Assembly (NCBI GenBank): GCA_030679145.1 | Contig: JAUXTU010000023.1 | Coordinates: 1-64,000 of the forward strand | Origin: Bacteroidota bacterium | GTDB lineage: Bacteria; Bacteroidota; Ignavibacteria; UBA10030; UBA8401 | Reading direction: 5' to 3' | DNA: 64,000 nt | Notes under the pieces: model-generated | Database searches by the model: none | Told to the model about the DNA's origin: nothing | Seen by the model: only the letters and a program-made list of their open reading frames with translations | Program-made: the position numbers and the translations under genes | In this document: one piece after another, positions 1-64,000 of the stretch | How the letters are laid out: each line of letters starts with the position of its first letter | Position numbering within the stretch: position 1 is the first letter of the stretch

Positions 1-2
1 GC

Positions 3-1661
3 TCCGGTTCGTTTTTGATTGAAGTGTACAGTGTTTTATTAGAGTATCACGACCGCTGGTATAATGCGAACAAAGGCAAAGCAAAAAAAGGCGATGTGTT
101 TGAACGGGACGGGCATTTGCATCTCTCGCTGAAAAAGAAAAAAGAAATTCTTACCAACAACGTGTACGGCGTTGATATAGACTTTCAAGCAACAGAAGTA
201 ACACAGCTTTCGCTCTATCTTAAGCTGCTGGAAAATGTTTCGATGAACGAAACATACCAAATGGGAATGTTCAAAGAAACGATTCTCCCGAACCTAAACA
301 ACAACATTGTGTGTGGTAATTCGTTGATAGGGACTGATATTGGCGGTTTGTTTGAAAGTGAAGAGACAGACAAACTAAAACCAATGAATTATGAAGATGT
401 CTTTCCAAACATCATGAAGAAGGGCGGATTTGATGCGATAGTTGGGAATCCACCGTATGTTTTTGGAAGGGATTGGAAGTCATTAGGGATTCCTGATGAT
501 GTTAAAAAATATTTTTTAACAAACTATAAATGGTCGCCATATCAGTTAGACATGTTTTCTCTTTTTATGGAACGATCATTTATGCTTTCAAAATATGGAA
601 GTCGAATTGGGCAGATTGTACCAAATGTTTGGCTAAATAATACTTATTCAAAACTTACCAGAAATAGCTTGTTAAAGAATGCTGCTAATTTAATAATAGC
701 CATACCACCAGGAAATGTTTTTAAGGGTATTACAGTCGATACAACTGTTTATACTTATTGCAAACAAAAAAACTTTGGAAGTAAGTTTGAAATTAGAGCT
801 ATTGATTATCAAAAATTAAGCACTAAAACAGAATTTAAAGTAGAGGAATATCTTGATGGAGAAAGACCAATAAGTATTTCGATAGATAATATTGGTATGG
901 AATTTATTTATGCTCTTAAAAAAGATAATCCACAACTTTCAGAATTTGCCGACATTACACGAGGAGTACATCCATATAGATTGGGTGGTTTTGGAAAATC
1001 AGCGTACGGAAAAGGAGCACAAGTCGAAAAGGATTTGACTGAGCGTCCATATCATAGTAAAGTTCTTAAAAAAGGATATCGTTCATTTATTTATGGAAAG
1101 GATCTTAAACGATTTTCACCTGTTATCGCTAAAGAGTATGTAAACTATGGTGATTGGCTTGCAGAACCAAGACAGCCAAAATATTTTGAAGGTGAAAGAG
1201 TTTATTCCCGTAAAATTCTTGGTGACAGATTAGTTGTCACTATAGCAAAGGATAACAATGTTGCAGATCAGCAAGTGTATATAACAAAACCCAAAAAAGA
1301 ATATCCAAAAGCAGTTTATTTTGCTGGAATAATGGGAAGCAAATTGATTTCCTTTTTTGTTAGAACTTATTACAACGAAACAAATGATGCTTTTCCTCAA
1401 ATTAAAGTTGGTCAATTACAATCATTGCCTATTCGAGCAATTAATGTTGCAAATTCTGAAGACAAATCTCGCCACGACAACATTGTAAAATTAGTCGAGC
1501 AAATGCTTGAAGCAAAACAAAAACTCTCCACCGCCAAAACCGACGGAGAAGTCAATCGTCTTGAACTACTTTGCGCATCGTTAGATCGCAAAATAGATGA
1601 AGCGGTGTATGAGTTGTATGGATTGACGGAAGAAGAAATAAAGATTGTGGAGGGCAAGTAA
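3..1661 (+). CDS. DNA methyltransferase with TaqI-like specificity domain (5' end off the window)
   Basis: The reading frame is open to the left window edge, so the N-terminus is missing. The first codons read SGSFLIEVY, which is the tail of motif I (GSGSF) of gamma-class N6-adenine methyltransferases. The catalytic motif IV NPPY follows near residue 147, in GFDAIVGNPPYVFGRD. The C-terminal half (about residues 310-480) resembles a TaqI-type target-recognition domain, with SEFADITRGVHPY at its start and a segment near LISFFVRTYYNETNDAFPQI at its end. A helical tail follows. The family (Eco57I-like, type IIG or BREX PglX-like) often carries a nuclease domain upstream, which would lie outside this window. 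It methylates adenine in DNA and is usually part of restriction or phage defence. The next gene is also a nuclease-fold protein, but repeats separate them. Confidence 0.85.
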   Translation, partial: SGSFLIEVYSVLLEYHDRWYNANKGKAKKGDVFERDGHLHLSLKKKKEILTNNVYGVDIDFQATEVTQLSLYLKLLENVSMNETYQMGMFKETILPNLNNNIVCGNSLIGTDIGGLFESEETDKLKPMNYEDVFPNIMKKGGFDAIVGNPPYVFGRDWKSLGIPDDVKKYFLTNYKWSPYQLDMFSLFMERSFMLSKYGSRIGQIVPNVWLNNTYSKLTRNSLLKNAANLIIAIPPGNVFKGITVDTTVYTYCKQKNFGSKFEIRAIDYQKLSTKTEFKVEEYLDGERPISISIDNIGMEFIYALKKDNPQLSEFADITRGVHPYRLGGFGKSAYGKGAQVEKDLTERPYHSKVLKKGYRSFIYGKDLKRFSPVIAKEYVNYGDWLAEPRQPKYFEGERVYSRKILGDRLVVTIAKDNNVADQQVYITKPKKEYPKAVYFAGIMGSKLISFFVRTYYNETNDAFPQIKVGQLQSLPIRAINVANSEDKSRHDNIVKLVEQMLEAKQKLSTAKTDGEVNRLELLCASLDRKIDEAVYELYGLTEEEIKIVEGK

Positions 1662-1666
1662 GAGCG

Positions 1667-1875
1667 ACACACCCCTTTTTCCCCTCTCTCCAGCGCACAC
1701 CTGTGTGTCGAAACACTTCGGTGTGCAGGCATAAATCATCGCTCAGAGGGGAGTTGAACTTTTCACAATTCAAATTTGAAACTTGGCAATCCCCTCTGTG
1801 TGTGGGAAAGCACGTTGTTTGTGTCCCGCGCTTTTTGCGGGATGTGTAGTGGGGAGAGGGGAAAAAGGGGTGTGT
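1667..1875. repeat. Palindromic repeat element, copy A (MITE-like)
   Basis: A 22-nt perfect inverted repeat (1667-1688 and 1854-1875; right arm GAGAGGGGAAAAAGGGGTGT plus two bases) bounds this 209-nt unit. Inside it are a second dyad, CAGAGGGGA at 1744-1752 with its complement at 1790-1798, and a small hairpin around TCCCGC/GCGGGA near 1823-1842. The unit has no coding capacity. The outer and inner motifs recur in copies B and C around the DUF559 gene. Confidence 0.85.
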
Positions 1876-1888
1876 AAAGTCCAAAGCA

Positions 1889-1942
1889 ACACACCCCCCA
1901 GCCCCTCTCTCTCACGCCGCAGGCGTCACGCAGAGGGGAGTT
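1889..1942. repeat. Palindromic repeat element, half copy B
   Basis: This stretch begins with the outer motif ACACACCCC, continues with CCCCTCTCTCTC and a small hairpin (ACGCCGCAGGCGT), and ends with the inner motif CAGAGGGGAGTT. The right half found in copies A and C is absent. The DUF559 gene begins 11 nt later, so this half element forms the 5' flank of that gene, and its GGGGAG may act as a distant ribosome-binding site. Confidence 0.75.
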
Positions 1943-1953
1943 AAAAACACGAA

Positions 1954-2328
1954 ATGAAACGCAAAATAATTCCATACAATTTAAAATTAAAAGAAGTTGC
2001 TAGAGTACTTCGCAACAATAGCACGCTCGGCGAAATATTGCTCTGGAAACAATTACGCTACAAACAAATGCTTGGCTTTGATTTTCACAGACAAAAACCA
2101 CTAGATCAGTTCATCGTAGATTTTTATTGCAATGAGTTATCTCTTGCAATAGAAATTGATGGCAGTTCTCATACCACAGAAGAAGCTATTGAAAAAGATA
2201 AGGCTCGTCAAGAACGGTTAGAAGCATTTGGCGTAACATTTTTGCGTTTTACTGAAATGGAAGTGAGAAATTCAATGCGCACAGTCTTAACAATAATTGA
2301 AGATTGGATTACAACAAATACAAAATAA
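1954..2328 (+). CDS. DUF559 domain protein (Vsr-like PD-(D/E)XK endonuclease)
   Basis: This 124-residue protein matches the DUF559/MTES_1575 family in length and pattern. The N-terminus has the family-type sequence LRNNSTLGEILLWKQLR, followed by FDFHRQKPLDQFIVDFYC and LAIEIDGSSH, then GVTFLRFTEMEV. The D of VDFYC and the E and D of AIEIDG fit the PD-(D/E)XK nuclease core shared with Vsr mismatch endonucleases. The target is unknown. The gene lies exactly between repeat half-copy B (11 nt upstream) and full copy C (5 nt downstream), so it may be cargo or the driver of these repeats. The ribosome-binding site is poor; GGGGAG in the repeat is about 13 nt from the ATG. I am sure of the family but not of the function. 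Confidence 0.85.
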   Translation: MKRKIIPYNLKLKEVARVLRNNSTLGEILLWKQLRYKQMLGFDFHRQKPLDQFIVDFYCNELSLAIEIDGSSHTTEEAIEKDKARQERLEAFGVTFLRFTEMEVRNSMRTVLTIIEDWITTNTK

Positions 2329-2333
2329 AAGTA

Positions 2334-2473
2334 ACACACCCCGTACCCCTCTCTCTATCGCGCAAAGCCATAGCACAGAGGGGAGTTGAACTTTTTGTAA
2401 TTTAGGTTTTGTGAATTGCAATCCCCTCTGTGGGTTGGAAAGTGTGTTGGGGAGAGGGGAAAAAGGGGTGTGT
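2334..2473. repeat. Palindromic repeat element, copy C
   Basis: This 140-nt unit starts with ACACACCCC, carries the inner dyad CAGAGGGGAGTTGAAC / ATCCCCTCTG, and ends at 2452-2473 with the same 22-nt right arm as copy A. It is shorter than A because the hairpin between the inner and outer motifs is missing. It begins 5 nt after the DUF559 stop codon. Confidence 0.85.
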
Positions 2474-2476
2474 TGA

Positions 2477-2511
2477 AGGTGAAACAGTAGCTCTTAGTTT
2501 CACCTTTTTTT
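2477..2511 (+). terminator. Rho-independent terminator
   Basis: A 9-bp stem AGGTGAAAC / GTTTCACCT (2477-2485 and 2497-2505) with an 11-nt loop is followed by a run of seven T. It ends the DUF559 region and insulates hutU. Confidence 0.85.
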
Positions 2512-2545
2512 GTTTATATTTAACTATAAAATCCGGAGCACAGTG

Positions 2546-4210
2546 ATGGCATCTTCCAGAACATCTCAAACTATCCGCGCACCGCGCGGCGCCACTTTTT
2601 CCGCAAAAGGATGGGTGCAGGAAGCGGCGATGAGAATGTTAATGAACAATCTCGATCCCGATGTTGCTGAGCGTCCGCAAGAACTGATCGTGTACGGCGG
2701 AACCGGAAAAGCCGCCCGCAATTGGCAATGTTACGATTCCATCATCGACACTTTAAAAAAATTAGAGAACAACGAAACCCTTCTTGTGCAATCCGGTAAG
2801 CCGGTCGGAATTTTCCGCACACACACCAACGCTCCACGCGTTCTGATCTCAAATTCAATGCTCGTTCCCAAATGGGCAACGTGGGATGAGTTCCGCCGTC
2901 TTGAAGCGTTAGGTTTAACAATGTACGGACAGATGACAGCAGGTAGCTGGATCTATATTGGTTCGCAGGGAATATTGCAGGGGACGTACGAAACATTGGC
3001 AGAAGCTGCACGTCAGCATTTTTCAGGAACGCTTGCAGGAAAATTTTTACTGACAGCAGGTCTTGGCGGAATGGGAGGAGCGCAGCCTCTTGCCGCAACA
3101 ATGAACGGCGCGGCGTGTCTTGTTATTGAAGTTGATCGTTCGAGAATTGAAAAACGCCTCGCCACAAAATATCTGGATAAGATGACGGATAATTTTGATG
3201 AAGCAATAACGATGATCCGTTCTGCAAAAGAAAATAAAACTCCGCTTTCAGTCGGGCTGTTAGGGAATGCGGCAGAGATCGTTCCGAAAATTGCGCGTGG
3301 AAAATTTCTTCCGGATATTGTTACCGATCAGACCTCTGCTCATGATCCTCTGAACGGATATGTACCGGCAGGAATGACGTACGAAAAAGCACTCGATCTG
3401 AGAAAAAAGAATCCCAAAAAATATGTTGAACTTTCGCGTGCATCGATTGTTGCGCATGTGAAAGGATTGCTTGCGCTGAAGAAAAAAGGGAAGATTGTTT
3501 TTGATTATGGAAATAATATTCGGGGCGAAGCACAGGTCGGCGGCGTAAAAAATGCATTCGATATTCCCGGCTTTGTTCCTGAATATATCCGTCCGTTATT
3601 CTGCGACGGCAAAGGTCCATTTCGATGGGTGGCACTTTCCGGTGATCCTGAAGATATTTATCGAACTGACCGTGCCGTGCTGGAAACTTTTCCCGAGAAT
3701 AAATTATTGAGAAATTGGATCGAAAAAGCACAGAAACAAGTTGCGTTTCAAGGGCTGCCTGCGCGAATCTGTTGGCTTGGATATGGCGAACGGGCAAAGA
3801 TGGGAAAAATTTTCAATCAACTTGTCCGCAGCGGTCAGGTAAAAGCGCCAATCGTTATTGGCCGCGATCACTTGGATTGCGGAAGCGTTGCCTCTCCGAA
3901 TCGTGAGACCGAAAAAATGAAGGATGGAAGCGATGCAATCGCCGACTGGCCGATTCTTGGTGCAATGCTAAATTCCATCGGCGGTGCAAGTTGGGTAAGC
4001 GTTCATCATGGCGGCGGTGTTGGTATTGGAAACTCGATCCACAACGGAATGGTGATTGTGTGCGACGGAAGTATTGATGCCGACGAACGTTTGGAACGGG
4101 TGTTAACCTATGATCCCGGAATGGGAATCATCCGGCATGTTGATGCGGGATATGAACGTGCAGTGAAAAATGCGAAACACTTTGGCATAAAAATTCCGAT
4201 GATGAAATAA
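2546..4210 (+). CDS. hutU: Urocanate hydratase
   Basis: Urocanase converts urocanate to 4-imidazolone-5-propionate, the second step of histidine degradation, using tightly bound NAD+ as an electrophile. The 554-residue length is typical. Family signatures are clear: [18 protein letters not shown] (NAD-binding), [53 protein letters not shown] and [17 protein letters not shown]. Cys409 in ARICWLG matches the position of the essential cysteine of the Pseudomonas enzyme. I chose ATG 2546 because GGAG lies 7 nt upstream; an in-frame start at 2510 would add residues encoded by the terminator T-run. The next hut gene, hutI, is 5.4 kb downstream. hutH and the last pathway step are not in this window. 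Confidence 0.97.
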
Positions 4211-4240
4211 AAAAAATATTTCCACAATCAATTTTTTTTG

Positions 4241-7200
4241 ATGAAAAATTTTTCTTCACAATTTACATCCAACAATATCGTAAAGAGTTTCATCAATCAG
4301 CGATTAATTATCGCATTTGTCGTTGCTCTCTTAACGTTGACCGGTGTTGGCCTCTTGGGATTCCGAACAGTTTTGGAGCTTTCCGGTAATTATGATAAGA
4401 TTATTCACACCTACACCGTTATCAATAAACTTGACAACATCTTTTCCGAAATATCATTTGCTCAAACAGAACTCCGCACATTTTACATCACCGACGATTC
4501 ATCCTATCTTCTTCGATATCGAACAATAGAAGATTCAATTCGAAACAAGGTCGCTATCGTTGATGGATTGATCTCTGATAATTCGCGGCATAAAATTTCA
4601 CTGCGAACACTGAACGAACTAATCATCACCCGCGAGCAATTTAACAACGATAAGATTAAACGGTATGTGTTGAACGGATTTGTTTCATCAGAAAAATATT
4701 TCTCTACAAAAGAGAGTCAAAACTTTGTTCGTCGTATTGACAGTGTCATTATTGCGATGGAGTCTGCAGAAAAACAAGAGTTGTCACAACAGGTGTTGAA
4801 CACTAGTGATAAGACAAATCGTACGTTATTGTTAATAACGATTGGCGGTTTTGTGGGATTTGTAATTCTACTTACAGTGTTCATCCTTCTCACATTGGAA
4901 AATCAGCGGCGAACTAAGGCGGAACTGGAAATTCGGAACAGCGAACAACGGTTTGTAAATTTTTTGGAGGCAGTTCCTGCCGGAATCTATATTTTATCAG
5001 CCGATGGTAAACCGTATTACGCAAACGAAGAAGCAAAGAACATACTGGGATCCGGAATTGTACCACACGCATCATCGGAAAAACTTGCCGAAATTTATAA
5101 TGCATATATTCAAGGAACGGATACACATTATCCTGCTGAAATGATACCAATTGTTCGCGCTCTTAAAGGAGAACGCTCCACGATTTCTGATATAGAAATT
5201 TGGAAACCCGATGCTGTCATTCCGCTGTTTGTTACCGGTGCTCCAATCTACGACAGCGAGGGGAATCTTCAATATGCGATGGCTGCATTCATTGACATTT
5301 CAGAACAGAAACAGACACAACAACAATTATCGGAAAGTGAAGAACGATTCCGACAGATAATTGAAAATGCATCCGATCTAATTTATAGGGCTGATAAGCG
5401 AGGGAAGTTTACGTACGTAAACCCAACCGGATTATCAATGTTTGGATATACGATTGAAGATGTTATTGGAATGCACTTTACAATGTTTGTAAAAGAAACA
5501 GAACAGCAGAAAGTTGCCCGCGTATATTATCGTCAAATGTTGTCGAAGACAAAATCCAGCTATCGAGAATTTACAGCGACGAAAAAAAATGGAAAAGAGA
5601 TCATTCTTGGGCAAAGCGTTGAACTCTTGTTTGAAAACAATAAGGTTGTGGGTTTTCTTGCAATTGCGCGGGATATTTCTGAAAAGAATCGCTACGAACA
5701 GGAGTTGAAAGAAGCAAAAGAGACTGCAGAATCTGCAACGGTTGCAAAATCACAATTCCTGGCAACAATGAGTCATGAGATTCGAACGCCGATGAATGGT
5801 GTTATCGGTATGACCGATCTTCTATTGCAAACATCATTGAATGATGAGCAGCGCGAATATACTGAGATCATTCGCTCCAGCGGAGAAACACTGCTGACGT
5901 TGATCAATGATATTCTGGATTTCTCAAAGATTGAATCGGGAAAACTGGAAATGGAAAAACGCCCGATAGAAGTACAGAGTTTGATCGAGGAAACGTTCGA
6001 CCTTATCGCACGCAGTGCCGTAGAAAAACAATTGGATATTGTCTATCTGATCGATCCGTCTGTTCCACCGTTCATTATTGGAGACCCAGTCCGTCTGCGT
6101 CAGATTTTGTTGAACCTTACGAATAATGCGATCAAGTTTACCAATCATGGTGAAGTACTGGTTTCCGTAGAAGCGATCGGCAACGATGGAACTCAGACCA
6201 CACTTCAATTCTCCGTAAAAGACACAGGAATAGGAATTCCAAAAGACAAAGCAAGTAAATTGTTTCAGGCATTCTCGCAAGTCGACGCTTCGACAACGAG
6301 AAAATTCGGCGGCACGGGACTTGGCTTGGTCATTACAAAACGTCTTGTAGAATTGATGGATGGTGAAGTATGGATTGAAAGTGAAGAGGGAAAAGGTTCA
6401 ACATTTTATTTTACCATTAAAGTACCAACCACCACCACCGTTGAAGGATTACCGAAAAAATATATCCGCGGAAAAATCCCTGAATTACTGGGAAAACGAA
6501 TACTGCTGGTTGATGACAATGCGACAAATCTGAACATTCTCAGTATTCAATGTACTAACTGGGGAATGTATCCTCGTTCAACAGCATCACAGAGTGAAGC
6601 GCTCAAATGGGTGAACAATAATGATCCGTTTGATATGGCGATCATTGATTTTAATATGCCGGAAATAAACGGCATTGAACTTGCGCGGATGATTCATACG
6701 TCAAGAAATGACAAACCATTTCCAATCGTTCTTTTTTCATCCTCGGGTCATACAGATTTTACCAATGAAGAACAAACGTTGTTTGCTGCGGTTATTCTGA
6801 AACCGATAAAACAAGCACAATTATATTCAACCATAACAGATGTTCTTGCAAAAAATATTAACGATCAGCTTCTGCGGGTCAACATCGAACCGCAAAAAAC
6901 AGAACCATTGGCGAACAATGTTCCATTAACAATACTTATCGCAGAAGATAATTTTATCAATCAAAAATTAGCACTTCGATTATTGCAGCAGCTTGGATAT
7001 TTGGCGGATCTTGCGGCCAACGGAAAAGAAGCACTGGAGATGGTTAAACAAAAGCGTTACGATATAATCCTGATGGATCTCCATATGCCGGAGTTGGACG
7101 GATTGTCAGCGACGAGAGAGATCGTAAGGACAGTGGATGCATCTGTTCGTCCAAAGATCATTGCCATGACGGCGGATGCGATGAGCGGTGACAGAGAAAA

Positions 7201-7681
7201 ATGTATCAATGCCGGCATGGATGATTATATCAGTAAACCCGTCCGATTGGAAGGTTTACGATCGATGCTTGAAATATACGGGGGAATGATTGTCGAACGA
7301 AAGAAATATGGCCAATCACAATATAATGACAACGATGCAATGTTTGTTCGTCTCCAAGAGATCCTATCTGAAACCGATAAGAATTTTTTCCGTGAATTCG
7401 TGCAGCCGTTTCCGGCACAAACCGCTGAAATGATGGAGCAATTACGTACTGCTTGGAATAAACGAGATACAGAACAACTGATCTTCGTTTCACATAAACT
7501 TCGAGGACTGGCGTTGAGTTACGGTGCGAATGCTCTTGCAGAATATTGTAAAGTGATCGAAAATAATATCGAAACAAATCCCAACAGCATTACCGATGAA
7601 TCTATTGTCATGGTGGAACAATCAATGAAGCAGTCATATGAAACCCTATTGTTAACAGTCAAAAAATTAGGAATAGTGTGA
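4241..7681 (+). CDS. Hybrid sensor histidine kinase with PAS, two receivers and HPt
   Basis: This is a 1146-residue membrane-bound phosphorelay kinase. Membrane helices at about 22-41 and 195-218 enclose a periplasmic CHASE3-like sensor region. Two PAS domains (about 235-355 and 368-490) follow. The HisKA domain has phospho-acceptor His512 in [15 protein letters not shown]. The ATPase domain shows the N-box [17 protein letters not shown] and GTGLGL. Two receiver domains carry Asp803 ([10 protein letters not shown]) and Asp946 ([10 protein letters not shown]), and a C-terminal HPt domain has His1085 in [13 protein letters not shown]. This gives the full BarA/RcsC-type His-Asp-His chain in one protein. 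No DNA-binding output domain is present and no partner regulator is nearby, so the target is unknown. No good ribosome-binding site precedes the ATG. The next small gene overlaps its stop codon. Confidence 0.95.
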
Positions 7682-7887
7682 GAGTGGAACGGATCGGTTT
7701 ATGTGATCACTGTATCCATCATTCAATTGTTACCAGTGCACGGGGAGCTCGGTTTCTTTTATGCAATAAATCAAAAACTGATAAATCATTTCCCAAATAT
7801 CCGAAGCAACCGATAATTATCTGTAGAGGATATTCATCCGCCGATAATACTGCTGAAAACAACAATAAAAAAATTGTAAATCCTTAA
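7678..7887 (+). CDS. Small Cys-rich conserved protein, coupled to the kinase
   Basis: This 69-residue protein starts with GTG and overlaps the kinase stop codon by four bases (GTGA), suggesting translational coupling; a second GTG at 7684 is an alternative start. The body reads CDHCIHHSIVTSARGARF, LLCNKS, then KYPKQPIIICRGY. The CxxC plus two later cysteines look like a small zinc-binding knuckle. I recognise a similar short pattern (CxxC, SARG, FPKYP, CxGY) in proteins from other phyla, but it has no assigned function. The C-terminus (NNNKK) is not conserved-looking. It could be an accessory of the kinase or simply an adjacent gene. Confidence 0.6.
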   Translation: MRVERIGLCDHCIHHSIVTSARGARFLLCNKSKTDKSFPKYPKQPIIICRGYSSADNTAENNNKKIVNP

Positions 7888-8085
7888 AATAGTTATTAAC
7901 AAAGAATATTTATTTACACCTGCAGCAAATACGGATCGGCGAAAAGTTTTAATTTTCAAAATAAGACAACCTGGTCTTGTAACCCAATTCTTTTTATGGA
8001 CATCTACGTCACCTGCAAATAACTGTTTGCTGTTTTTGCAAGTTTTGCATACGTTATATGCAGCGTTAACAATCAAAGGTATTGT

Positions 8086-9393
8086 ATGAAAAAATATAGT
8101 GTTATTTTCATTATTCTTGCATTTGTTTTTACTTCATGTAAAGAGCAATTAGTTACCACTCCAATTCAACAATTGGCTTCACAGAACGGCAATGTTTCTC
8201 TCGCGTTTGAAAAATCTCAAATTCCAGAAACCGTAAAAATAATTCGAGCAGTTTTAAAAAGAAATTCAGATTCACTCATCAATACATTGAATGCTGCTGA
8301 TTCCGGATCAGCAGAAATTGTCTTTTCAAAAGTTCCGGTCGGGATATGGAAATTGAAAATTGATGCGATGAACGCCGATAATATTATTCTTTACACTGGA
8401 TCGGTCGATGTCACTGTTTTGGAAAATATGGTTACAAATGTAAATCTTGTATTGCAGCAAATCTCAACAGGAGTAGGCAGTGTAAAAATAACAGTAACGT
8501 GGGCACAAAACAGCAGCTGGTTTGATTTCAGTTCAATCCCAATACTGTATCCGCAAGGTACTCAATACGACGGAAGAGGGATTGGATATCCTTTCGTTAC
8601 TTATGACGATTCGTTGTATAAAATGTGGTATTTAAACATTCAATCTGCGGTTAATTCTAAAGGAGCAATATCGTCGGTTGGTTATGCAACTTCAAAAGAT
8701 GGTCTCACATGGAAACATTACTCTCAGGAACCCGTATTAACGCCGACCCAAGGAACATGGGATGCTTTTATTATTGGACATGGAACCATATTGAGAGATG
8801 AAACGGGGTATAAACTATACTACTGCGGCTATAATGATAATAATAATATTCGATACAGCATTGGCCTTGCAACATCATCGGATGGAATTCAATGGGAGAA
8901 AAAAACGGATCCTGTTTTTAAAGGAACAAATAGCTGGGATTATTCTATTGGAGTAAAAGGTGTTTTAAAAGTGAACAATAAATATTTTATGTACTACGGT
9001 TCCAGTCCTGCGTCGGGTATCGGTCTTGCTACGTCTGCTGACGGGATTACTTGGACCCGATATCCAAGCAACCCTATTATTAACCCGACTGAATCGTGGG
9101 AGGGAGGGGGAATTGGGTATGCATCAGTAATTTACGATGAAGGTAAATTTAAAATGGTCTATGTCAATAACGGATACAGTTCTGGTTTTGGATATGCAAC
9201 TTCTGAAGATGGAATTCACTGGATAAAAGACGCATCAAATCCTATTTTCACTAAAGAGAAAACAAAAAATTTATGGGCTGGCAATGTGGGATATCCATCG
9301 CTGACAAAAGTCGGTAACAAATTAATGATCTATTACACAGGTATGAACTCAAACGGACTTGAAATGCGTATTGGTGTTGCCATTAAGAATTAA
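8086..9393 (+). CDS. Lipoprotein with GH43-like five-bladed beta-propeller
   Basis: The 435-residue product has a lipoprotein signal (hydrophobic stretch followed by FTSC, Cys18), so it should be anchored in the outer or inner membrane. Residues 25-140 form a poorly conserved, probably beta-sandwich segment. From about residue 145 the protein repeats a blade signature five times: GYATSKDGLTWKHY, GLATSSDGIQWEKK, GLATSADGITWTRY, GYATSEDGIHWIKD and a final GVAI. This pattern is typical of GH43/GH130-like or DUF1861-like propellers that bind or cleave glycans. I cannot identify catalytic acids with confidence, so activity is unproven. The gene stands alone, with a terminator 27 nt downstream. Confidence 0.75.
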   Translation: MKKYSVIFIILAFVFTSCKEQLVTTPIQQLASQNGNVSLAFEKSQIPETVKIIRAVLKRNSDSLINTLNAADSGSAEIVFSKVPVGIWKLKIDAMNADNIILYTGSVDVTVLENMVTNVNLVLQQISTGVGSVKITVTWAQNSSWFDFSSIPILYPQGTQYDGRGIGYPFVTYDDSLYKMWYLNIQSAVNSKGAISSVGYATSKDGLTWKHYSQEPVLTPTQGTWDAFIIGHGTILRDETGYKLYYCGYNDNNNIRYSIGLATSSDGIQWEKKTDPVFKGTNSWDYSIGVKGVLKVNNKYFMYYGSSPASGIGLATSADGITWTRYPSNPIINPTESWEGGGIGYASVIYDEGKFKMVYVNNGYSSGFGYATSEDGIHWIKDASNPIFTKEKTKNLWAGNVGYPSLTKVGNKLMIYYTGMNSNGLEMRIGVAIKN

Positions 9394-9420
9394 TTGTTTG
9401 TAAAAAACCTTTGTTGTACA

Positions 9421-9452
9421 AATCCCCGATCTCTTCGGGGATTTTTGTTTTT
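9421..9452 (+). terminator. Rho-independent terminator
   Basis: AATCCCCGA pairs with TTCGGGGATT around a short loop, followed by TTTTGTTTTT. It lies just after the beta-propeller lipoprotein gene. Confidence 0.85.
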
Positions 9453-9602
9453 GAATCATTCAAAAAAACAAAATGTGAACAATCAGTTGAAATAGGTATA
9501 TTTAAACACTAAAATTATTTTGTAATCAGAGATATAAACAATTATAGATTCAACATACTGCATAATAATGAACCATTCGATCTCAAAAACGAAAAAGACA
9601 GA

Positions 9603-10841
9603 ATGAATCTTTTCATAAATAATATCGGTCAGTTAGTTACTGTCGCATCGTACGGAAAGCGCGTGAAAACCGGAAGCGATATGCGCGAACTGCATATGTC
9701 TTCAAACGCCGCCCTTCTTATTCAGAATGGAATCATTACCGCTATTGGAAAAAACGGAGAACTTGCTCCTCCATCAGATATTGATATTATTGATGCCGAA
9801 GGAAGAGTTGTGCTTCCCGGATTTGTAGATTCGCACACTCACACCGTCTTTGCCGGAAGCCGCGAAAACGAATTTGCTATGCGAGCAGAAGGGAAAACAT
9901 ATCAACAGATTGCAGAGGCTGGTGGAGGAATTCTTTCCACCATGAGAGCAACGCGCGAAGCGACAAAACACGATCTGTACAAATTTGCCGACCGGCGACT
10001 GAATGATATGATGCGGAGCGGAACAACGACGGTTGAGATTAAAAGCGGGTACGGACTTTCACCCGATACCGAAGTGAAAATACTTGAAGTGATTTCCGAT
10101 CTTAAACGCGATCATTACGCAACAATCGTGGCTACATTTCTTGGTGCGCATGCATTTCCACCGGAATCGAAAGATGACAAACAATCATATATTAACCGCA
10201 TCTGTGATTATATGCTTCCGTACATCGCAGAAAAAAAATTGGCTACGTTTGTCGATATCTTTTGCGAGCTTGGGTATTTTGACCTGAAAGCAACGGAACA
10301 AATTATTCTGGAATCTAAACGCCACGGTTTGATTCCAAAACTCCATGCTGATCAGCTAAACGCATTTGGTGCAGTTGAACTTGGAGCGAAACATAAGGCA
10401 ATTTCCGTCGATCATTTGGAAAAAACCAATGAGCATGGAATTACAGCGTTGAAGAATTCCGAAACGATTGCAACCGTTTTGCCCGGATGTTCGCTCTTTC
10501 TCAATCATCCGTATGCGCCGGCACGTTCTATCATAGATGCTGGAATTCCCCTTGCCATTGCTACCGATTTTAATCCCGGTACGCAAATGTGTTATTCAAT
10601 GCAGATGATGATGACGCTTGCCTGCACACAAATGAAGATGACACCGGAAGAAGCGATCACCGCCTCAACATTAAATGGAGCTGCCGCGCTCGGACTTTCC
10701 AATGAGATCGGAAGTATTGAGATCGGCAAACAAGCAGATGTTGTATTATACAACGTGCACGATTACAAATATATTCCATATCATTACGGCGTCAATCATG
10801 TTTGGAAAGTGGTGAAGAATGGTGTTCTGTTAGATTTTTAA
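9603..10841 (+). CDS. hutI: Imidazolonepropionase
   Basis: HutI hydrolyses 4-imidazolone-5-propionate to N-formimino-L-glutamate, the third step of histidine catabolism, in the cytoplasm. The 412-residue length is standard for this amidohydrolase-superfamily enzyme. The metal-binding HxH lies in VLPGFVDSHTHTVFAGSREN. Further ligands and active-site segments are PKLHADQLNAFGAVELG, ISVDHLEKTNEHG and IATDFNPGTQ. The upstream 200 nt hold only the terminator of the previous gene and AT-rich sequence. The gene is transcribed in the same direction as hutU but 5.4 kb away, with unrelated genes between. Confidence 0.97.
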   Translation: MNLFINNIGQLVTVASYGKRVKTGSDMRELHMSSNAALLIQNGIITAIGKNGELAPPSDIDIIDAEGRVVLPGFVDSHTHTVFAGSRENEFAMRAEGKTYQQIAEAGGGILSTMRATREATKHDLYKFADRRLNDMMRSGTTTVEIKSGYGLSPDTEVKILEVISDLKRDHYATIVATFLGAHAFPPESKDDKQSYINRICDYMLPYIAEKKLATFVDIFCELGYFDLKATEQIILESKRHGLIPKLHADQLNAFGAVELGAKHKAISVDHLEKTNEHGITALKNSETIATVLPGCSLFLNHPYAPARSIIDAGIPLAIATDFNPGTQMCYSMQMMMTLACTQMKMTPEEAITASTLNGAAALGLSNEIGSIEIGKQADVVLYNVHDYKYIPYHYGVNHVWKVVKNGVLLDF

Positions 10842-10952
10842 AAAATTGAACAATCAATTTATGAATCATAGTTTTAAATTTTTCTTTCATAATTCACCCT
10901 TCGTTCTTATATTGATACAGTAATCTGTTCTTTCAAAAATTAAGTCACCTAA

Positions 10953-11066
10953 TTCGTTAGGGGTGTTATTCCGCAGAAACACCGCGGGAAACTGAGAACA
11001 TACCCTTGAAGGCGCTTTTAGCGCCAGAACCACCTGATCTGGATAATACCAGCGTAGGGAAACGAC
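10953..11066 (+). promoter_or_regulatory. TPP riboswitch (THI element)
   Basis: The core matches the thiamine pyrophosphate riboswitch: TTCGTTAGGGGTG on the 5' side, CTGAGA at 10992-10997, ACCCTTGAA, and the 3' core ACCTGATCTGGATAATACCA followed by GCGTAGGGAA. P1 can close with TTCGTT pairing AACGAC. The variable hairpin GGCGCTTTTAGCGCC is P3a. It precedes a TonB receptor, thiamine pyrophosphokinase and a PnuC-type transporter, which fits thiamine-repressed uptake. Confidence 0.96.
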
Positions 11067-11093
11067 AATAAATTTTAGTTGTATCGTTTTTAT

Positions 11094-11142
11094 TGCCGTT
11101 ACCATGCTTTTATCCAGCGTAGTAACGGCATTTTTATTTTTA
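11094..11142 (+). terminator. Terminator downstream of the TPP riboswitch
   Basis: A 9-bp stem TGCCGTTAC / GTAACGGCA (11094-11102 and 11122-11130) is followed by TTTTTATTTTT. Its 19-nt loop contains TATCCAG (11111-11117), exactly complementary to CTGGATA (11039-11045) in the P4 arm of the riboswitch. This is a plausible expression platform for thiamine-dependent termination. Confidence 0.85.
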
Positions 11143-11158
11143 AGAGACTTTTGAAAAA

Positions 11159-11270
11159 GTCATTGCGAGGAGCGACTTGTCCGCCGTCTGTTTGGCGGGA
11201 GCGACGAAGCAATCTCCTTAAAACAAACAAAAAACGTCTCGTCACGAAGTGATCCCTTTGGGACAATGAC
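11159..11270. repeat. REP-like palindromic intergenic repeat
   Basis: The unit begins GTCATTGCGAGGAGCGAC and ends GGGACAATGAC, giving terminal complementarity GTCATTG / CAATGAC. Internal dyads (CCGCC...GGCGG; TCACGAAGTGA) are also present. This 'CATTGCGAGGAGCGAC ... GCGACGAAGCAATCTC' type is a widespread non-coding repeat in bacterial genomes. Here it sits between the riboswitch terminator and the regulated gene. Confidence 0.8.
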
Positions 11271-11341
11271 ATTACTCAAGAGTTTTTCAGATGTTTCTTT
11301 AAATATAATACCACAGAGTTACTAAGACATAAAGGAATAAA

Positions 11342-13633
11342 ATGAAAAACATGAAACACGAAACTCGAAACACGAAACTATCATTTTTAATCATGATAGC
11401 TTTGTATTCACAAATGTTTGCACAGCAGGAGAAAGATTCCGTTAAATACAACCTCGATCCTGTGTTGGTAACAGGAACAACGGCAAAAGAACGTGAAACG
11501 CCGGTAACATTTACCAATCTAAATAAAGGATTAATTGAACAACGATATTCTATGCAGGATGTTCCCGTAATGCTTTCAGAACTTCCCGCAATGATCTCGT
11601 ATTCCGACGGAGGAAACGGCGTTGGGTATAACTATATCTTTTTACGAGGATTCGATCAACGAAGACTATCTATAATGGTGAACGGTGTACCGCAGAACGA
11701 TCCCGAAGATCACAATGTCTATTGGATCGATTTTCCGGATCTGCTGGCGAGTTCATCCAATGTGCAAGTGCAGCGCGGAGCGGGAAGTGCGTTCTACGGT
11801 CCGCCGGCAATCGGCGGTTCGGTGAATATTATCACCAATCCGTTCACTCCAAAGCCGTACGCAAAATTCGAGGCAATGTTCGGATTTCAGGAATACGGTG
11901 ATAGTTCGCAATCGCTGCCGATGACAATGAAAAAACTTTCCGCATCATTCAATTCAGGATTGATCGATAATAAATATATGTTCTACGGTCGGCTCGGAAA
12001 AATTCAATCCAATGGTTATCGTTTCCATTCTGCATTCGAAGCAGGCTCATATTTTCTCGGGGCGTTGAGATTTGATGAGAATATGACGACACGTATTCAT
12101 TTGTTCGGTGGACCATTAACAGATCAGCTTGTGTACACAGGTTTGCCGAAATTTGTGAATGGTGATAAAAAATTGCGGCGGATGAATTTTTCATACATAG
12201 AAGATGATGGTTCAATTATTACGTATGCTACGCCGCGAAGACAGCAGGAAAACGAAGGATTCAATCAGCCCCATTATGAGATATTGAACGAATGGAAAAT
12301 TTCAGAAACGCAAAAACTTCACAACACATTATTTTTTTACGATAGTCATGGATATTTTGATTATGACGGGTCTTGGGCTGATGCAGCAACACTTCGGGTA
12401 GATAGTTTACATGGATTTGCGCCCACACCATCAATTCAAAATGCAATAATCCGCGGCGGAGTTGACCTTGTGCAGTGGGGATGGTTGCCGCGATATGAAT
12501 GGGAGCACGAACGCGGTGAATTGATCATCGGCGGAGAATATCGATATCACAAAGGGACACATTGGGGAAAAATTCAACATGCCGAAGGGCTTCCAACAAA
12601 TTTCAATCCTGATTATCGTTTCTATCAGTATGATGCGATAAAACACATGGCATCGGTCTATGTAACGGAAAACTTCAAAGTGCAGGATGATATGATGTTG
12701 ATGGCAAATGTTCAGTTCGCGTTCAATGAATATCAAATTATGCATGAGAAATTTTTGAACACATCATTCAATGTTCCATACTATTTTTTTAATCCGCGTT
12801 TGGGATTGAATTATAATATTGATGAAGAGTTAAATACTTATATTTCATTTGGTTATACTTCGCGCGAGCCGCGATTAAGAAATTTGTATTCAGCAGAAGA
12901 TTCGTACTTCGGTGCGATTCCCGGATTTGAAGCGGACACAATCGGCGGGATTACGAAATACAATTTTGATAAACCAATCGCAAAGCCGGAGCAATTGCTG
13001 AATCTTGAACTCGGTATTGGTTACAAGAGCAACGAAATTCAATTGTCGGGAAATGTATATTGGATGGAATTTACAGATGAACTTGTCAAATCCGGACAGG
13101 TTGATATTTTCGGAAATCCTGTGTATGGTAATGCACCACGTACGCGGCATATTGGTGCGGAAGTTGATGGAACAATCCGGTTAATTAACCATTTTGTGAT
13201 TGGCGGAAATGCGGCGCTGTCGTTGAATAAGATCATCGATTTTACGGCGATCATTCTTGATAGTTCGGTTGCGGGCATAAATTATTTGCATAAAGAAAAA
13301 CTCGACAACAATCCAATTGCTGGTTTTCCAAGTTTTGTGGGAAATGTGCGATTCACGTATGAACACGAAGGAATTTCTGCCTCATTGATTGGAAAATATG
13401 TCGGTGCATTTCATACCGATAATTTCAATTCGGTTATTAATGAAAATGACGCATACACGGTCGTCAATTTTGAATCTGTTTGCGTGCTGCCGAAGATCGG
13501 TGATGCAGAAATTTCTTTGCGCGGAGAAGTGCGAAATATGTTGAATAAACTGTACATGCAAAATGGCGAAGGGAATGCATTCTTTCCCGCCGCAGAACGA
13601 AATTACTTGATCGGTCTTACAGTTACATTGTAA
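11342..13633 (+). CDS. TonB-dependent receptor, probably for thiamine
   Basis: The 763-residue outer-membrane receptor has an N-terminal signal (hydrophobic LSFLIMIALYSQMFAQ), a TonB-box-like segment YNLDPVLVTGTTAKE and a plug domain around residues 60-155 (FLRGFDQRRLSIMVNGVPQ, VQRGAGSAFYGPPAIGGSVN). The rest is beta-barrel strands, ending in a hydrophobic strand LIGLTVTL. The substrate is inferred: the gene follows a TPP riboswitch and leads an operon with thiamine pyrophosphokinase and a PnuC-like permease. The start has AAAGGA 5-6 nt upstream. The first codons are unusual, a tandem of ACACGAAAC-like words encoding MKHETRNTK; a second ATG lies at 11351. Confidence 0.9.
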   Translation: MKNMKHETRNTKLSFLIMIALYSQMFAQQEKDSVKYNLDPVLVTGTTAKERETPVTFTNLNKGLIEQRYSMQDVPVMLSELPAMISYSDGGNGVGYNYIFLRGFDQRRLSIMVNGVPQNDPEDHNVYWIDFPDLLASSSNVQVQRGAGSAFYGPPAIGGSVNIITNPFTPKPYAKFEAMFGFQEYGDSSQSLPMTMKKLSASFNSGLIDNKYMFYGRLGKIQSNGYRFHSAFEAGSYFLGALRFDENMTTRIHLFGGPLTDQLVYTGLPKFVNGDKKLRRMNFSYIEDDGSIITYATPRRQQENEGFNQPHYEILNEWKISETQKLHNTLFFYDSHGYFDYDGSWADAATLRVDSLHGFAPTPSIQNAIIRGGVDLVQWGWLPRYEWEHERGELIIGGEYRYHKGTHWGKIQHAEGLPTNFNPDYRFYQYDAIKHMASVYVTENFKVQDDMMLMANVQFAFNEYQIMHEKFLNTSFNVPYYFFNPRLGLNYNIDEELNTYISFGYTSREPRLRNLYSAEDSYFGAIPGFEADTIGGITKYNFDKPIAKPEQLLNLELGIGYKSNEIQLSGNVYWMEFTDELVKSGQVDIFGNPVYGNAPRTRHIGAEVDGTIRLINHFVIGGNAALSLNKIIDFTAIILDSSVAGINYLHKEKLDNNPIAGFPSFVGNVRFTYEHEGISASLIGKYVGAFHTDNFNSVINENDAYTVVNFESVCVLPKIGDAEISLRGEVRNMLNKLYMQNGEGNAFFPAAERNYLIGLTVTL

Positions 13634-13658
13634 AAAATCATGATCCGGAATTAATCAG

Positions 13659-13706
13659 AGCATACCGTTCGCTTCTCATCAACGTGATTTTAGCGAACGG
13701 TATGCT
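13659..13706 (+). promoter_or_regulatory. 15-bp intercistronic hairpin
   Basis: AGCATACCGTTCGCT (13659-13673) is perfectly complementary to AGCGAACGGTATGCT (13692-13706), with an 18-nt loop. No T-run follows on either strand, so a terminator is unlikely. It lies between the receptor stop and the kinase start, and could be an mRNA-stability or processing element within the operon. Confidence 0.6.
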
Positions 13707-13722
13707 GTTGAAATACCACACT

Positions 13723-14367
13723 ATGAAAAAACAAAAACATGCGCTGATTATCTGTAACGGAGAAATGCCGTCTCAAAAACTACTTGCTCCATTGCTAAAG
13801 AAAAAACCGTTCATTATTTGCGCCGATGGAGGAGCAAACAAAGCGCGTGCATTCAATATTTTACCGTATTGTATCATTGGTGATCTGGACTCGATCACGC
13901 AAAAGACACGGTATTATTTTTCTTCTGTTCCGATAATTCACAATCCGGATCAAAACAGTACTGATCTGGAAAAAACTTTGGAGTATCTGCTAAAAAACTC
14001 ATTCACTTCAGCAATTATTATCGGTGCAACGGGGGACAGACCCGATCATACGATGGCTAATTTCAGTATTCTTATGAAGTATCATCGAAAGATTTCGCTG
14101 CAGTTTTTTGATGAACGATGCACGGCACAAATTATCTATAAAAAAATTCAACTCACCGCCAAAATTGGACAGCAAATTTCTCTGCATCCAATGGGAAAAT
14201 GCTCAGGGATTAGAACAGAAGGATTGAAATTTCCCCTGAAGAACGAAACTCTTGAACTTGGTATCCGCGAAGGTTTAAGCAACGAAGCAGTAAAAAATAT
14301 TGTTTCCGTTACGGTGAAATCCGGTTCACTGTTATTGTTCTCGATCCATCCATCCATCACAAAATAA
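13723..14367 (+). CDS. thiN: Thiamine pyrophosphokinase
   Basis: This enzyme converts thiamine plus ATP to thiamine pyrophosphate, the ligand of the riboswitch upstream. The 214-residue protein shows the family motifs in order: ICADGGANKARAFNILP, IIGDLDSI (metal/ATP site), DQNSTDLEKTLEYLL and IIGATGDRPDHTMANFSIL. I chose ATG 13723 (MKKQKHALIICNGE) because homologues begin close to this point; a longer frame from 13684 would start inside the intercistronic hairpin. It is second in the thiamine salvage operon and is followed two bases later by the transporter. Confidence 0.93.
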   Translation: MKKQKHALIICNGEMPSQKLLAPLLKKKPFIICADGGANKARAFNILPYCIIGDLDSITQKTRYYFSSVPIIHNPDQNSTDLEKTLEYLLKNSFTSAIIIGATGDRPDHTMANFSILMKYHRKISLQFFDERCTAQIIYKKIQLTAKIGQQISLHPMGKCSGIRTEGLKFPLKNETLELGIREGLSNEAVKNIVSVTVKSGSLLLFSIHPSITK

Positions 14368-14369
14368 TA

Positions 14370-14936
14370 ATGACACCTACCGAGATCATCGCTGTCATTC
14401 TTGGATTACTCTCTGTTTTTTTAGTTACCCGCCAGAACGTATGGTGCTATCCTCTTGGGATCGTATCGGTGTTCATTTATATCTTCATTTTTTACGAAGT
14501 GAAATTGTATGCCGACATGGGATTGCAGGTGTTCTTTATTGTTCTGCAAGCGTATGGCTGGTATGAATGGTTGTATGGCGGGGAAAAGAAAACAGAATTG
14601 AAAGTATCGTGGGGAAGCAACGTAATGTATGGTTTAACAATTTTGTTTGTTGTTATTGCAACAATGCTTCTCGGTTCAATCTTGCATAAACTGACAGATG
14701 CTTCGTTACCCTACATCGATTCGCTGTTAGCAGTGTTGAGTATGGCGGCCCAATGGATGATGGCAAAAAAATATATTGAGAACTGGATACTGTGGACGAT
14801 TGTGAACATTGGCTCGATTGCGATGTATGGAATGAAAGGTTTGTATCTAACAATGTTCTTGTATGCAGTTTATCTTGTGCTGGGTATTATAGGCTATATT
14901 GAATGGAAAAAATCACTGCAGGTTCAATCAGTATAA
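14370..14936 (+). CDS. PnuC-family transporter (likely thiamine, PnuT-type)
   Basis: The 188-residue protein is almost entirely hydrophobic, with about seven membrane helices. It carries PnuC-family signatures such as RQNVWCYPLGIVSVFIYI, LYADMGLQVFFIVLQAYGWYEW and ENWILWTIVNIGSIAMYG. PnuC proteins transport vitamin precursors by facilitated diffusion coupled to intracellular phosphorylation. Nicotinamide riboside is the classical substrate, but PnuT members in TPP-riboswitch operons take up thiamine. Its position, two bases after thiamine pyrophosphokinase and under a TPP riboswitch, supports thiamine. The pair would trap thiamine as TPP after import through the upstream TonB receptor. Confidence 0.9.
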   Translation: MTPTEIIAVILGLLSVFLVTRQNVWCYPLGIVSVFIYIFIFYEVKLYADMGLQVFFIVLQAYGWYEWLYGGEKKTELKVSWGSNVMYGLTILFVVIATMLLGSILHKLTDASLPYIDSLLAVLSMAAQWMMAKKYIENWILWTIVNIGSIAMYGMKGLYLTMFLYAVYLVLGIIGYIEWKKSLQVQSV

Positions 14937-14971
14937 GATCAAGCAGAGTCGTTTCGGATAGGCCAAAAAAT

Positions 14972-15006
14972 AAAAACAGAGAGAAAAATATTCCTCTCTG
15001 TTTTTA
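14972..15006. terminator. Bidirectional terminator
   Basis: AAAAACAGAGAG (14972-14983) pairs with CTCTCTGTTTTT (14994-15005). The A-run and T-run on the two sides make it usable from both strands. It separates the converging thiamine operon and SPFH gene. Confidence 0.85.
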
Positions 15007-15031
15007 TACAAAAAATTATAATTAAATATTT

Positions 15032-15904
15032 TTACTTAGCATCAAAGATCAATGGTAATCCAGTTTTCCCGCCGCCGATCACGACGATCTTTGCATTGGG
15101 TGAATTGGCAAGTTTTTCCGTTGCTTCAATTCCTTTCCATGTCAGCAATTGCTGGTTCAATCCCTGATTGACGATCTTTTGGAAATCCGAGATACCTTGT
15201 GCTTCAATTCGTTTGCGGTCAGCTTCCTGTTTTTCTTTTGTCAATACAAACTGCATACGCTGGCTTTCCTGTTCAGATTGAAGTTTCTGTTCGATAGAAG
15301 CAGACAATCCGGATGGAAGTGTAACACGTCGCAACGGTGCAGATTCAACGGTGATGCCGCGTGCGGCAACTGCAGCGGTAATCTCTTCCAAAATCATTTT
15401 AGAAAGATGTTCGCGTTCCGATGTGTACAACGCTTTCGCTTCAAAACTTGCCGTCACACCGCGTGTTACTGAACGAAATTGTGGTTCAATAATAATCCCT
15501 TCGTATTCTTCGCCGACAGTTTTGTACACATCTGCAGCTTTTTCGGGATTCAAATGATAAAGAATGCTTACTTCCAACTGTACTGTCAATCCCTCTTTTG
15601 ATGGAACTTCCATTACTTCTTTTAATTCTTGTGTCTTAACGGACATTTTGACGATGCGTGCTAGCGGATTGACAAAATTTATTCCTGATTTCAACGTATT
15701 ATCAGATACTGTTCCGAAGAAATCGACGACACCAATATTTCCTGCGGGAATAACGGTAAAGCAGTTTGAAAGTGCCACTAATGTGGCACCGAAAGCAACA
15801 AGCAATGAAATATTTGCTGTTCCTTTTGTATTGGGATTAACACGCATTGTCTGCCAGGAAAAAAAAGCAACAACGGCAATGATGATGAAAATTAAAAAAA
15901 ACAT
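15032..15904 (-). CDS. Prohibitin-family (SPFH/Band 7) membrane protein
   Basis: This 290-residue protein has two N-terminal hydrophobic stretches (about 1-18 and 30-50), then an SPFH/Band 7 domain beginning CFTVIPAGNIGVVDFFGTV. The downstream segment RGITVESAPLRRVTLPSGLSA and the charged helical region that follows it (EQESQRMQFVLTKEKQEADR) are typical of prohibitins and HflK/HflC relatives. A C-terminal segment KIVVIGGGKTGLPLIFD is also prohibitin-like. Such proteins form ring-shaped membrane scaffolds and modulate membrane proteases, but no protease gene is adjacent. A strong GGAGG lies about 4 nt before the ATG. The gene appears monocistronic. Confidence 0.92.
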   Translation of the reverse strand: MFFLIFIIIAVVAFFSWQTMRVNPNTKGTANISLLVAFGATLVALSNCFTVIPAGNIGVVDFFGTVSDNTLKSGINFVNPLARIVKMSVKTQELKEVMEVPSKEGLTVQLEVSILYHLNPEKAADVYKTVGEEYEGIIIEPQFRSVTRGVTASFEAKALYTSEREHLSKMILEEITAAVAARGITVESAPLRRVTLPSGLSASIEQKLQSEQESQRMQFVLTKEKQEADRKRIEAQGISDFQKIVNQGLNQQLLTWKGIEATEKLANSPNAKIVVIGGGKTGLPLIFDAK

Positions 15905-16133
15905 ACAACCTCCAAAAATAATGTAATTGTGTTAGTTCATTATGAGAACATCATAAACGTTCGAATCGTTCTGATTTGTTTTTTCGTTAAACTATTTATT
16001 TATATGGTTTTGACCGTTCTGTATACAAAGATACTCAAGTGAACAGCTAAACTCAATGGATTTGGTTTTATCTTTTTATATAGTATGTTTATGTTTTCAG
16101 ATTTTGGAATAGATCCACTAATAATTTGTTCAT

Positions 16134-17309
16134 TTACTTCGTACTCTTGTGGTTGAAATCGTGATGATACACCGCATCTGCTAACAGCCAGCTTGCATCA
16201 CGGATCGCTTCTTGTGTTGAAAGCTCAACAGGAGAAATTTGCGTTAATGAAGCAAGACCAAGTTTTGATTTCAGTTCTTTGGTATTTCCTTGTATGCGTC
16301 CAACAAACGCATGAACAGGTTTATTCAATCGTTGTGCCCGCGCTGCAATTCCGGCAATTCCTTTTCCATACAATGTTTGTTCATCTAACACTCCTTCGGT
16401 TGTAATAACGCAATCGCACGAAGCAAGTTTTTCATCGAAATGAATTGCATTCAGGATAAAATCAATTCCGGATACGATCTCAGTATTACAAAATGCCATC
16501 AATCCAAAACCTAAACCGCCCGCAGCGCCGCTTCCATGAATATTGTGAAATTCTCTTCCAATTGTTTGTTCTACAACGTCACTGTAATTCTTCAATGCTG
16601 CTTCGAGATAGGGAAGCTGATCTTCGTTTGCCCCTTTTTGTCGGGCAAATGTGTATATTGCGCCCTGTTCTCCGAGTAAAATATTTTTCACATCACATAA
16701 AATTTTGACCCCCTCTCTAACTCTCCCCCTTAACAGGGGGAGAGGATCAGTTCCCTCCCCTGACAAGGGGAGGGTTAAGGAGGGGTCTATTCGTGAAAGT
16801 TTTATTAAATTAACAACATCTTCTTTTATTTCTTCATCATTCACATCGAATAATTTCCATCCCAATGCTCTCGCCATTCTTGCGCCGCCGTCATTGGTTG
16901 TTGTTCCTCCCAGTCCGATCCATATTTCTTTGCATTGTTTCTCATGTGCAGCAAGAATTAATTCTCCAATTCCACGTGTGGTTGCCATAGCAATTGTTTC
17001 CGCTGTTGGCGTTATATGCTGTAGTCCAATCGCTTCTGCAGATTCAATGATCGCGATAGATTCTCTCGTTATTCCGTATCGTGCTTTTACCCTTAGTGAG
17101 GGAATCGGACCAGTCACCTCCTGTTCATAGATTGTTCCGCCCAATGCATTCATTAAACAATCAAGCGTACCATTGCCGCCATCTGCAATTGGAGAAGAAA
17201 CAATTGTTGCTTCACGATATTTTCTTCGCAGAGTTTTTGATACTATTGCGGAGATTTTGACTGCGGAGAGAGAGCCTTTCATTGCATTTGGTGCGAGAAG
17301 GAAGTTCAT
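16134..17309 (-). CDS. Glycerate kinase (GlxK/GarK type) with in-frame repeat insertion
   Basis: Type-2 glycerate kinase phosphorylates D-glycerate to 2-phosphoglycerate. Family motifs are present: LLAPNAMKGSLSAVKIS at the N-terminus, IADGGNGTLDCLMNALGG, IESAEAIGLQ, ATTRGIGELI, IGLGGTTTNDGGARMARALGW, HGSGAAGGLGFGL and TTEGVLDEQTLYGKG. The length of 391 is slightly above the usual 370-380 because about 27 residues (around DPSLTLPLSGEGTDPLPLL) are inserted between LIKLSRI and KILCDVKN. These residues are encoded by a palindromic repeat of exactly 81 bp. The reading frame is intact, so the enzyme may still work with a surface loop, but this is untested. The gene is flanked by unrelated genes. 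Confidence 0.93.
   Translation of the reverse strand: MNFLLAPNAMKGSLSAVKISAIVSKTLRRKYREATIVSSPIADGGNGTLDCLMNALGGTIYEQEVTGPIPSLRVKARYGITRESIAIIESAEAIGLQHITPTAETIAMATTRGIGELILAAHEKQCKEIWIGLGGTTTNDGGARMARALGWKLFDVNDEEIKEDVVNLIKLSRIDPSLTLPLSGEGTDPLPLLRGRVREGVKILCDVKNILLGEQGAIYTFARQKGANEDQLPYLEAALKNYSDVVEQTIGREFHNIHGSGAAGGLGFGLMAFCNTEIVSGIDFILNAIHFDEKLASCDCVITTEGVLDEQTLYGKGIAGIAARAQRLNKPVHAFVGRIQGNTKELKSKLGLASLTQISPVELSTQEAIRDASWLLADAVYHHDFNHKSTK
16707..16787. repeat. Palindromic repeat inside the glycerate kinase gene
   Basis: The unit runs from GACCCCCTCTCTAACTCTCC to GGGTTAAGGAGGGGTC. The ends are imperfect inverted repeats (GACCCCTCCTTAACCCTCCC read on the minus strand), and two internal GGGGAG/CTCCCC dyads are present. 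Its length, 81 bp, is a multiple of three and it contains no stop codon in the gene's frame. The pyrimidine-rich CCCCTCTCT theme resembles copies A-C at 1.7-2.5 kb. Confidence 0.85.
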
Positions 17310-17385
17310 GGAGAAATGTAGAAAAATATTACAGTGGGAGCAACGAAGTAAAAATTATTTTTGTTACCTTCAATCTCAAGAAGAA

Positions 17386-17423
17386 AAAGGCTTCCAGAAT
17401 CTTATAGATTTTGGAAGCCTTTA
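17386..17423 (-). terminator. Rho-independent terminator for the DUF1761 gene
   Basis: AAAGGCTTCCA pairs with TGGAAGCCTTT around a 15-nt loop. On the minus strand the stem is followed by TTTCTTCTT, and on the plus strand by TTAAAAATT, so it mainly serves the minus-strand gene ending at 17428. Confidence 0.75.
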
Positions 17424-17427
17424 AAAA

Positions 17428-17859
17428 TTAATTTGAAACCGTTTCTTTCTTCTGCATCTTCACCAAAATAATTCCACCAATAATCATTCCAATAAGCCAG
17501 TAACCAGAATCGATAAGTGTCAAAAGAAATGATTTTCCTTGATACGAATTATTCACATATACCACCATAGCAACAAATCCAAGCCAATTCCAAAATGCAG
17601 CTTGAGCAGCACCTTTCAGGTCTTTTACCTGAAACGCATGGTGCACGTGACACTGCACGTAAAATGTAATAAAGAACGCAACAACAGAACCGCCATAGAT
17701 AAGTGCTGAATCCATTCCGCTCATGTTCTTTGCCATCTCTTCAGTTACACCGGTGTACATCATCCATGGAGCAGAAAATACATTATACCACACTGCTCCA
17801 AGAATCCACATTGCAAGAGCAGCCACCGCAACAGCAACATAATTGATCTTAACATCCAT
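17428..17859 (-). CDS. DUF1761 family membrane protein
   Basis: The 143-residue protein has four predicted membrane helices, and its N-terminal pattern INYVAVAVAALAMWILGAVWYNVFSAPWM is cited here only by its key words: AVWYN and W near residue 32. This fits DUF1761, a family of unknown function. Later helices include GGSVVAFFITFYVQ, AAFWNWLGFVAMVVYVNNS and YWLIGMIIGGIILVKM. A strong AAGGAGG lies 5 nt upstream of the ATG. It has its own terminator, so it is probably transcribed alone. No function is suggested by its neighbours. Confidence 0.8.
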   Translation of the reverse strand: MDVKINYVAVAVAALAMWILGAVWYNVFSAPWMMYTGVTEEMAKNMSGMDSALIYGGSVVAFFITFYVQCHVHHAFQVKDLKGAAQAAFWNWLGFVAMVVYVNNSYQGKSFLLTLIDSGYWLIGMIIGGIILVKMQKKETVSN

Positions 17860-17932
17860 ACCAACCTCCTTAAAGAGTGAATGAAATAGTTTCTGAAATA
17901 ATGGTGCACAAAATTAGACTTTAGACACTCTT

Positions 17933-18532
17933 CTATTTTGTTCCTTCTAATTTTTTAAGCTCAATGCTGTTCAGCAACGCTTGCAAGATTGTGACATCTG
18001 AAAAACCATCCCCTGTCGCATTCACCAAAAAACGATTTCCGACAACAAGTTGCATTGAACAGGAATGGGAATTTTCCTGCGAAGAAATTTTTTCTATCCC
18101 TTTGTAATTATTGAATGTGATGGATTTTTCGTAGCCGTTCTCCGTTTCATTCTCAAACTCCATTCCGGCGATCATTTGTAATGATGCAGCCATTCCTTCG
18201 CCCAAACCGGCGTAATCTGCAATATCAATCGTAGCATGCCAAGTCACATCAACTTCTACGGAATCCTGTTTTCCATCATCCATCGTCTGTAATTCTTTAA
18301 TTTTTTTCGGTGCCGTAAATTCTACCGAAGCATTGGATGTCGAAACTCCGGAAGAGGTCATTGTTTGCCCTTTTGGCTTTTGTCGTGTAAATCCGGTGGG
18401 AGCTTTTGTTGGAAGAAATTCTTGTAATTTTTTAAAGCTGACGATCTTTAACGGTGCTATTTGTGTCTGAGTTTGAGCGATGAGTTGTAAAAAACATGCG
18501 GCAATTATAATCGCGAATATGAAATGTTTCAT
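17933..18532 (-). CDS. Secreted protein of unknown function
   Basis: The 199-residue product has a clear signal peptide (KHFIFAIIIAACFLQLIAQ, cleavage near residue 20). The mature part is a soluble alpha/beta-looking protein, with LKIVSFKKLQEFLPTKAPTG near the N-terminus, a central WHATIDIADYAGLG, and a C-terminal NRFLVNATGDGFSDVTILQA. I do not recognise a named domain. The pattern of a substrate-like loop and a two-layer fold recurs in uncharacterised periplasmic proteins of this phylum. An AAGGAGG ribosome-binding site precedes the ATG. It is divergent from enolase, with a 157-nt intergenic region that should hold both promoters. Confidence 0.65.
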   Translation of the reverse strand: MKHFIFAIIIAACFLQLIAQTQTQIAPLKIVSFKKLQEFLPTKAPTGFTRQKPKGQTMTSSGVSTSNASVEFTAPKKIKELQTMDDGKQDSVEVDVTWHATIDIADYAGLGEGMAASLQMIAGMEFENETENGYEKSITFNNYKGIEKISSQENSHSCSMQLVVGNRFLVNATGDGFSDVTILQALLNSIELKKLEGTK

Positions 18533-18671
18533 AGCCCTCCTTAATTTTGTTGTGCAACCTACACTTTCTGTTTAAAACAATCAAGAGATTATTCTCTTTC
18601 CTTTCTATCAAATTTTGACGAAATTCAATCAGTTTTAATCAAAACAACAATCGAACAATAACAATACGTAA

Positions 18672-19979
<1,308 letters not shown>

Positions 19980-19997
19980 TTCCAGTCAATGTAAATT

Positions 19998-20044
19998 AAG
20001 CCGCAGGCTCACAGATTATTTTTTCTCTGGACTGCGGCTTTTTA
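19998..20044 (+). terminator. Rho-independent terminator after eno
   Basis: AAGCCGCAG (19998-20006) pairs with CTGCGGCTT (20032-20040), followed by TTTACTT. The loop is 25 nt and T-rich. Confidence 0.8.
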
Positions 20045-20194
20045 CTTACCATTCAAACCGTTCAGTAGGATATATTCGCTCTTTTTTCCACCTCTTAAAT
20101 TTTGTATATTGTAGTAAAGATGGTACTTTTGCGCGAAGTAAGATTTGATTGAAATTTCACTGATCGATTTTTTTAACTATACAATCTAAAACCT

Positions 20195-21598
20195 ATGGCA
20201 CACATTAAATTCGGAACAGACGGTTGGCGCGGAGTGATTGCAGAAGATTTTACTTTTGCAGGTGTTCAAAAAGTTTCTCTTGCAACTGGACGCTACTTTG
20301 CAAAACATAAATTAGCAAAGAATGGGATCGTTATCGGATATGATGCGCGTTTTTTATCGAAAGAGTTTGCCCATTGTGCAGCGCAAGTGATCGCTTCCAT
20401 CGGAGTGAAAGTGTTGCTGTCAGAAAAGATATCGGCGACACAAATGGTATCACTTGGCGTGGTGAAGAAAAAAGCTGCCGGCGGAATCGTTATCACAGCA
20501 AGCCATAATCCTGCAAAATATAATGGATTTAAAATTAAAGGAGATTTCGGCGGTCCCGCGCATCCTGAAATGATCACCGAAGTTGAAAAAGAACTTGCCC
20601 CGCTGCAGGATGTTACTGAACTCCCCATTGAATTGAAATCGTTTGATGAACTGGTGAAAAGTAAAACGATCCAATTCATTGATCTGACAAAGATCTATGT
20701 TGCCGATCTTGAAACCAAAATTGAGTTCGATCTGATCAAAAGTGTAAAAATAAAAATAATGCACGATGCAATGCATGGTGCCGGAATGGGAATTCCGGAA
20801 TTATTTTTGCCAAAAATTGGAACGATCCGCAGTGATTATAATCCGTCGTTCGGAACAACAAACCCTGAACCGCTGCCGCAAAATGTTGAAGAATTGAGCA
20901 TGGAAGTTCGCGCTGGAAAGTATCATTTCGGTTTTGCAACCGATGGCGATGCTGATCGTATCGGCGCGGTGGATGAAAAGGGAAACTTTGTTGATTCACA
21001 CCGTATCTTTGCGATCCTGCTGAAATATCTTATCGAGCGGAAGCATTACCGCGGTGCTGTTGCAAAATCACTCTCGGTCAGCGAAATTATTGGAAAAATG
21101 TGCGATCATTATAATGTCCGTTTGTACGAAACACCGGTTGGTTTCAAATATCTCTGCCGAATGATGACAGAAAAAGATATTATCATCGCCGGAGAGGAGA
21201 GCGGCGGAATTGCCGTCAAAGGACATCTTCCGGAACGGGACGGTATCTTTATCGGATTCATGCTTGCCGAAGTGATGGCAGTGCGGAGAAAAAAATTGAG
21301 CGAATTGGTGAAAGAACTTTTTGATGAATTCGGCGAACATCATTTCGGGAGAATTGACGCCCACCTCACCAATCAGCAAAAAGAAAAAGTGATGAAGTTC
21401 TACCAGTCAAAACCGAAAAAATTTGGTTCATTCACAACGACCAAATTTGATATGACTGATGGAATAAAGATCTTTACGAACGACGGATGGATTCTCGTCA
21501 GAGCATCCGGAACCGAACCGCTGATACGCTTCTATGCTGAATCAAGCTCTCCCAAAAAGGTCCAGCAAATGTTGAAAGCGGCAACTTCGGTAAAATGA
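20195..21598 (+). CDS. Phosphoglucomutase/phosphomannomutase
   Basis: This is an alpha-D-phosphohexomutase of 467 residues that interconverts hexose 1- and 6-phosphates. The four hallmark regions are present: the catalytic phosphoserine loop GIVITASHNPAKYNGFK, the metal-binding TDGDADRIGAVDEKG, the sugar-specificity loop GEESGGIAVKGHLPERDG, and the phosphate-binding RASGTEPLIRFYAES. The family cannot be resolved between glucose, mannose or glucosamine substrates by eye; the phospho-serine segment TASHNP is not the MSASHNP of GlmM, so GlmM is less likely. A GalT-like nucleotidyltransferase gene follows 54 nt downstream, which is consistent with a sugar-1-phosphate pathway. Confidence 0.95.
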   Translation: MAHIKFGTDGWRGVIAEDFTFAGVQKVSLATGRYFAKHKLAKNGIVIGYDARFLSKEFAHCAAQVIASIGVKVLLSEKISATQMVSLGVVKKKAAGGIVITASHNPAKYNGFKIKGDFGGPAHPEMITEVEKELAPLQDVTELPIELKSFDELVKSKTIQFIDLTKIYVADLETKIEFDLIKSVKIKIMHDAMHGAGMGIPELFLPKIGTIRSDYNPSFGTTNPEPLPQNVEELSMEVRAGKYHFGFATDGDADRIGAVDEKGNFVDSHRIFAILLKYLIERKHYRGAVAKSLSVSEIIGKMCDHYNVRLYETPVGFKYLCRMMTEKDIIIAGEESGGIAVKGHLPERDGIFIGFMLAEVMAVRRKKLSELVKELFDEFGEHHFGRIDAHLTNQQKEKVMKFYQSKPKKFGSFTTTKFDMTDGIKIFTNDGWILVRASGTEPLIRFYAESSSPKKVQQMLKAATSVK

Positions 21599-21601
21599 TA
21601 A

Positions 21602-21634
21602 TATCGGCAGGCAAACAACCTGCCGATTGTTGTT
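21602..21634 (+). terminator. Hairpin with weak T-run between mutase and GalT-like gene
   Basis: ATCGGCAGG pairs with CCTGCCGAT around a short loop (CAAACAA), followed by TGTTGTTTTG. It may end part of the mutase transcripts. Read-through into the next gene, only 20 nt on, is plausible. Confidence 0.6.
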
Positions 21635-21652
21635 TTGAAAGGGGAACATGGT

Positions 21653-22978
21653 ATGTTTCCAAAAAACTACAGCTCGTACTATAATATCATGCCGGACGGG
21701 ACGGTAAAACAGATCAATCCGTTCACCGGAACAGAGGTGTGGGCAGTGCCGGGAAGAGGAAACAAGCCGATCACAAACGGTATTCCCGCAACTGCAAAAC
21801 CGATCCAGCATTCCGATCATGAAAATTATTGCAGTTTCTGTTCAACACGGTATTACGAAACGCCTCCGGAAAAATCCCGTCTTATAAAAATCAACGACCG
21901 ATACGAAACAATAGATCGCCTTGCTCCCGATAAATATTTTGATACTGTTGCGGAATTTCGCCGCACAGGAAACCTGTTTGAGATCGTAACGATCGATTAT
22001 TGGAAGAAGAATTACGGATACCGTTTGAATGCAGCTTTGCAGGGATGGCGTGATACGTATGTTGCGAATCCAAAAGGGATGGAGCATATCAATAACATCC
22101 TTCAATACAAACTTGAACAATCGGGAAAAACTGCGGATCAGGTAAAAAAGAAATTCGCTTTTCAAAAAGTAAATATGATGGATGCGTTCTTCGGCGGATG
22201 CCACGAATTGATCATTGCAAAAACACACTACGCAGACGGGGCGGAATTTGATACGCAGCTCCGCTCATCCGGAGAATTCTCAACAGAAGAACATTTTCAA
22301 TATTTCGCATTTACCGTTGCGGCAATGAAGGATATGCTCGACCATAACCGATATATACGATATATCAGCATCTTCCAGAACTGGCTTCGTTCTGCAGGCG
22401 CGTCGTTCGACCATCTGCACAAACAGATATGCGGACTGGATGAATGGGGATCGTCGATCACCGAACAGATCAATATGCTTCGCCACGATGCGAATGTGTT
22501 CAACGAACTCGGAGCGAATCTTGCATCGCAATACAATTTGGTCTTTGCCGAAAACGATCACGCAATTGGTTTCGTCGGTATCGGGCATCGCTATCCGACG
22601 ATTGAGATCTATTCAAAATCCTATGTTACTCGACCGTACGAACATTCGATGGATGAGCTCCGCGGTGTCAGTGATATTGTTCATGCTTGTCATGCGGCAA
22701 TGGGTTCACAATCTTCCTGTAATGAAGAATGGTATTATACTCCGATCGATGCTGTCTATAAAATGCCCTGGCACGTTTGTTTGAAATGGCGGGTGAATGT
22801 AACGGCGGGATTTGAAGGTGGAACATCCATCTATATCAATCCTGTTACGCCGATCGAGATGAGAGATAAGCTTGTTCCCAGATTATATGAACTCCGCGAT
22901 CAACGAAAAATTGCAAATATGTCTCTTGCGGAAGAGTGTAAATTACAGCCGAATTCATTGAAGTATTATTTGAAATAA
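21653..22978 (+). CDS. GalT-like (DUF4921) HIT-superfamily nucleotidyltransferase
   Basis: The 441-residue protein resembles DUF4921, a family related to galactose-1-phosphate uridylyltransferase. The N-terminal part has PDGTVKQINPFTGTEVWAVPGRGNKP, cited by its core GRGNKP, and a CxxC pair in NYCSFCSTRYYE that could bind zinc. The likely catalytic HxHxQ motif lies in ASFDHLHKQICGLDE; in GalT the corresponding HPHxQ histidine carries the nucleotide. The C-terminal half contains a second similar domain with WYYTPIDAVYKMPWHVCLKW. Substrate is unknown. I chose ATG 21653 because AAAGGGG lies 8 nt upstream. The adjacent phosphohexomutase suggests a nucleotide-sugar or sugar-phosphate role, but this is inference. 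Confidence 0.75.
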   Translation: MFPKNYSSYYNIMPDGTVKQINPFTGTEVWAVPGRGNKPITNGIPATAKPIQHSDHENYCSFCSTRYYETPPEKSRLIKINDRYETIDRLAPDKYFDTVAEFRRTGNLFEIVTIDYWKKNYGYRLNAALQGWRDTYVANPKGMEHINNILQYKLEQSGKTADQVKKKFAFQKVNMMDAFFGGCHELIIAKTHYADGAEFDTQLRSSGEFSTEEHFQYFAFTVAAMKDMLDHNRYIRYISIFQNWLRSAGASFDHLHKQICGLDEWGSSITEQINMLRHDANVFNELGANLASQYNLVFAENDHAIGFVGIGHRYPTIEIYSKSYVTRPYEHSMDELRGVSDIVHACHAAMGSQSSCNEEWYYTPIDAVYKMPWHVCLKWRVNVTAGFEGGTSIYINPVTPIEMRDKLVPRLYELRDQRKIANMSLAEECKLQPNSLKYYLK

Positions 22979-23014
22979 GATTTTTAAAAACATTTCTTGA
23001 TTTCTAATTTTAAA

Positions 23015-23037
23015 TTTACTAAACTGTGTTCAGTAAA
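23015..23037. promoter_or_regulatory. Candidate TetR-family operator upstream of the regulator gene
   Basis: TTTACTAAAC-TGT-GTTCAGTAAA is a 23-nt dyad with 10-nt arms and one mismatch, centred 30 nt upstream of the TetR start codon. The half-site ACTAAAC and GTTCA recur with the same 3-nt spacing before the TonB receptor gene at 23763. Confidence 0.65.
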
Positions 23038-23055
23038 TAATCAACGTTATATTTT

Positions 23056-23667
23056 ATGGGCTCAGCAGAACGAAAAGAACGGGAAAAACATGAAACGCGC
23101 GAGATGATACTCGCAGCGGCAAAAAAACTCTTTCTCAACGAAGGGTTTGAGCATGTTACCATGCGCCGTATAGCGACTGAGATTGAATACAGTCCCGCTG
23201 CTGTTTATTTGTATTTTAAAGACAAAGATGCAATCTACTGCGCACTTCAGGAACAGGGATTTAAAGAATTATATCGATGTCAATCTGTTTTGACGGCGAT
23301 TAAACGCCCGGATGAAAAACTACGTGCGTGCGGCAGAATTTATCTTGATTTTGCAATGGAAAATCAGGAATTGTATGACCTGATGTTTATTATGCGTGCA
23401 CCACTAATGGCGTTTGAATCTCCTGAGGATTGGAACCTTGGTCGTGATACGTACGAAGTTTTACAAAATATTATCAATGAATGTATCGAACAAGGATATC
23501 TGAAAGCACCGAATGCGCAGATTGCATGTTTTTCATTATGGGCATTGCTGCATGGAGTTGTTTCAATTTTTATTCGAGACCGTGCACCAATGATCGCAAA
23601 GGAACACCGCGCGCAAGTGATCAACGGAATTTTAGATTTTACGATGACTGAATTTTTAGATAAGTAA
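23056..23667 (+). CDS. TetR/AcrR family transcriptional regulator
   Basis: The 203-residue protein has a typical N-terminal TetR helix-turn-helix: TREMILAAAKKLFLNEGFEH, then VTMRRIATEIEYSPAAVYLYFKDKD, cited by its core AVYLYFKDKDAIY. The C-terminal part (about residues 80-195) is a helical ligand-binding domain of the TetR_C_13/WHG-like kind, with ELYDLMFIMRAPLMAF and ACFSLWALLHGVVSIFIRDR. It probably represses its own gene and the downstream TonB receptor through the shared dyad described at 23015 and 23687. The ligand is unknown. No ribosome-binding site is obvious. Confidence 0.93.
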   Translation: MGSAERKEREKHETREMILAAAKKLFLNEGFEHVTMRRIATEIEYSPAAVYLYFKDKDAIYCALQEQGFKELYRCQSVLTAIKRPDEKLRACGRIYLDFAMENQELYDLMFIMRAPLMAFESPEDWNLGRDTYEVLQNIINECIEQGYLKAPNAQIACFSLWALLHGVVSIFIRDRAPMIAKEHRAQVINGILDFTMTEFLDK

Positions 23668-23686
23668 GAACCATTTTTTTTGCCTG

Positions 23687-23712
23687 TTGACTAAACAATG
23701 TTCATATATAAT
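23687..23712 (+). promoter_or_regulatory. Candidate operator/promoter of the first TonB receptor gene
   Basis: TTGACTAAAC-AAT-GTTCATA repeats the half-sites seen at 23015. It overlaps TTGACT (23687) and TATAAT (23707), although the 14-nt spacing between these two is shorter than the usual 17. The receptor ATG is 51 nt downstream of the TATAAT. Confidence 0.55.
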
Positions 23713-23762
23713 ACGCCGTTAATTAAAACACAAAAATCCAATCACATCATTAAGGAGCAGTA

Positions 23763-26189
23763 ATGAAAACATACTACACACACAGCGGGCGGAGATTAAA
23801 ATTTGTTTTGATCTTCGCCCTCATTTCAACTTTACAGCTTTTTTCGGAAACACCACCCGATGTTGCAAAAGAAACCTCAAAAGGAATTATTGCCGGAAAA
23901 ATTTTAGATAGCGATACAAAACAGCCATTGTCGAATATCAACATCCAGATTCTTGGAACACTTTCCGGAACAGTGACGGATACAGATGGAAAATTCCAGA
24001 TCAAAAATGTTGAAGAAGGGATCTATAAAATTAAAATTTCGTCGATCAGTTTTTCGCAGCATATCGAAACGGATATTCGTGTTGTGCGAAATAAAACCAC
24101 AGTCGTGCGGGATATTGAGTTGATCGAATCATCTGTTGTGGGTGAAGGTGTGGAAGTGCGCGCAAGTCTTTTTTCGAATGATAATGTTTCACCGGTAACC
24201 AATTTTAATTATTCGCGCGAAGAAATCATTCGCAGTCCGGGAGCAACGGGAGATATCTTTCGTGCAATTGAAACACTTCCCGGTGTCAGCAGCAGCGGTG
24301 GAGAATTTTCATCGTTTGCGGTGCGAGGCGGAAGTCCCAGAGATAATATTGTGGTGATCGATAATATCCCATTCGACAAAGTTTCACACTTCGACGGCGG
24401 GACAGAAGAGCAGGAAGCACAAGGAGGACGATTCAGTATTTTTACTCCCGGCGTTATCGACGAAGCAAATTTTCAAGCGGGAGGGTTTTCCGCAAAGTAC
24501 GGAGGAAAGAATGCTTCGTTCGTTGACCTGAAGATCAAAGAAGGAAATAAAGAATCCTCCACGATGAATGGAACATACGATATTCTCGGCTGGGAAGTGA
24601 ACTATGATGGTCCAAGTTATCTGTTAGAGAATACATCTGTGTTATTATCCGCGCGCCATCAAAATTTTAAGATGGTATTAGATTTAACAGGACAAAAAGA
24701 TCTCGGAACACCGGAATTTACTGATGTCATACTTAAAACTACCACAGAACTCAATCCGCAGCACAAACTCTCTATTTTGGGCATATATTCACCGGAATTT
24801 TTTGAACGAACAATTGATAATGTATACGAAATCAAAAATCAAAATTATGACAATGGATTGCTCTGGAGTAAAGATATAAAATATCTGCTTGGAGCGAATT
24901 GGAGATTTTTAACATCAGGTTCAAGTGTTTTTGAAAATACATTTTATTATCGCGGAAATACAATTGATTTCAGAAGAAGCAATTCGTATGTCTATCCGTA
25001 CAATGGAAAAATTCCAAGCAAAGAAGAAGCACTGGTTCGAAATGATTATTATCTCTATAAAAGCAACGAAGATGAACTTGGAATAAAATCTCAATTCACC
25101 ATCACTCCTTCAAGTGTTTCAACTGTCATCGCGGGATTCCAGGTAAACAGGGTATCGTTTGATTATACCTCAAGACAAGTTGATGCTGAAACATTGTTTG
25201 TGTATGACGTAAATGATTACCGTTCCGATCCGACAGAACGGTTTATCATTCTCGATCCTGCATTTATCAACAGTACTGCAAAATCTTCAAAATCCACAGG
25301 CGCAACGTTCGTGGAATATGATTATTCACCAACGGAGGTGATCAAACTCGTGCCAAGCGTGCGGTATGAATACAGCGAGTTTAATAAAAAGAGCTATGTA
25401 TCGCCCCGTTTCAGCGCAAGTTATCAGCTGAATGAACGAACAAAAATCAGTGTTGCAACAGGTCTTTATTATCAGCCAGTTGAACTCCGTATAATTTCAG
25501 CAGATATTCGAAATGCAAAACTACGCAATGAACAAGCAATTCATTATATCGGCGGAGTAACAACATATCTTTCTGATGACGTAAAACTTACAACAGAACT
25601 ATATCACAAAGATTTACAAGATGTCATTGTAAAGACTGATCGTACATCAAATCTCCGAAAGAATGGCGGATCAGGGTATGCGCGTGGTATCGATATCGGA
25701 TTGGTGAAGAAATTTGTTGATCAATGGTACGGGCAAATGAACTATTCTTATTCTATCAGCAAGAGAAACGATAACAATAGTACAGGAGAGTATGATTCAG
25801 ATTTCAGTCAGCCGCACATCTTCAACATTCTCTTGGGATATGAACTGAACAGCGAATGGTCATTCTCTACAAAATGGAAATATGCTACCGGCAGACCGAA
25901 GGATTCATATATCGTCCATTCCAACGTATTTAATGATCCATTGATGATGCGCTACTCAAAAGAGATCACCGGAAACAATAATGATCGTCTTCCGGATTTT
26001 CATACGTGGAATGTCCGCGTTGATTATAGAAAACAATTTAACAATTTTGCGCTTGTCACATTCCTCGATATCCTAAATATGTACAGTCATTTGAATGTGA
26101 ACGAAGAACGGTTCATCGAAACAACCGGTCAGATCGAGCAAAAGGGATTTGAGATCATACCGTCATTCGGAATGAAAGTAGAATTTTAA
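23763..26189 (+). CDS. TonB-dependent receptor with carboxypeptidase-regulatory domain
   Basis: The 808-residue outer-membrane protein has a signal peptide (KFVLIFALISTLQLFSE), then a CarboxypepD_reg-like beta-sandwich (about residues 40-120, IAGKILDSDTKQPLSNINIQ to a conserved GxxxxKIS). A plug domain follows with IETLPGVSSSGGEFSSFAVR and GGSPRDNIVVIDNIPFD. The barrel ends in a terminal strand SFGMKVEF with a final aromatic residue, as needed for BAM recognition. TTAAGGAG lies 5 nt before the ATG. The substrate is unknown. It is next to a TetR gene and a paralogous receptor at 26350, so a regulated uptake pair is likely. Confidence 0.93.
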   Translation: MKTYYTHSGRRLKFVLIFALISTLQLFSETPPDVAKETSKGIIAGKILDSDTKQPLSNINIQILGTLSGTVTDTDGKFQIKNVEEGIYKIKISSISFSQHIETDIRVVRNKTTVVRDIELIESSVVGEGVEVRASLFSNDNVSPVTNFNYSREEIIRSPGATGDIFRAIETLPGVSSSGGEFSSFAVRGGSPRDNIVVIDNIPFDKVSHFDGGTEEQEAQGGRFSIFTPGVIDEANFQAGGFSAKYGGKNASFVDLKIKEGNKESSTMNGTYDILGWEVNYDGPSYLLENTSVLLSARHQNFKMVLDLTGQKDLGTPEFTDVILKTTTELNPQHKLSILGIYSPEFFERTIDNVYEIKNQNYDNGLLWSKDIKYLLGANWRFLTSGSSVFENTFYYRGNTIDFRRSNSYVYPYNGKIPSKEEALVRNDYYLYKSNEDELGIKSQFTITPSSVSTVIAGFQVNRVSFDYTSRQVDAETLFVYDVNDYRSDPTERFIILDPAFINSTAKSSKSTGATFVEYDYSPTEVIKLVPSVRYEYSEFNKKSYVSPRFSASYQLNERTKISVATGLYYQPVELRIISADIRNAKLRNEQAIHYIGGVTTYLSDDVKLTTELYHKDLQDVIVKTDRTSNLRKNGGSGYARGIDIGLVKKFVDQWYGQMNYSYSISKRNDNNSTGEYDSDFSQPHIFNILLGYELNSEWSFSTKWKYATGRPKDSYIVHSNVFNDPLMMRYSKEITGNNNDRLPDFHTWNVRVDYRKQFNNFALVTFLDILNMYSHLNVNEERFIETTGQIEQKGFEIIPSFGMKVEF

Positions 26190-26210
26190 TATAACGTATA
26201 TTAAATAAGA

Positions 26211-26262
26211 CATTTCGGTCGTGATTATTCTTTGTTCACACGATCGGGATGTTTTTTGTTTT
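26211..26262 (+). terminator. Rho-independent terminator between the two receptors
   Basis: CATTTCGGTCGTG pairs, with G-U wobbles, with CACGATCGGGATG across a loop of about 15 nt, followed by TTTTTTGTTTT. This makes the second receptor gene likely to have its own promoter. Confidence 0.75.
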
Positions 26263-26349
26263 AAGAACCATGCAACCGCTATTGTTGTTTTCCGTAATAA
26301 CTCGTATTGTTTTGTCACTTAAAAAATTTATTACGTATAGAAAATATTT

Positions 26350-28902
26350 ATGGTTAAATATATTGTATTGTTTCCATTTTTTCTAACATTCCTTACGGCA
26401 CAGGAAAAGCCTTTCGGTTCAATCACCGGTCAACTTATCGACGGCACAACAAACCAGCCGCTGGTCGGTGCCAATATTGTTGTCATTGAACAATCAACCA
26501 TCGGTGCAACAACAGATAACGATGGAAATTTCACAATTCAAAAAATTGTGGTTGGTGAATACAGCATTCGCGCAACTCTGCTTGGTTATAAGAATACAAT
26601 TCTTACAAACATTGTTGTCTCAACCGGACGAAGTTCTAAAGTAAAGATGAGGATGAATGAAGAAGCTATTGAAGTTGGGGAAGTTGAAGTGAAAGCAGAT
26701 TATTTCAGTAGCGAAGGAAGTATCAGTTCTATTTCAACAATTGGTTTGAATGCCGCTGAGGTGAAACGATCTCCCGGTTCTGCGCTGGATATGCAGCGTA
26801 TCGTACAAAATCTTCCGAGTGTTGCCAATAGCAACGATCAATCCAACGAATTGATCGTTCGCGGCGGTTCACCCGATGAGAATCTTACTATAATGGATCA
26901 TATCGAAATTCCAACGACAAATCATTTCCCAAATCAATTCAACTCCGGCGGACCGATCAATATGGTGAATGTTGATCTGATCGAAGATATTCGGTTTTCC
27001 ACGGGAGGGTTTCCGGCAAACTTTGGAGATAAACTTTCTTCAGTGATGGATATTTCACTGCGCGAAGGGGATAAACAACGGGCGATGGCAGGCGAATTTG
27101 GAGCTCACTTTGCAGGAACAGGTGCAGTATTCGAAGGAGGATTTGCCGATCAAAAAGGTAATTGGATATTCTCAGCGAGACAAAGTTTTTTAGAAACCCT
27201 TGATAAGATCGTCGGTATATCGTCGCTCGGCATCACTGCAATCCCAAAGTATTACGATATGCAGGGAAAAATAACATATGAATTTTCCACAACGCAAAAA
27301 CTGATCATCAGCGGAATTTATGGAAGTGACATCATTCTTATTAACGGTGAACCTGATGAAAAAAATGATCAGAAGAAATTTGTGAAAGACTCAACGGGAG
27401 TAGAGAATGTTGACGTGAAAACGTCACAGTTTGCCGTTGGAGCAACATTACGCTCATTATACGGAGCGGATGGATATTCATTATTTACAGTGTATATGCT
27501 CGGCAATCGATATGATGTGAATGTCTCAGAAGATTTTACCTATCGAGAATACGATGGCAATGGAGCAGTAACGAAATTCCAAAAACTATTATCGAATTCA
27601 ACATTTGTTAATGATGCAACGGAACGAATGATCGGTGCAAAATACGATCTATTGTTCCATCTCTTTAATGATCACGAACTATCGGTCGGTGGTCAGGCAG
27701 TGACAACGGAGAAATTTGTGAACAATGTATTTTTCAATTCCGACACATTACGATTCGATCTGAATCACGACGGAGATTTTATTGATCCCTTCCCGACCGA
27801 TATCGATACATCAACATTTACCAACGGAAGGATTAGCAATAGACTTGGATTTGGTGAAGAGTATAAATTCGCGGGATATGTCAGTGATAAATTCTTATTA
27901 ACCGATCAATTATCTGCAACCGTTGGATTACGGTATGACTATTTTACGTATTCAGAAAAAGGGAATTGGAGTCCGAGAGTAAGTCTGTCGTACGAACTGT
28001 TTCCGTTAACGACGAAAGTGAATTTTGCGTATGGAGAATATTATCAAACACTTGCATTGCCGCGATACGGAGACAATCTTGGCGGAACAACGAACAGATA
28101 TTTAGATAACACTCATGCAAGACATTTTGTCATCGGAATAGAACATATTCTTGATGAAGGATTGAAAGCAACACTGGAAGCGTATTACAAATCATATGAT
28201 CATATTACGGTTGATGAAAGATTCATAAAGTCTGCCGATAAAACATTCCGCTCTGACAAACGATTGAGCGTTGGTGAAAGAACCTCGCAAGGTGTTGAAA
28301 TGTTCATACAACAAAAACAAGTGGAGGGATTTTATGGAACGTTCTCACTTTCGTATTCACGTTCCATTACAACAGATCCACGTGAAGATATTTTCGACTT
28401 ACCACCGATCAATGTCGGCGAATATCCGTCGGATTATGACTTTCCATTTTTGTTGACGCTCGTTGCGGGAAAAACGGTGGGCAATGTTCGATCAACATTG
28501 AATGAATCACCATTCTACATCAAATATCCCAGTTATATTCTTCCATTGTCAGACGACATGGAATTCAGTTTTCGTTTCCGCTATTCCAGCGGGCGACCGT
28601 ACACGCCCAGAGTGTTTACTTCTTATATTCAGCGGAGAGAAGGGACAATTACCTGGTCAAAAGGAGTGTGGGAAGATGGAGCAGAGATCAACTCGGCGCG
28701 CTACCCTGATTATCATCGGCTTGACCTGCAATGGATCAATCGATGGCATAATGAAGGATACAATATCGTGATGATCGTTGCGTTGCAAAATGTGTACAAT
28801 CGGGCAAATGTTGCCGGGTATCAATACGTTACAGACGGAACTCGTAATACCATTTACCAATTCTCATTCTTCCCGGTGATAGGAGCAAGTGTAGAGTTTT
28901 AA
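26350..28902 (+). CDS. TonB-dependent receptor with carboxypeptidase-regulatory domain (paralogue)
   Basis: This 850-residue protein has a short signal (YIVLFPFFLTFLTAQ), a CarboxypepD_reg-like domain (SITGQLIDGTTNQPLVGANI near residue 25 to about 105), a plug (VQNLPSVANSNDQSNELIVR, GGSPDENLTIMDHIEIPTTN) and a long beta-barrel ending VIGASVEF. It is a clear paralogue of the preceding receptor, but the intervening terminator and lack of the operator-like dyad suggest separate control. No ribosome-binding site is seen in the AT-rich leader. Substrate is unknown; polymers, siderophores or peptides are all possible. Confidence 0.93.
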   Translation: MVKYIVLFPFFLTFLTAQEKPFGSITGQLIDGTTNQPLVGANIVVIEQSTIGATTDNDGNFTIQKIVVGEYSIRATLLGYKNTILTNIVVSTGRSSKVKMRMNEEAIEVGEVEVKADYFSSEGSISSISTIGLNAAEVKRSPGSALDMQRIVQNLPSVANSNDQSNELIVRGGSPDENLTIMDHIEIPTTNHFPNQFNSGGPINMVNVDLIEDIRFSTGGFPANFGDKLSSVMDISLREGDKQRAMAGEFGAHFAGTGAVFEGGFADQKGNWIFSARQSFLETLDKIVGISSLGITAIPKYYDMQGKITYEFSTTQKLIISGIYGSDIILINGEPDEKNDQKKFVKDSTGVENVDVKTSQFAVGATLRSLYGADGYSLFTVYMLGNRYDVNVSEDFTYREYDGNGAVTKFQKLLSNSTFVNDATERMIGAKYDLLFHLFNDHELSVGGQAVTTEKFVNNVFFNSDTLRFDLNHDGDFIDPFPTDIDTSTFTNGRISNRLGFGEEYKFAGYVSDKFLLTDQLSATVGLRYDYFTYSEKGNWSPRVSLSYELFPLTTKVNFAYGEYYQTLALPRYGDNLGGTTNRYLDNTHARHFVIGIEHILDEGLKATLEAYYKSYDHITVDERFIKSADKTFRSDKRLSVGERTSQGVEMFIQQKQVEGFYGTFSLSYSRSITTDPREDIFDLPPINVGEYPSDYDFPFLLTLVAGKTVGNVRSTLNESPFYIKYPSYILPLSDDMEFSFRFRYSSGRPYTPRVFTSYIQRREGTITWSKGVWEDGAEINSARYPDYHRLDLQWINRWHNEGYNIVMIVALQNVYNRANVAGYQYVTDGTRNTIYQFSFFPVIGASVEF

Positions 28903-28906
28903 AAAT

Positions 28907-28951
28907 AAAAGACTCCTGAAATGAAAAATGATTCGGGAGTCTTTATTTTTC
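28907..28951. terminator. Bidirectional terminator
   Basis: AAAGACTCCTGAA (28908-28920) pairs with TTCGGGAGTCTTT (28932-28944). ATTTTTC follows on the plus strand and TTATTTTT follows on the minus strand, serving both the receptor gene and mscL. Confidence 0.85.
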
Positions 28952-28967
28952 TATTACCTAGTTTGTA

Positions 28968-29264
28968 TTACTTCTTTGCAACTTCTTCTTTCAAAATGAA
29001 TTTTGTGAATGCAAAGACAATATAGGCAACGATCACAAAATCGATCGCCGAACCAAGCCAATGACCCAACGCCAGTTTTAATGGTCCTATCACTAGTTCC
29101 CACGTTTGCCATGAACCTTGGGGAATGAAAATACCGATGAATGGCATGACAAGATCGGTTACGGTAGCAGTTACAAACGCATTAACTTTTCCACCAATAA
29201 CGACCGCAATTGCAAGTCCAATCACCCCGTATTTTTGCAGAAACGCCATAAATTCTTTGATCAT
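28968..29264 (-). CDS. mscL: Large-conductance mechanosensitive channel (short MscL)
   Basis: The 98-residue protein matches MscL: an N-terminal amphipathic helix (MIKEFMAFLQKYG), TM1 with VIGLAIAVVIGGKVNAFVTA and the conserved VTDLVMPFIG, a periplasmic loop, and TM2 (AIDFVIVAYIVFAFTKFIL). MscL pentamers open under membrane tension to release solutes in osmotic downshock. It is shorter than the E. coli protein (136) because the cytoplasmic C-terminal helix is nearly absent, a form also seen in archaea and other bacteria. A ribosome-binding site AAAGGA is present. It lies 16 nt downstream of the DUF3078 gene, so both are probably one transcript. Confidence 0.92.
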   Translation of the reverse strand: MIKEFMAFLQKYGVIGLAIAVVIGGKVNAFVTATVTDLVMPFIGIFIPQGSWQTWELVIGPLKLALGHWLGSAIDFVIVAYIVFAFTKFILKEEVAKK

Positions 29265-29280
29265 AAAATTTTCCTTTTGT

Positions 29281-30126
29281 CTATAACAACGTATAGGTTA
29301 AACCCATCGCGAGAGATTGTTTTACTTGAGTTCGAGCAGTGATGTTTGCATCGTTGATCAATTGAACATTTAGATTCACAGAAATATATTCGTTCACTTT
29401 TGCAACAATCGTGTTGTTGCTGCGAACAATGACGACATCAATATTATTGAATGGGGCAAACATTTCTAGTTTTGTTGTGAAAAGCAAATTTTCTTCAAAC
29501 TTCCATTCAGCGTCGGTCACTGATTCCAATCCACCTTCGACTTTTGATGTTTCAATGGTTGGAGTTGTTCCCGCATCATCAGCATATCCTTGTGCACCAG
29601 AAAATACTTCCCGGATTGCAGCACCGAGCCTTGTTTTTACTTGTGCAACCGGTTGATATCCAACGCCAACGGCTTGTGTCAGATACATTGGATCGAATCC
29701 GGCAGATGTTTTTGCTTTTGTTCCCGCAACGTCATCATACTTGAATCCGTCGGCAAATTGTGATTTGAACGTTGCTGATGCATAAGGATTAACATACGTA
29801 CCAAATTTGTAGGTCAAAACACTTTCCAATTCAAGTTTGTCATCTGTCTTGCGTAAACCTTTCGATCCAAGTCTTGTCTGGCCGTAAGCGATCTTATATG
29901 TGTTGCTCCAATTTGTCAACTCAACATCTCGAATAGACTTTCCGTCGATCGTGATTGTATATGCCAGAGCATTTTCGCCTCCCTGTGCCCAATCAGTGTA
30001 GGACATTTGAGTAAGCAGTAATCCTGAAACGAGCGAATGTTTCCATTCTGATGCTTGAGCTGTCGAATCTGATTGAGCAAAAGTGAAAGAACATATTGTC
30101 ATTAAACCAAACAGTAATCTTTTCAT
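29281..30126 (-). CDS. DUF3078 outer-membrane-like protein
   Basis: This 281-residue protein has a signal peptide (KRLLFGLMTICSFTFAQ) and the DUF3078 pattern found in Bacteroidota: WKHSLVSGLLLTQMSYTDWA, GGENALAYTITIDG, WSNTYKIAYGQTRLG, then KTDDKLELESVLTYKFG. Alternating polar/hydrophobic segments and the final VKQSLAMGLTYTLL suggest a beta-barrel or beta-rich envelope protein. The function of the family is unknown. GGAG precedes the ATG. It is first in a two-gene unit with mscL. Confidence 0.88.
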   Translation of the reverse strand: MKRLLFGLMTICSFTFAQSDSTAQASEWKHSLVSGLLLTQMSYTDWAQGGENALAYTITIDGKSIRDVELTNWSNTYKIAYGQTRLGSKGLRKTDDKLELESVLTYKFGTYVNPYASATFKSQFADGFKYDDVAGTKAKTSAGFDPMYLTQAVGVGYQPVAQVKTRLGAAIREVFSGAQGYADDAGTTPTIETSKVEGGLESVTDAEWKFEENLLFTTKLEMFAPFNNIDVVIVRSNNTIVAKVNEYISVNLNVQLINDANITARTQVKQSLAMGLTYTLL

Positions 30127-30237
30127 AAGATCTCCATAAATGATAAATAATTTGTAGAACAGATATTTCCGTATGAATATAGTTTTTCATTAACTGAATA
30201 TCATCTAAAAATTTATCGAATTATGAAATGGTTTAAA

Positions 30238-30262
30238 ATAAAAAACCCCGCTGATGCGGGGT
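30238..30262 (-). terminator. Terminator of the cold-shock gene
   Basis: On the minus strand ACCCCGC pairs with GCGGGGT around a 4-nt loop, followed by a T-run (TTTTATTTTAA). Confidence 0.85.
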
Positions 30263-30284
30263 TCGAGTAACAGTAATAACGTTG

Positions 30285-30485
30285 TTACGCTTTTGATACG
30301 TTCGCTGCCTGAAGTCCTTTGGGTCCTTTTTCAACTTCAAATTGGACCTTATCGCCTTGATTCAGCGTTTTGTAACCGTCGCCAACAACAGATTTGTAGT
30401 GGACGAATACATCTTCGCCGTTTTCACGGGAGATGAAACCGTACCCCTTCGCGTTGTTGAACCATTTCACGGTACCTGTTTCCAT
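30285..30485 (-). CDS. Cold-shock protein (CspA family)
   Basis: The 66-residue OB-fold protein carries the RNA-binding motifs RNP1 (KGYGFISRE) and RNP2 (DVFVHYKSV) after GTVKWFNN, and ends with the usual [13 protein letters not shown]. Such proteins bind single-stranded RNA and DNA and act as RNA chaperones, often induced by cold. Length is standard. AGGAGC lies 5 nt before the ATG. A leader of more than 200 nt with strong dyads lies upstream, as in temperature-controlled csp mRNAs. A strong terminator follows. Confidence 0.97.
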
Positions 30486-30720
30486 AGGGTGCTCCTATTA
30501 GTTGTTACGAAAAACCCCACTGAGATGCTAGTGAGGAACACCGGCATTGGTGCCACTTTATTGCATTCCGATTGTTTGAACAATCGGAATTTTGTGTTTG
30601 CCGATCCTCTGTTGTTCAGCTGAATTTTTCTGACCATCAGGAGCGCATAACAACCCCGCAGTTTTGTCTACGAGGGCATTTCAAGTGCATCAACGGTGTT
30701 ACTGTTAATTGCAAAGCAAA
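30486..30720 (-). promoter_or_regulatory. Long structured leader of the cold-shock gene
   Basis: No gene is visible in the 325 nt between the PII and cold-shock genes. The proximal part holds a near-perfect palindrome, ATTCCGATTGTT-TG-AACAATCGGAAT (30565-30590), plus GGCACCAATGCC on the minus strand near 30541-30552. This resembles the long 5' UTRs of cspA-type genes that change fold with temperature. The remaining 90 nt to the PII stop codon show nothing further. Confidence 0.55.
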
Positions 30721-30810
30721 AATAGAGTGTTTAGAATTTAGACGCAAGTGATATTTTTATTATACGACGGCTACAGGATGCAATTCTGCAGCCGTCGCGA
30801 TAATACCGTA

Positions 30811-31182
<372 letters not shown>

Positions 31183-31248
31183 TCAGTTCATTGTTCACTC
31201 TTCATGCTAATGAACCAATGAGTAAAAATCAATGATAGAATTAATGAA

Positions 31249-32532
31249 TTATTTTTTGAAGTCCGGATAGGCTTCCATTCCATGTTCCCCGATATCCAAT
31301 CCTTCATACTCTTCTTTTTCAGAAACACGAATCCCTAGCGTTAACTTTATTAGATACCATACAATGTACGATACAATGAATGTAAATGCTCCGACTGCAG
31401 CAATACCAGTTAACTGCGAAACCAACAATGTTGTTCCGCCGCCGAAAAATAATCCATTACCAGTTGTATTCGGGATAAAATTGTCTTGTGCAAAAAGTCC
31501 GACGCAAATTGTACCAAAAATACCATTGGCAAGATGAACGGCAAGTGCACCAACAGGATCGTCAATTTTTAGTTTATCAAAACCAATTACTGCAAACACA
31601 ACAATCACGCCGGCAATTGCGCCGATGATTAGCGAACTTTCTACACTGATGAATGCGCAGGGAGCTGTAACAGCAACCAATCCTGCGAGAAGACCATTGA
31701 TTGTCATGCTAAGATCCGGTTTTCCTAGAACAATCCAGGCAACGATTGTCGATGTTAAAATTCCCGCAATACCTGCGCTGTTTGTTGTAATGATAATCCG
31801 CGAAATTGCTTCCGGATCTGCAGCCATTGTACTGCCAGGATTGAATCCGAACCAACCCAACCAAAGAACTAATGCACCAGTAACTGCGGAAGTCATATTA
31901 TGACCGGGAATGGGATTTACTTTACCATCTTTGAACTTACCAATACGCGGTCCAAGAACAAGTACGCCTGCTAAAGCAGCCCAGCCGCCAACCGAATGTA
32001 CAACAGTTGATCCTGCAAAATCCCAGAATCCCATACTTGCTAACCATCCGCCACCCCAAATCCAATGTCCGGTAATCGGATACATAACTGCAACAAGAAC
32101 AAAAGAGAAAACAATAAACGAAATGTATTTAATGCGTTCAGCAACTGCACCGGAAACAATTGTTGCCGCTGTTCCAGCAAAGACTAATTGGAAAAAGAAT
32201 TTAGCAAGAAGTGGCACTGTAGCCCAGCTCATTGCTGAGTACACTCCGCTATATGCATCACCGGTTGCAGGACTATTATCCGCGCCATGGATTCCAAACA
32301 ATCCTTCCAAACCAATCAATCCTGTTCCATTTCCAAACATTAAACCCCACCCGATCACCCAGAATGCGAGTGATGAGATTGCAAAGACAATAAAATTCTT
32401 TGAAAGGATATTAACGGTATTTTTTGATCGAGCGAATCCTGATTCAACCAATGCGAATCCCAGGTTCATAAAGAACACGAGCATTCCGGTAATGAGGACC
32501 CAAAGGGTATCAACTATTACTTTTGTTTCCAT
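31249..32532 (-). CDS. amt: Ammonium transporter (Amt/MEP/Rh family)
   Basis: The 427-residue inner-membrane protein has about eleven membrane helices. Amt signatures are GFALVESGFARSKNTVNIL, FDFAGSTVVH-type FWDFAGSTVVHSVGGWAALA and GHNMTSAVTGALVLWLGWFG followed by FNPGST, plus a pore histidine in VHLANGIFGT. It imports ammonium as NH3/NH4+ through a trimeric channel and is blocked by PII. It lies between a TorF-type porin (53 nt upstream) and the PII gene (99 nt downstream) on the same strand, suggesting one nitrogen-responsive operon. No E. coli-type signal peptide is evident at its start. Confidence 0.97.
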   Translation of the reverse strand: METKVIVDTLWVLITGMLVFFMNLGFALVESGFARSKNTVNILSKNFIVFAISSLAFWVIGWGLMFGNGTGLIGLEGLFGIHGADNSPATGDAYSGVYSAMSWATVPLLAKFFFQLVFAGTAATIVSGAVAERIKYISFIVFSFVLVAVMYPITGHWIWGGGWLASMGFWDFAGSTVVHSVGGWAALAGVLVLGPRIGKFKDGKVNPIPGHNMTSAVTGALVLWLGWFGFNPGSTMAADPEAISRIIITTNSAGIAGILTSTIVAWIVLGKPDLSMTINGLLAGLVAVTAPCAFISVESSLIIGAIAGVIVVFAVIGFDKLKIDDPVGALAVHLANGIFGTICVGLFAQDNFIPNTTGNGLFFGGGTTLLVSQLTGIAAVGAFTFIVSYIVWYLIKLTLGIRVSEKEEYEGLDIGEHGMEAYPDFKK

Positions 32533-32585
32533 ATAAGCAAACTCCTTTTGTTATAAAAAATTCGAACATTACTTTTGAAGAAAAA

Positions 32586-33287
32586 TTATAAACTAATTCC
32601 GAAGATCAAAAATGCTGTTTCGGCATACGGATTCATAATATATTGTGCATTGAACGGAATTGAAAATGTTTCCGTGATTTTAATCGTTTTCGAAGCCGTA
32701 AATCCAACACTAACTAAACCTGCACCTGATTTTGGATGTAGTGCTGATGCCGGTGTATAAACACCTTCTGTTGGTGTCAATCCAACCGTAAGACTTAAGT
32801 CTGACAATATGGGATATGATGCCTGAATATAAATGGAGTTTGTTGTGTCATTGAGGACATTGACATATCCTGTAACAGAAATTGGCATAGATTCCGGTCC
32901 TGTGTAACCAACGCCGACTTCAAGAACGTGAGCACCTGTTCCATTTCCATCGCTGTTATAATTGAAAAAGGGAGCCGCTGGTGGTACTGCCGGTATGTAA
33001 TAATCGGTAAGATAAAGTGCAACTGGTCCTATCGCATACGATGCCCAGATATCTGCTTCAGAATATCCGCCCGTAAGTGCATATGCACCCCAAACACCAA
33101 CAGATAAATCGCCGATTGCGTATGTGAGGGCGGGTTGTAAACTTGTCGAATTTCCGTAATCTGCGCCGCGCCAGATGTAACGGCTATAAATATCGGTACC
33201 AACCTTTGCTTGCCCAATCATTGTTGTTGAAACAACAACCATTAATAGAGCAAAAAGTAAAACCTGTTTTGTGAATGAACGCAACAT
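32586..33287 (-). CDS. TorF-family (Gcw_chp) putative porin
   Basis: The 233-residue protein begins with a signal peptide (QVLLFALLMVVVSTTMIGQ) and continues as a beta-rich outer-membrane protein. TDIYSRYIWRGADYGNSTSL near the mature N-terminus is the signature of the TorF/Gcw_chp family (TIGR02001), which often sits beside ammonium transporter genes. The C-terminus ends in an amphipathic strand with a hydrophobic last residue (AFLIFGISL). I chose ATG 33287 because AAGGAGG lies 5 nt upstream; an open frame continues 45 codons further but looks non-coding. It leads the amt-glnK operon and may pass small nitrogen compounds through the outer membrane. Confidence 0.85.
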   Translation of the reverse strand: MLRSFTKQVLLFALLMVVVSTTMIGQAKVGTDIYSRYIWRGADYGNSTSLQPALTYAIGDLSVGVWGAYALTGGYSEADIWASYAIGPVALYLTDYYIPAVPPAAPFFNYNSDGNGTGAHVLEVGVGYTGPESMPISVTGYVNVLNDTTNSIYIQASYPILSDLSLTVGLTPTEGVYTPASALHPKSGAGLVSVGFTASKTIKITETFSIPFNAQYIMNPYAETAFLIFGISL

Positions 33288-33449
33288 AAAAACCTCCTTA
33301 TAAATAAATGAAATATAGTGAATGTGACTTCGCACGAAAGAACCATCGTCACGACAATTCTTTGTAAAGAAACGCCGAGCGGAACACAAAAAGCAGCGGA
33401 GGTGGTGCTGCAAACAAAACACAGGGAAAACGCATTATTGCCGTTTTGC

Positions 33450-33492
33450 ATTACTAATTAAGGTTTTATTGTGTTATACCTTAATTAGTAAT
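33450..33492. promoter_or_regulatory. 15-bp perfect dyad in the divergent intergenic region
   Basis: The 352 nt between the porin and ligase genes hold no gene. ATTACTAATTAAGGT (33450-33464) is perfectly complementary to ACCTTAATTAGTAAT (33478-33492), with a 13-nt spacer. A second dyad AGTAAT-TATT-ATTACT overlaps its right arm. No T-run follows, so an operator or RNA switch for the nitrogen operon is more likely than a terminator. The rest of the region is AT-rich. Confidence 0.55.
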
Positions 33493-33639
33493 TATTATTA
33501 CTTATAAAGATAATAAAATAAAGTGTCCTGTCAAGTCTTTTTTTGAAAATATTTTTCAGAAAAGACAAACATTGCTTTTTGTTACCGGATGCACTACATT
33601 TTTGCCAAAACCATTGCATTAACAAAAGGAGTACCCCGC

Positions 33640-35157
33640 ATGTTGTTACATCACCGATTCATTGATACTGCAAAGAAATATGGCGACAAAATGTATATCA
33701 TCGATCGTACGACTAGCAGGCGCATCACCTATTCACGAGCACTTATTGCGTCGTTGATCCTTTCTGAGAAACTGCAGAAGTTTGACCGGGGTTTTATCGG
33801 GATCATGGTGCCGACATCGGCGGGATGTATCCTTGCATCACTTGCTTCATTAATGAGCGGTCGTATTCCGGTGATGATCAATTATTCTACAATGGCGGCG
33901 CAGAACTGTGAATTCGCGCAAAAGAAACTTGCGTTTAAAACCATTATTACATCGAAAGCACTTCTGGAAAAAATCCAATGTCCAGTTGTTCCCGGAATGG
34001 TGTTTCTTGAAGATATTATGGAAAGCATCTCCACGTTGGACAAACTTGGCGCCGCAGTCCGCTCAAAACTTCCCGCTATACTAATAAAAAAATCTGTCGC
34101 ACAAGGAAATGATGACGACAACCTGGTCATATTATTTACCAGCGGTAGTGAAAAGGAACCGAAAGCTGTTCAACTTTCCCATAAAAATATCACCGCAAAC
34201 TTACATAGTTTGGAACAAGTATTGGAAGTGAGTGACAAGGATGTTATGCTCGGAAATCTTCCGATGTTTCATTCGTTCGGTCAAACGGCGCATCTATGGC
34301 TTCCAATTTATTGCGGAATGTCGGTAGTAACGTATGCAAACCCGCTGGACTTCAAAGGTGTTAATGAAGCAGTTAGGGAAGAAAAAGTGACGATCTTTGC
34401 CGGAACACCAAGTTTCTTTTGGGGATATGTCGGGAAATCAAATCTCGGTGATTACGAATCTTGCAGGATTATTCTTGCCGGCGCGGATAAATGTCCGGAT
34501 TTATTGCGAAAGGTATTCATGGAGAAACATCATAAAGTCATTCTGGAAGCGTACGGTTGTACTGAAACATCACCCGGATTAGCAGTGAACACACCAAAAC
34601 ATAATCGACCGGGAAGTGTTGGTCGAATGCTGCCGGGCGTTACGGTGCGCATTGAGAATCATGAAACCGGTGTAGAATGTAAGGTGCGTGAGACCGGAAA
34701 AGTACTGGTGAAGGGCGATAACATCATGAAAGGATACTTTGATGATTTTGAGAACACATCACTTGCATTCCGGAACGGATATTATGATACAGGCGACATG
34801 GGTTGGATGGATGAAGATGGTTATCTGTGGCATGTCGGCAGATTGAAACGATTTGTAAAGATCGGCGGCGAAATGATCTCGCTGATCAAAGTTGAAGATG
34901 TTCTTGAAAAACTTCTTCCCGAAGATACTAAATGCTGTGTTGTTGAAATTCCTGATCAAACAAAAGGAGCGAAGATTATTGCTGCAGTAACACGCCAAAT
35001 TGATGAGAAAGAGACACTAAAAAAAATGGGAGAGCACCTGCCGAATATTGCACTGCCGAAACAATTTGTTGTCATTCCTGAATTGCCGCAAATGGGGACC
35101 GGAAAGATCGATTTTCGCACAACAACAAATATGGTAAGAGATTTGGTGATAAAATAA
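33640..35157 (+). CDS. AMP-dependent acyl ligase (acyl-ACP/CoA synthetase-like)
   Basis: The 505-residue adenylate-forming enzyme shows the ANL motifs: LFTSGSEKEPKAVQLSH (P-loop), YGCTETSPG, YDTGDMGWMDEDGYLWHVGR with the hinge region after it, and GTGKIDFRT with the C-terminal catalytic lysine. The loop SGSEKEPKAV instead of SGTTGxPKG is close to the AMP-ligase half of Aas (acyl-ACP synthetase/lysophospholipid acylation). No acyltransferase domain is fused or adjacent. I chose ATG 33640 because AAAAGGAG lies 8 nt upstream; an ATG at 33589 lacks one. The likely substrate is a fatty acid, but this is inference. Confidence 0.88.
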   Translation: MLLHHRFIDTAKKYGDKMYIIDRTTSRRITYSRALIASLILSEKLQKFDRGFIGIMVPTSAGCILASLASLMSGRIPVMINYSTMAAQNCEFAQKKLAFKTIITSKALLEKIQCPVVPGMVFLEDIMESISTLDKLGAAVRSKLPAILIKKSVAQGNDDDNLVILFTSGSEKEPKAVQLSHKNITANLHSLEQVLEVSDKDVMLGNLPMFHSFGQTAHLWLPIYCGMSVVTYANPLDFKGVNEAVREEKVTIFAGTPSFFWGYVGKSNLGDYESCRIILAGADKCPDLLRKVFMEKHHKVILEAYGCTETSPGLAVNTPKHNRPGSVGRMLPGVTVRIENHETGVECKVRETGKVLVKGDNIMKGYFDDFENTSLAFRNGYYDTGDMGWMDEDGYLWHVGRLKRFVKIGGEMISLIKVEDVLEKLLPEDTKCCVVEIPDQTKGAKIIAAVTRQIDEKETLKKMGEHLPNIALPKQFVVIPELPQMGTGKIDFRTTTNMVRDLVIK

Positions 35158-35213
35158 TGTATGGCGAGACACTAACTTGCCAGTGTGAATCGGACATTCG
35201 AGATATAAACAAT

Positions 35214-35250
35214 GAACGCCAAGAATTTTTCTTGGTGTTTTTATTTTTAC
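35214..35250 (+). terminator. Rho-independent terminator
   Basis: AACGCCAAGAA pairs with TTCTTGGTGTT around a 3-nt loop, followed by TTTATTTTTA. It ends the ligase transcript. Confidence 0.85.
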
Positions 35251-35296
35251 CCTATTCAAGTAATCCTTATCTTTAAAACAAAAAGGATAAAGAGTT

Positions 35297-37411
35297 ATGA
35301 AAAAATACTTTCTCTTATGGTTCATCTCCGTCTTTCTTTTTGCAGAAGAGGGAATGTACCCGCTTTCCGAAATTCATAAATTGAATTTGAAATCAAAAGG
35401 ATTCAAGATCACGGCAAAAGATATTTATAATCCCAACGGAATAAGTCTGGTTGATGCAAGCGTGAATGTGGGGGGCTGCAGTGCATCATTCATCTCTGCA
35501 GAAGGATTAATCATTACCAATCATCACTGCGTGTTTGGAGCGGTACAGCTGGCAAGCACAGTACAGAACGATTATGTCTGTGACGGATTTATTGCGCGAG
35601 GAAGAGAACAAGAGATTCCTGCAAAAGGATTGACCGCACGTATCATCGATTCGTATCGAGATGTATCAAAAGAAGTTCTCGCAGGAATATCGGATACAAC
35701 CGATCCGATTGAACGGATAAAGATTATTGAGAAAAACACAAAGGCACTTGTTGCCGACGCAGAGAAAAAACAATCCGGAGTAACGGCATCAGTTGCAGAG
35801 ATGTTTACCGGAAAAACGTATGTCTTGTTTGTTCATAAAATTATTAAAGATATTCGGCTTGTCTATGTTCCGCCACGCTCAGTCGGTGAATTTGGAGGAG
35901 AGAATGATAACTGGGTCTGGCCCCGGCACACTGGGGATTTTTCGTTCATTCGGGCGTATGTTTCTGCGGACGGATCTCCGGCGGAATATTCACCAGACAA
36001 TGTTCCGTTCAAACCAAAGAATCATTTTAAAGTGAATCCCAACGGTGTTGAAGAGAATGATCTTGTCTTTATTCTTGGATATCCCGGAAGAACATTCCGC
36101 CACCAGACATCCTATTATCTAGAATATGAACGGGATATTCGGTTACCTTTTACACAAAAACGGAATGAATGGATGATTGCACAGATGGAAGCCGTTGGAA
36201 AAAAAGATCCGGAAGTTGCATTGGCATTGACTGCGCGGAAAAAATCGCTGGCGAATGTTGAAAAGAATTATCGCGGCAAGTTGAAAGGAATGAACAACCT
36301 TCCGATCATTCAGAACAAACAACTGGAAGAAGAGGCATTACAGCAGTACATCAACGCAGATCCCGTACGGAAGCAAGAATACGGCGCCGTGCTTGCAGGA
36401 ATACAATCAGTGTATAATGAAATTCGGAGCGACGCTCAGCGTGTGAATATTCTTTCTAATATTATCGGCAGTTCAACGCTTCTCACTATCGGTAACTCGC
36501 TAATGAAGCTTGCCGATGAACGGCAAAAACCGGATGCTGAACGTCAATCAGTATATAAGGAAAAAAATCTCTCGGCGTTGAAACAGAATTATCTTTCTTC
36601 ATTGCGAAGTTACAATCGTTCTATCGATCAATTATTCTTGCAGGAGATATTGAACGATGCAGCATCGCTTGTGAACGATCAGCCAATCGAATCAGTTGCA
36701 TCTATTAAGAATATTCGTCAATTCGTTGACAGCGCATTTACAGGAACACTTCTGGCTGATACATCATTCATTGCTAAAGCATTCACCATGACGCCGGATC
36801 AACTAAAACAAGTGAACGATCCATTGATCGAATTTGCGCGGATGCTATTACCGGAAATTGAATTCCAAAATATGATCAATCGGAAACGGACGGGAGAATT
36901 GAATCGGCTCTCCGCAAAATTGATAACGGTAAAGGGATTGTGGAAAAAATCTGATTTCATTCCCGATGCAAATTCTACGATGCGGATGACCTTCGGAAAA
37001 ATTCGTGGTTACAGTCCTTCGGATGCAACATATTTTTCACCGATCACCACATTGAACGGCCTGATCGAAAAATCATCGGATGATCCGGACTATAATACAC
37101 CGCAAAAGATCCGTGACCTTGCAAAGAAGAAGGAATATGGACGATATAAGAATAAAAAACTAAACGACGTTCCCGTCAACATTCTCTATGATATGGATAC
37201 GACGGGTGGAAATTCCGGAAGCCCCGTGCTGAATGCAAAAGGAGAATTGATCGGAGTGAATTTTGACCGCTCATTTGAAGCAACGATCAACGATTATGCA
37301 TGGAACGAAAGCTACAGCAGATCGATAGCAGTTGATATCCGCTACGTTTTATGGAATGTTGAAAAAGTTGGTGAAGCAGACATTCTATTGAAGGAAATTG
37401 GCGTACAATAA
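35297..37411 (+). CDS. S46 family dipeptidyl-peptidase (DPP7/DPP11-like)
   Basis: The 704-residue secreted serine peptidase has a short signal (KKYFLLWFISVFLFAEE). Residues 50-90 hold the chymotrypsin-like His region (GGCSASFISAEGLIITNHHC). The Asp region is NDNWVWPRHTGDFSFIRAY, and the catalytic Ser640 lies in DTTGGNSGSPVLNAKGELIG. A helical domain (about 270-560) covers the active site, typical of S46 exopeptidases that remove dipeptides from peptides in the periplasm. Substrate choice (hydrophobic P1 in DPP7, acidic P1 in DPP11) cannot be decided by eye. It is monocistronic and fits peptide-based nutrition. Confidence 0.94.
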   Translation: MKKYFLLWFISVFLFAEEGMYPLSEIHKLNLKSKGFKITAKDIYNPNGISLVDASVNVGGCSASFISAEGLIITNHHCVFGAVQLASTVQNDYVCDGFIARGREQEIPAKGLTARIIDSYRDVSKEVLAGISDTTDPIERIKIIEKNTKALVADAEKKQSGVTASVAEMFTGKTYVLFVHKIIKDIRLVYVPPRSVGEFGGENDNWVWPRHTGDFSFIRAYVSADGSPAEYSPDNVPFKPKNHFKVNPNGVEENDLVFILGYPGRTFRHQTSYYLEYERDIRLPFTQKRNEWMIAQMEAVGKKDPEVALALTARKKSLANVEKNYRGKLKGMNNLPIIQNKQLEEEALQQYINADPVRKQEYGAVLAGIQSVYNEIRSDAQRVNILSNIIGSSTLLTIGNSLMKLADERQKPDAERQSVYKEKNLSALKQNYLSSLRSYNRSIDQLFLQEILNDAASLVNDQPIESVASIKNIRQFVDSAFTGTLLADTSFIAKAFTMTPDQLKQVNDPLIEFARMLLPEIEFQNMINRKRTGELNRLSAKLITVKGLWKKSDFIPDANSTMRMTFGKIRGYSPSDATYFSPITTLNGLIEKSSDDPDYNTPQKIRDLAKKKEYGRYKNKKLNDVPVNILYDMDTTGGNSGSPVLNAKGELIGVNFDRSFEATINDYAWNESYSRSIAVDIRYVLWNVEKVGEADILLKEIGVQ

Positions 37412-37584
37412 AAGATGCATCGTATAATCTCTATTTGATCAATAAAAAACGCAAAACATCTTATTTTTAAGGACGTTTTGTGTTATAAGCAATTCTAGAA
37501 AACATATCTGTCACAATACGTTGAAATTCAAGCACTTATTGGGTATATTGAATCTATTGAAGTAAATTTTTTAAATTGTTAATT

Positions 37585-38679
37585 ATGCCGCCACAAACAG
37601 ACAAAGAATCCCAGAAAAAATTGATCGGTGAGTTGCTCAAAGCTGCGGATCGCAACATCAAAGCTGCAGATTGGACGAAAGCGCTTGATGATGTTGCTAA
37701 AGCGCTTGCCATTGAGCCGGGTAATATGTACGCCATGGCGTATAAGGATCGCATCAATGTCTTGCTGACCGAAGAGAAGAAAAAAACTGAAACTGAAAAA
37801 GTAAAAAAACTTTCTGAAGATCAAAGCAAGAAAAGCACAGAAAAATCTTCCGAAACACCAAAAGAAGAAAAACCTGCTGAGCCAGTAAAGGATCAAGCTT
37901 CCGTAGAAGAGAAAAAACCGGAACCCGCAAAAACAGAACCTGCAAAACCAGAAACACCGAAAGCGGAAGTTATTGCTCCGGCACCAGCGGTAAAAGATGA
38001 TGCTGCTGTGCGATTGGAATCGCTCCGCCAGGAATTTTCCGCAACACAAGCAAAGCTGCAGCGAGAGGTTGCTCAATTATCAATGCAGGTAAAAGAAGCG
38101 CAGGCACTGAAAGAGGCAACCGAAAAAAATCTGAATGCTCAGATCGTTTCACTGCAGCAGGAATTGACATCAGCAAAACAATCCGCAGCTAAAACGGACG
38201 ACAAAGAAATTAATGCACTGAAAAAAGAAATTGATACACTGAAAGCAAAACATCAGAAAGAGATCGACTCTGCAAAAGAGATTGCAAAAGCAGAAATGCT
38301 GACACAGGTTGCCATTCTGCAGAAAGAGACAGAAGCGGCAAAAAAGAATGCCGAAGGTCCGTCGATCCAAAAACAGGGAGAAACAATCATTCAAAAGATG
38401 TTTCACATTGCATGGAAAGACGGTGAAGTCTCGCCCGACGAACGCGCATTGCTGGCGATTCTGAAAAATGCGATTCAAATGACCGATCAAAAATTCAACG
38501 AGCTGGAGAATTCAACAAAGAGTGAAGCATATGCGAATGCATTACGCGGTGTGTGGCAAGACGGAACATTCACTCCGGATGAATTTGACTTTCTTGCAAT
38601 ACTGCGGGAAAAGCTTGGTGTTCCGGCAGAAGAGCATTTTAAATTGGAAAGCCAGATCCGTAAAGAAGTAAAAAAATAA
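37585..38679 (+). CDS. Coiled-coil protein with C-terminal TerB-like domain
   Basis: The 364-residue protein has three parts. Residues 10-60 form a single TPR-like unit (KLIGELLKAADRNIKAADWT). Residues 65-135 are a low-complexity Lys/Glu/Pro/Ala linker, and 140-260 a coiled coil. The C-terminus contains two similar helical units, IAWKDGEVSPDERALLAIL and VWQDGTFTPDEFDFLAIL, each with an acidic DG.xxPDE motif like that of TerB tellurite-resistance domains, which bind divalent metals. No signal peptide or membrane helix is present. I chose ATG 37585; no ribosome-binding site is visible. Function is unknown. It shares a bidirectional terminator with the glycosyltransferase gene. Confidence 0.75.
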   Translation: MPPQTDKESQKKLIGELLKAADRNIKAADWTKALDDVAKALAIEPGNMYAMAYKDRINVLLTEEKKKTETEKVKKLSEDQSKKSTEKSSETPKEEKPAEPVKDQASVEEKKPEPAKTEPAKPETPKAEVIAPAPAVKDDAAVRLESLRQEFSATQAKLQREVAQLSMQVKEAQALKEATEKNLNAQIVSLQQELTSAKQSAAKTDDKEINALKKEIDTLKAKHQKEIDSAKEIAKAEMLTQVAILQKETEAAKKNAEGPSIQKQGETIIQKMFHIAWKDGEVSPDERALLAILKNAIQMTDQKFNELENSTKSEAYANALRGVWQDGTFTPDEFDFLAILREKLGVPAEEHFKLESQIRKEVKK

Positions 38680-38698
38680 AATTAATTGTCTAAAATTA

Positions 38699-38738
38699 AA
38701 CCCGATATGGATTTATTTCGTATCGGGTTTTTTATTTG
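38699..38738. terminator. Bidirectional terminator overlapping the glycosyltransferase 3' end
   Basis: AACCCGATA pairs with TATCGGGTT around an 11-13-nt loop, followed by TTTTATTTG on the plus strand. The stem encodes the last residues (NKKPDTK) and stop codon of the minus-strand glycosyltransferase. Confidence 0.8.
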
Positions 38739-39366
38739 TTAATGCATCGGTGAAGATGTCGCATAAACGATTCTCAGAATCGAGATGGTATATATAGGTA
38801 GGGAAATTCACTTTACGTACTGAAAAATATCGTTCCACCCTTGTGTAAAAATCAAAATCCTCTCCGTATGAAATTGATCTGAAACCGTTCACTTTTTTCA
38901 AAACCTTTCTGCGAAAGAAAAATGTACCGCCGATGTGACATTTGCTGAGATGAATTTTTTTTCCGGAATTGGTCATATCTGCAACATAATGTTTTTCTTT
39001 CGGTCCGATCAATGTTACTCCGCCATGAATGAAATCAATGGAGGGATGCTGCTTCATATAGCGAAGTCGTTTTTCCAAATGGAGCGGAGCAAGTTCATCG
39101 TCGGAATCAACAAAACAGTTGAAATCGCCGGATGCAATTGCCAGACCTCTATTTCGTGCGCTTGCTAACCCTTGATTATTCTGATAACAATAGATGATTT
39201 TTAGATCCTTCCGTAAAAATTGCTTCACAATATTATATGTCTTATCGTTACTTCCGTCATCAATAATGATCAGCTCCCATTCTTTTTGGGTTTGCTGCAG
39301 CACAGAACGAATTGCATTGAGAAGCAGATCAGCTCTATTGTATGTGCAAAGGATGATTGAAACCAT
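38713..39366 (-). CDS. Family 2 glycosyltransferase
   Basis: The 217-residue GT-A fold enzyme has the GT2 signatures VSIILCTYNRADLLLNAI, WELIIIDDGSNDKT, GLASARNRGLAIASG and the DxD-like FVDSDDELAP. The later GEDFDFYTRVERYF carries the ED motif seen in acceptor/catalytic sites. It transfers a sugar from a nucleotide donor; the acceptor is unknown. I chose ATG 39366 because GT2 proteins begin immediately before this VSII strand; the longer frame adds 38 residues without family character. The gene stands alone, so assignment to cell-surface glycan synthesis is only probable. Confidence 0.9.
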   Translation of the reverse strand: MVSIILCTYNRADLLLNAIRSVLQQTQKEWELIIIDDGSNDKTYNIVKQFLRKDLKIIYCYQNNQGLASARNRGLAIASGDFNCFVDSDDELAPLHLEKRLRYMKQHPSIDFIHGGVTLIGPKEKHYVADMTNSGKKIHLSKCHIGGTFFFRRKVLKKVNGFRSISYGEDFDFYTRVERYFSVRKVNFPTYIYHLDSENRLCDIFTDALTNKKPDTK

Positions 39367-39539
39367 TGTAATTGCCAGATTATAGTAAGGAACTTGAATT
39401 TGAGTTAATATACTTTTAATTGTTATAGTATTGCAATTATGGTAAGGACAAAAAGTTCTGTTAAAAGAATTATCACACATCTATTCCGCTTAGTGTGGTA
39501 ATTTCTAATAAAAATGCACAATGTGATTTCAAAAACTCT

Positions 39540-41933
39540 ATGAGGATTATGAAGTATTTGTTGCTGGTTTTATGTTTCGTTATTCAATCTGCATTTACTC
39601 AAACACATATCCTCTCTGGTCTTGTTTTAGATGCAACAACGTTAGACCCGCTTCCTTCGGCAACAATTCGTGTCATCGGAACATCAAAAGGAACAGTGAC
39701 CAATTCATCAGGCCAATTTCGAATTGCTCTTCCGGAAGGAACGATTCACGTTGCGGCAAGCTATCTCGGATATCAATCCGATACGATCATTGTTGAATTG
39801 AGTACAAACCAATTTCAAGGAATACAGTTACAACCGAACGCAATACAACTTGCAGGCATAACGGTAACAGATGAAGATCCCGCGTATGAAATTATACGGC
39901 GCGCAATTGAAAGTAAACAGAAATGGATGACGCAGCTTCAAACGTTTGAAGGAAAAGCATTCAATAGACTGCAAATTCGAACAGACAGCAGCATCGCAGC
40001 AATTACCGAAGCTTATTCTATGCTGTATTGGAGGCACGATGATTCTCTTCGCGAAGTGATCACGCAGCAAAAACAGACCGGGAATATTCCAAAATCCTTT
40101 TCAGCTTCCCGTGTTGGGAATGTTTTGAATTTCAATGACGACCAAATCCGGTTGAATGGGTACCGATTTGTCGGACCAACGGCGCCGAATGCTTTCGACT
40201 ATTATGAGTATAAACTCCTTTCAACGCGAAAGATGGACGATTTTGATGTTTATTCAATCGAATTAATTCCAAAATCAAAGATTGCGCCATTGTTCAAAGG
40301 AATAATTTCCATTGCTGAGAGATCGTATTCGGTGATGGATGTAGATGTGAGACCGAACGAGGCAATGTCACAGCCATTCGTCGATCTTCGCGATGCGCGG
40401 CATCGTCAAACATTCATTCTTTTTGAAAACAAATTTTGGCTTCCAAACAATTATCGTTTTGACGGAACGATCAAGATCAATCTTATGGGATTGAAATTTC
40501 CGGCATTTACAATTGAACGGGATGTAGTTATCTATAATTATTCCATCAATCCGGAATTTGCCGATACTATTCGTCTCTTGAATCAATTCACGATCGATTC
40601 CTCGGTAACAAAATATGATTCCACATTCTGGACTGAGAATGATGTTCTTCCGTTGACTGCAGAGCAAGATACCGCATATAAAATATTAGACAGTACACAG
40701 ACGCTGGATAAAAAATTCGCACCAAAAGGATTTGCCGCGTCATTCTTGGAAGCATCCGGCGGTACATTTGGAATTGCCGATGTGTGGTTCAATCGTGTAG
40801 AAGGTCTTCATCTCGGCGTCAGCAAATCCTTCGACAATGTCTTCGAGAATTTCGACCTGCGCGGCGGGATTGGGTATGGTCTATCAGATAAACAATGGAA
40901 GTACGAAACCGGCGTTACCATTCATTTTGGAGGGAAGCAAACATCTTCCGCCTCATCAGGATTTGCGAGTATCAGTTTAAAACGACAAATGTTCTCGTTG
41001 AGTCTTGATCTTTATGATAAGCATTACAGTTTTCCGGAACCGATATTCAGCGGGTTGTTTTTGAATTCTCTTGCTGCGCTTTTTTTAAAGGATGATGTTC
41101 AAGATTATTTTCGAGCGAAAGGATCAACTGCAGTAATCACCTATGCATACAATGGAACAACACGCTTCACTTTCAGTGCATTGACTGAACAACAATTATC
41201 AGTCTATCAAACAACAAATTATTCAATATTGAAACGCAACGATCCGTACGTCTATCAACCTTCGATCATCAATGGACGAATGAATGAAGTAAAAATTTCT
41301 ATTCATCAAGGTTCCTCCGGGCTTTTTGGGTTTGCGAAGGATGCATATCTTCTTTCCGCAACCGGAGTACATTCATCCGCGGTGATTGGCAGTGATTTTG
41401 ATTTTACCAAACTCATGGGAAAAGCAAGGATGAAGTTTGCTACGATGAACAAAGAAGAATTAGTTTTTCCGCCAGCGATTGGATTTCAAATTGCAGGCGG
41501 AACAACCATCGGAGCTCTTCCCCCGCAGCGATATTTTGAGCTCTATTCACGATTCGAAACATTTGCAGGATATGGTACATTGAAAGGATTACCACGAAGA
41601 GAGTACTATGGTGATAGTTATCTTCAGTTTACAATTGATCATAATTTCCGGCGTGTATTGTTTGCTCCGTTCGACATCCAATGGCTCATGGAGTCGAATC
41701 TTGAATTGATCGTTGAAGCAAACACAGCGAGAAGTTGGTTCTCTGGTAACGAATTGCGGACGCCCTTGTTTCCATCACGTGATTCACACGGATGGTATAC
41801 GGAAGCAAGCATTGGCATTTCGAACATCTTGGATGTATTCCGTTTTGATGTAACGAGAAGATTTTCGTCACCCGGTGATTGGTCATACACGTTAACTGCG
41901 TCCGATTTCATTATGGCTTTAATTCCGCAATAA
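39540..41933 (+). CDS. DUF5686 outer-membrane protein with carboxypeptidase-regulatory domain
   Basis: The 797-residue protein has a signal peptide (KYLLLVLCFVIQSAFTQ) and a CarboxypepD_reg-like domain (ILSGLVLDATTLDPLPSATI to about residue 95). DUF5686 follows with DPAYEIIRRAIESKQKW, a segment containing LQTFEGKAFNRLQIRTDSS, and a long beta-rich C-terminal part resembling an outer-membrane barrel. The family is found in Bacteroidota and its function is unknown. The frame is open upstream; ATG 39540 is chosen for the signal peptide, with 39549 as an alternative. No plug domain is present, so it is not a TonB receptor in the usual sense. Confidence 0.82.
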   Translation: MRIMKYLLLVLCFVIQSAFTQTHILSGLVLDATTLDPLPSATIRVIGTSKGTVTNSSGQFRIALPEGTIHVAASYLGYQSDTIIVELSTNQFQGIQLQPNAIQLAGITVTDEDPAYEIIRRAIESKQKWMTQLQTFEGKAFNRLQIRTDSSIAAITEAYSMLYWRHDDSLREVITQQKQTGNIPKSFSASRVGNVLNFNDDQIRLNGYRFVGPTAPNAFDYYEYKLLSTRKMDDFDVYSIELIPKSKIAPLFKGIISIAERSYSVMDVDVRPNEAMSQPFVDLRDARHRQTFILFENKFWLPNNYRFDGTIKINLMGLKFPAFTIERDVVIYNYSINPEFADTIRLLNQFTIDSSVTKYDSTFWTENDVLPLTAEQDTAYKILDSTQTLDKKFAPKGFAASFLEASGGTFGIADVWFNRVEGLHLGVSKSFDNVFENFDLRGGIGYGLSDKQWKYETGVTIHFGGKQTSSASSGFASISLKRQMFSLSLDLYDKHYSFPEPIFSGLFLNSLAALFLKDDVQDYFRAKGSTAVITYAYNGTTRFTFSALTEQQLSVYQTTNYSILKRNDPYVYQPSIINGRMNEVKISIHQGSSGLFGFAKDAYLLSATGVHSSAVIGSDFDFTKLMGKARMKFATMNKEELVFPPAIGFQIAGGTTIGALPPQRYFELYSRFETFAGYGTLKGLPRREYYGDSYLQFTIDHNFRRVLFAPFDIQWLMESNLELIVEANTARSWFSGNELRTPLFPSRDSHGWYTEASIGISNILDVFRFDVTRRFSSPGDWSYTLTASDFIMALIPQ

Positions 41934-42024
41934 TTTTTTTTTTGCAAAATTTATCGTTTCGCTTTTGTAGAACATCACAAAAATTCGTAATATAAAAGTG
42001 ATTTTTATCATTTGAGAAAGTCCT

Positions 42025-43647
42025 ATGAATATTCTATTAACAATCCCGTTATGCCTGTTTCAATTAGCACCGCCATCCGATGCGTTGAAATTTATCACTG
42101 CCGAAAAACTCCGTTCGCATATTGCTGTTCTTGCGCACGATTCGCTTGAAGGTCGAGGTCCGTCTTCTACCGGGGATAAAAAAGCAACAGCTTATATTGT
42201 TTCACAATTCAAAAAATTCGGATTGAAACCAGCCGGAGAGAAAAAAACATTTATTCAAAAGGTTCCACTTGTTGGTGTAACCGTTGATAATGTTACAACA
42301 CTGAGAATCGGAAATCAGAAAGAGAAAATGGAACTAACATATTCTACTGATTTTGTTGCAACTACAGGAACTTACGATCCGCTGATCGAATTCCACGATG
42401 CAGAATTGGTCTTTGTCGGTTTTGGCATTGTTGCACCGGAACAGCAGTGGAATGATTACAAGGATGTTGATGTCCGCGGAAAAATTCTGGTGATGATGAA
42501 TAACGACCCTTCATCCGACGATCAGAAATTCTTTGCAGGAAAAGGGAGAACATATTACGGACGATGGACATATAAATATGAAATTGCTGCTGAGAAAGGC
42601 GCGTTGGGAGCTATTGTCATTCATACAACGTCGTCTGCTGGATACCGGTATGAAGTAATTCAAAATTCGTGGAGCAGGGAGATGTTCGATCTTGAGGAAA
42701 AATCTTCTTCGAATGCATTGAAACTGAAAGCATGGACAACCGAGGAAGCGACAAAAAAATATCTGCTCCTTGCCGGATATGATCTTGATTCACTTATTGC
42801 AAAAGCACAACTCAACTCATTCAAGCCGATTCCTCTCGGAATTACATTGAATGGAACTATGAGATCTGTTATCAAAAGAATTGAGACAAATAATATTGTC
42901 GGCAAAGTGGAGGGGAGCGATCCATTATTGAAAGATCAGTATGTTATTTTTACCGCACACTATGATCATTTCGGGATTGGAAGACCGATCAACGGCGATT
43001 CGATCTATAATGGAGCACTTGATAATGCTTCGGGAACATCATTGATGTTGAATCTTGCAGAAACATTTTCTTTGCTCAAAGAAAAACCAAAACGTTCCAT
43101 GTTGTTTGCAGCAGTTGCAGCCGAAGAACAAGGGTTGCTCGGTTCGAAATATTATGCGAACAATCCAACAGTACTGGCAAAAAAGATTGCTGCAAATATC
43201 AATACGGATGTCATTAATATTGTCGGACCGACGTCGGATATTTCTTTTCAAGGAAGCGACCGATCTTCTCTTGGAGATGACCTCGCTGTGATTGGAAAAG
43301 AAATGAATTTTACAGTGAAACCGGATCAAGCTCCTGAGCAAGGAGGATTTTACCGGAGCGACCATTTTAGTTTTGCCAAAGTCGGCATTCCGGCAATGTC
43401 AATGGGAGGCGGAAGGGAAGTGATCGGTGTTGATACGGCGTTTGTGCGAATGATACGCGAGCGCGGCGGAAAAAATTATCATCAGCCAAGTGATGAGATC
43501 AGCGATGATTGGAATTATAACGGTGCGCTGCAACAAGCTGAAATCGTAATTCGTTTGGGGTGGAGAATAGCTAATATTATTGAGATGCCATATTGGAACA
43601 GTGGAAACGAATTTGAATCGATCAGGAAAAAAATGTTGGCACAGTAA
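42025..43647 (+). CDS. M28 family metallopeptidase with PA domain
   Basis: The 540-residue enzyme has an N-terminal signal-like segment (ILLTIPLCLFQLAPP) and a PA insert (about 110-260, VDVRGKILVMMNN). The M28 co-catalytic zinc site is complete: TAHYDHFGI (His), GALDNASGTS (bridging Asp), AAEEQGLLGSKYY (catalytic Glu-Glu), NTDVINIVGPTSD (Asp), and a late HQPSDEI (His). M28 enzymes remove amino acids from peptides outside the cytoplasm. It stands between a DUF5686 gene and trhO with no obvious operon. Together with the S46 and S9 peptidases in this window it fits a peptide-consuming lifestyle. Confidence 0.94.
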   Translation: MNILLTIPLCLFQLAPPSDALKFITAEKLRSHIAVLAHDSLEGRGPSSTGDKKATAYIVSQFKKFGLKPAGEKKTFIQKVPLVGVTVDNVTTLRIGNQKEKMELTYSTDFVATTGTYDPLIEFHDAELVFVGFGIVAPEQQWNDYKDVDVRGKILVMMNNDPSSDDQKFFAGKGRTYYGRWTYKYEIAAEKGALGAIVIHTTSSAGYRYEVIQNSWSREMFDLEEKSSSNALKLKAWTTEEATKKYLLLAGYDLDSLIAKAQLNSFKPIPLGITLNGTMRSVIKRIETNNIVGKVEGSDPLLKDQYVIFTAHYDHFGIGRPINGDSIYNGALDNASGTSLMLNLAETFSLLKEKPKRSMLFAAVAAEEQGLLGSKYYANNPTVLAKKIAANINTDVINIVGPTSDISFQGSDRSSLGDDLAVIGKEMNFTVKPDQAPEQGGFYRSDHFSFAKVGIPAMSMGGGREVIGVDTAFVRMIRERGGKNYHQPSDEISDDWNYNGALQQAEIVIRLGWRIANIIEMPYWNSGNEFESIRKKMLAQ

Positions 43648-43670
43648 AAATATTGTTAACGCTTTTCCTG

Positions 43671-44582
43671 TTATCTGCTGAATTCCAGTTGTTCCCGCCG
43701 AGGTGCGGATTCACATTCTTTACTGCAGGAACGAAGTGTCTTTTGTTCACATTCTTCACATTGAAAATGCTGATTGTGGCAGTCAATATTTGCACAGTTG
43801 ATGTATCGGTCACTCGGTTTACCGCAATGAATGCATGTTGTCAACACGGTATATTCTTCCGTATGGTTGATGGGAACGGCAACACGCTGATCGAACACGT
43901 AGCATAATCCTTCCCACAATTTTCCTTTCACATTCTCATCTTTTCCGTAGGTTACAATTCCGCCGTGAAGCTGGGCAACATGCTCAAATCCTTCACTCAT
44001 CATGAACGCAGTCAACTTTTCGCAGCGGACACCGCCGGTGCAATAGGTTAGGATCGTTTTATCCTTATATGCGGAAAGGTTTTCCCGTATCCAAAATGGA
44101 AAATCGCGGAATGATTTTACCGGCGGACGGATGGCGTTCTTAAAATGCCCCAGATCATATTCATAATCCGTTCTTCCGTCAAGTATAAGCACATCGTCAT
44201 GCTGCATCGTTTCATACCATTCTTCGGGTGAAAGATATTGGCCGGTCTGTTTCAACGGACTTCCATTCTCGCCGACCCGAAACGTTACCAGTTCTTCTTT
44301 TGCGCGGACGAATAATTTATCGAAGACATGTCCATCGCATTCATCGATCTTGAACTGCATATCAGCGAATCGTTCATCCATTTGTAGTGTGGTGATGTAA
44401 AATTCGGTCTGTTCAACAGTTCCGGATATTGTGCCGTTGATCCCTTCCGGTGAGATCAAAATTCTTCCCTTTATTCCTAATTGCCAGCATACATGAAGAT
44501 GATGCTGTGCAAACAGCGCAAAGCCATGGATTGGGACAAACTTATAGAACAGCAATACACGATATGGTTTTGTTGAATTCAC
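43671..44582 (-). CDS. trhO: tRNA uridine(34) hydroxylase (rhodanese-like)
   Basis: TrhO (YceA) hydroxylates uridine 34 in certain tRNAs on the way to 5-carboxymethoxyuridine. The 303-residue protein has the N-terminal UPF0176 domain (YRVLLFYKFVPI, GRILISPEGINGTISG) and a rhodanese domain with active-site cysteine in TYCTGGVRCEKLTAFMM. The C-terminal segment contains CIHCGKPSDRYINC and NIDCHNQHFQCEEC, cysteine pairs probably binding zinc, and is an expected tail in this family. Substrate assignment relies on the E. coli homologue. The upstream 100 nt contain a palindromic repeat. Confidence 0.93.
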   Translation of the reverse strand: MNSTKPYRVLLFYKFVPIHGFALFAQHHLHVCWQLGIKGRILISPEGINGTISGTVEQTEFYITTLQMDERFADMQFKIDECDGHVFDKLFVRAKEELVTFRVGENGSPLKQTGQYLSPEEWYETMQHDDVLILDGRTDYEYDLGHFKNAIRPPVKSFRDFPFWIRENLSAYKDKTILTYCTGGVRCEKLTAFMMSEGFEHVAQLHGGIVTYGKDENVKGKLWEGLCYVFDQRVAVPINHTEEYTVLTTCIHCGKPSDRYINCANIDCHNQHFQCEECEQKTLRSCSKECESAPRREQLEFSR

Positions 44583-44620
44583 ACCATAATGTACGGAAAA
44601 ATTGGTTAATTCAGAACAAT

Positions 44621-44684
44621 GTCATACCGAACTCGTTTCGGCATCTTTTTTTAGAAAATAGATGCTGACATTCGTCAGCATGAC
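44621..44684. repeat. REP-like palindromic repeat, copy 1
   Basis: A 64-nt unit runs from GTCATACCGAACTCGTTTCG to ATGCTGACATTCGTCAGCATGAC, cited by its right end GTCAGCATGAC. The two halves are hairpins (CCGAACTCGTTTCGG, with GCTGACATTCGTCAGC) and the outer ends also pair. A second copy of the same length lies inside the DUF2851 gene at 48993. Confidence 0.85.
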
Positions 44685-44692
44685 GTTGTGGG

Positions 44693-44998
44693 TTATGACA
44701 CTGTATCTTTCACAAATTCAACAACGATCATCGCATCATTGATCGGATCGACGGAAGGGGAATTAAAATTTGCATTAAGTCGTGTAGCAAGGCGTTCAAG
44801 TGCAGAATGGACATTTTCAGGGAGAGCAGGATCATCTATTGCAGATTGGATCAACTTAATAAAATCGTCGGACGATTGGCGATAGAACTGCTGAAGCGCA
44901 ATTCCGGCAATGCGTCGCGCAGTCGTGCGGGTTCGTCCCGGATTCTCATTCGGACGGACGCGCTGCAATTCTGTTTCGATTTTTAGGAGCCAGTTCAT
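44693..44998 (-). CDS. Small hypothetical helical protein
   Basis: The 101-residue product, starting MNWLLKIETELQRVRPNENP, looks mainly helical, with RTTARRIAGIALQQFYRQ and FIKLIQSAIDDPALPENVHS as amphipathic helices. No signal peptide, membrane helix or known motif is recognisable. ATG 44998 is chosen because the longer frame (from 45043) adds only hydrophobic, non-family residues. The stop codon lies 8 nt from the end of repeat copy 1. Because the codon use matches its neighbours it is probably real, but its function is unknown. Confidence 0.55.
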   Translation of the reverse strand: MNWLLKIETELQRVRPNENPGRTRTTARRIAGIALQQFYRQSSDDFIKLIQSAIDDPALPENVHSALERLATRLNANFNSPSVDPINDAMIVVEFVKDTVS

Positions 44999-45132
44999 AG
45001 AAATTAATATTAAGGAATAGAGCATTTTACAGTGTAAAATCAATGGATTTTACAACAACTCTTGATTCAGCCCTCTAATAAATGGGCTAGTAAGGGAAAA
45101 TACAAATTATTTTTGTAACTTTATTTAAGACC

Positions 45133-46014
45133 ATGAATTATCAATCCCTCAAAATATTTGCACTATTTATTCTATTAACATTAGAATCTTCAGGCAATGA
45201 CCGAAATGATTGTATTGATAGTAGCGTAACGCATTGCAGTAATTTGGGAAATAATTTACAGATTAATCTTATTGATTCTACCAATTATTTTAATGTTGAG
45301 TTAGCTAAATATTATGAAAAAAATGAATTATATGATAAAGCATTAAACGAATATACAGAACTTTTGAAAAACGGAAAAAATCATGAGAGAGTTGTTGCTT
45401 TAGAAGGTATTAAACGTGTTGAAGACAATAAAAATAATTTATTTTATAAATTTAAAATATTTTGCATAGATTATTCTCAACCAATAGCATTTGTTTTCAT
45501 TCTTTTTATCCTTTTTATAATCATCATTAAATTTACTTATTTAATAATTAAAAAAGTTAATAAAAAAATTTCAATTAATATTATGCCATTTTCTTCATCT
45601 AATTTAGCACAAGATTTGTTTTTCATTTTTAAGATTTACATTGAATGGAATTTATCGCAATTGAAAAATTTCGGTGAACTTAAAAAACGTGTTTCGTATA
45701 ACGAATTAGAATCCCCAAAACCTGTTATGCGATCTAAAACTGTAAACGAGTTGTTTGAAATTACATCGCAGATTATAGATTCTCGTGTTGGAGCAATTAA
45801 TAAAACAATTTATAATTTTTTATTCCCAAGCGATTATATAATTTGTGGGAATATTGATGTTGTTAATGAAAAAAGACGAAAAATATTTGTTACTGTAAAT
45901 CATAAGGGGAATATTCTTAAAATGTGGGAAAAATCAGTTCCAACAAATTATTTAAATGATGAATTAAATTCATTGACCTATCAAGTGTTAGTTTTCATTG
46001 AAGAACAAAATTAA
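45133..46014 (+). CDS. Membrane protein of unknown function, AT-rich island gene 1
   Basis: The 293-residue protein starts with a signal-like segment (LKIFALFILLTLESS). Residues 55-100 look like one TPR-type unit (NVELAKYYEKNELYDKALNE). A strong membrane helix follows at about 118-142 (PIAFVFILFILFIIIIKFTY). The C-terminal domain (about 150-290) is cytosolic or periplasmic, with SDYIICGNIDVVNEKRRKIF, and could bind a ligand, but I do not recognise it. Base composition is clearly more AT-rich than its neighbours, suggesting transfer. It is followed 9 nt later by a TPR gene on the same strand, so they should form one operon. Confidence 0.65.
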   Translation: MNYQSLKIFALFILLTLESSGNDRNDCIDSSVTHCSNLGNNLQINLIDSTNYFNVELAKYYEKNELYDKALNEYTELLKNGKNHERVVALEGIKRVEDNKNNLFYKFKIFCIDYSQPIAFVFILFILFIIIIKFTYLIIKKVNKKISINIMPFSSSNLAQDLFFIFKIYIEWNLSQLKNFGELKKRVSYNELESPKPVMRSKTVNELFEITSQIIDSRVGAINKTIYNFLFPSDYIICGNIDVVNEKRRKIFVTVNHKGNILKMWEKSVPTNYLNDELNSLTYQVLVFIEEQN

Positions 46015-46023
46015 ATAAAAACT

Positions 46024-47064
46024 ATGCATACACAAACATCCAACCAAAAAGTTTTTGAAAATGTCAAATTTGCCCTCGGGAAAATAGAGAATTATCATCA
46101 TTCTCGAAACATTGCAAATTTACAAGATGCTGAAATAGCACTTAGTGCTTCATTGAGAGAAGACTCAGAATATCTTGATGCGGTTTTCTATTCGGGTGTT
46201 CTTATGGATTTAATGGGACGTTCTGCAGATTCACCCCCGTTTTTCGAAAGAATATTAAAAGAAGTTAAAGATCCTAATTTAATAAGTGAAGCACAATTTA
46301 ATTTAGGCGTATCCTATTATCATAGGTACGGTCATGAGTACTTAAACATTGCTGAATCGTATTTTGTAAAGGTTATTAATTCAACTAATAACAGGGCCTT
46401 AAAAAAATTAGCAATTGCAAGTTTAGCTCAAACCTATGCTATGTGGATGATTCCAAATGCTGCGCAAAAAGAATTAATTAAAAACGCTCAAACAAAAGAA
46501 ACTGTTTATAATCACATAAAAGAAAAATATTCCAAGTTTAATGATTACTCAAAACAAATAACACTTTATTCAATGTTATTTATTGGTAATTCAAAAGAAA
46601 AACGGAAAATCAATGCTATTATTAAGAATGCCAGAGGTATTGCATTGATGTATTACAGTGATTATTTAGCAAATGATGTAAAAAGTAAATTAAAATATTT
46701 AAATAAATCATTAACAAATATTAAAGAATCTGAAAAACTGATTTCTAATGATTGGGCGTATATTTGTAACCTGGGTTCTGTGCATTGGAGAATAGCTTTG
46801 GCAACAGAGAATAAAACAGAACAAATCAGAGAATATGAAGAAGCAATTCAACTGTTTAACAAAGTGATCACTTCTTTACGTCCTAATTATGGTTTTGCTT
46901 TTTACGAACTTGGGCGAATTTATAGAACCAAAGGAGATTTTGATAAGGCAATTGAATATTTCAATCTATCATTAGGTATTGAGGATAAATATAGAGAGGT
47001 TAGTAATAAAACGGTAAACAATGAAAAAGGTAGGGCGGAACGAAACAATTCATCTTTTCCGTAA
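46024..47064 (+). CDS. TPR-repeat protein, AT-rich island gene 2
   Basis: The 346-residue protein contains several tetratricopeptide-like helical pairs, for example EAQFNLGVSYYHRYGHEYLN and a clear C-terminal unit NYGFAFYELGRIYRTKGDFD. The N-terminal region (DAEIALSASLREDSEYLDAV) also fits TPR. No signal peptide or catalytic motif is seen. TPR proteins mostly mediate protein-protein contacts; here the partner may be the membrane protein encoded directly upstream, with which it forms an AT-rich two-gene operon. It converges on a DNA methyltransferase gene with only 8 nt between stop codons. Confidence 0.7.
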   Translation: MHTQTSNQKVFENVKFALGKIENYHHSRNIANLQDAEIALSASLREDSEYLDAVFYSGVLMDLMGRSADSPPFFERILKEVKDPNLISEAQFNLGVSYYHRYGHEYLNIAESYFVKVINSTNNRALKKLAIASLAQTYAMWMIPNAAQKELIKNAQTKETVYNHIKEKYSKFNDYSKQITLYSMLFIGNSKEKRKINAIIKNARGIALMYYSDYLANDVKSKLKYLNKSLTNIKESEKLISNDWAYICNLGSVHWRIALATENKTEQIREYEEAIQLFNKVITSLRPNYGFAFYELGRIYRTKGDFDKAIEYFNLSLGIEDKYREVSNKTVNNEKGRAERNNSSFP

Positions 47065-47072
47065 ACAATATT

Positions 47073-48131
47073 TTATCTTTTTTGGAATACAAAAACAGGT
47101 TCACTTCTATAAGAATTCCCGTTGCTTCTTTGCAAAGGTCTGGAATTCATAACAAGTTGATATTTGTCTTTGAATTTAAAATACTTTAATGCAAAATCTT
47201 CTAAATCTCTCGTAAGTGAATATTTTTTTGAATCTGTAACATTTATTGCTAGATAACCATTTTTTTCTAACAGCCGGTAAGACTCCTTTACTACTTCTTC
47301 CAAAAAATATTTTCTCCAATCGTTATAGTTTTTATATTTTAAGTAGCTTTGATTTTTGTGGTGGTCATATTTTTCTAAATCATAATAAGGTGGGCTGGTA
47401 AAAATTAAATTAAAGCTTTTAGAATCCATTTTTTTCATTAGATCCTCTGCGCAATCATGGTGTAACTCTACGTTACCTTTACACAAATGCTTAATTTTAG
47501 AAAATAGAAGTTTTGACCCGACTATTTGTTTCTTTGATGCGTCGATACCAACATAATATCGGTTTAAAGAAGTGGCACCCAGCATTCTCCCTCCAAAACC
47601 AGAACAAAAATCTAAAATACGATCATTCTCTCCAGATAGGTTATAAATAATTGCTTTAGCGGCAGTTGGTCGAAAATTTGATACTCTCCCTCCAGAATAA
47701 ATCCTTAATAAATTTCTAACATTATATGCACGCCAGCATTGTCGATTTGGCCAAAAATTTATCGCTCGGAGTAGCAATTTTTTTAAAGTCTCCTCATTAT
47801 TGAAATGTTCAAATGGTGATTCGGAATGTCCCTGAGATTTTAAGTGCCACATTTGCGGATGAAATGAGTTTGCTAGATTTAATCCTACACTTGAAGAATG
47901 AATAATTTTGCTTTTCAAGGTGTTGCTACAATCTGTATTTTCAATTCTTTTATATTCTAAAGAAATTTCTTTTTTGGTAAGTTTGGAATAAGGAAATCCT
48001 TTTGCTTGCCAATAACGCAAAGCTTTGTCAACTATAAGTTTCTGCTTAAGTTTGGTGACTTTATTAAGATCTCTTCCAAATATTTCTTCGATTTCAAATT
48101 TATTTATAGACCGCATATTTTTACGAAACAA
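47073..48131 (-). CDS. Orphan DNA methyltransferase (TSPPYY type)
   Basis: The 352-residue protein has motif I in ILDFCSGFGGRMLGATSLN, with the acidic sugar-binding residue of motif II in YYVGIDASK, and catalytic motif IV TSPPYYDLEKY. This is the beta-class N4-cytosine/N6-adenine amino-methyltransferase type. The N-terminal 150 residues (KLTKKEISLEYKRIEN, RVSNFRPTAAKAIIYNLSG) form an extra helical domain found in phage and plasmid methylases. No restriction endonuclease is recognisable next to it. The start could be ATG 48131 or 48116. The composition is AT-rich like the two genes converging on it. An inverted repeat lies just upstream. Confidence 0.85.
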   Translation of the reverse strand: MFRKNMRSINKFEIEEIFGRDLNKVTKLKQKLIVDKALRYWQAKGFPYSKLTKKEISLEYKRIENTDCSNTLKSKIIHSSSVGLNLANSFHPQMWHLKSQGHSESPFEHFNNEETLKKLLLRAINFWPNRQCWRAYNVRNLLRIYSGGRVSNFRPTAAKAIIYNLSGENDRILDFCSGFGGRMLGATSLNRYYVGIDASKKQIVGSKLLFSKIKHLCKGNVELHHDCAEDLMKKMDSKSFNLIFTSPPYYDLEKYDHHKNQSYLKYKNYNDWRKYFLEEVVKESYRLLEKNGYLAINVTDSKKYSLTRDLEDFALKYFKFKDKYQLVMNSRPLQRSNGNSYRSEPVFVFQKR

Positions 48132-48155
48132 TAAAAAGTAGTTTGCACTCGAGTA

Positions 48156-48229
48156 ATATTTCTTAACTAATTTAGAATAGCATACATCAATATTTCTGTA
48201 TTTACTAATATTACTTAATTAAGAAATAT
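48156..48229. promoter_or_regulatory. Inverted repeat upstream of the methyltransferase
   Basis: ATATTTCTTAACTAA (48156-48170) pairs with TTAATTAAGAAATAT (48215-48229) with one mismatch, 44 nt apart, in the leader of the methyltransferase. No T-run follows. It could be paired operator half-sites or the edge of the AT-rich island. Confidence 0.45.
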
Positions 48230-48261
48230 AGTCGTAAAGTATATTGTGAAACAATTAGCAA

Positions 48262-49812
48262 TTAACAATTAAAATCATGCTGTAAATTTCTTCCTATCTC
48301 GCATTCATTACACCGTTCAACAACACAATACCGTTTATACAATTGAATTAAACCTTGCTGCTGATATGCAAATTCGATTTTTAGTTTATCTTTTATCAAT
48401 TGCTTATTCATCGTTCGGAGAATAGAATTGTCTTCAAGCAGTGGAAGTTCAACTGCAATATTCAAAGAATGTTCAAAAATATCCTCTTTGCCGAATACTT
48501 TTGAATACAAACAGACAAACGGAATGATCGTGTTGACGATGATGTCATTTATACGTGATTCTCCAAGAATCGCGTGTTTTTTATGGGTTGCTTCAGTGAA
48601 TGAATAGTGATACTTCCAGAATGGATGATCACCGGTATTAAACAGTTTTACCAATTGCTCAATTTTTGACAGAGGCGAAGAGTATTTTCCGCTTACAATT
48701 GTAACGACCGATTTAAACAACGATTGGTACAGTAATTTTTGGAGAAACACACTTGCCGCCGCAATCCGTATCGTTGGGAAGTTTGACGGGCGAGTGGGAG
48801 AGAAAACCCATTCGAGATGATCAATCTGAGGAAGAGAAATTTTCTTAGGTAATTCCTTCCACGCAGAATGAAGAGTATGAATATAAACTTTTGAATCTTG
48901 ATCGCTCGTTTCATTAATCGAAGGAAGTAATCTTGATGCCATAAAGAGAATAGCTTCGATTTGTATTGCGGATAATTCATTAATAACGTGTTCGTCATGC
49001 CGAACTTGTTTCGACATCTTTTGCAATAACAGATGCTGACTTTCGTCAGCATGACGGAGACTCAGCAGTTGAATTAAGGAAATATTCTCTGCTAGTTTCT
49101 TCATTGGTTCGCGGTTGTTTGAATATCCTAATCCATCCATTACTTCTTCGTACAACAATTGTTCCCACGAGATTTTTTGTTTGAATAATTGCTTATCGAT
49201 GTTCGCATCGGGAATTGGAATATCGTCAACTACTTCGTTATACGGCGGGTGAGGTTCGCCGATGATACGCTGCTGCGTAATAATGATATCACACAATCGT
49301 TCGTGCAGCCGAAGAACTTTCTCTTGTAGCCGTTCTCGATAGAGCGTTCGTATCCAATCTTTTAATAAACCTGATTCGATGGAGTCATTAACTGCAGCAC
49401 ATTTGATAGCATCCTTTTTTGATGAGAATTCTTCCCGAGATAATTGATCGGAAAGATGATTTACAGATTGAAAAAGAAACGGTTCCAAAATCAATGTTGG
49501 AATATTTCGACCACTGTGAGATTGTGTCCCTTCTGCATTTCCTTGCAGCACAACATGGAGAATAACCGAGTTGTAGTTCGGATCGGTGTGATGCTTATGC
49601 GCTTTCCAATCGTCAAATGTTCGGTGGAATTCAATATCGCCGGAAAATGTTGTTCCGTCTATTATGACTGTCGCATTGCGAAAATCCGGCCCGCTGCCAC
49701 GCTGAAGAACTCCTGCATTCAAAATACGAACGGCTCGTCCATCGGTAGTGACGAGCCGTGTTGAATCAAAGAGTTGTTTGGACCAAATATGTCGAAGAAG
49801 GTCTTCGTGCAT
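48262..49812 (-). CDS. DUF2851 family protein with in-frame repeat insertion
   Basis: The 516-residue protein matches DUF2851, common in Bacteroidota, through MHEDLLRHIWSKQLFDSTRL, LVTTDGRAVRILNAGVLQRG, GSGPDFRNATVIIDG and GDIEFHRTFDDWKAHKHHTD. The C-terminus ends with a Cys-rich signature (CVVERCNECEIG). The function is unknown. Residues RHADESQHLLLQKMSKQVRH near the middle are encoded by a palindromic repeat at 48993-49056 lying between NISLIQLLSL and the family segment LSAIQIEAILF. Family members join these parts directly, so about 22 residues are added. The frame is intact and the protein may tolerate the loop. pyrF follows upstream on the same strand, 27 nt apart. Confidence 0.9.
   Translation of the reverse strand: MHEDLLRHIWSKQLFDSTRLVTTDGRAVRILNAGVLQRGSGPDFRNATVIIDGTTFSGDIEFHRTFDDWKAHKHHTDPNYNSVILHVVLQGNAEGTQSHSGRNIPTLILEPFLFQSVNHLSDQLSREEFSSKKDAIKCAAVNDSIESGLLKDWIRTLYRERLQEKVLRLHERLCDIIITQQRIIGEPHPPYNEVVDDIPIPDANIDKQLFKQKISWEQLLYEEVMDGLGYSNNREPMKKLAENISLIQLLSLRHADESQHLLLQKMSKQVRHDEHVINELSAIQIEAILFMASRLLPSINETSDQDSKVYIHTLHSAWKELPKKISLPQIDHLEWVFSPTRPSNFPTIRIAAASVFLQKLLYQSLFKSVVTIVSGKYSSPLSKIEQLVKLFNTGDHPFWKYHYSFTEATHKKHAILGESRINDIIVNTIIPFVCLYSKVFGKEDIFEHSLNIAVELPLLEDNSILRTMNKQLIKDKLKIEFAYQQQGLIQLYKRYCVVERCNECEIGRNLQHDFNC
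48993..49056. repeat. REP-like palindromic repeat, copy 2, inside DUF2851
   Basis: A 64-nt unit runs from CGTCATGCCGAACTTGTTTC to GACTTTCGTCAGCATGACG. It has the same length and architecture as the copy at 44621 (hairpin, spacer, hairpin, pairing ends). In the DUF2851 frame it is read without a stop. Confidence 0.88.
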
Positions 49813-49839
49813 AAGTTGTACGCTATGTATTCTATGTGG

Positions 49840-50658
49840 TTAAAAGAATTTATCTCTGAAAAAATTGATCTCGTTATTCAGTTTTAATGCCTCGCTTCGC
49901 GCTGCATCGGCAAAATCTTTCCCATTAGAAGCGTACAAAATACTTCGGCTGGCATTGATGAGAACGCCTAATCCGTCATCAGTGCAGCCGTATTTAATCA
50001 CATTTTCAACACTTCCTCCTTGAGTTCCAACCCCGGGAACGAGGAAAGGAACTTCCGGCGCAAGTTTTCGTACGGATTGAATATCTGTTGATTTTGTAGC
50101 ACCGACAACAAATCCCAGATTCCTATTTGTGTTCCATTGCTGTGATATTGTGACCACTTCTTCAAACAATCGTTTGTTTCCTATTTTCTTGTATTGAAAA
50201 TCGAAGGCTCCTTGATTTGATGTCAGTGCGAGAAGGAAGACACCTTTATTTTTATGTTCAAGAAAAGGAAGAACAGAATCTTTTCCCATATACGGTGCAA
50301 CGGTGATGGAATCAAACTTCATTTTATTAAGAATTGCATCAGCGTAATACGATGAAGAATTACCGATGTCGCCACGTTTTGCATCAGCAATTGAAATGGA
50401 AGAAGAGGGGAGCAATGCGCGAGTTTTTTCGATGATCGTCCAGCCATCTTTTCTCATTGTTTCGTAGAAGGCAAAGTTGATCTTGTACGCGCATACAAAA
50501 TCTTTGGTCGCTTCAATGATCTGTTTGTTGAATTCCAATACACCGTTCTTTCTTGATCGAAGGTGTGCAGGAATCTTCTTTGGATCGGTATCGAGTCCGA
50601 CACAGAGAAGAGAGTTATTTTTTTTCTGAATAACAGTAAGAGCTTTTACAAAGTTCAT
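49840..50658 (-). CDS. pyrF: Orotidine 5'-phosphate decarboxylase, type 2
   Basis: The enzyme decarboxylates OMP to UMP, the last step of de novo pyrimidine synthesis. The 272-residue protein is the longer type-2 form, with LLCVGLDTDPKKIPAHLR at the N-terminus and the catalytic DxK motif in ISIADAKRGDIGNSSSYYAD. APYMGKDSVLPFLEHKNKGV and a phosphate-binding VPGVGTQGGSVENV follow. It lies just upstream of the DUF2851 gene on the same strand (27 nt), so co-transcription is likely. No other pyr gene is in the window. Confidence 0.96.
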   Translation of the reverse strand: MNFVKALTVIQKKNNSLLCVGLDTDPKKIPAHLRSRKNGVLEFNKQIIEATKDFVCAYKINFAFYETMRKDGWTIIEKTRALLPSSSISIADAKRGDIGNSSSYYADAILNKMKFDSITVAPYMGKDSVLPFLEHKNKGVFLLALTSNQGAFDFQYKKIGNKRLFEEVVTISQQWNTNRNLGFVVGATKSTDIQSVRKLAPEVPFLVPGVGTQGGSVENVIKYGCTDDGLGVLINASRSILYASNGKDFADAARSEALKLNNEINFFRDKFF

Positions 50659-50724
50659 TTTTTAATTATGAAATATGAATTATGAAGGATGAACATTTCA
50701 TAACTCATACCTCATCCTTCATAA

Positions 50725-52779
50725 TTATTTTTTTAAATAGTCAGCAAGCCAATCAAAGATCGTGTTATGCCACATTTCAGAATTCTGTGGTTTCAACACC
50801 CAATGTCCCTCATCAGGGAAGTAAAGCATTTTTGAAGGAATGCCTTTGCGTTGCAATGTTGTGAAAAGTGCAAATCCTTCACCGACCGGAACACGAAAAT
50901 CGAGTTCACTGTGAATGATGAGCGTCGGTGTTTTAAAATTCTGTGCATATTTGTGCGGCGAGAATTTGTCAAAGTCCGGTGTTTCCCACGGAATACCATG
51001 TTCCCATTCATCAAACCATGTCTCTTCAGTGACACCGTACATAGTATAAAGATTATACACACCGTCATGATTGATCAATGTCTTGAACTTATCTGAATGT
51101 CCGTTGATCCAGTTCATCATGTAGCCACCATAACTTGCGCCGGCTGCCGCCATTTTTGTAACATCCACGTAAGGCTGTTTTTCCATATAAGCAACGCCGT
51201 TCATGACATCAGTATAAACTTTTCCACCCCAATCGCGCGAGATTTCATCGGTGAATTGCTGACCAAATCCTGTCGATCCGCGAGGATTGGGAAGCGCAAC
51301 AACATATCCTTGGGCAGCCCATAATTGTTGATTCCAACGATACGACCAAGAATTACCGAACGCACCCTGCGGTCCGCCGTGAACCCAATAGACAAGCGGA
51401 TATTTTTTTGTTCCGTCGAAGAACTGCGGTTTAACAATCCACATTTGCACTTTTGTTCCATTTGCACCGTCGAACCAAACATATTCCGGTTCTGAGAACT
51501 CTACGTGGGAGAAGAGATCGTCATTTACATGTGTCAATTGTTTCGCATTCGTCCCATTGCTGTTTGCGGCCCAGATCTCTACTGGCCGTGACATTGTTTG
51601 GTGTGAGAAGACGATCGTTTTTCCGTCAGCGGAAATATTCACATCGCTGTTATTTGCGTTGTCATAGACCTTTTTCACCATTCCATCAATACCGATTGAC
51701 CAAAGTGGTGTGTTTGCTTTTTCTTCAGCATTGGTATAGAGAGTTTTATTGTCATTTGCCCACGTGAACGCTTCAACATTGGTATCGAATTTAGGAGTAA
51801 GATTTTTTGTTGTTCCAGTAGCGCGGTCATACAGCATTAACTGCCATCGGTCCGCTTCAAATCCAGCGCGGGATTGAGCGCGATATGCGATGTATTTGCC
51901 GTTAGGAGAATATTGAGGATAGACATCTGCCGCGAGATTTGTGGTAACTTGTTTTCGTTCGCCCGTTTCAAGATTCACTGTAAGAATATCATGATTGGTG
52001 CTCCATGATTCTTCGCGAACGGGAACTGGCGTTGCAGTGATCGCTATTTCTTTTCCGTCGGGAGAGAACGAGAAATCATCTCCGGTGGAGAATGTTGATG
52101 ACGGCGGCGTTGCATCGCGGTCGCCCGGCGTAACATTACGCGGGTTTGTTCCATCAGCATTCATAACAAACACATGCTGACGTTTGTCGTCCACCCAAGT
52201 ATCCCAATGACGATACAATAATTTTGTTAAAACGCGGGCTTTCATTTTGTTATTGTCGTGCGATTCTTGTTTTTCCTTATTCAAACGATTTGCTTCTTCG
52301 TACGGTTTATCGGAAAATTCCGGAAAGACTGATGAGACAAATCCGATTTTTTTTCCATCCGGCGACCAGATCGCATTACTTGCTTCGGTATTAACGTTCG
52401 TCACCTGTTTGGACTCTCCCGTCGCAACGTTGATCAGAAAGATCTGCATCGATCCGTTGCGGTTGGATTCGAATGCAATCCATTTTCCATCGGGTGACCA
52501 GCGGGGATGACGGTCTATTTTTGGAGAATTGGTCAATTGTTTCGCAGTACCTCCAACAGAAGGAATAAGCCAAATATCAGTATTGATTTTGTTCGCATCT
52601 TTTTCCACAACACCGATAACGTACGCAGCTGTTTTTCCATCAGGTGAAAGCTGGGGATCACTGACGCGTTGAATGGTGAACATATCTTCCAATTGAAGGG
52701 AGCGTTTAGTTTGTGACAGCGCAACGGTAAAGGTTAAAAGTAAAAAGATAAAAGGTAAAAACTGTTTTCCGGGTTTCAT
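50725..52779 (-). CDS. S9 family peptidase (prolyl-oligopeptidase type)
   Basis: The 684-residue secreted peptidase has a signal peptide (FLPFIFLLLTFTVALSQ). Residues 30-400 form a WD40-like/PD40 propeller, with repeated D.QLSPDGK, RWSPDGKWIAF, IWSPDGKKIGF and QYSPNGKYIAY words. The alpha/beta hydrolase domain carries the serine nucleophile in GASYGGYMMNWI, the Asp in SELDFRVPVGEG and the His in DEGHWVLKP. The propeller limits access to short peptides (DPP4, DPP5 or acylaminoacyl-peptidase like). I chose ATG 52779 for its AAGGAAG ribosome-binding site and signal peptide. It is probably exported and contributes to peptide use. Confidence 0.95.
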   Translation of the reverse strand: MKPGKQFLPFIFLLLTFTVALSQTKRSLQLEDMFTIQRVSDPQLSPDGKTAAYVIGVVEKDANKINTDIWLIPSVGGTAKQLTNSPKIDRHPRWSPDGKWIAFESNRNGSMQIFLINVATGESKQVTNVNTEASNAIWSPDGKKIGFVSSVFPEFSDKPYEEANRLNKEKQESHDNNKMKARVLTKLLYRHWDTWVDDKRQHVFVMNADGTNPRNVTPGDRDATPPSSTFSTGDDFSFSPDGKEIAITATPVPVREESWSTNHDILTVNLETGERKQVTTNLAADVYPQYSPNGKYIAYRAQSRAGFEADRWQLMLYDRATGTTKNLTPKFDTNVEAFTWANDNKTLYTNAEEKANTPLWSIGIDGMVKKVYDNANNSDVNISADGKTIVFSHQTMSRPVEIWAANSNGTNAKQLTHVNDDLFSHVEFSEPEYVWFDGANGTKVQMWIVKPQFFDGTKKYPLVYWVHGGPQGAFGNSWSYRWNQQLWAAQGYVVALPNPRGSTGFGQQFTDEISRDWGGKVYTDVMNGVAYMEKQPYVDVTKMAAAGASYGGYMMNWINGHSDKFKTLINHDGVYNLYTMYGVTEETWFDEWEHGIPWETPDFDKFSPHKYAQNFKTPTLIIHSELDFRVPVGEGFALFTTLQRKGIPSKMLYFPDEGHWVLKPQNSEMWHNTIFDWLADYLKK

Positions 52780-53023
52780 AAAAACTTCCTTATGATTGGA
52801 TATGGTAAGAAACTTTGTGTATGTTGCGAAGCAATCTTGTATGGAAAAGTAACTCAAAAATAAATGAGAGGCAATTGAAGTTTGTTTTGCATCTATGTGA
52901 TCATTTCGTTATCCTTGGAAAGAATCTTATCCAAGTATTGCTGTTGAACTATCAAGAGGGAGAACAAAACTATCTGGTTGTTGGAAATGACGTTTTTACA
53001 AATACCATAAGAAAGGATGCGTT

Positions 53024-53848
53024 ATGGAAAACATATTTGATGAAACCAACGACAAGATCCAACGAGCATTGAACGAAGCAAAGAAAAAAGAAATAAAAGA
53101 AAAATTTGACGCATCATTTGTTAAAACAGACAATACCCTTCCTCCAGACATTGAATCTCAATGGCTCAACTACATAGAAGAATTCGAATTACAATTTGAA
53201 AATGCAAAACGAATATCCGTCCGAACGTTTGTTGGTAATCCATCATTTCCACCGCTCTCCGAAATTCCAGAACATCGTCTCCATCAAGAACTTTTAAACG
53301 TACTTCGTTATCTTTCAGTTCACAATGTGAATGTTGATTTTATATGTGAGGTTCCAGATACAGAAGCATATCGCTTTGTCACAGAGGAATTGTTGGATCT
53401 TGAAACGGATGATATTCATATCGAAGGAATGTCCACTAATTTTATTTATGAAGAATTTCATCCTAATCCTGAACTCGATGCAAAACAAATTGCTGAGCAG
53501 TTTTTGGCGCAATTTTTTGACCGAGAGTTGGACTATGCATTGAATAATTTTGCCGAAGATGAAATGCACGATTCCGCTGGAAAGCGTACCGGTAAAGAAG
53601 AAATGCGTAAACGAATTGAACAATTTTATTTAAAATTCGCGGTATTTCCTTATTCAAAACACGAAGTGTTGGATTGTACCATTGCAGACAATTACGCTGT
53701 TGTTCGGCTTAATAGTGAGTGGAATGGAATTCAAGCGGAGACATTTGAGCAACAATCATTCTCGGGAATCTCTACAATAAAAATGAAAAAAAGACCTTAT
53801 GGCGGCTGCGATGTTATTCAGACAAATATTGTAGGTGTGGAATTATAA
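53024..53848 (+). CDS. Hypothetical protein with possible NTF2-like C-terminal domain
   Basis: The 274-residue protein lacks a signal peptide. Its N-terminal half (KIQRALNEAKKKEIKEKFDA, ESQWLNYIEEFELQFENAKR) is helical and charged, with RVFVGNP-like RTFVGNPSFPPLSEIPEHRL in the middle. The C-terminal part (about 160-270, IAEQFLAQFFDRELDYALN, then YAVVRLNSEWNGIQ) has the helix-sheet pattern of a SnoaL/NTF2-like fold. I do not recognise a named family. AAAGGA lies 7 nt before the ATG. It is flanked by a peptidase and dcd, both on the other strand, and seems to be transcribed alone. Confidence 0.6.
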   Translation: MENIFDETNDKIQRALNEAKKKEIKEKFDASFVKTDNTLPPDIESQWLNYIEEFELQFENAKRISVRTFVGNPSFPPLSEIPEHRLHQELLNVLRYLSVHNVNVDFICEVPDTEAYRFVTEELLDLETDDIHIEGMSTNFIYEEFHPNPELDAKQIAEQFLAQFFDRELDYALNNFAEDEMHDSAGKRTGKEEMRKRIEQFYLKFAVFPYSKHEVLDCTIADNYAVVRLNSEWNGIQAETFEQQSFSGISTIKMKKRPYGGCDVIQTNIVGVEL

Positions 53849-53854
53849 AGCGTT

Positions 53855-54394
53855 TTATTTTTTAAAATTCTTCCACATCATTGATTCTACAGGTTTGATC
53901 GTTCGCTGATTGTATTTGGCATTCTTCTTTTTATTATAGAGCGTTTCAACTTCTCCCTCCACAACAAAATAGATCAATTGACCGATCGGCATTCCGGCAT
54001 AGACTCTTACCGGTTGACGAACAGAAATCTCCAATGTCCACGTATTACAGAAGCCGACATCCCCTTTTCCGGCAGTGGCATGAATATCAATCCCTAATCT
54101 TCCAATGGAGCTTTTCCCTTCAAGGAAAGGGACATGAGCATGTGATTCGGTGTATTCTTCCGTTACTCCCAGATATAATTTACTCGGAACAAGGATCAAT
54201 CCCTCTTTCGGAATCTCAAAATGACGCACCTTGTTATGAACTTTAGCATCAAGAATTTCATCTTCATACAATGCAAGATCTTTGCCGAGATGAACATCGT
54301 AGCTGTTGGACCCAAGGAATTTTCTGTCGAACGGTGTGATGACGATGTTTCCTAACTTCATTTCTTCGAGGATCTTTTTATCGGAGAGAATCAT
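53855..54394 (-). CDS. dcd: dCTP deaminase
   Basis: The 179-residue enzyme converts dCTP to dUTP, supplying dTTP synthesis. Family motifs are MILSDKKILEEMKLGNIVIT, SNSYDVHLG, a GKSSIGRLGIDIHATAGKGD core, and FCNTWTLEISVRQPVRVYAG with the catalytic glutamate in TLEI. The C-terminal tail YNQRTIKPVESM fits the lid. Bifunctional dCTP deaminase/dUTPase forms cannot be excluded. I chose ATG 54394 because the protein family begins there (MxLSDxxI); the longer frame adds 16 hydrophobic residues. It converges with the hypothetical gene at 53024, only 6 nt apart. Confidence 0.95.
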   Translation of the reverse strand: MILSDKKILEEMKLGNIVITPFDRKFLGSNSYDVHLGKDLALYEDEILDAKVHNKVRHFEIPKEGLILVPSKLYLGVTEEYTESHAHVPFLEGKSSIGRLGIDIHATAGKGDVGFCNTWTLEISVRQPVRVYAGMPIGQLIYFVVEGEVETLYNKKKNAKYNQRTIKPVESMMWKNFKK

Positions 54395-54594
54395 AAGAAC
54401 AATTAATAATTGATAATGGAATAAGTGTGAAGAAATATACAAAAAATGAAAGAAGAATAAAGAATTTTTTGGAGTCGCAGTTATTCAATTTATAATAAGA
54501 CAAAACACTCCTCTATGTGATCTTCATTCCTTGACATCGCAACAAAAATGAAATACCTTGAAGTAGATAAAATCAGAGCAGTCCCACACAGCCG

Positions 54595-54653
54595 GACTCT
54601 CTCTAACAATCCTCTCGAACAATATTCTTTTCTCCCGAGCTTTGTTAGCTCTC
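54595..54653 (+). promoter_or_regulatory. Conserved leader motif, copy 1
   Basis: The 363-nt intergenic stretch from the dcd start to 54758 contains a 59-nt element, GACTCTCTCTAACAATCCT at the 5' end and TTTGTTAGCTCTC at the 3' end. CTAACAA and TTGTTAG can close a stem. The same word set appears at 56884 ahead of another gene. Its 3' end lies 104 nt before the type IX-secreted protein's ATG. The rest of the stretch is AT-rich without a clear feature. Confidence 0.6.
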
Positions 54654-54757
54654 AGTCTTATGTTTGTCGTTTTAGCTCATCTAACGAGTAAAAAGCGTAC
54701 ATGTGTTATCCACGACAGACCTGACATAATTTTTCATCATTAATTTTGGGGGAATCT

Positions 54758-56290
54758 ATGAAAAAATATCTACTATTTATTCTTCTTGTTCTTTTTCCTG
54801 TCGTTATGGTTGCACAATTTGCAGTTGTCTCGACGCTGCCGGCAAACAATGCAAAGAATGTGGCATTAACAACAACAGTAAGTGTTACGTTCAATGAGGC
54901 TTTGGATACGAATGCAATAAATCAAAACCAAGAAGACACTTGGTTCACCAATATTGATAGTGTTATATCTGAAGGATATAGTGTTGATCTAAAAACAGCC
55001 ACGGTAAATGTGGTGTTGAAACCGAACCAATCGTACTTTCTTGGGTTCATATTCATGAAAGCAAAATCAGGAGCGGTTATTACAACTCCGTATGTCTTTT
55101 ATTTTACGACCGGTGCCGATTTTGCACCATATACAGTGAGCGGGACGGTTCTATCCGGCTCGACCGGGGTATTACCGGAGGGATCAGCCGTTATTCTGAC
55201 TACAGTGAACATTATGAACGACGAAGGAAAAGATGGACCACCGCCGTTTGCAGCATGGGCTAATGTCAATAGTAACGGGACATATACGATTCCTAATGTG
55301 AGCAATGGTAAATATTGGCCGCTTGCGGTAAAAGATGTAAATCATGACGGTAGGATCAACCCGGATAACGGCGAGGATGTGATTGCGTTTGGAGATTCGA
55401 TTATCGTCAACAATGCTTCCATCACCAATCTCAATCTTACCTTTACTAAATTTACTCCAAAAACATTTCAGGAGGTAACAACCATTGCTGATAGTTTGTC
55501 GAAGAACCTTCCGGCAGATAAAGTACTGCGCAGAATTTCCGGATGGAATGTAGATACGTTAGGAAGGTCGCAATCATGGGAGTTTGCGTATACACACAAT
55601 AATAATACAATGGGGAAAGGAATTCGTGTCAGTACGGGAGGTTCTAATACCTATACGCTGGACCAAGGATATATTGATTGGATCAAAATGTTAAATCCAA
55701 TCACCAATTATCTGTCCGCAGCTTCCAGTGCAACAGTAATTGCCAATGTTGAAAAAGCAGGCGGAAAAGCGTTCCGATTGCTGCCGCATCCGGATTCATT
55801 AGAGTTTCGCATTGAGCTTTCCATCGCTGATCAAAAATATGGTTGGTTCGGACCGTTTGGATTCGACACCAGTAAAATTTATTGGGCCGTAGCATACACA
55901 CACGTGTATCAAGCAACACAAGATTCATCCTATTGGGTGGATGGAAAATATTTCTTGTGTGATTTTGCCACCGGTGCAGTAATCCTGACGCAACCTACGA
56001 GAGTGAAGGAAGAAACACCAATTCCGGAACGATTCTCATTACTACAAAACTATCCAAACCCGTTCAATCCAACAACGAATATCAGATTCACTATTCCGGT
56101 ATCAAATGGTACGTCGTTGAAAATCTACGATCTGCTCGGAAAAGAAGTAGCAGTACTGGTGAACGAGAAAAGAGATGCGGGTGAATATACTATTCCATTC
56201 AACGCGGCGCATTTGCCGAGCGGCATTTATTTCTATCAACTGCGATCGGGAAAATTTGTTGAAACGAAGAAGATGATCCTCCTTCGCTAA
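54758..56290 (+). CDS. Type IX-secreted protein with Big_5 domain
   Basis: The 510-residue protein has a signal peptide (KKYLLFILLVLFPVVMVAQ) and an SbsA-type Ig-like (Big_5) domain at about 20-115, with STLPANNAKNVALTTTVSVT and YVFYFTTGADF. A middle region (about 120-230) contains NGTYTIPNVSNGKYWPLAVK and KDVNHDGRINPDNGED, the latter like a calcium-binding dockerin loop. A mainly beta region follows to about 425, then the C-terminal sorting domain: FSLLQNYPNPFNPTTNIRFT, IYDLLGKEVAVLV, GIYFYQLRSG, KKMILLR. Such proteins cross the outer membrane by the Por system and stay surface-attached or are released. GGGGGA precedes ATG 54758. A conserved leader motif lies upstream. Confidence 0.92.
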   Translation: MKKYLLFILLVLFPVVMVAQFAVVSTLPANNAKNVALTTTVSVTFNEALDTNAINQNQEDTWFTNIDSVISEGYSVDLKTATVNVVLKPNQSYFLGFIFMKAKSGAVITTPYVFYFTTGADFAPYTVSGTVLSGSTGVLPEGSAVILTTVNIMNDEGKDGPPPFAAWANVNSNGTYTIPNVSNGKYWPLAVKDVNHDGRINPDNGEDVIAFGDSIIVNNASITNLNLTFTKFTPKTFQEVTTIADSLSKNLPADKVLRRISGWNVDTLGRSQSWEFAYTHNNNTMGKGIRVSTGGSNTYTLDQGYIDWIKMLNPITNYLSAASSATVIANVEKAGGKAFRLLPHPDSLEFRIELSIADQKYGWFGPFGFDTSKIYWAVAYTHVYQATQDSSYWVDGKYFLCDFATGAVILTQPTRVKEETPIPERFSLLQNYPNPFNPTTNIRFTIPVSNGTSLKIYDLLGKEVAVLVNEKRDAGEYTIPFNAAHLPSGIYFYQLRSGKFVETKKMILLR

Positions 56291-56346
56291 CGCTACGGCG
56301 GATAAATATTGATGAAGTAATGAAATTAACGCTGTACAATATCTAT

Positions 56347-56371
56347 CAAAGCCGCTTACACAGCGGCTTTG
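56347..56371. terminator. Hairpin between convergent genes
   Basis: AAAGCCGC (56348-56355) pairs with GCGGCTTT (56363-56370) around a 7-nt loop. No long T-run follows on either side, so termination is likely but weak. The right arm lies within the 3' end of the minus-strand membrane protein gene. Confidence 0.5.
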
Positions 56372-56754
56372 GTGTTTCTATTCATCACAAAGAAGTAAAC
56401 AAATTCAAAAAGTGTTGCACACCATTGAACAATAAAAACTATAAGTGTTCCTGTTGATATTTCTTTCATATCAAGCGTTGTCAGGTAATATGAAAATAGT
56501 GCAAATGTTATCGCAATGAGTAACTGCATAACGTTAAGAGTCTTTTTCTGTTGCAATCGTTCCGGTTCAAAGAAGGTGAGAAACGCAACTGCCATTGCAG
56601 TGATAATGATCGGAAGTGCATATTTCTGAGCCAGCATAAAAGAAGGGAAATATTTTTTGTTGAACATTTCAAATGATGTTGTGAGCATGACCAATACGGT
56701 TACGCTGCATATAATGATATAAATAACTGTAGTTATACTTCGAAGATTTTTCAT
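56356..56754 (-). CDS. Small membrane protein of unknown function
   Basis: The 132-residue protein has four predicted membrane helices: SITTVIYIIICSVTVLVMLT, a second around YALPIIITAMAVAFLTFF, a third NVMQLLIAITFALFSYYLTT, and a fourth TLIVFIVQWCATLFEFVYFF. Loops are short and charged. I do not recognise the family. It is convergent with the type IX-secreted protein gene, and its last codons (AAV and stop) overlap the shared hairpin. The upstream region is AT-rich and holds leader motif copy 2 on the other strand. Confidence 0.7.
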   Translation of the reverse strand: MKNLRSITTVIYIIICSVTVLVMLTTSFEMFNKKYFPSFMLAQKYALPIIITAMAVAFLTFFEPERLQQKKTLNVMQLLIAITFALFSYYLTTLDMKEISTGTLIVFIVQWCATLFEFVYFFVMNRNTKAAV

Positions 56755-56883
56755 TTTTCTTAAAGATACACAATATTATTTCGTTAATAAAAGCAATTCG
56801 GATAAAGATGTCGTTTGCTGCGAATATCATTCTTGACTAAACTTCTGAATTGTTTTACCTTTGCTCTATAGATGAGCAGCGAA

Positions 56884-56941
56884 GACTCTCACTAACACTC
56901 CTTCCTAGAGAAATATTTTTTCCTGAATGTTGTTAGCTCTC
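56884..56941 (+). promoter_or_regulatory. Conserved leader motif, copy 2
   Basis: This 58-nt element reads GACTCTCACTAACACTCCT at its start, has ATATTTTTTCC in the centre and TTGTTAGCTCTC at its end. It aligns over its full length with the element at 54595 and keeps the CTAACA / TGTTAG pairing. Its 3' end is 74 nt before the HEAT-repeat gene ATG. No open frame spans it. Confidence 0.6.
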
Positions 56942-57015
56942 GTATTGTGTCTGCTGAAGTTATACAACAATAACACAGCTGATAATATAGATACCCTTTC
57001 CGAAAGGAGGTCGTT

Positions 57016-57579
57016 ATGTTTCTTGAAAAAAACACGATTTCTCCTGGAGAACATTCCATTCCACTTTGTATCGAATTCCTTCTTTTACTTCTTCAGTCAG
57101 AGGATGGTGTAGAAAGAACGAAAGCACGAAAGGCACTTGTCAGGATCGGAAAACCTGCAGTACCTTATATCCTTGCATTATTGGGGCATTCCAGCAATCA
57201 TGTTCGCTGGGAAGCATGTAAGGCACTTGAACGGATCAGGGATCCAAAAGCAGCATCGTTATTAGCAAGAAAACTGATGGATGACGACATGGATGTACGG
57301 TGGGTTGCTGCCGATGCTTTGATCGAATTGGAATACGATGCTATAATTCCGGTATTGGAAATGATCGAAGAACAGTTCGATTCGTCCACGCTAAGGGAAT
57401 CGGCACATCACGTTCTGCATTCTCTGAAAGAATTACAGATGTTGGACAAAAGAGCAGAAGAAGTTTTAGATGCGCTAAAGGTCAACGAATTGCCATCCAA
57501 AGCGGCATTTATTGCAAGCAGTGTATTGGAATATTTTCGCGCTCGCGGTGTTTACAAATTCCGCGGCGGAATGGCATAA
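57016..57579 (+). CDS. HEAT-repeat protein
   Basis: The 187-residue protein has about four HEAT/PBS-lyase-type helical repeats: DGVERTKARKALVRIGKPAV, SNHVRWEACKALERIRDPKA, DMDVRWVAADALIELEYDAI and a less clear SSTLRESAHHVLHSLKEL. These bind other proteins; no enzyme motif is visible. An exceptionally strong AAAGGAGG ribosome-binding site lies 6 nt before the ATG. The conserved leader motif copy 2 sits upstream. No signal peptide is present, so it should be cytoplasmic. It is monocistronic, followed by a hairpin. Confidence 0.88.
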   Translation: MFLEKNTISPGEHSIPLCIEFLLLLLQSEDGVERTKARKALVRIGKPAVPYILALLGHSSNHVRWEACKALERIRDPKAASLLARKLMDDDMDVRWVAADALIELEYDAIIPVLEMIEEQFDSSTLRESAHHVLHSLKELQMLDKRAEEVLDALKVNELPSKAAFIASSVLEYFRARGVYKFRGGMA

Positions 57580-57603
57580 ATAGTAAAACGCTTCAAATGT
57601 AAA

Positions 57604-57634
57604 CAACTCCCAAATTTTTTTGTTTTGGGAGTTG
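57604..57634. terminator. Hairpin after the HEAT-repeat gene
   Basis: CAACTCCCAAA pairs with TTTGGGAGTTG around a T-rich 9-nt loop. Neither strand has a long T-run after the stem, so this is a weaker terminator for the HEAT gene and possibly for the efflux operon remnant. Confidence 0.5.
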
Positions 57635-57651
57635 ATGACAATTTACATTCT

Positions 57652-57786
57652 TCATCTCATTCCAACATACGCCGTTCTTCCATAGATCGGTCCCCAGATC
57701 AACGCGCTGTCAAAATATGATGTATGACTATTAGGATTTGCCGTATCAATAATTGGATTTGCCTGTTTGAAGTTAAAGGCATCTTT
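57652..57786 (-). pseudogene. C-terminal fragment of a TonB-dependent receptor
   Basis: Directly after the stop codon of the RND pump gene, and in the same frame, 44 codons read KDAFNFKQANPIIDTANPNS, HTSYFDSALIWGPIYGRTAY, VGMR and stop. The ending FDSALIWGPIYGRTAYVGMR matches the C-terminal barrel strands of Bacteroidota TonB-dependent receptors (FDAS..WGPI.GR..YVGLR-like). No start codon or upstream part of such a receptor is present, so this is a fragment left by a deletion or recombination. Confidence 0.7.
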
Positions 57787-60700
57787 TTAATTTATGAGAT
57801 TTTTTTCATTGATATTTTTTGGATACTGTTCACGTATTCTATTCTCAAAGATATTATACAAAATCGGCAAAACAAATAATGTTAACAGTGTCGATGTTAT
57901 AAGACCTCCGATAACCACTGTTGCTAATGGTCGTTGAACTTCGGCACCCGTACCATGAGACAATGCCATCGGAATAAATCCTAAACTCGCGACCAATGCA
58001 GTCATCAATACCGGACGCAATCTATCGGCTGCACCTTTGATAATCGCAAATTCAAGTTCGTGTCCTTCTTTCAATAATTGATTAATGTAGGAGATCAACA
58101 CAATTCCATTAAGAACAGCGACACCGAAGAGAGCAATAAAACCAATTAACGCTGAGACACTTAAATGCAGATCTCTTACAAACAACGCAAATATCCCTCC
58201 GCTTAAAGCAAAAGGAAGATTCAATAAAATAAGTAGCGAGTGTCGCATATTCCCGAATGTTGTGAAGAGTAGAATAAAGATTAAAAAGATTGAGAGTGGA
58301 ACCACAACCATTAATCGCTGGGTTGCACTTTCTTGATTTTCGAACTGCCCTCCCCATGTTAAATAATATCCTGCAGGAAGTTTTACTTTGGATTCGATAT
58401 TTCTTTTTGCTCCTGCTACAAAACTACCGATATCAGTTCCCCGAACGTTACATTCAACAACGATACGACGCTGTCCGAACTCACGGCTTACCTGAACCGG
58501 ACCTTCCTCTGCAACTATTTTTGCAACTTCACTTAATGGGATATTTCCTCCAGATGGTAAGTGCACAAGTGAGTTTTCAATCGATTGAATATCACTTCGT
58601 CTATTCTCGGGATAACGGACAACAACATCAAAGCGTGCTTGTCCTTCAAATATTTCCGTTGCTGCTTTTCCTCCAATGGCAATTTCAACAACTTGCTGCA
58701 CATCGGATATATTTAATCCATATCTGGCAATTGCATCTCTGTCAAAATAGATATTCAAATATGGCTGGCCAGATATTTGCTCTGTAGAAACATCGGCTGC
58801 CCCTCGAACCTTCCCAACAATGGCTGCTATTTCATCTGCCTTTTCTTTTAAGATGGTAAGATCATCGCCAAACAGTTTTATGGCAATATCAGATTTTACG
58901 CCTGAGACTAATTCGTCAACACGCATTGCGATTGGCTGAGTGACATTAAAGTTCACACCCGGAACATGCTCCAATTCTTCAACCATTTTTTCAACTAACT
59001 CTTCTTTTGTTTTAACAGTCCATTGCTCTTTTGGTTTCAGTGTTATATAGATGTCGCTAAGATTTACACCCATGGGATCGGTAGCTATATCCGGACGACC
59101 AAGACGACCAACCACAAATTCTACTTCTGAGAACTGCATAAGGATCTGCTGGACTTTCTTTTCCATCTCAATAGATTCTGAAAGTGAAATACTTGGCATT
59201 CGGATCGGTTGAATTAAAATTGCTTCTTCATCAAGCTCAGGTATGAATTCAGTTCCAAGCAACGGTATTACTGCAATCGAGATTGCAAATAGCATAATCG
59301 CTGAAGATATCACAATCCATTTTCTCTTAAATGCAATTTCCAATAATAATGTATAGTGTCTTCTCAACCATACAGTCATTTTTGGTTCGATATGGTTTTG
59401 TTTTTCTTTAAGAAAAATAGAACTGAGAACAGGAATAAATGTCAGTGTAAGTATCAACGATCCAATCAACGCCACAACAACGGTGATTGCCATTGGAACA
59501 AACATTTTTCCTTCAATTCCTTCTAACGTAAGGATAGGAACATAGACTGCAATAATGATTAGAATACCGAATACGATAGGTCGTCCGACTTCTTTTGCCG
59601 CTGCTTCGATAACTTGAATTTTGGTCTTTTTAGGATCTTTATTAATAAGTTTTCTCTCAAAGTTTTCCACCATTACTACCGATCCATCTACGATCATTCC
59701 AAAATCGATAGCACCCAGACTCATTAAGTTTGCAGACAGCTTCAACCATTCCATTCCGATAAATGCAAACATCATCGACAATGGAATTGAAGAAGCAACG
59801 ATCAACCCGCCCCTTACATCTCCAAGAAAAATGAGCAAAACGGCAATAACAAGAAGTCCTCCTTCAACAAGGTTTGTCTTTACGGTTGTAATCGTCTTGT
59901 TGACCAAATCTGTTTGATCGTAATACGCATGAATCTTGACGTGTGGAGGAAGAGTTTTATTAATGTTTTCCACTTTTGCTTTCACACGTTCAATTACTTT
60001 ACGGCTGTTTTCACCTTTTAACATCATTACAATGGCAGCGGATACTTCTCCCCGTCCTTGCATTACAACGGCACCTTGTCTCACTTCTGCGCCAAGAACA
60101 ACTTTTGCAATATTATGGATGTAAATCGGAGTTCCGTTCTCATTCTTAACGACAATATTTTCAAGATCTCGTTCGTTCTTGGCTAACCCAATCCCGCGAA
60201 TAATATATTGTTCGGATGAATGTTCAAGAAAATTTCCTCCAGTAACGCTATTATTTTTCTCTACGGATTCAAATACATCTTTCAATGATAACTTATATGA
60301 GAGAAGTTTTTCCGGTTCAATTAATATTTGATATTGTTTTACCAATCCGCCAAAACTATTCACTTCTGTTACTCCCGGAACAGTTCTCATTTGCGGTTTA
60401 ATGATCCAATCTTGAATCGTTCGCAACCCCATCAGATCAACGCTGTCACTTTCAAGGAAGTACTGGTAGATCTCTCCCATACCAGATGTAATTGGACCCA
60501 TTGATGGTTCAGGAATTGTCGGCGGAAGACTTCCTTTCACACTTTGAAGTCGTTCGAGAACAAGCTGACGGGCAAAATATATATCTACTCCATCTTCAAA
60601 CACAACTGTTACTACAGCAAGTCCAAACTTGGAGATAGAACGCACTTCACTCAGCTTAGGCAATCCATTCATAGCATTTTCTACAGGGAATGTCACCAGC

Positions 60701-60888
60701 TTTTCAACTTCTACCGGTGAAAGACCGGAAGCTTCAGTAATGATCTGCACTTGAACATTGGTGACATCAGGGAAAGCATCAATTGGGAGACTGCTCAACG
60801 AATATAGACCGAAAGCGATGACCAAGATGACCATTGCAACGACCATTAAGCGTTGTTTGAGTGAGAATTCAATTATTCGATTTAGCAT
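57787..60888 (-). CDS. Heavy-metal RND efflux pump (CusA/CzcA family)
   Basis: The 1033-residue inner-membrane transporter exports heavy-metal ions with proton counter-flow as a trimer. HAE1/HME signatures are N-terminal LNRIIEFSLKQRLMVVAMVI, SLPIDAFPDVTNVQVQI, the proton-relay segment IDFGMIVDGSVVMVENFERK, and GVAVLNGIVLISYINQLL in the second half. Two large periplasmic loops and twelve membrane helices are apparent. The specific ion (Cu/Ag or Zn/Co/Cd) is not decidable by eye. I chose ATG 60888, 4 nt after the adaptor stop codon. A receptor fragment follows its stop codon in frame. Confidence 0.95.
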   Translation of the reverse strand: MLNRIIEFSLKQRLMVVAMVILVIAFGLYSLSSLPIDAFPDVTNVQVQIITEASGLSPVEVEKLVTFPVENAMNGLPKLSEVRSISKFGLAVVTVVFEDGVDIYFARQLVLERLQSVKGSLPPTIPEPSMGPITSGMGEIYQYFLESDSVDLMGLRTIQDWIIKPQMRTVPGVTEVNSFGGLVKQYQILIEPEKLLSYKLSLKDVFESVEKNNSVTGGNFLEHSSEQYIIRGIGLAKNERDLENIVVKNENGTPIYIHNIAKVVLGAEVRQGAVVMQGRGEVSAAIVMMLKGENSRKVIERVKAKVENINKTLPPHVKIHAYYDQTDLVNKTITTVKTNLVEGGLLVIAVLLIFLGDVRGGLIVASSIPLSMMFAFIGMEWLKLSANLMSLGAIDFGMIVDGSVVMVENFERKLINKDPKKTKIQVIEAAAKEVGRPIVFGILIIIAVYVPILTLEGIEGKMFVPMAITVVVALIGSLILTLTFIPVLSSIFLKEKQNHIEPKMTVWLRRHYTLLLEIAFKRKWIVISSAIMLFAISIAVIPLLGTEFIPELDEEAILIQPIRMPSISLSESIEMEKKVQQILMQFSEVEFVVGRLGRPDIATDPMGVNLSDIYITLKPKEQWTVKTKEELVEKMVEELEHVPGVNFNVTQPIAMRVDELVSGVKSDIAIKLFGDDLTILKEKADEIAAIVGKVRGAADVSTEQISGQPYLNIYFDRDAIARYGLNISDVQQVVEIAIGGKAATEIFEGQARFDVVVRYPENRRSDIQSIENSLVHLPSGGNIPLSEVAKIVAEEGPVQVSREFGQRRIVVECNVRGTDIGSFVAGAKRNIESKVKLPAGYYLTWGGQFENQESATQRLMVVVPLSIFLIFILLFTTFGNMRHSLLILLNLPFALSGGIFALFVRDLHLSVSALIGFIALFGVAVLNGIVLISYINQLLKEGHELEFAIIKGAADRLRPVLMTALVASLGFIPMALSHGTGAEVQRPLATVVIGGLITSTLLTLFVLPILYNIFENRIREQYPKNINEKNLIN

Positions 60889-60892
60889 ACCC

Positions 60893-62023
60893 TTAATGTT
60901 CCTCTCCAAATGTTTCTTTTGCAAGCTCTGACTTTAGAAAAAAACTGCCGTTAATGACAATCTTTTCCCCAATAATGAGTCCATCAACCACTTCAGCAAA
61001 ATCCTTTGTTTCAACTCCCGTTCTAATCTCACGCCGCTCAAATGTTGTGTCGGTGAGTGCAATGAATACAAAATGTTTTTCGGTTTCGCCCATCAATGCT
61101 GTAGATGGAATTTTTATTGTTTCTTTCCCGAACTGTGTTTGGATCTTCACCGAACAAAACATTTCCGGCTTTAACTTTCGCGATGAGTTATTCAGCTCTA
61201 TTCTTGCTTTCACCGTCCTGGTTTTTTCATCAACAACATTAAAGATACTGGTGATATTCCCATAGAATGATTCAGGATAAAATGAAGTTGAAATTTCTGC
61301 CTTCATTCCGGTCAGAACCCTCGGCAAATCTCGTTCATATACATCCGCCAACACCCACACCGTGGAAAGATCCGCGAAATCAAACAATTCGTCGCCAGAT
61401 TGCAGAAACATTCCTTTCTTTACTTTACTTTCAAGGATAGTTCCGGAGAATGGTGCGCGAATGCCATAATACTGCTTTACCGTTTTTGTCGATACTAGTC
61501 GATCAATATCTGATCCCTGCAGTTCAAGGATCGTCAACTTTTGTTTTGCTGATTCAAAGAGAGAACTTGCAGTAGATTGTTCTTCTTGTGTCCCCTGTTT
61601 TGAACGTTCTACACGTTCTAATGCTTGTATGAATTCATATTGTAATGCAATGAAATCCTGACTGTATAATTCTGCAACTTCTGACCGGGCAGAAATATTG
61701 TCATTGGTATATGCACTCACATTTTCAACTCGACCTGCGATTCGCGATGTTATGTGAGCAATCTTCCTTTCATCAAAGCCTACTTTCCCTAACAAAGTCA
61801 GAGGAACTGCAATCGATTTTTCTTTTACGATCTCAGTTTTTATTCCCGCATGGAATACTTTATGTTTATCAAGATGAACAATCATGCTTTGTGCTTCTGC
61901 TTCGTGATGTTCGCTTGATTCAGGCTTGTTTTCATTATCATCGGTCTTCCCACATCCAATAAATATTGCGGCAAAGAGAATACTTATTATTGCGATCGAT
62001 GATATGTTCATTAGTTGTTTCAT
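60893..62023 (-). CDS. Periplasmic adaptor lipoprotein of the metal efflux pump
   Basis: The 376-residue membrane-fusion protein has a lipobox (SILFAAIFIGC, Cys24) followed by a Glu/His-rich linker that may bind metal (SSEHHEAEAQ). The HlyD/CusB architecture is visible: barrel segment IVHLDKHKVFHAGIKTEIV, lipoyl half-motif ITSRIAGRVENVSAYTNDNI, a helical hairpin (about 120-175), then IRAPFSGTILESKVKKGMFL and the beta-barrel FYPESFYGNITSIFNVVDEK. It links the pump to the outer-membrane channel. A GAGGAC ribosome-binding site is present. Its stop codon is 4 nt before the pump start, and the TolC-like gene is 18 nt upstream. Confidence 0.94.
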   Translation of the reverse strand: MKQLMNISSIAIISILFAAIFIGCGKTDDNENKPESSEHHEAEAQSMIVHLDKHKVFHAGIKTEIVKEKSIAVPLTLLGKVGFDERKIAHITSRIAGRVENVSAYTNDNISARSEVAELYSQDFIALQYEFIQALERVERSKQGTQEEQSTASSLFESAKQKLTILELQGSDIDRLVSTKTVKQYYGIRAPFSGTILESKVKKGMFLQSGDELFDFADLSTVWVLADVYERDLPRVLTGMKAEISTSFYPESFYGNITSIFNVVDEKTRTVKARIELNNSSRKLKPEMFCSVKIQTQFGKETIKIPSTALMGETEKHFVFIALTDTTFERREIRTGVETKDFAEVVDGLIIGEKIVINGSFFLKSELAKETFGEEH

Positions 62024-62041
62024 TTTGTCCTCAGTAAAATA

Positions 62042-63280
62042 TTATTCAATGGATAGTTCTGCTGCTATTTCAAATTCAACAAGTGCATGCTGATAGTTTG
62101 CGACTGAACGGAAATACTCTGCCTGCGTTGTCCGATATGCACGGTAAACATCAAACAGATTCAAAAGGTCAAGTTGATTGTTGCGGTATTGTGACAATGC
62201 TACAGACATAATATCCTTTACACCTTTATTCAGTATTTGCTCATAATTCTTTACTTGTTGTTCCGTTGATTGAACATTGGTGAACGCGCTGTTTAAATTG
62301 TTCCGGATCTTCCGTTCGACAGATCTCAGTTGCAGTTCTGCTATACTTAATTGGGCAGTTGCTTCTTCGACCTGACCTTGAGGTTCCTGCCAAAACCACA
62401 GCGGCACTGCAACCTTTAGCTCTACTCCAAGAAAAGAGCTGGATGGCGTTCTCTGCTGGTATGCAACGCCAACTCCGAAATCGGGGTAATAACTTGATTG
62501 AGCCAGAGTGAGATTACTCTCCTGTTTTTCGATCTGCAACCGATTCAAAACAAGCGCATTGCTTTGTCGCGTCATCAATTCTATCAAAGAATCTTTATCG
62601 GCAAAAACTGGAATAAATTTCAAAGAATCTTTCGGTGAATAAAACACAGAGCTTGAATCCCCAATCCCATTCTTCAATTCCGATTGCATTTTGAAATAAT
62701 TGCTTTTCGCTTCAAGCAGTTCATTCTGCAATCGCGACGTTTCAACTTCTATTCGTAACACATCCAAGTATTTCGTCTCACCGGTCTTAAATTTATCAGT
62801 TACTAAAGACTGAAAATCCCAAAACATCGATACCTGTGTTTCAATAGTTCGGATAGTGATTTGTGCGAATTGAACATTGATATATGCTTTTTTAATTCCT
62901 GCAGACACTTTGGCTTTGATCTGTTCAACACCAGCAACGGCTATTTGTTCATCGAAGGATGCACTGGAAATCCGGTTGCTTCTTTTCGTCGGATATTCGA
63001 ACGACTGACTGATACTAATATCCTTTTCATTCGACAACCCAACTTTGTATCCTGATGGAATTTCGTTGAAGGAAAAACCAATTTCAGGATTTGGCATTTT
63101 CCCTGCTTGCAGCATCTTACCTCGTGCTGATCGTATCTCCTGCTTTGCTTGAAGAATATCGGGATTCACAGTTAATCCTATCGATATCGCTTCTTGCAAT
63201 GAGATGTTCTTTATTGTCTGCGCAGTGATGAAACTACTATTCATCAACATAATACAGACAACGAGAAAAGTGTTTCTCAC
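62042..63280 (-). CDS. TolC-family outer-membrane channel
   Basis: The 412-residue protein has a signal peptide (TFLVVCIMLMNSSFITAQ) and two similar halves of the outer-membrane efflux (OEP) domain: ISLQEAISIGLTVNPDILQA with ARGKMLQAGKMPNPEIGFSF, and ALVLNRLQIEKQESNLTLAQ with SSYYPDFGVGVAYQQR. It forms the trimeric exit duct of the metal efflux complex (CusC/CzcC role). The start codon is GTG at 63280 with GAGG 5 nt upstream. It is co-directional and tightly linked to the adaptor and pump genes. Confidence 0.93.
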   Translation of the reverse strand: MRNTFLVVCIMLMNSSFITAQTIKNISLQEAISIGLTVNPDILQAKQEIRSARGKMLQAGKMPNPEIGFSFNEIPSGYKVGLSNEKDISISQSFEYPTKRSNRISSASFDEQIAVAGVEQIKAKVSAGIKKAYINVQFAQITIRTIETQVSMFWDFQSLVTDKFKTGETKYLDVLRIEVETSRLQNELLEAKSNYFKMQSELKNGIGDSSSVFYSPKDSLKFIPVFADKDSLIELMTRQSNALVLNRLQIEKQESNLTLAQSSYYPDFGVGVAYQQRTPSSSFLGVELKVAVPLWFWQEPQGQVEEATAQLSIAELQLRSVERKIRNNLNSAFTNVQSTEQQVKNYEQILNKGVKDIMSVALSQYRNNQLDLLNLFDVYRAYRTTQAEYFRSVANYQHALVEFEIAAELSIE

Positions 63281-63367
63281 GTTGACCTCGTAAAAAATGT
63301 AAAGTTGAATGCATTCTCCCTAGTAGAAAGAAAAGCATCTGTTATTGAAATGAAAAAAGAGAAGGTG

Positions 63368-63670
63368 TTATGCTTGTTTTGGCGGCTGCCAGACAGAGTA
63401 AGATAAAGCAGAAATTGGATGTTCGGAATAAGAGACAAAAGTGGTTGGATCTGTATAAGGTGCGTCAACATTGCCAGTAGTGTCGGAAGTTGTTAAAACA
63501 GTTCCACAACAATTACAAATGCAGAAAAAAGCACATCCGTCAGTGTTAGATTGAGCAGATTGCTCAGTATGCACTTCCTTATTGTCCTTAAAACTTTTAA
63601 ATACATCAGCGCAGGGAAAGACCGAAGCAGTGAACAGATAGAATAAAAATATGAAAGTGATAATCTTCAT
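63368..63670 (-). CDS. Small secreted Cys-rich protein (DUF6660-like) of the efflux operon
   Basis: The 100-residue product has a signal peptide (KIITFIFLFYLFTASVFPC) and a Cys cluster CAFFCICNCCG in the middle, followed by a Ser/Thr/Pro-rich tail. The PCADV near the cleavage site and the C..FC.C.CCG cluster fit the DUF6660 family seen beside metal efflux genes in Bacteroidota. The cysteines probably bind copper, zinc or a related metal in the periplasm. It lies 87 nt upstream of the TolC-like gene on the same strand, likely in the same operon. The exact role is unknown. Confidence 0.75.
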   Translation of the reverse strand: MKIITFIFLFYLFTASVFPCADVFKSFKDNKEVHTEQSAQSNTDGCAFFCICNCCGTVLTTSDTTGNVDAPYTDPTTFVSYSEHPISALSYSVWQPPKQA

Positions 63671-63724
63671 TGTTCAATATATAAAAATGTCGGGTATTTC
63701 CATAATATGTTTTTGATTATTTTC

Positions 63725-64000
63725 TTAATGCTTATACACATCTTCCGCGTTATACCCGCGCACAAGATCATACAAAAGTATTTGATGTTTCGTCAGCATT
63801 TTCTTTGTAACAATATGTGCACGTAAATGAGCAAACCGGAGTTTTGCCTGAAGATCTCCAATCTCTTTCGTTAACCGTTCCAATTGGGAAATTGTTATCA
63901 CTCCGTCAGCGAATGCGTCATTCAACATTTTTTCCTTTTTAACAATTTCATTTCCCAAATGAACAGCGGCAGATTTCATTTCCTCAACAATCTTTTCGAG
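63725..64000 (-). CDS. Spy/CpxP-like metal-resistance protein (5' end off the window)
   Basis: The frame is open to the right window edge, so only the last 91 residues are seen. They begin LEKIVEEMKSAAVHLGNEIV and continue as long helices (VITISQLERLTKEIGDLQAK, HLRAHIVTKKMLTKHQILLY). The word LTKHQ with the preceding AHLRAH region matches the LTxxQ motif of Spy/CpxP-type periplasmic chaperones and heavy-metal-resistance proteins. It precedes the Cys-rich and efflux genes by 54 nt on the same strand, so it is probably the upstream part of the metal-resistance operon. Confidence 0.75.
   Translation of the reverse strand, partial: LEKIVEEMKSAAVHLGNEIVKKEKMLNDAFADGVITISQLERLTKEIGDLQAKLRFAHLRAHIVTKKMLTKHQILLYDLVRGYNAEDVYKH

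Follow-up and report, generated by a model that had tools for sequence, protein, structure and literature searches.

DUF559 nuclease genes and intrastrand triplex repeats: a probable mobile element in Bacteroidota and many other phyla

Studying a 64,000-nt stretch of Bacteroidota DNA (hereafter the window) reveals a small DUF559 gene that is framed by repeats of the intrastrand triplex (TM/PIT) class, and the same company of gene and repeat recurs across many phyla. We consider it rather probable that both together form a mobile element, in which a Vsr-like nuclease recognises its own triplex ends and spreads gene-less copies of them. Intrastrand triplex repeats of bacteria have been known for some 25 years, and neither a cause nor an enzyme had been found for them. 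DUF559, a widespread family of unknown function which includes the E. coli gene ycjD beside a published TM, is now a candidate for this enzyme.

Repeats and nuclease gene of the window

Five half-units and the DUF559 gene are found within positions 1667-2473 of the window (Table 1). On the C-rich strand a half-unit reads ACACACCCC - 3 to 5 nt - CCCCTCT - loop - AGAGGGG. A and C each consist of halves paired tail to tail, and B is a lone half. The positions assigned in the first-pass annotation to repeats A (1667-1875), B and C (2334-2473) and to the open reading frame were confirmed. The nested palindromic repeats described there are indeed repeats; they are not plain palindromes, since a third strand accompanies each hairpin and makes it an intrastrand triplex motif. 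A, B and C also share one family as proposed, the basic unit of which is the half (head, spacer and hairpin) and not the whole of A or C. The gene-bearing unit had been drawn from the left end of B to the right end of C, which was wrong. Comparison with contig C91 of the same genome, with locus L120 and with other genera places its boundaries at about 1791-2384, so that it comprises the right half of A, the gene and the left half of C, B being an extra copy. L120, whose protein is 91% identical, has the order left end (LE), gene, right end (RE) without B, and at G000:C91:39605-39927 a truncated DUF559 gene stands beside a pair of the same kind, again without the B half. The repeat at this place and the one at G000:C73:19091-19321 stand next to sequence similar to the 3' end of the Eco57I-type methylase gene in the window.

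Table 1. Positions of the half-units, the nuclease gene and a further gene-less pair in the window.
Feature	Position	Strand	Remarks
Repeat A, left half	1667..1752	-	third strand ACACACCCC, spacer TTTTT, stem CCCCTCT/AGAGGGG, 57-nt hairpin loop with a further small palindrome
Repeat A, right half	1790..1875	+	taken as LE of the gene-bearing unit; stem CCCCTCT/AGAGGGG, spacer AAAAA, third strand GGGGTGT(GT), 57-nt hairpin loop
Repeat B	1889..1942	-	single extra half, RE type
DUF559 gene	1954..2328	+	PF04480, Vsr-like PD-(D/E)XK nuclease (predicted), 124 aa, candidate mobility enzyme
Repeat C, left half	2334..2386	-	taken as RE; third strand ACACACCCC, spacer GTA, stem CCCCTCT/AGAGGGG, loop of about 24 nt
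Repeat C, right half	2422..2473	+	LE type, spacer AAAAA
Gene-less inverted pair of triplex units	16707..16787	.	80 nt, other sequence type, in-frame inside glycerate kinase

In total the window holds five copies of ACACACCCC, every one in this region (shuffles expect 0.10), and nine copies of AGAGGGGA, eight of which lie here (0.74 expected). The genome (3.83 Mb) has 23 exact ACACACCCC-N(0-10)-CCCCTCT sites, which are scattered, against 0 for the reversed-pattern control; the dispersed copies include single units, tail-to-tail pairs and head-to-head pairs that hold no gene. Rfam gave no family over the gathering score and no intron at the locus, lenient E-values yielding only chance microRNA models. 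The window copies are a derived member of the family: their hairpin loops are enlarged, B is present as an additional end, and each side of the gene has a full pair. These loops exceed the 1-6 nt of the ITxF definition, a range into which most other DUF559 loci fall.

Each repeat is composed of a pyrimidine-purine hairpin and a 'head' of 7 nt that fits the purine arm. On the G-rich strand this head runs antiparallel to the purine arm and has G opposite G and either A or T opposite A. The pairing of G on G and of A or T on A is that of the purine-motif reverse-Hoogsteen triads. Because both A and T occur in heads opposite A, the antiparallel purine motif is preferred, and a parallel pyrimidine-motif triplex was dropped. 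The triad rule (G.G-C, A/T.A-T) is satisfied by 5/5 half-units of the window. Judged by their sequences, these repeats would form triplexes.

The DUF559 reading frame matches PF04480 with an E-value of 3.3e-28 (98.2 bits, cut-off 20.6), and profile matches were also obtained to 3hrl (E 1.7e-24) and to the homing endonuclease I-Bth0305I (E 1.9e-5). With the AF2 model (pLDDT 93) Foldseek likewise finds 3hrl and I-Bth0305I (3r3p, E 2.8e-4), and further down the list Vsr (PDB 1vsr, E 0.04) and TnsA. The residues D56, E67, D69 and H73 are invariant in 50 sequences. YcjD was placed earlier in the PD-(D/E)XK superfamily (PMC1189080). By its modelled fold and its invariant acidic/His core DUF559 is predicted to be an active Vsr-like PD-(D/E)XK nuclease.

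Association and co-divergence of DUF559 and the repeats

A search with the arm pattern in 296 genomes of the phylum detected it in 34, the reversed control being near nil. In the repeat-positive genomes 16 of 83 DUF559 matches have this repeat type within 1 kb, where 0.34 are expected. Eighty relative loci, chosen by protein search of species genomes alone, span Bacteroidota, Cyanobacteria, Planctomycetota, Brocadiales, Zixibacteria, Cloacimonadota, Paceibacterota and others, and in 74 of them a family head or hairpin lies no more than 300 nt away. The reading of the first-pass annotation would have fallen if DUF559 genes of related genomes showed no link to such repeats, or if the repeats were equally frequent around unrelated genes; neither proved to be the case. 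We found an exact 7-triad triplex motif within 250 nt at 62 of the 80 DUF559 loci versus 2 of 109 control ORFs in the same loci (Fisher p 1e-30, a guide only, since the loci are related). The exact motif was also present in 21/27, 14/21 and 5/6 further loci, many of them with other motif sequences; other DUF559 subfamilies carry motifs of their own sequence, which are found by searching with the triad rule and not with a fixed sequence. Motifs number about 3.4 per kb up to 250 nt from the DUF559 gene and mostly 0-0.2 per kb past 500 nt. In the genome under study five of six DUF559 loci have a motif by the strict rule, the exception being the window's own, with hairpin loops enlarged to about 23-57 nt. 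The layout across loci is regular, TTCCCCTCTTGAGAGGGGTTAGGGGTGTGT - gene - ACACACCCCTAACCCCTCTCAAGAGGGGAA, with the heads mostly facing the gene. The link between DUF559 and the repeats is general and reaches across many phyla.

These counts, together with the head-stem code and the in-frame copies inside genes described below, refute coincidence, in which the small gene would merely lie beside terminators or other common palindromes of intergenic DNA. In favour of coincidence, the hairpins are rich in G+C and found mostly between genes; we give it a practically negligible probability.

At L104 (G099:C68) the DUF559 gene is flanked on both sides by a tandem array of head-to-head triplex pairs, like BIMEs. 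In L105-L107 and L110 the DUF559 frame extends into the downstream repeat and takes its C-terminal tail (DTPPTPSQEG) from it, and E. coli YcjD likewise terminates within a degenerate repeat.

Heads and stems vary together. The two main variants combine the head ACACACCCC with the stem arm AGAGGGG and the head ACCCACCCC with the stem arm GGAGGGG, and a mixture of head and stem between them was seen in 0 of 82 ends. A hairpin scan of all loci added about 10 further stem types, the heads of which obey the same rule. Head and stem match fully in 201 of 871 hairpins, compared to 70 (sd 6) when arms are permuted among hairpins; for the minor stem types alone the numbers are 62 and 10 (sd 2.8). At one orthologous intergenic site a compensatory change of both head and stem separates congeners.

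The repeat also follows the protein. On a tree of 145 DUF559 proteins, which is short and leaves many forks open, the motif type needs 22 changes versus 48.6 when shuffled, and none of 200 shuffles was as low; for the type-2 motif at least four changes are forced by supported branches alone, head and stem both being altered each time. Each DUF559 clade has its own version of the repeat, and by this co-variation the ends are cognate to the nuclease.

Many genomes hold repeats without an adjacent DUF559 gene, and 2 of 30 repeat-positive genomes are without any DUF559 match. It could be argued that the repeats are REP-like and moved by another enzyme, RAYT or a host factor, with DUF559 as a passenger or hitch-hiker: the gene is absent from most dispersed copies, and the genome has seven matches to Y1_Tnp (RAYT-type, PF01797) genes. 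However, these matches lie elsewhere in the genome and no triplex motif was found near the four RAYT loci tested, so RAYT was rejected as the partner in this genome. Because, in addition, the repeat accompanies DUF559 over many phyla and its type tracks the DUF559 clade, we hold movement by another enzyme to be improbable.

Occupied and empty sites

Whole LE-DUF559-RE units are found in-frame inside large host genes, namely metH, a glycoside hydrolase of this genome, a methylmalonyl-CoA mutase-like gene, DNA methylases and hsdR, the gene names apart from metH being read from translations. The in-frame units are those of L071 (G236 metH), L004 (G000:C78 glycoside hydrolase), L076, L082, L234, L220 and L221, and their ends are translated as SPSPKEKG-like peptides. 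In metH the unit occupies the linker between the B12-binding_2 and B12-binding domains, and the host ORF reads straight through it; the heads point outward here rather than toward the gene. This linker is filled in G236 and G365 and empty in G347 of the same genus. The pattern of filled and empty linkers recurs in other genera, G132 retaining a remnant only.

Gene-less ends are found within genes as well. In hsdM a solo end lies in-frame in two genera and is absent in two other genomes; the corresponding peptide in the type I methylases of L205 and L251 is KSPLERGFRGV / KSPLEKGFRGV. The pair inside glycerate kinase (host ORF 16134-17309, minus strand) gives the insert peptide DPSLTLPLSGEGTDPLPLLRGRVREG, and seven relatives have a short unrelated loop instead. 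Copies similar to this pair are dispersed in this genome and in G200.

A stand-alone DUF559 unit of genus g72 is present in four species and absent in four. No clean single-unit insertion can be read from this locus, as neighbouring small ORFs turn over too. No target-site duplication was seen at the sites compared (the g72 locus, solo sites, metH and glycerate kinase), and at several sites the adjacent sequence differs as well, which fits insertion or segment replacement alike. Between L201 and its congeners L332-L335 an intergenic segment of about 115 nt is swapped whole: L201 has triplex repeats there, the congeners a TGTCATATCGAG...CGAAATGACA inverted repeat of unrelated sequence.

The presence of whole units at some sites and their absence from the same sites in close relatives argues that the units move. 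The nuclease gene with cognate repeats in autonomous and gene-less forms, as put forward in the first-pass annotation, is strongly supported by the association, by presence and absence at the genus level and by the co-divergence of protein and repeat.

Two further explanations bear on these sites. In a homing-type element the nuclease would cut the empty allele at a fixed site and repair would copy the unit in, the triplex ends being by-products or regulators. The nearest structures include I-Bth0305I, the metH linker is patchily occupied in several genera and units lie in several conserved genes, all of which suits homing. However, the ends co-vary with the protein, and gene-less ends are scattered over sites that have no relation to one another, with tens of them per genome in some families, which one-site homing does not yield. 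We regard it as rather unlikely. Alternatively the triplex motifs are hot spots of mutation or recombination, and DUF559 is a repair nuclease kept nearby or regulated by them, neither being mobile. DUF559 resembles the repair nuclease Vsr, and instability has been reported for the TM loci of E. coli (PMC4666352). This explanation appears highly improbable to us, because whole LE-gene-RE units occur in metH and other conserved genes and are absent in congeners, and because the heads mostly face the gene.

Working model and relation to known systems

We therefore favour the mobile element with nuclease-recognised triplex ends. In this element the nuclease gene lies between two ends, each a short pyrimidine/purine hairpin with a third strand that fits the purine arm. 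The nuclease would recognise the folded end while the strand is single, as in replication, repair or transformation, and would nick beside it. Repair of the break could then copy the end, or end, gene and end together, to a new place, and this copying would often replace local sequence instead of making a target duplication. We infer, in short, that the DUF559 protein cuts at the repeat ends and drives their movement, and that copying proceeds in about this way.

Holder et al. (2015) described 23 TMs in E. coli K-12, of two types (A/B) that pair as inverted repeats, and TMs are abundant in cyanobacteria and Neisseria (PMC4666352). The same study found no mobility function near TMs; the E. coli motif forms a triplex in vitro, and DMS footprinting saw no triplex in vivo (PMC4666352). 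In K-12 the DUF559 gene is ycjD (1351407-1351760), and TM no. 9 (1351204-1351239) lies at a distance of 168 bp from it. On the protein tree YcjD clusters weakly with DUF559 proteins that carry the E. coli motif type, and the sequence of this type, GGTGAGG, also occurs beside their genes. Many E. coli strains lack the ycjD region. In the fabI-sapF region (L340-L343) many strains have ycjD and the TM and others have regulator and efflux genes. Since strains without ycjD hold these genes at fabI, with no clean boundary, the region was rejected as an empty site. In strain H1 the ycjD region contains a copy of IS1.

The wider reading, to which we give about even weight for and against, is that a large unrecognised class of nuclease-driven mobile elements exists, with self-folding triplex ends read by the cognate DUF559. 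From this class the PIT/TM/BoxC repeats of E. coli, cyanobacteria, Neisseria and others would have arisen, and through it host proteins could acquire additional peptides in-frame. With the link of the repeats to DUF559, their origin and movement become testable with one small protein and 37-nt oligonucleotides. If the link is right, it also adds one of the few natural examples in which a DNA triplex is recognised as a substrate, and it explains how conserved enzymes may gain inserts in-frame. Our search of published papers gave none joining DUF559 with an inverted repeat, a triplex or transposition; DUF559 and palindromes appear together only in an unrelated context, and the repeat sequences were not found as text.

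Several known systems share features with these units. REP/REPIN-RAYT repeats are likewise short hairpins with a 5' head that form inverted pairs, with many gene-less and few enzyme-flanking copies. RAYT is an IS200/IS605-like Y1 HUH transposase, the enzyme here a PD-(D/E)XK nuclease; third-strand complementarity is found here and not in REP/RAYT, and RAYT does not adjoin the repeats. The analogy to RAYT/REP drawn in the first-pass annotation therefore holds for the layout, and with an enzyme akin to I-Bth0305I and Vsr the working model need not be that of REP/RAYT. I-Bth0305I (EDxHD, Vsr-like) is similar in fold and sequence profile, and perhaps in presence or absence at fixed sites in conserved genes: several genera share the metH linker, and many other sites are unrelated. 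Unlike it, the units here have no intron or intein, cognate triplex ends flank the gene and gene-less ends are dispersed. E. coli Vsr shares the Vsr-type fold, but the protein here is associated with repeats and has no link to a cytosine methylase. Rickettsia palindromic elements insert in-frame in protein genes, as some copies here do; to our knowledge they have no associated nuclease and no triplex code. Classical DDE insertion sequences and MITEs differ by their target-site duplication, which is missing at the sites compared.

The repeats belong to the PIT/TM class (E. coli BoxC). With PIT (Hoyne and Maher), TM and BoxC they share the class II order of pyrimidine arm, purine arm and third strand. 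Both have two spacer types, A and B in E. coli and 5 nt and 3 nt here, which combine to form inverted repeats, and both are dispersed and mostly intergenic. They differ in the hairpin loops, which have 1-6 nt in PIT/TM and about 23-57 nt in the window copies, and in that no gene is known for PIT/TM, whereas the repeats described here are tied to DUF559.
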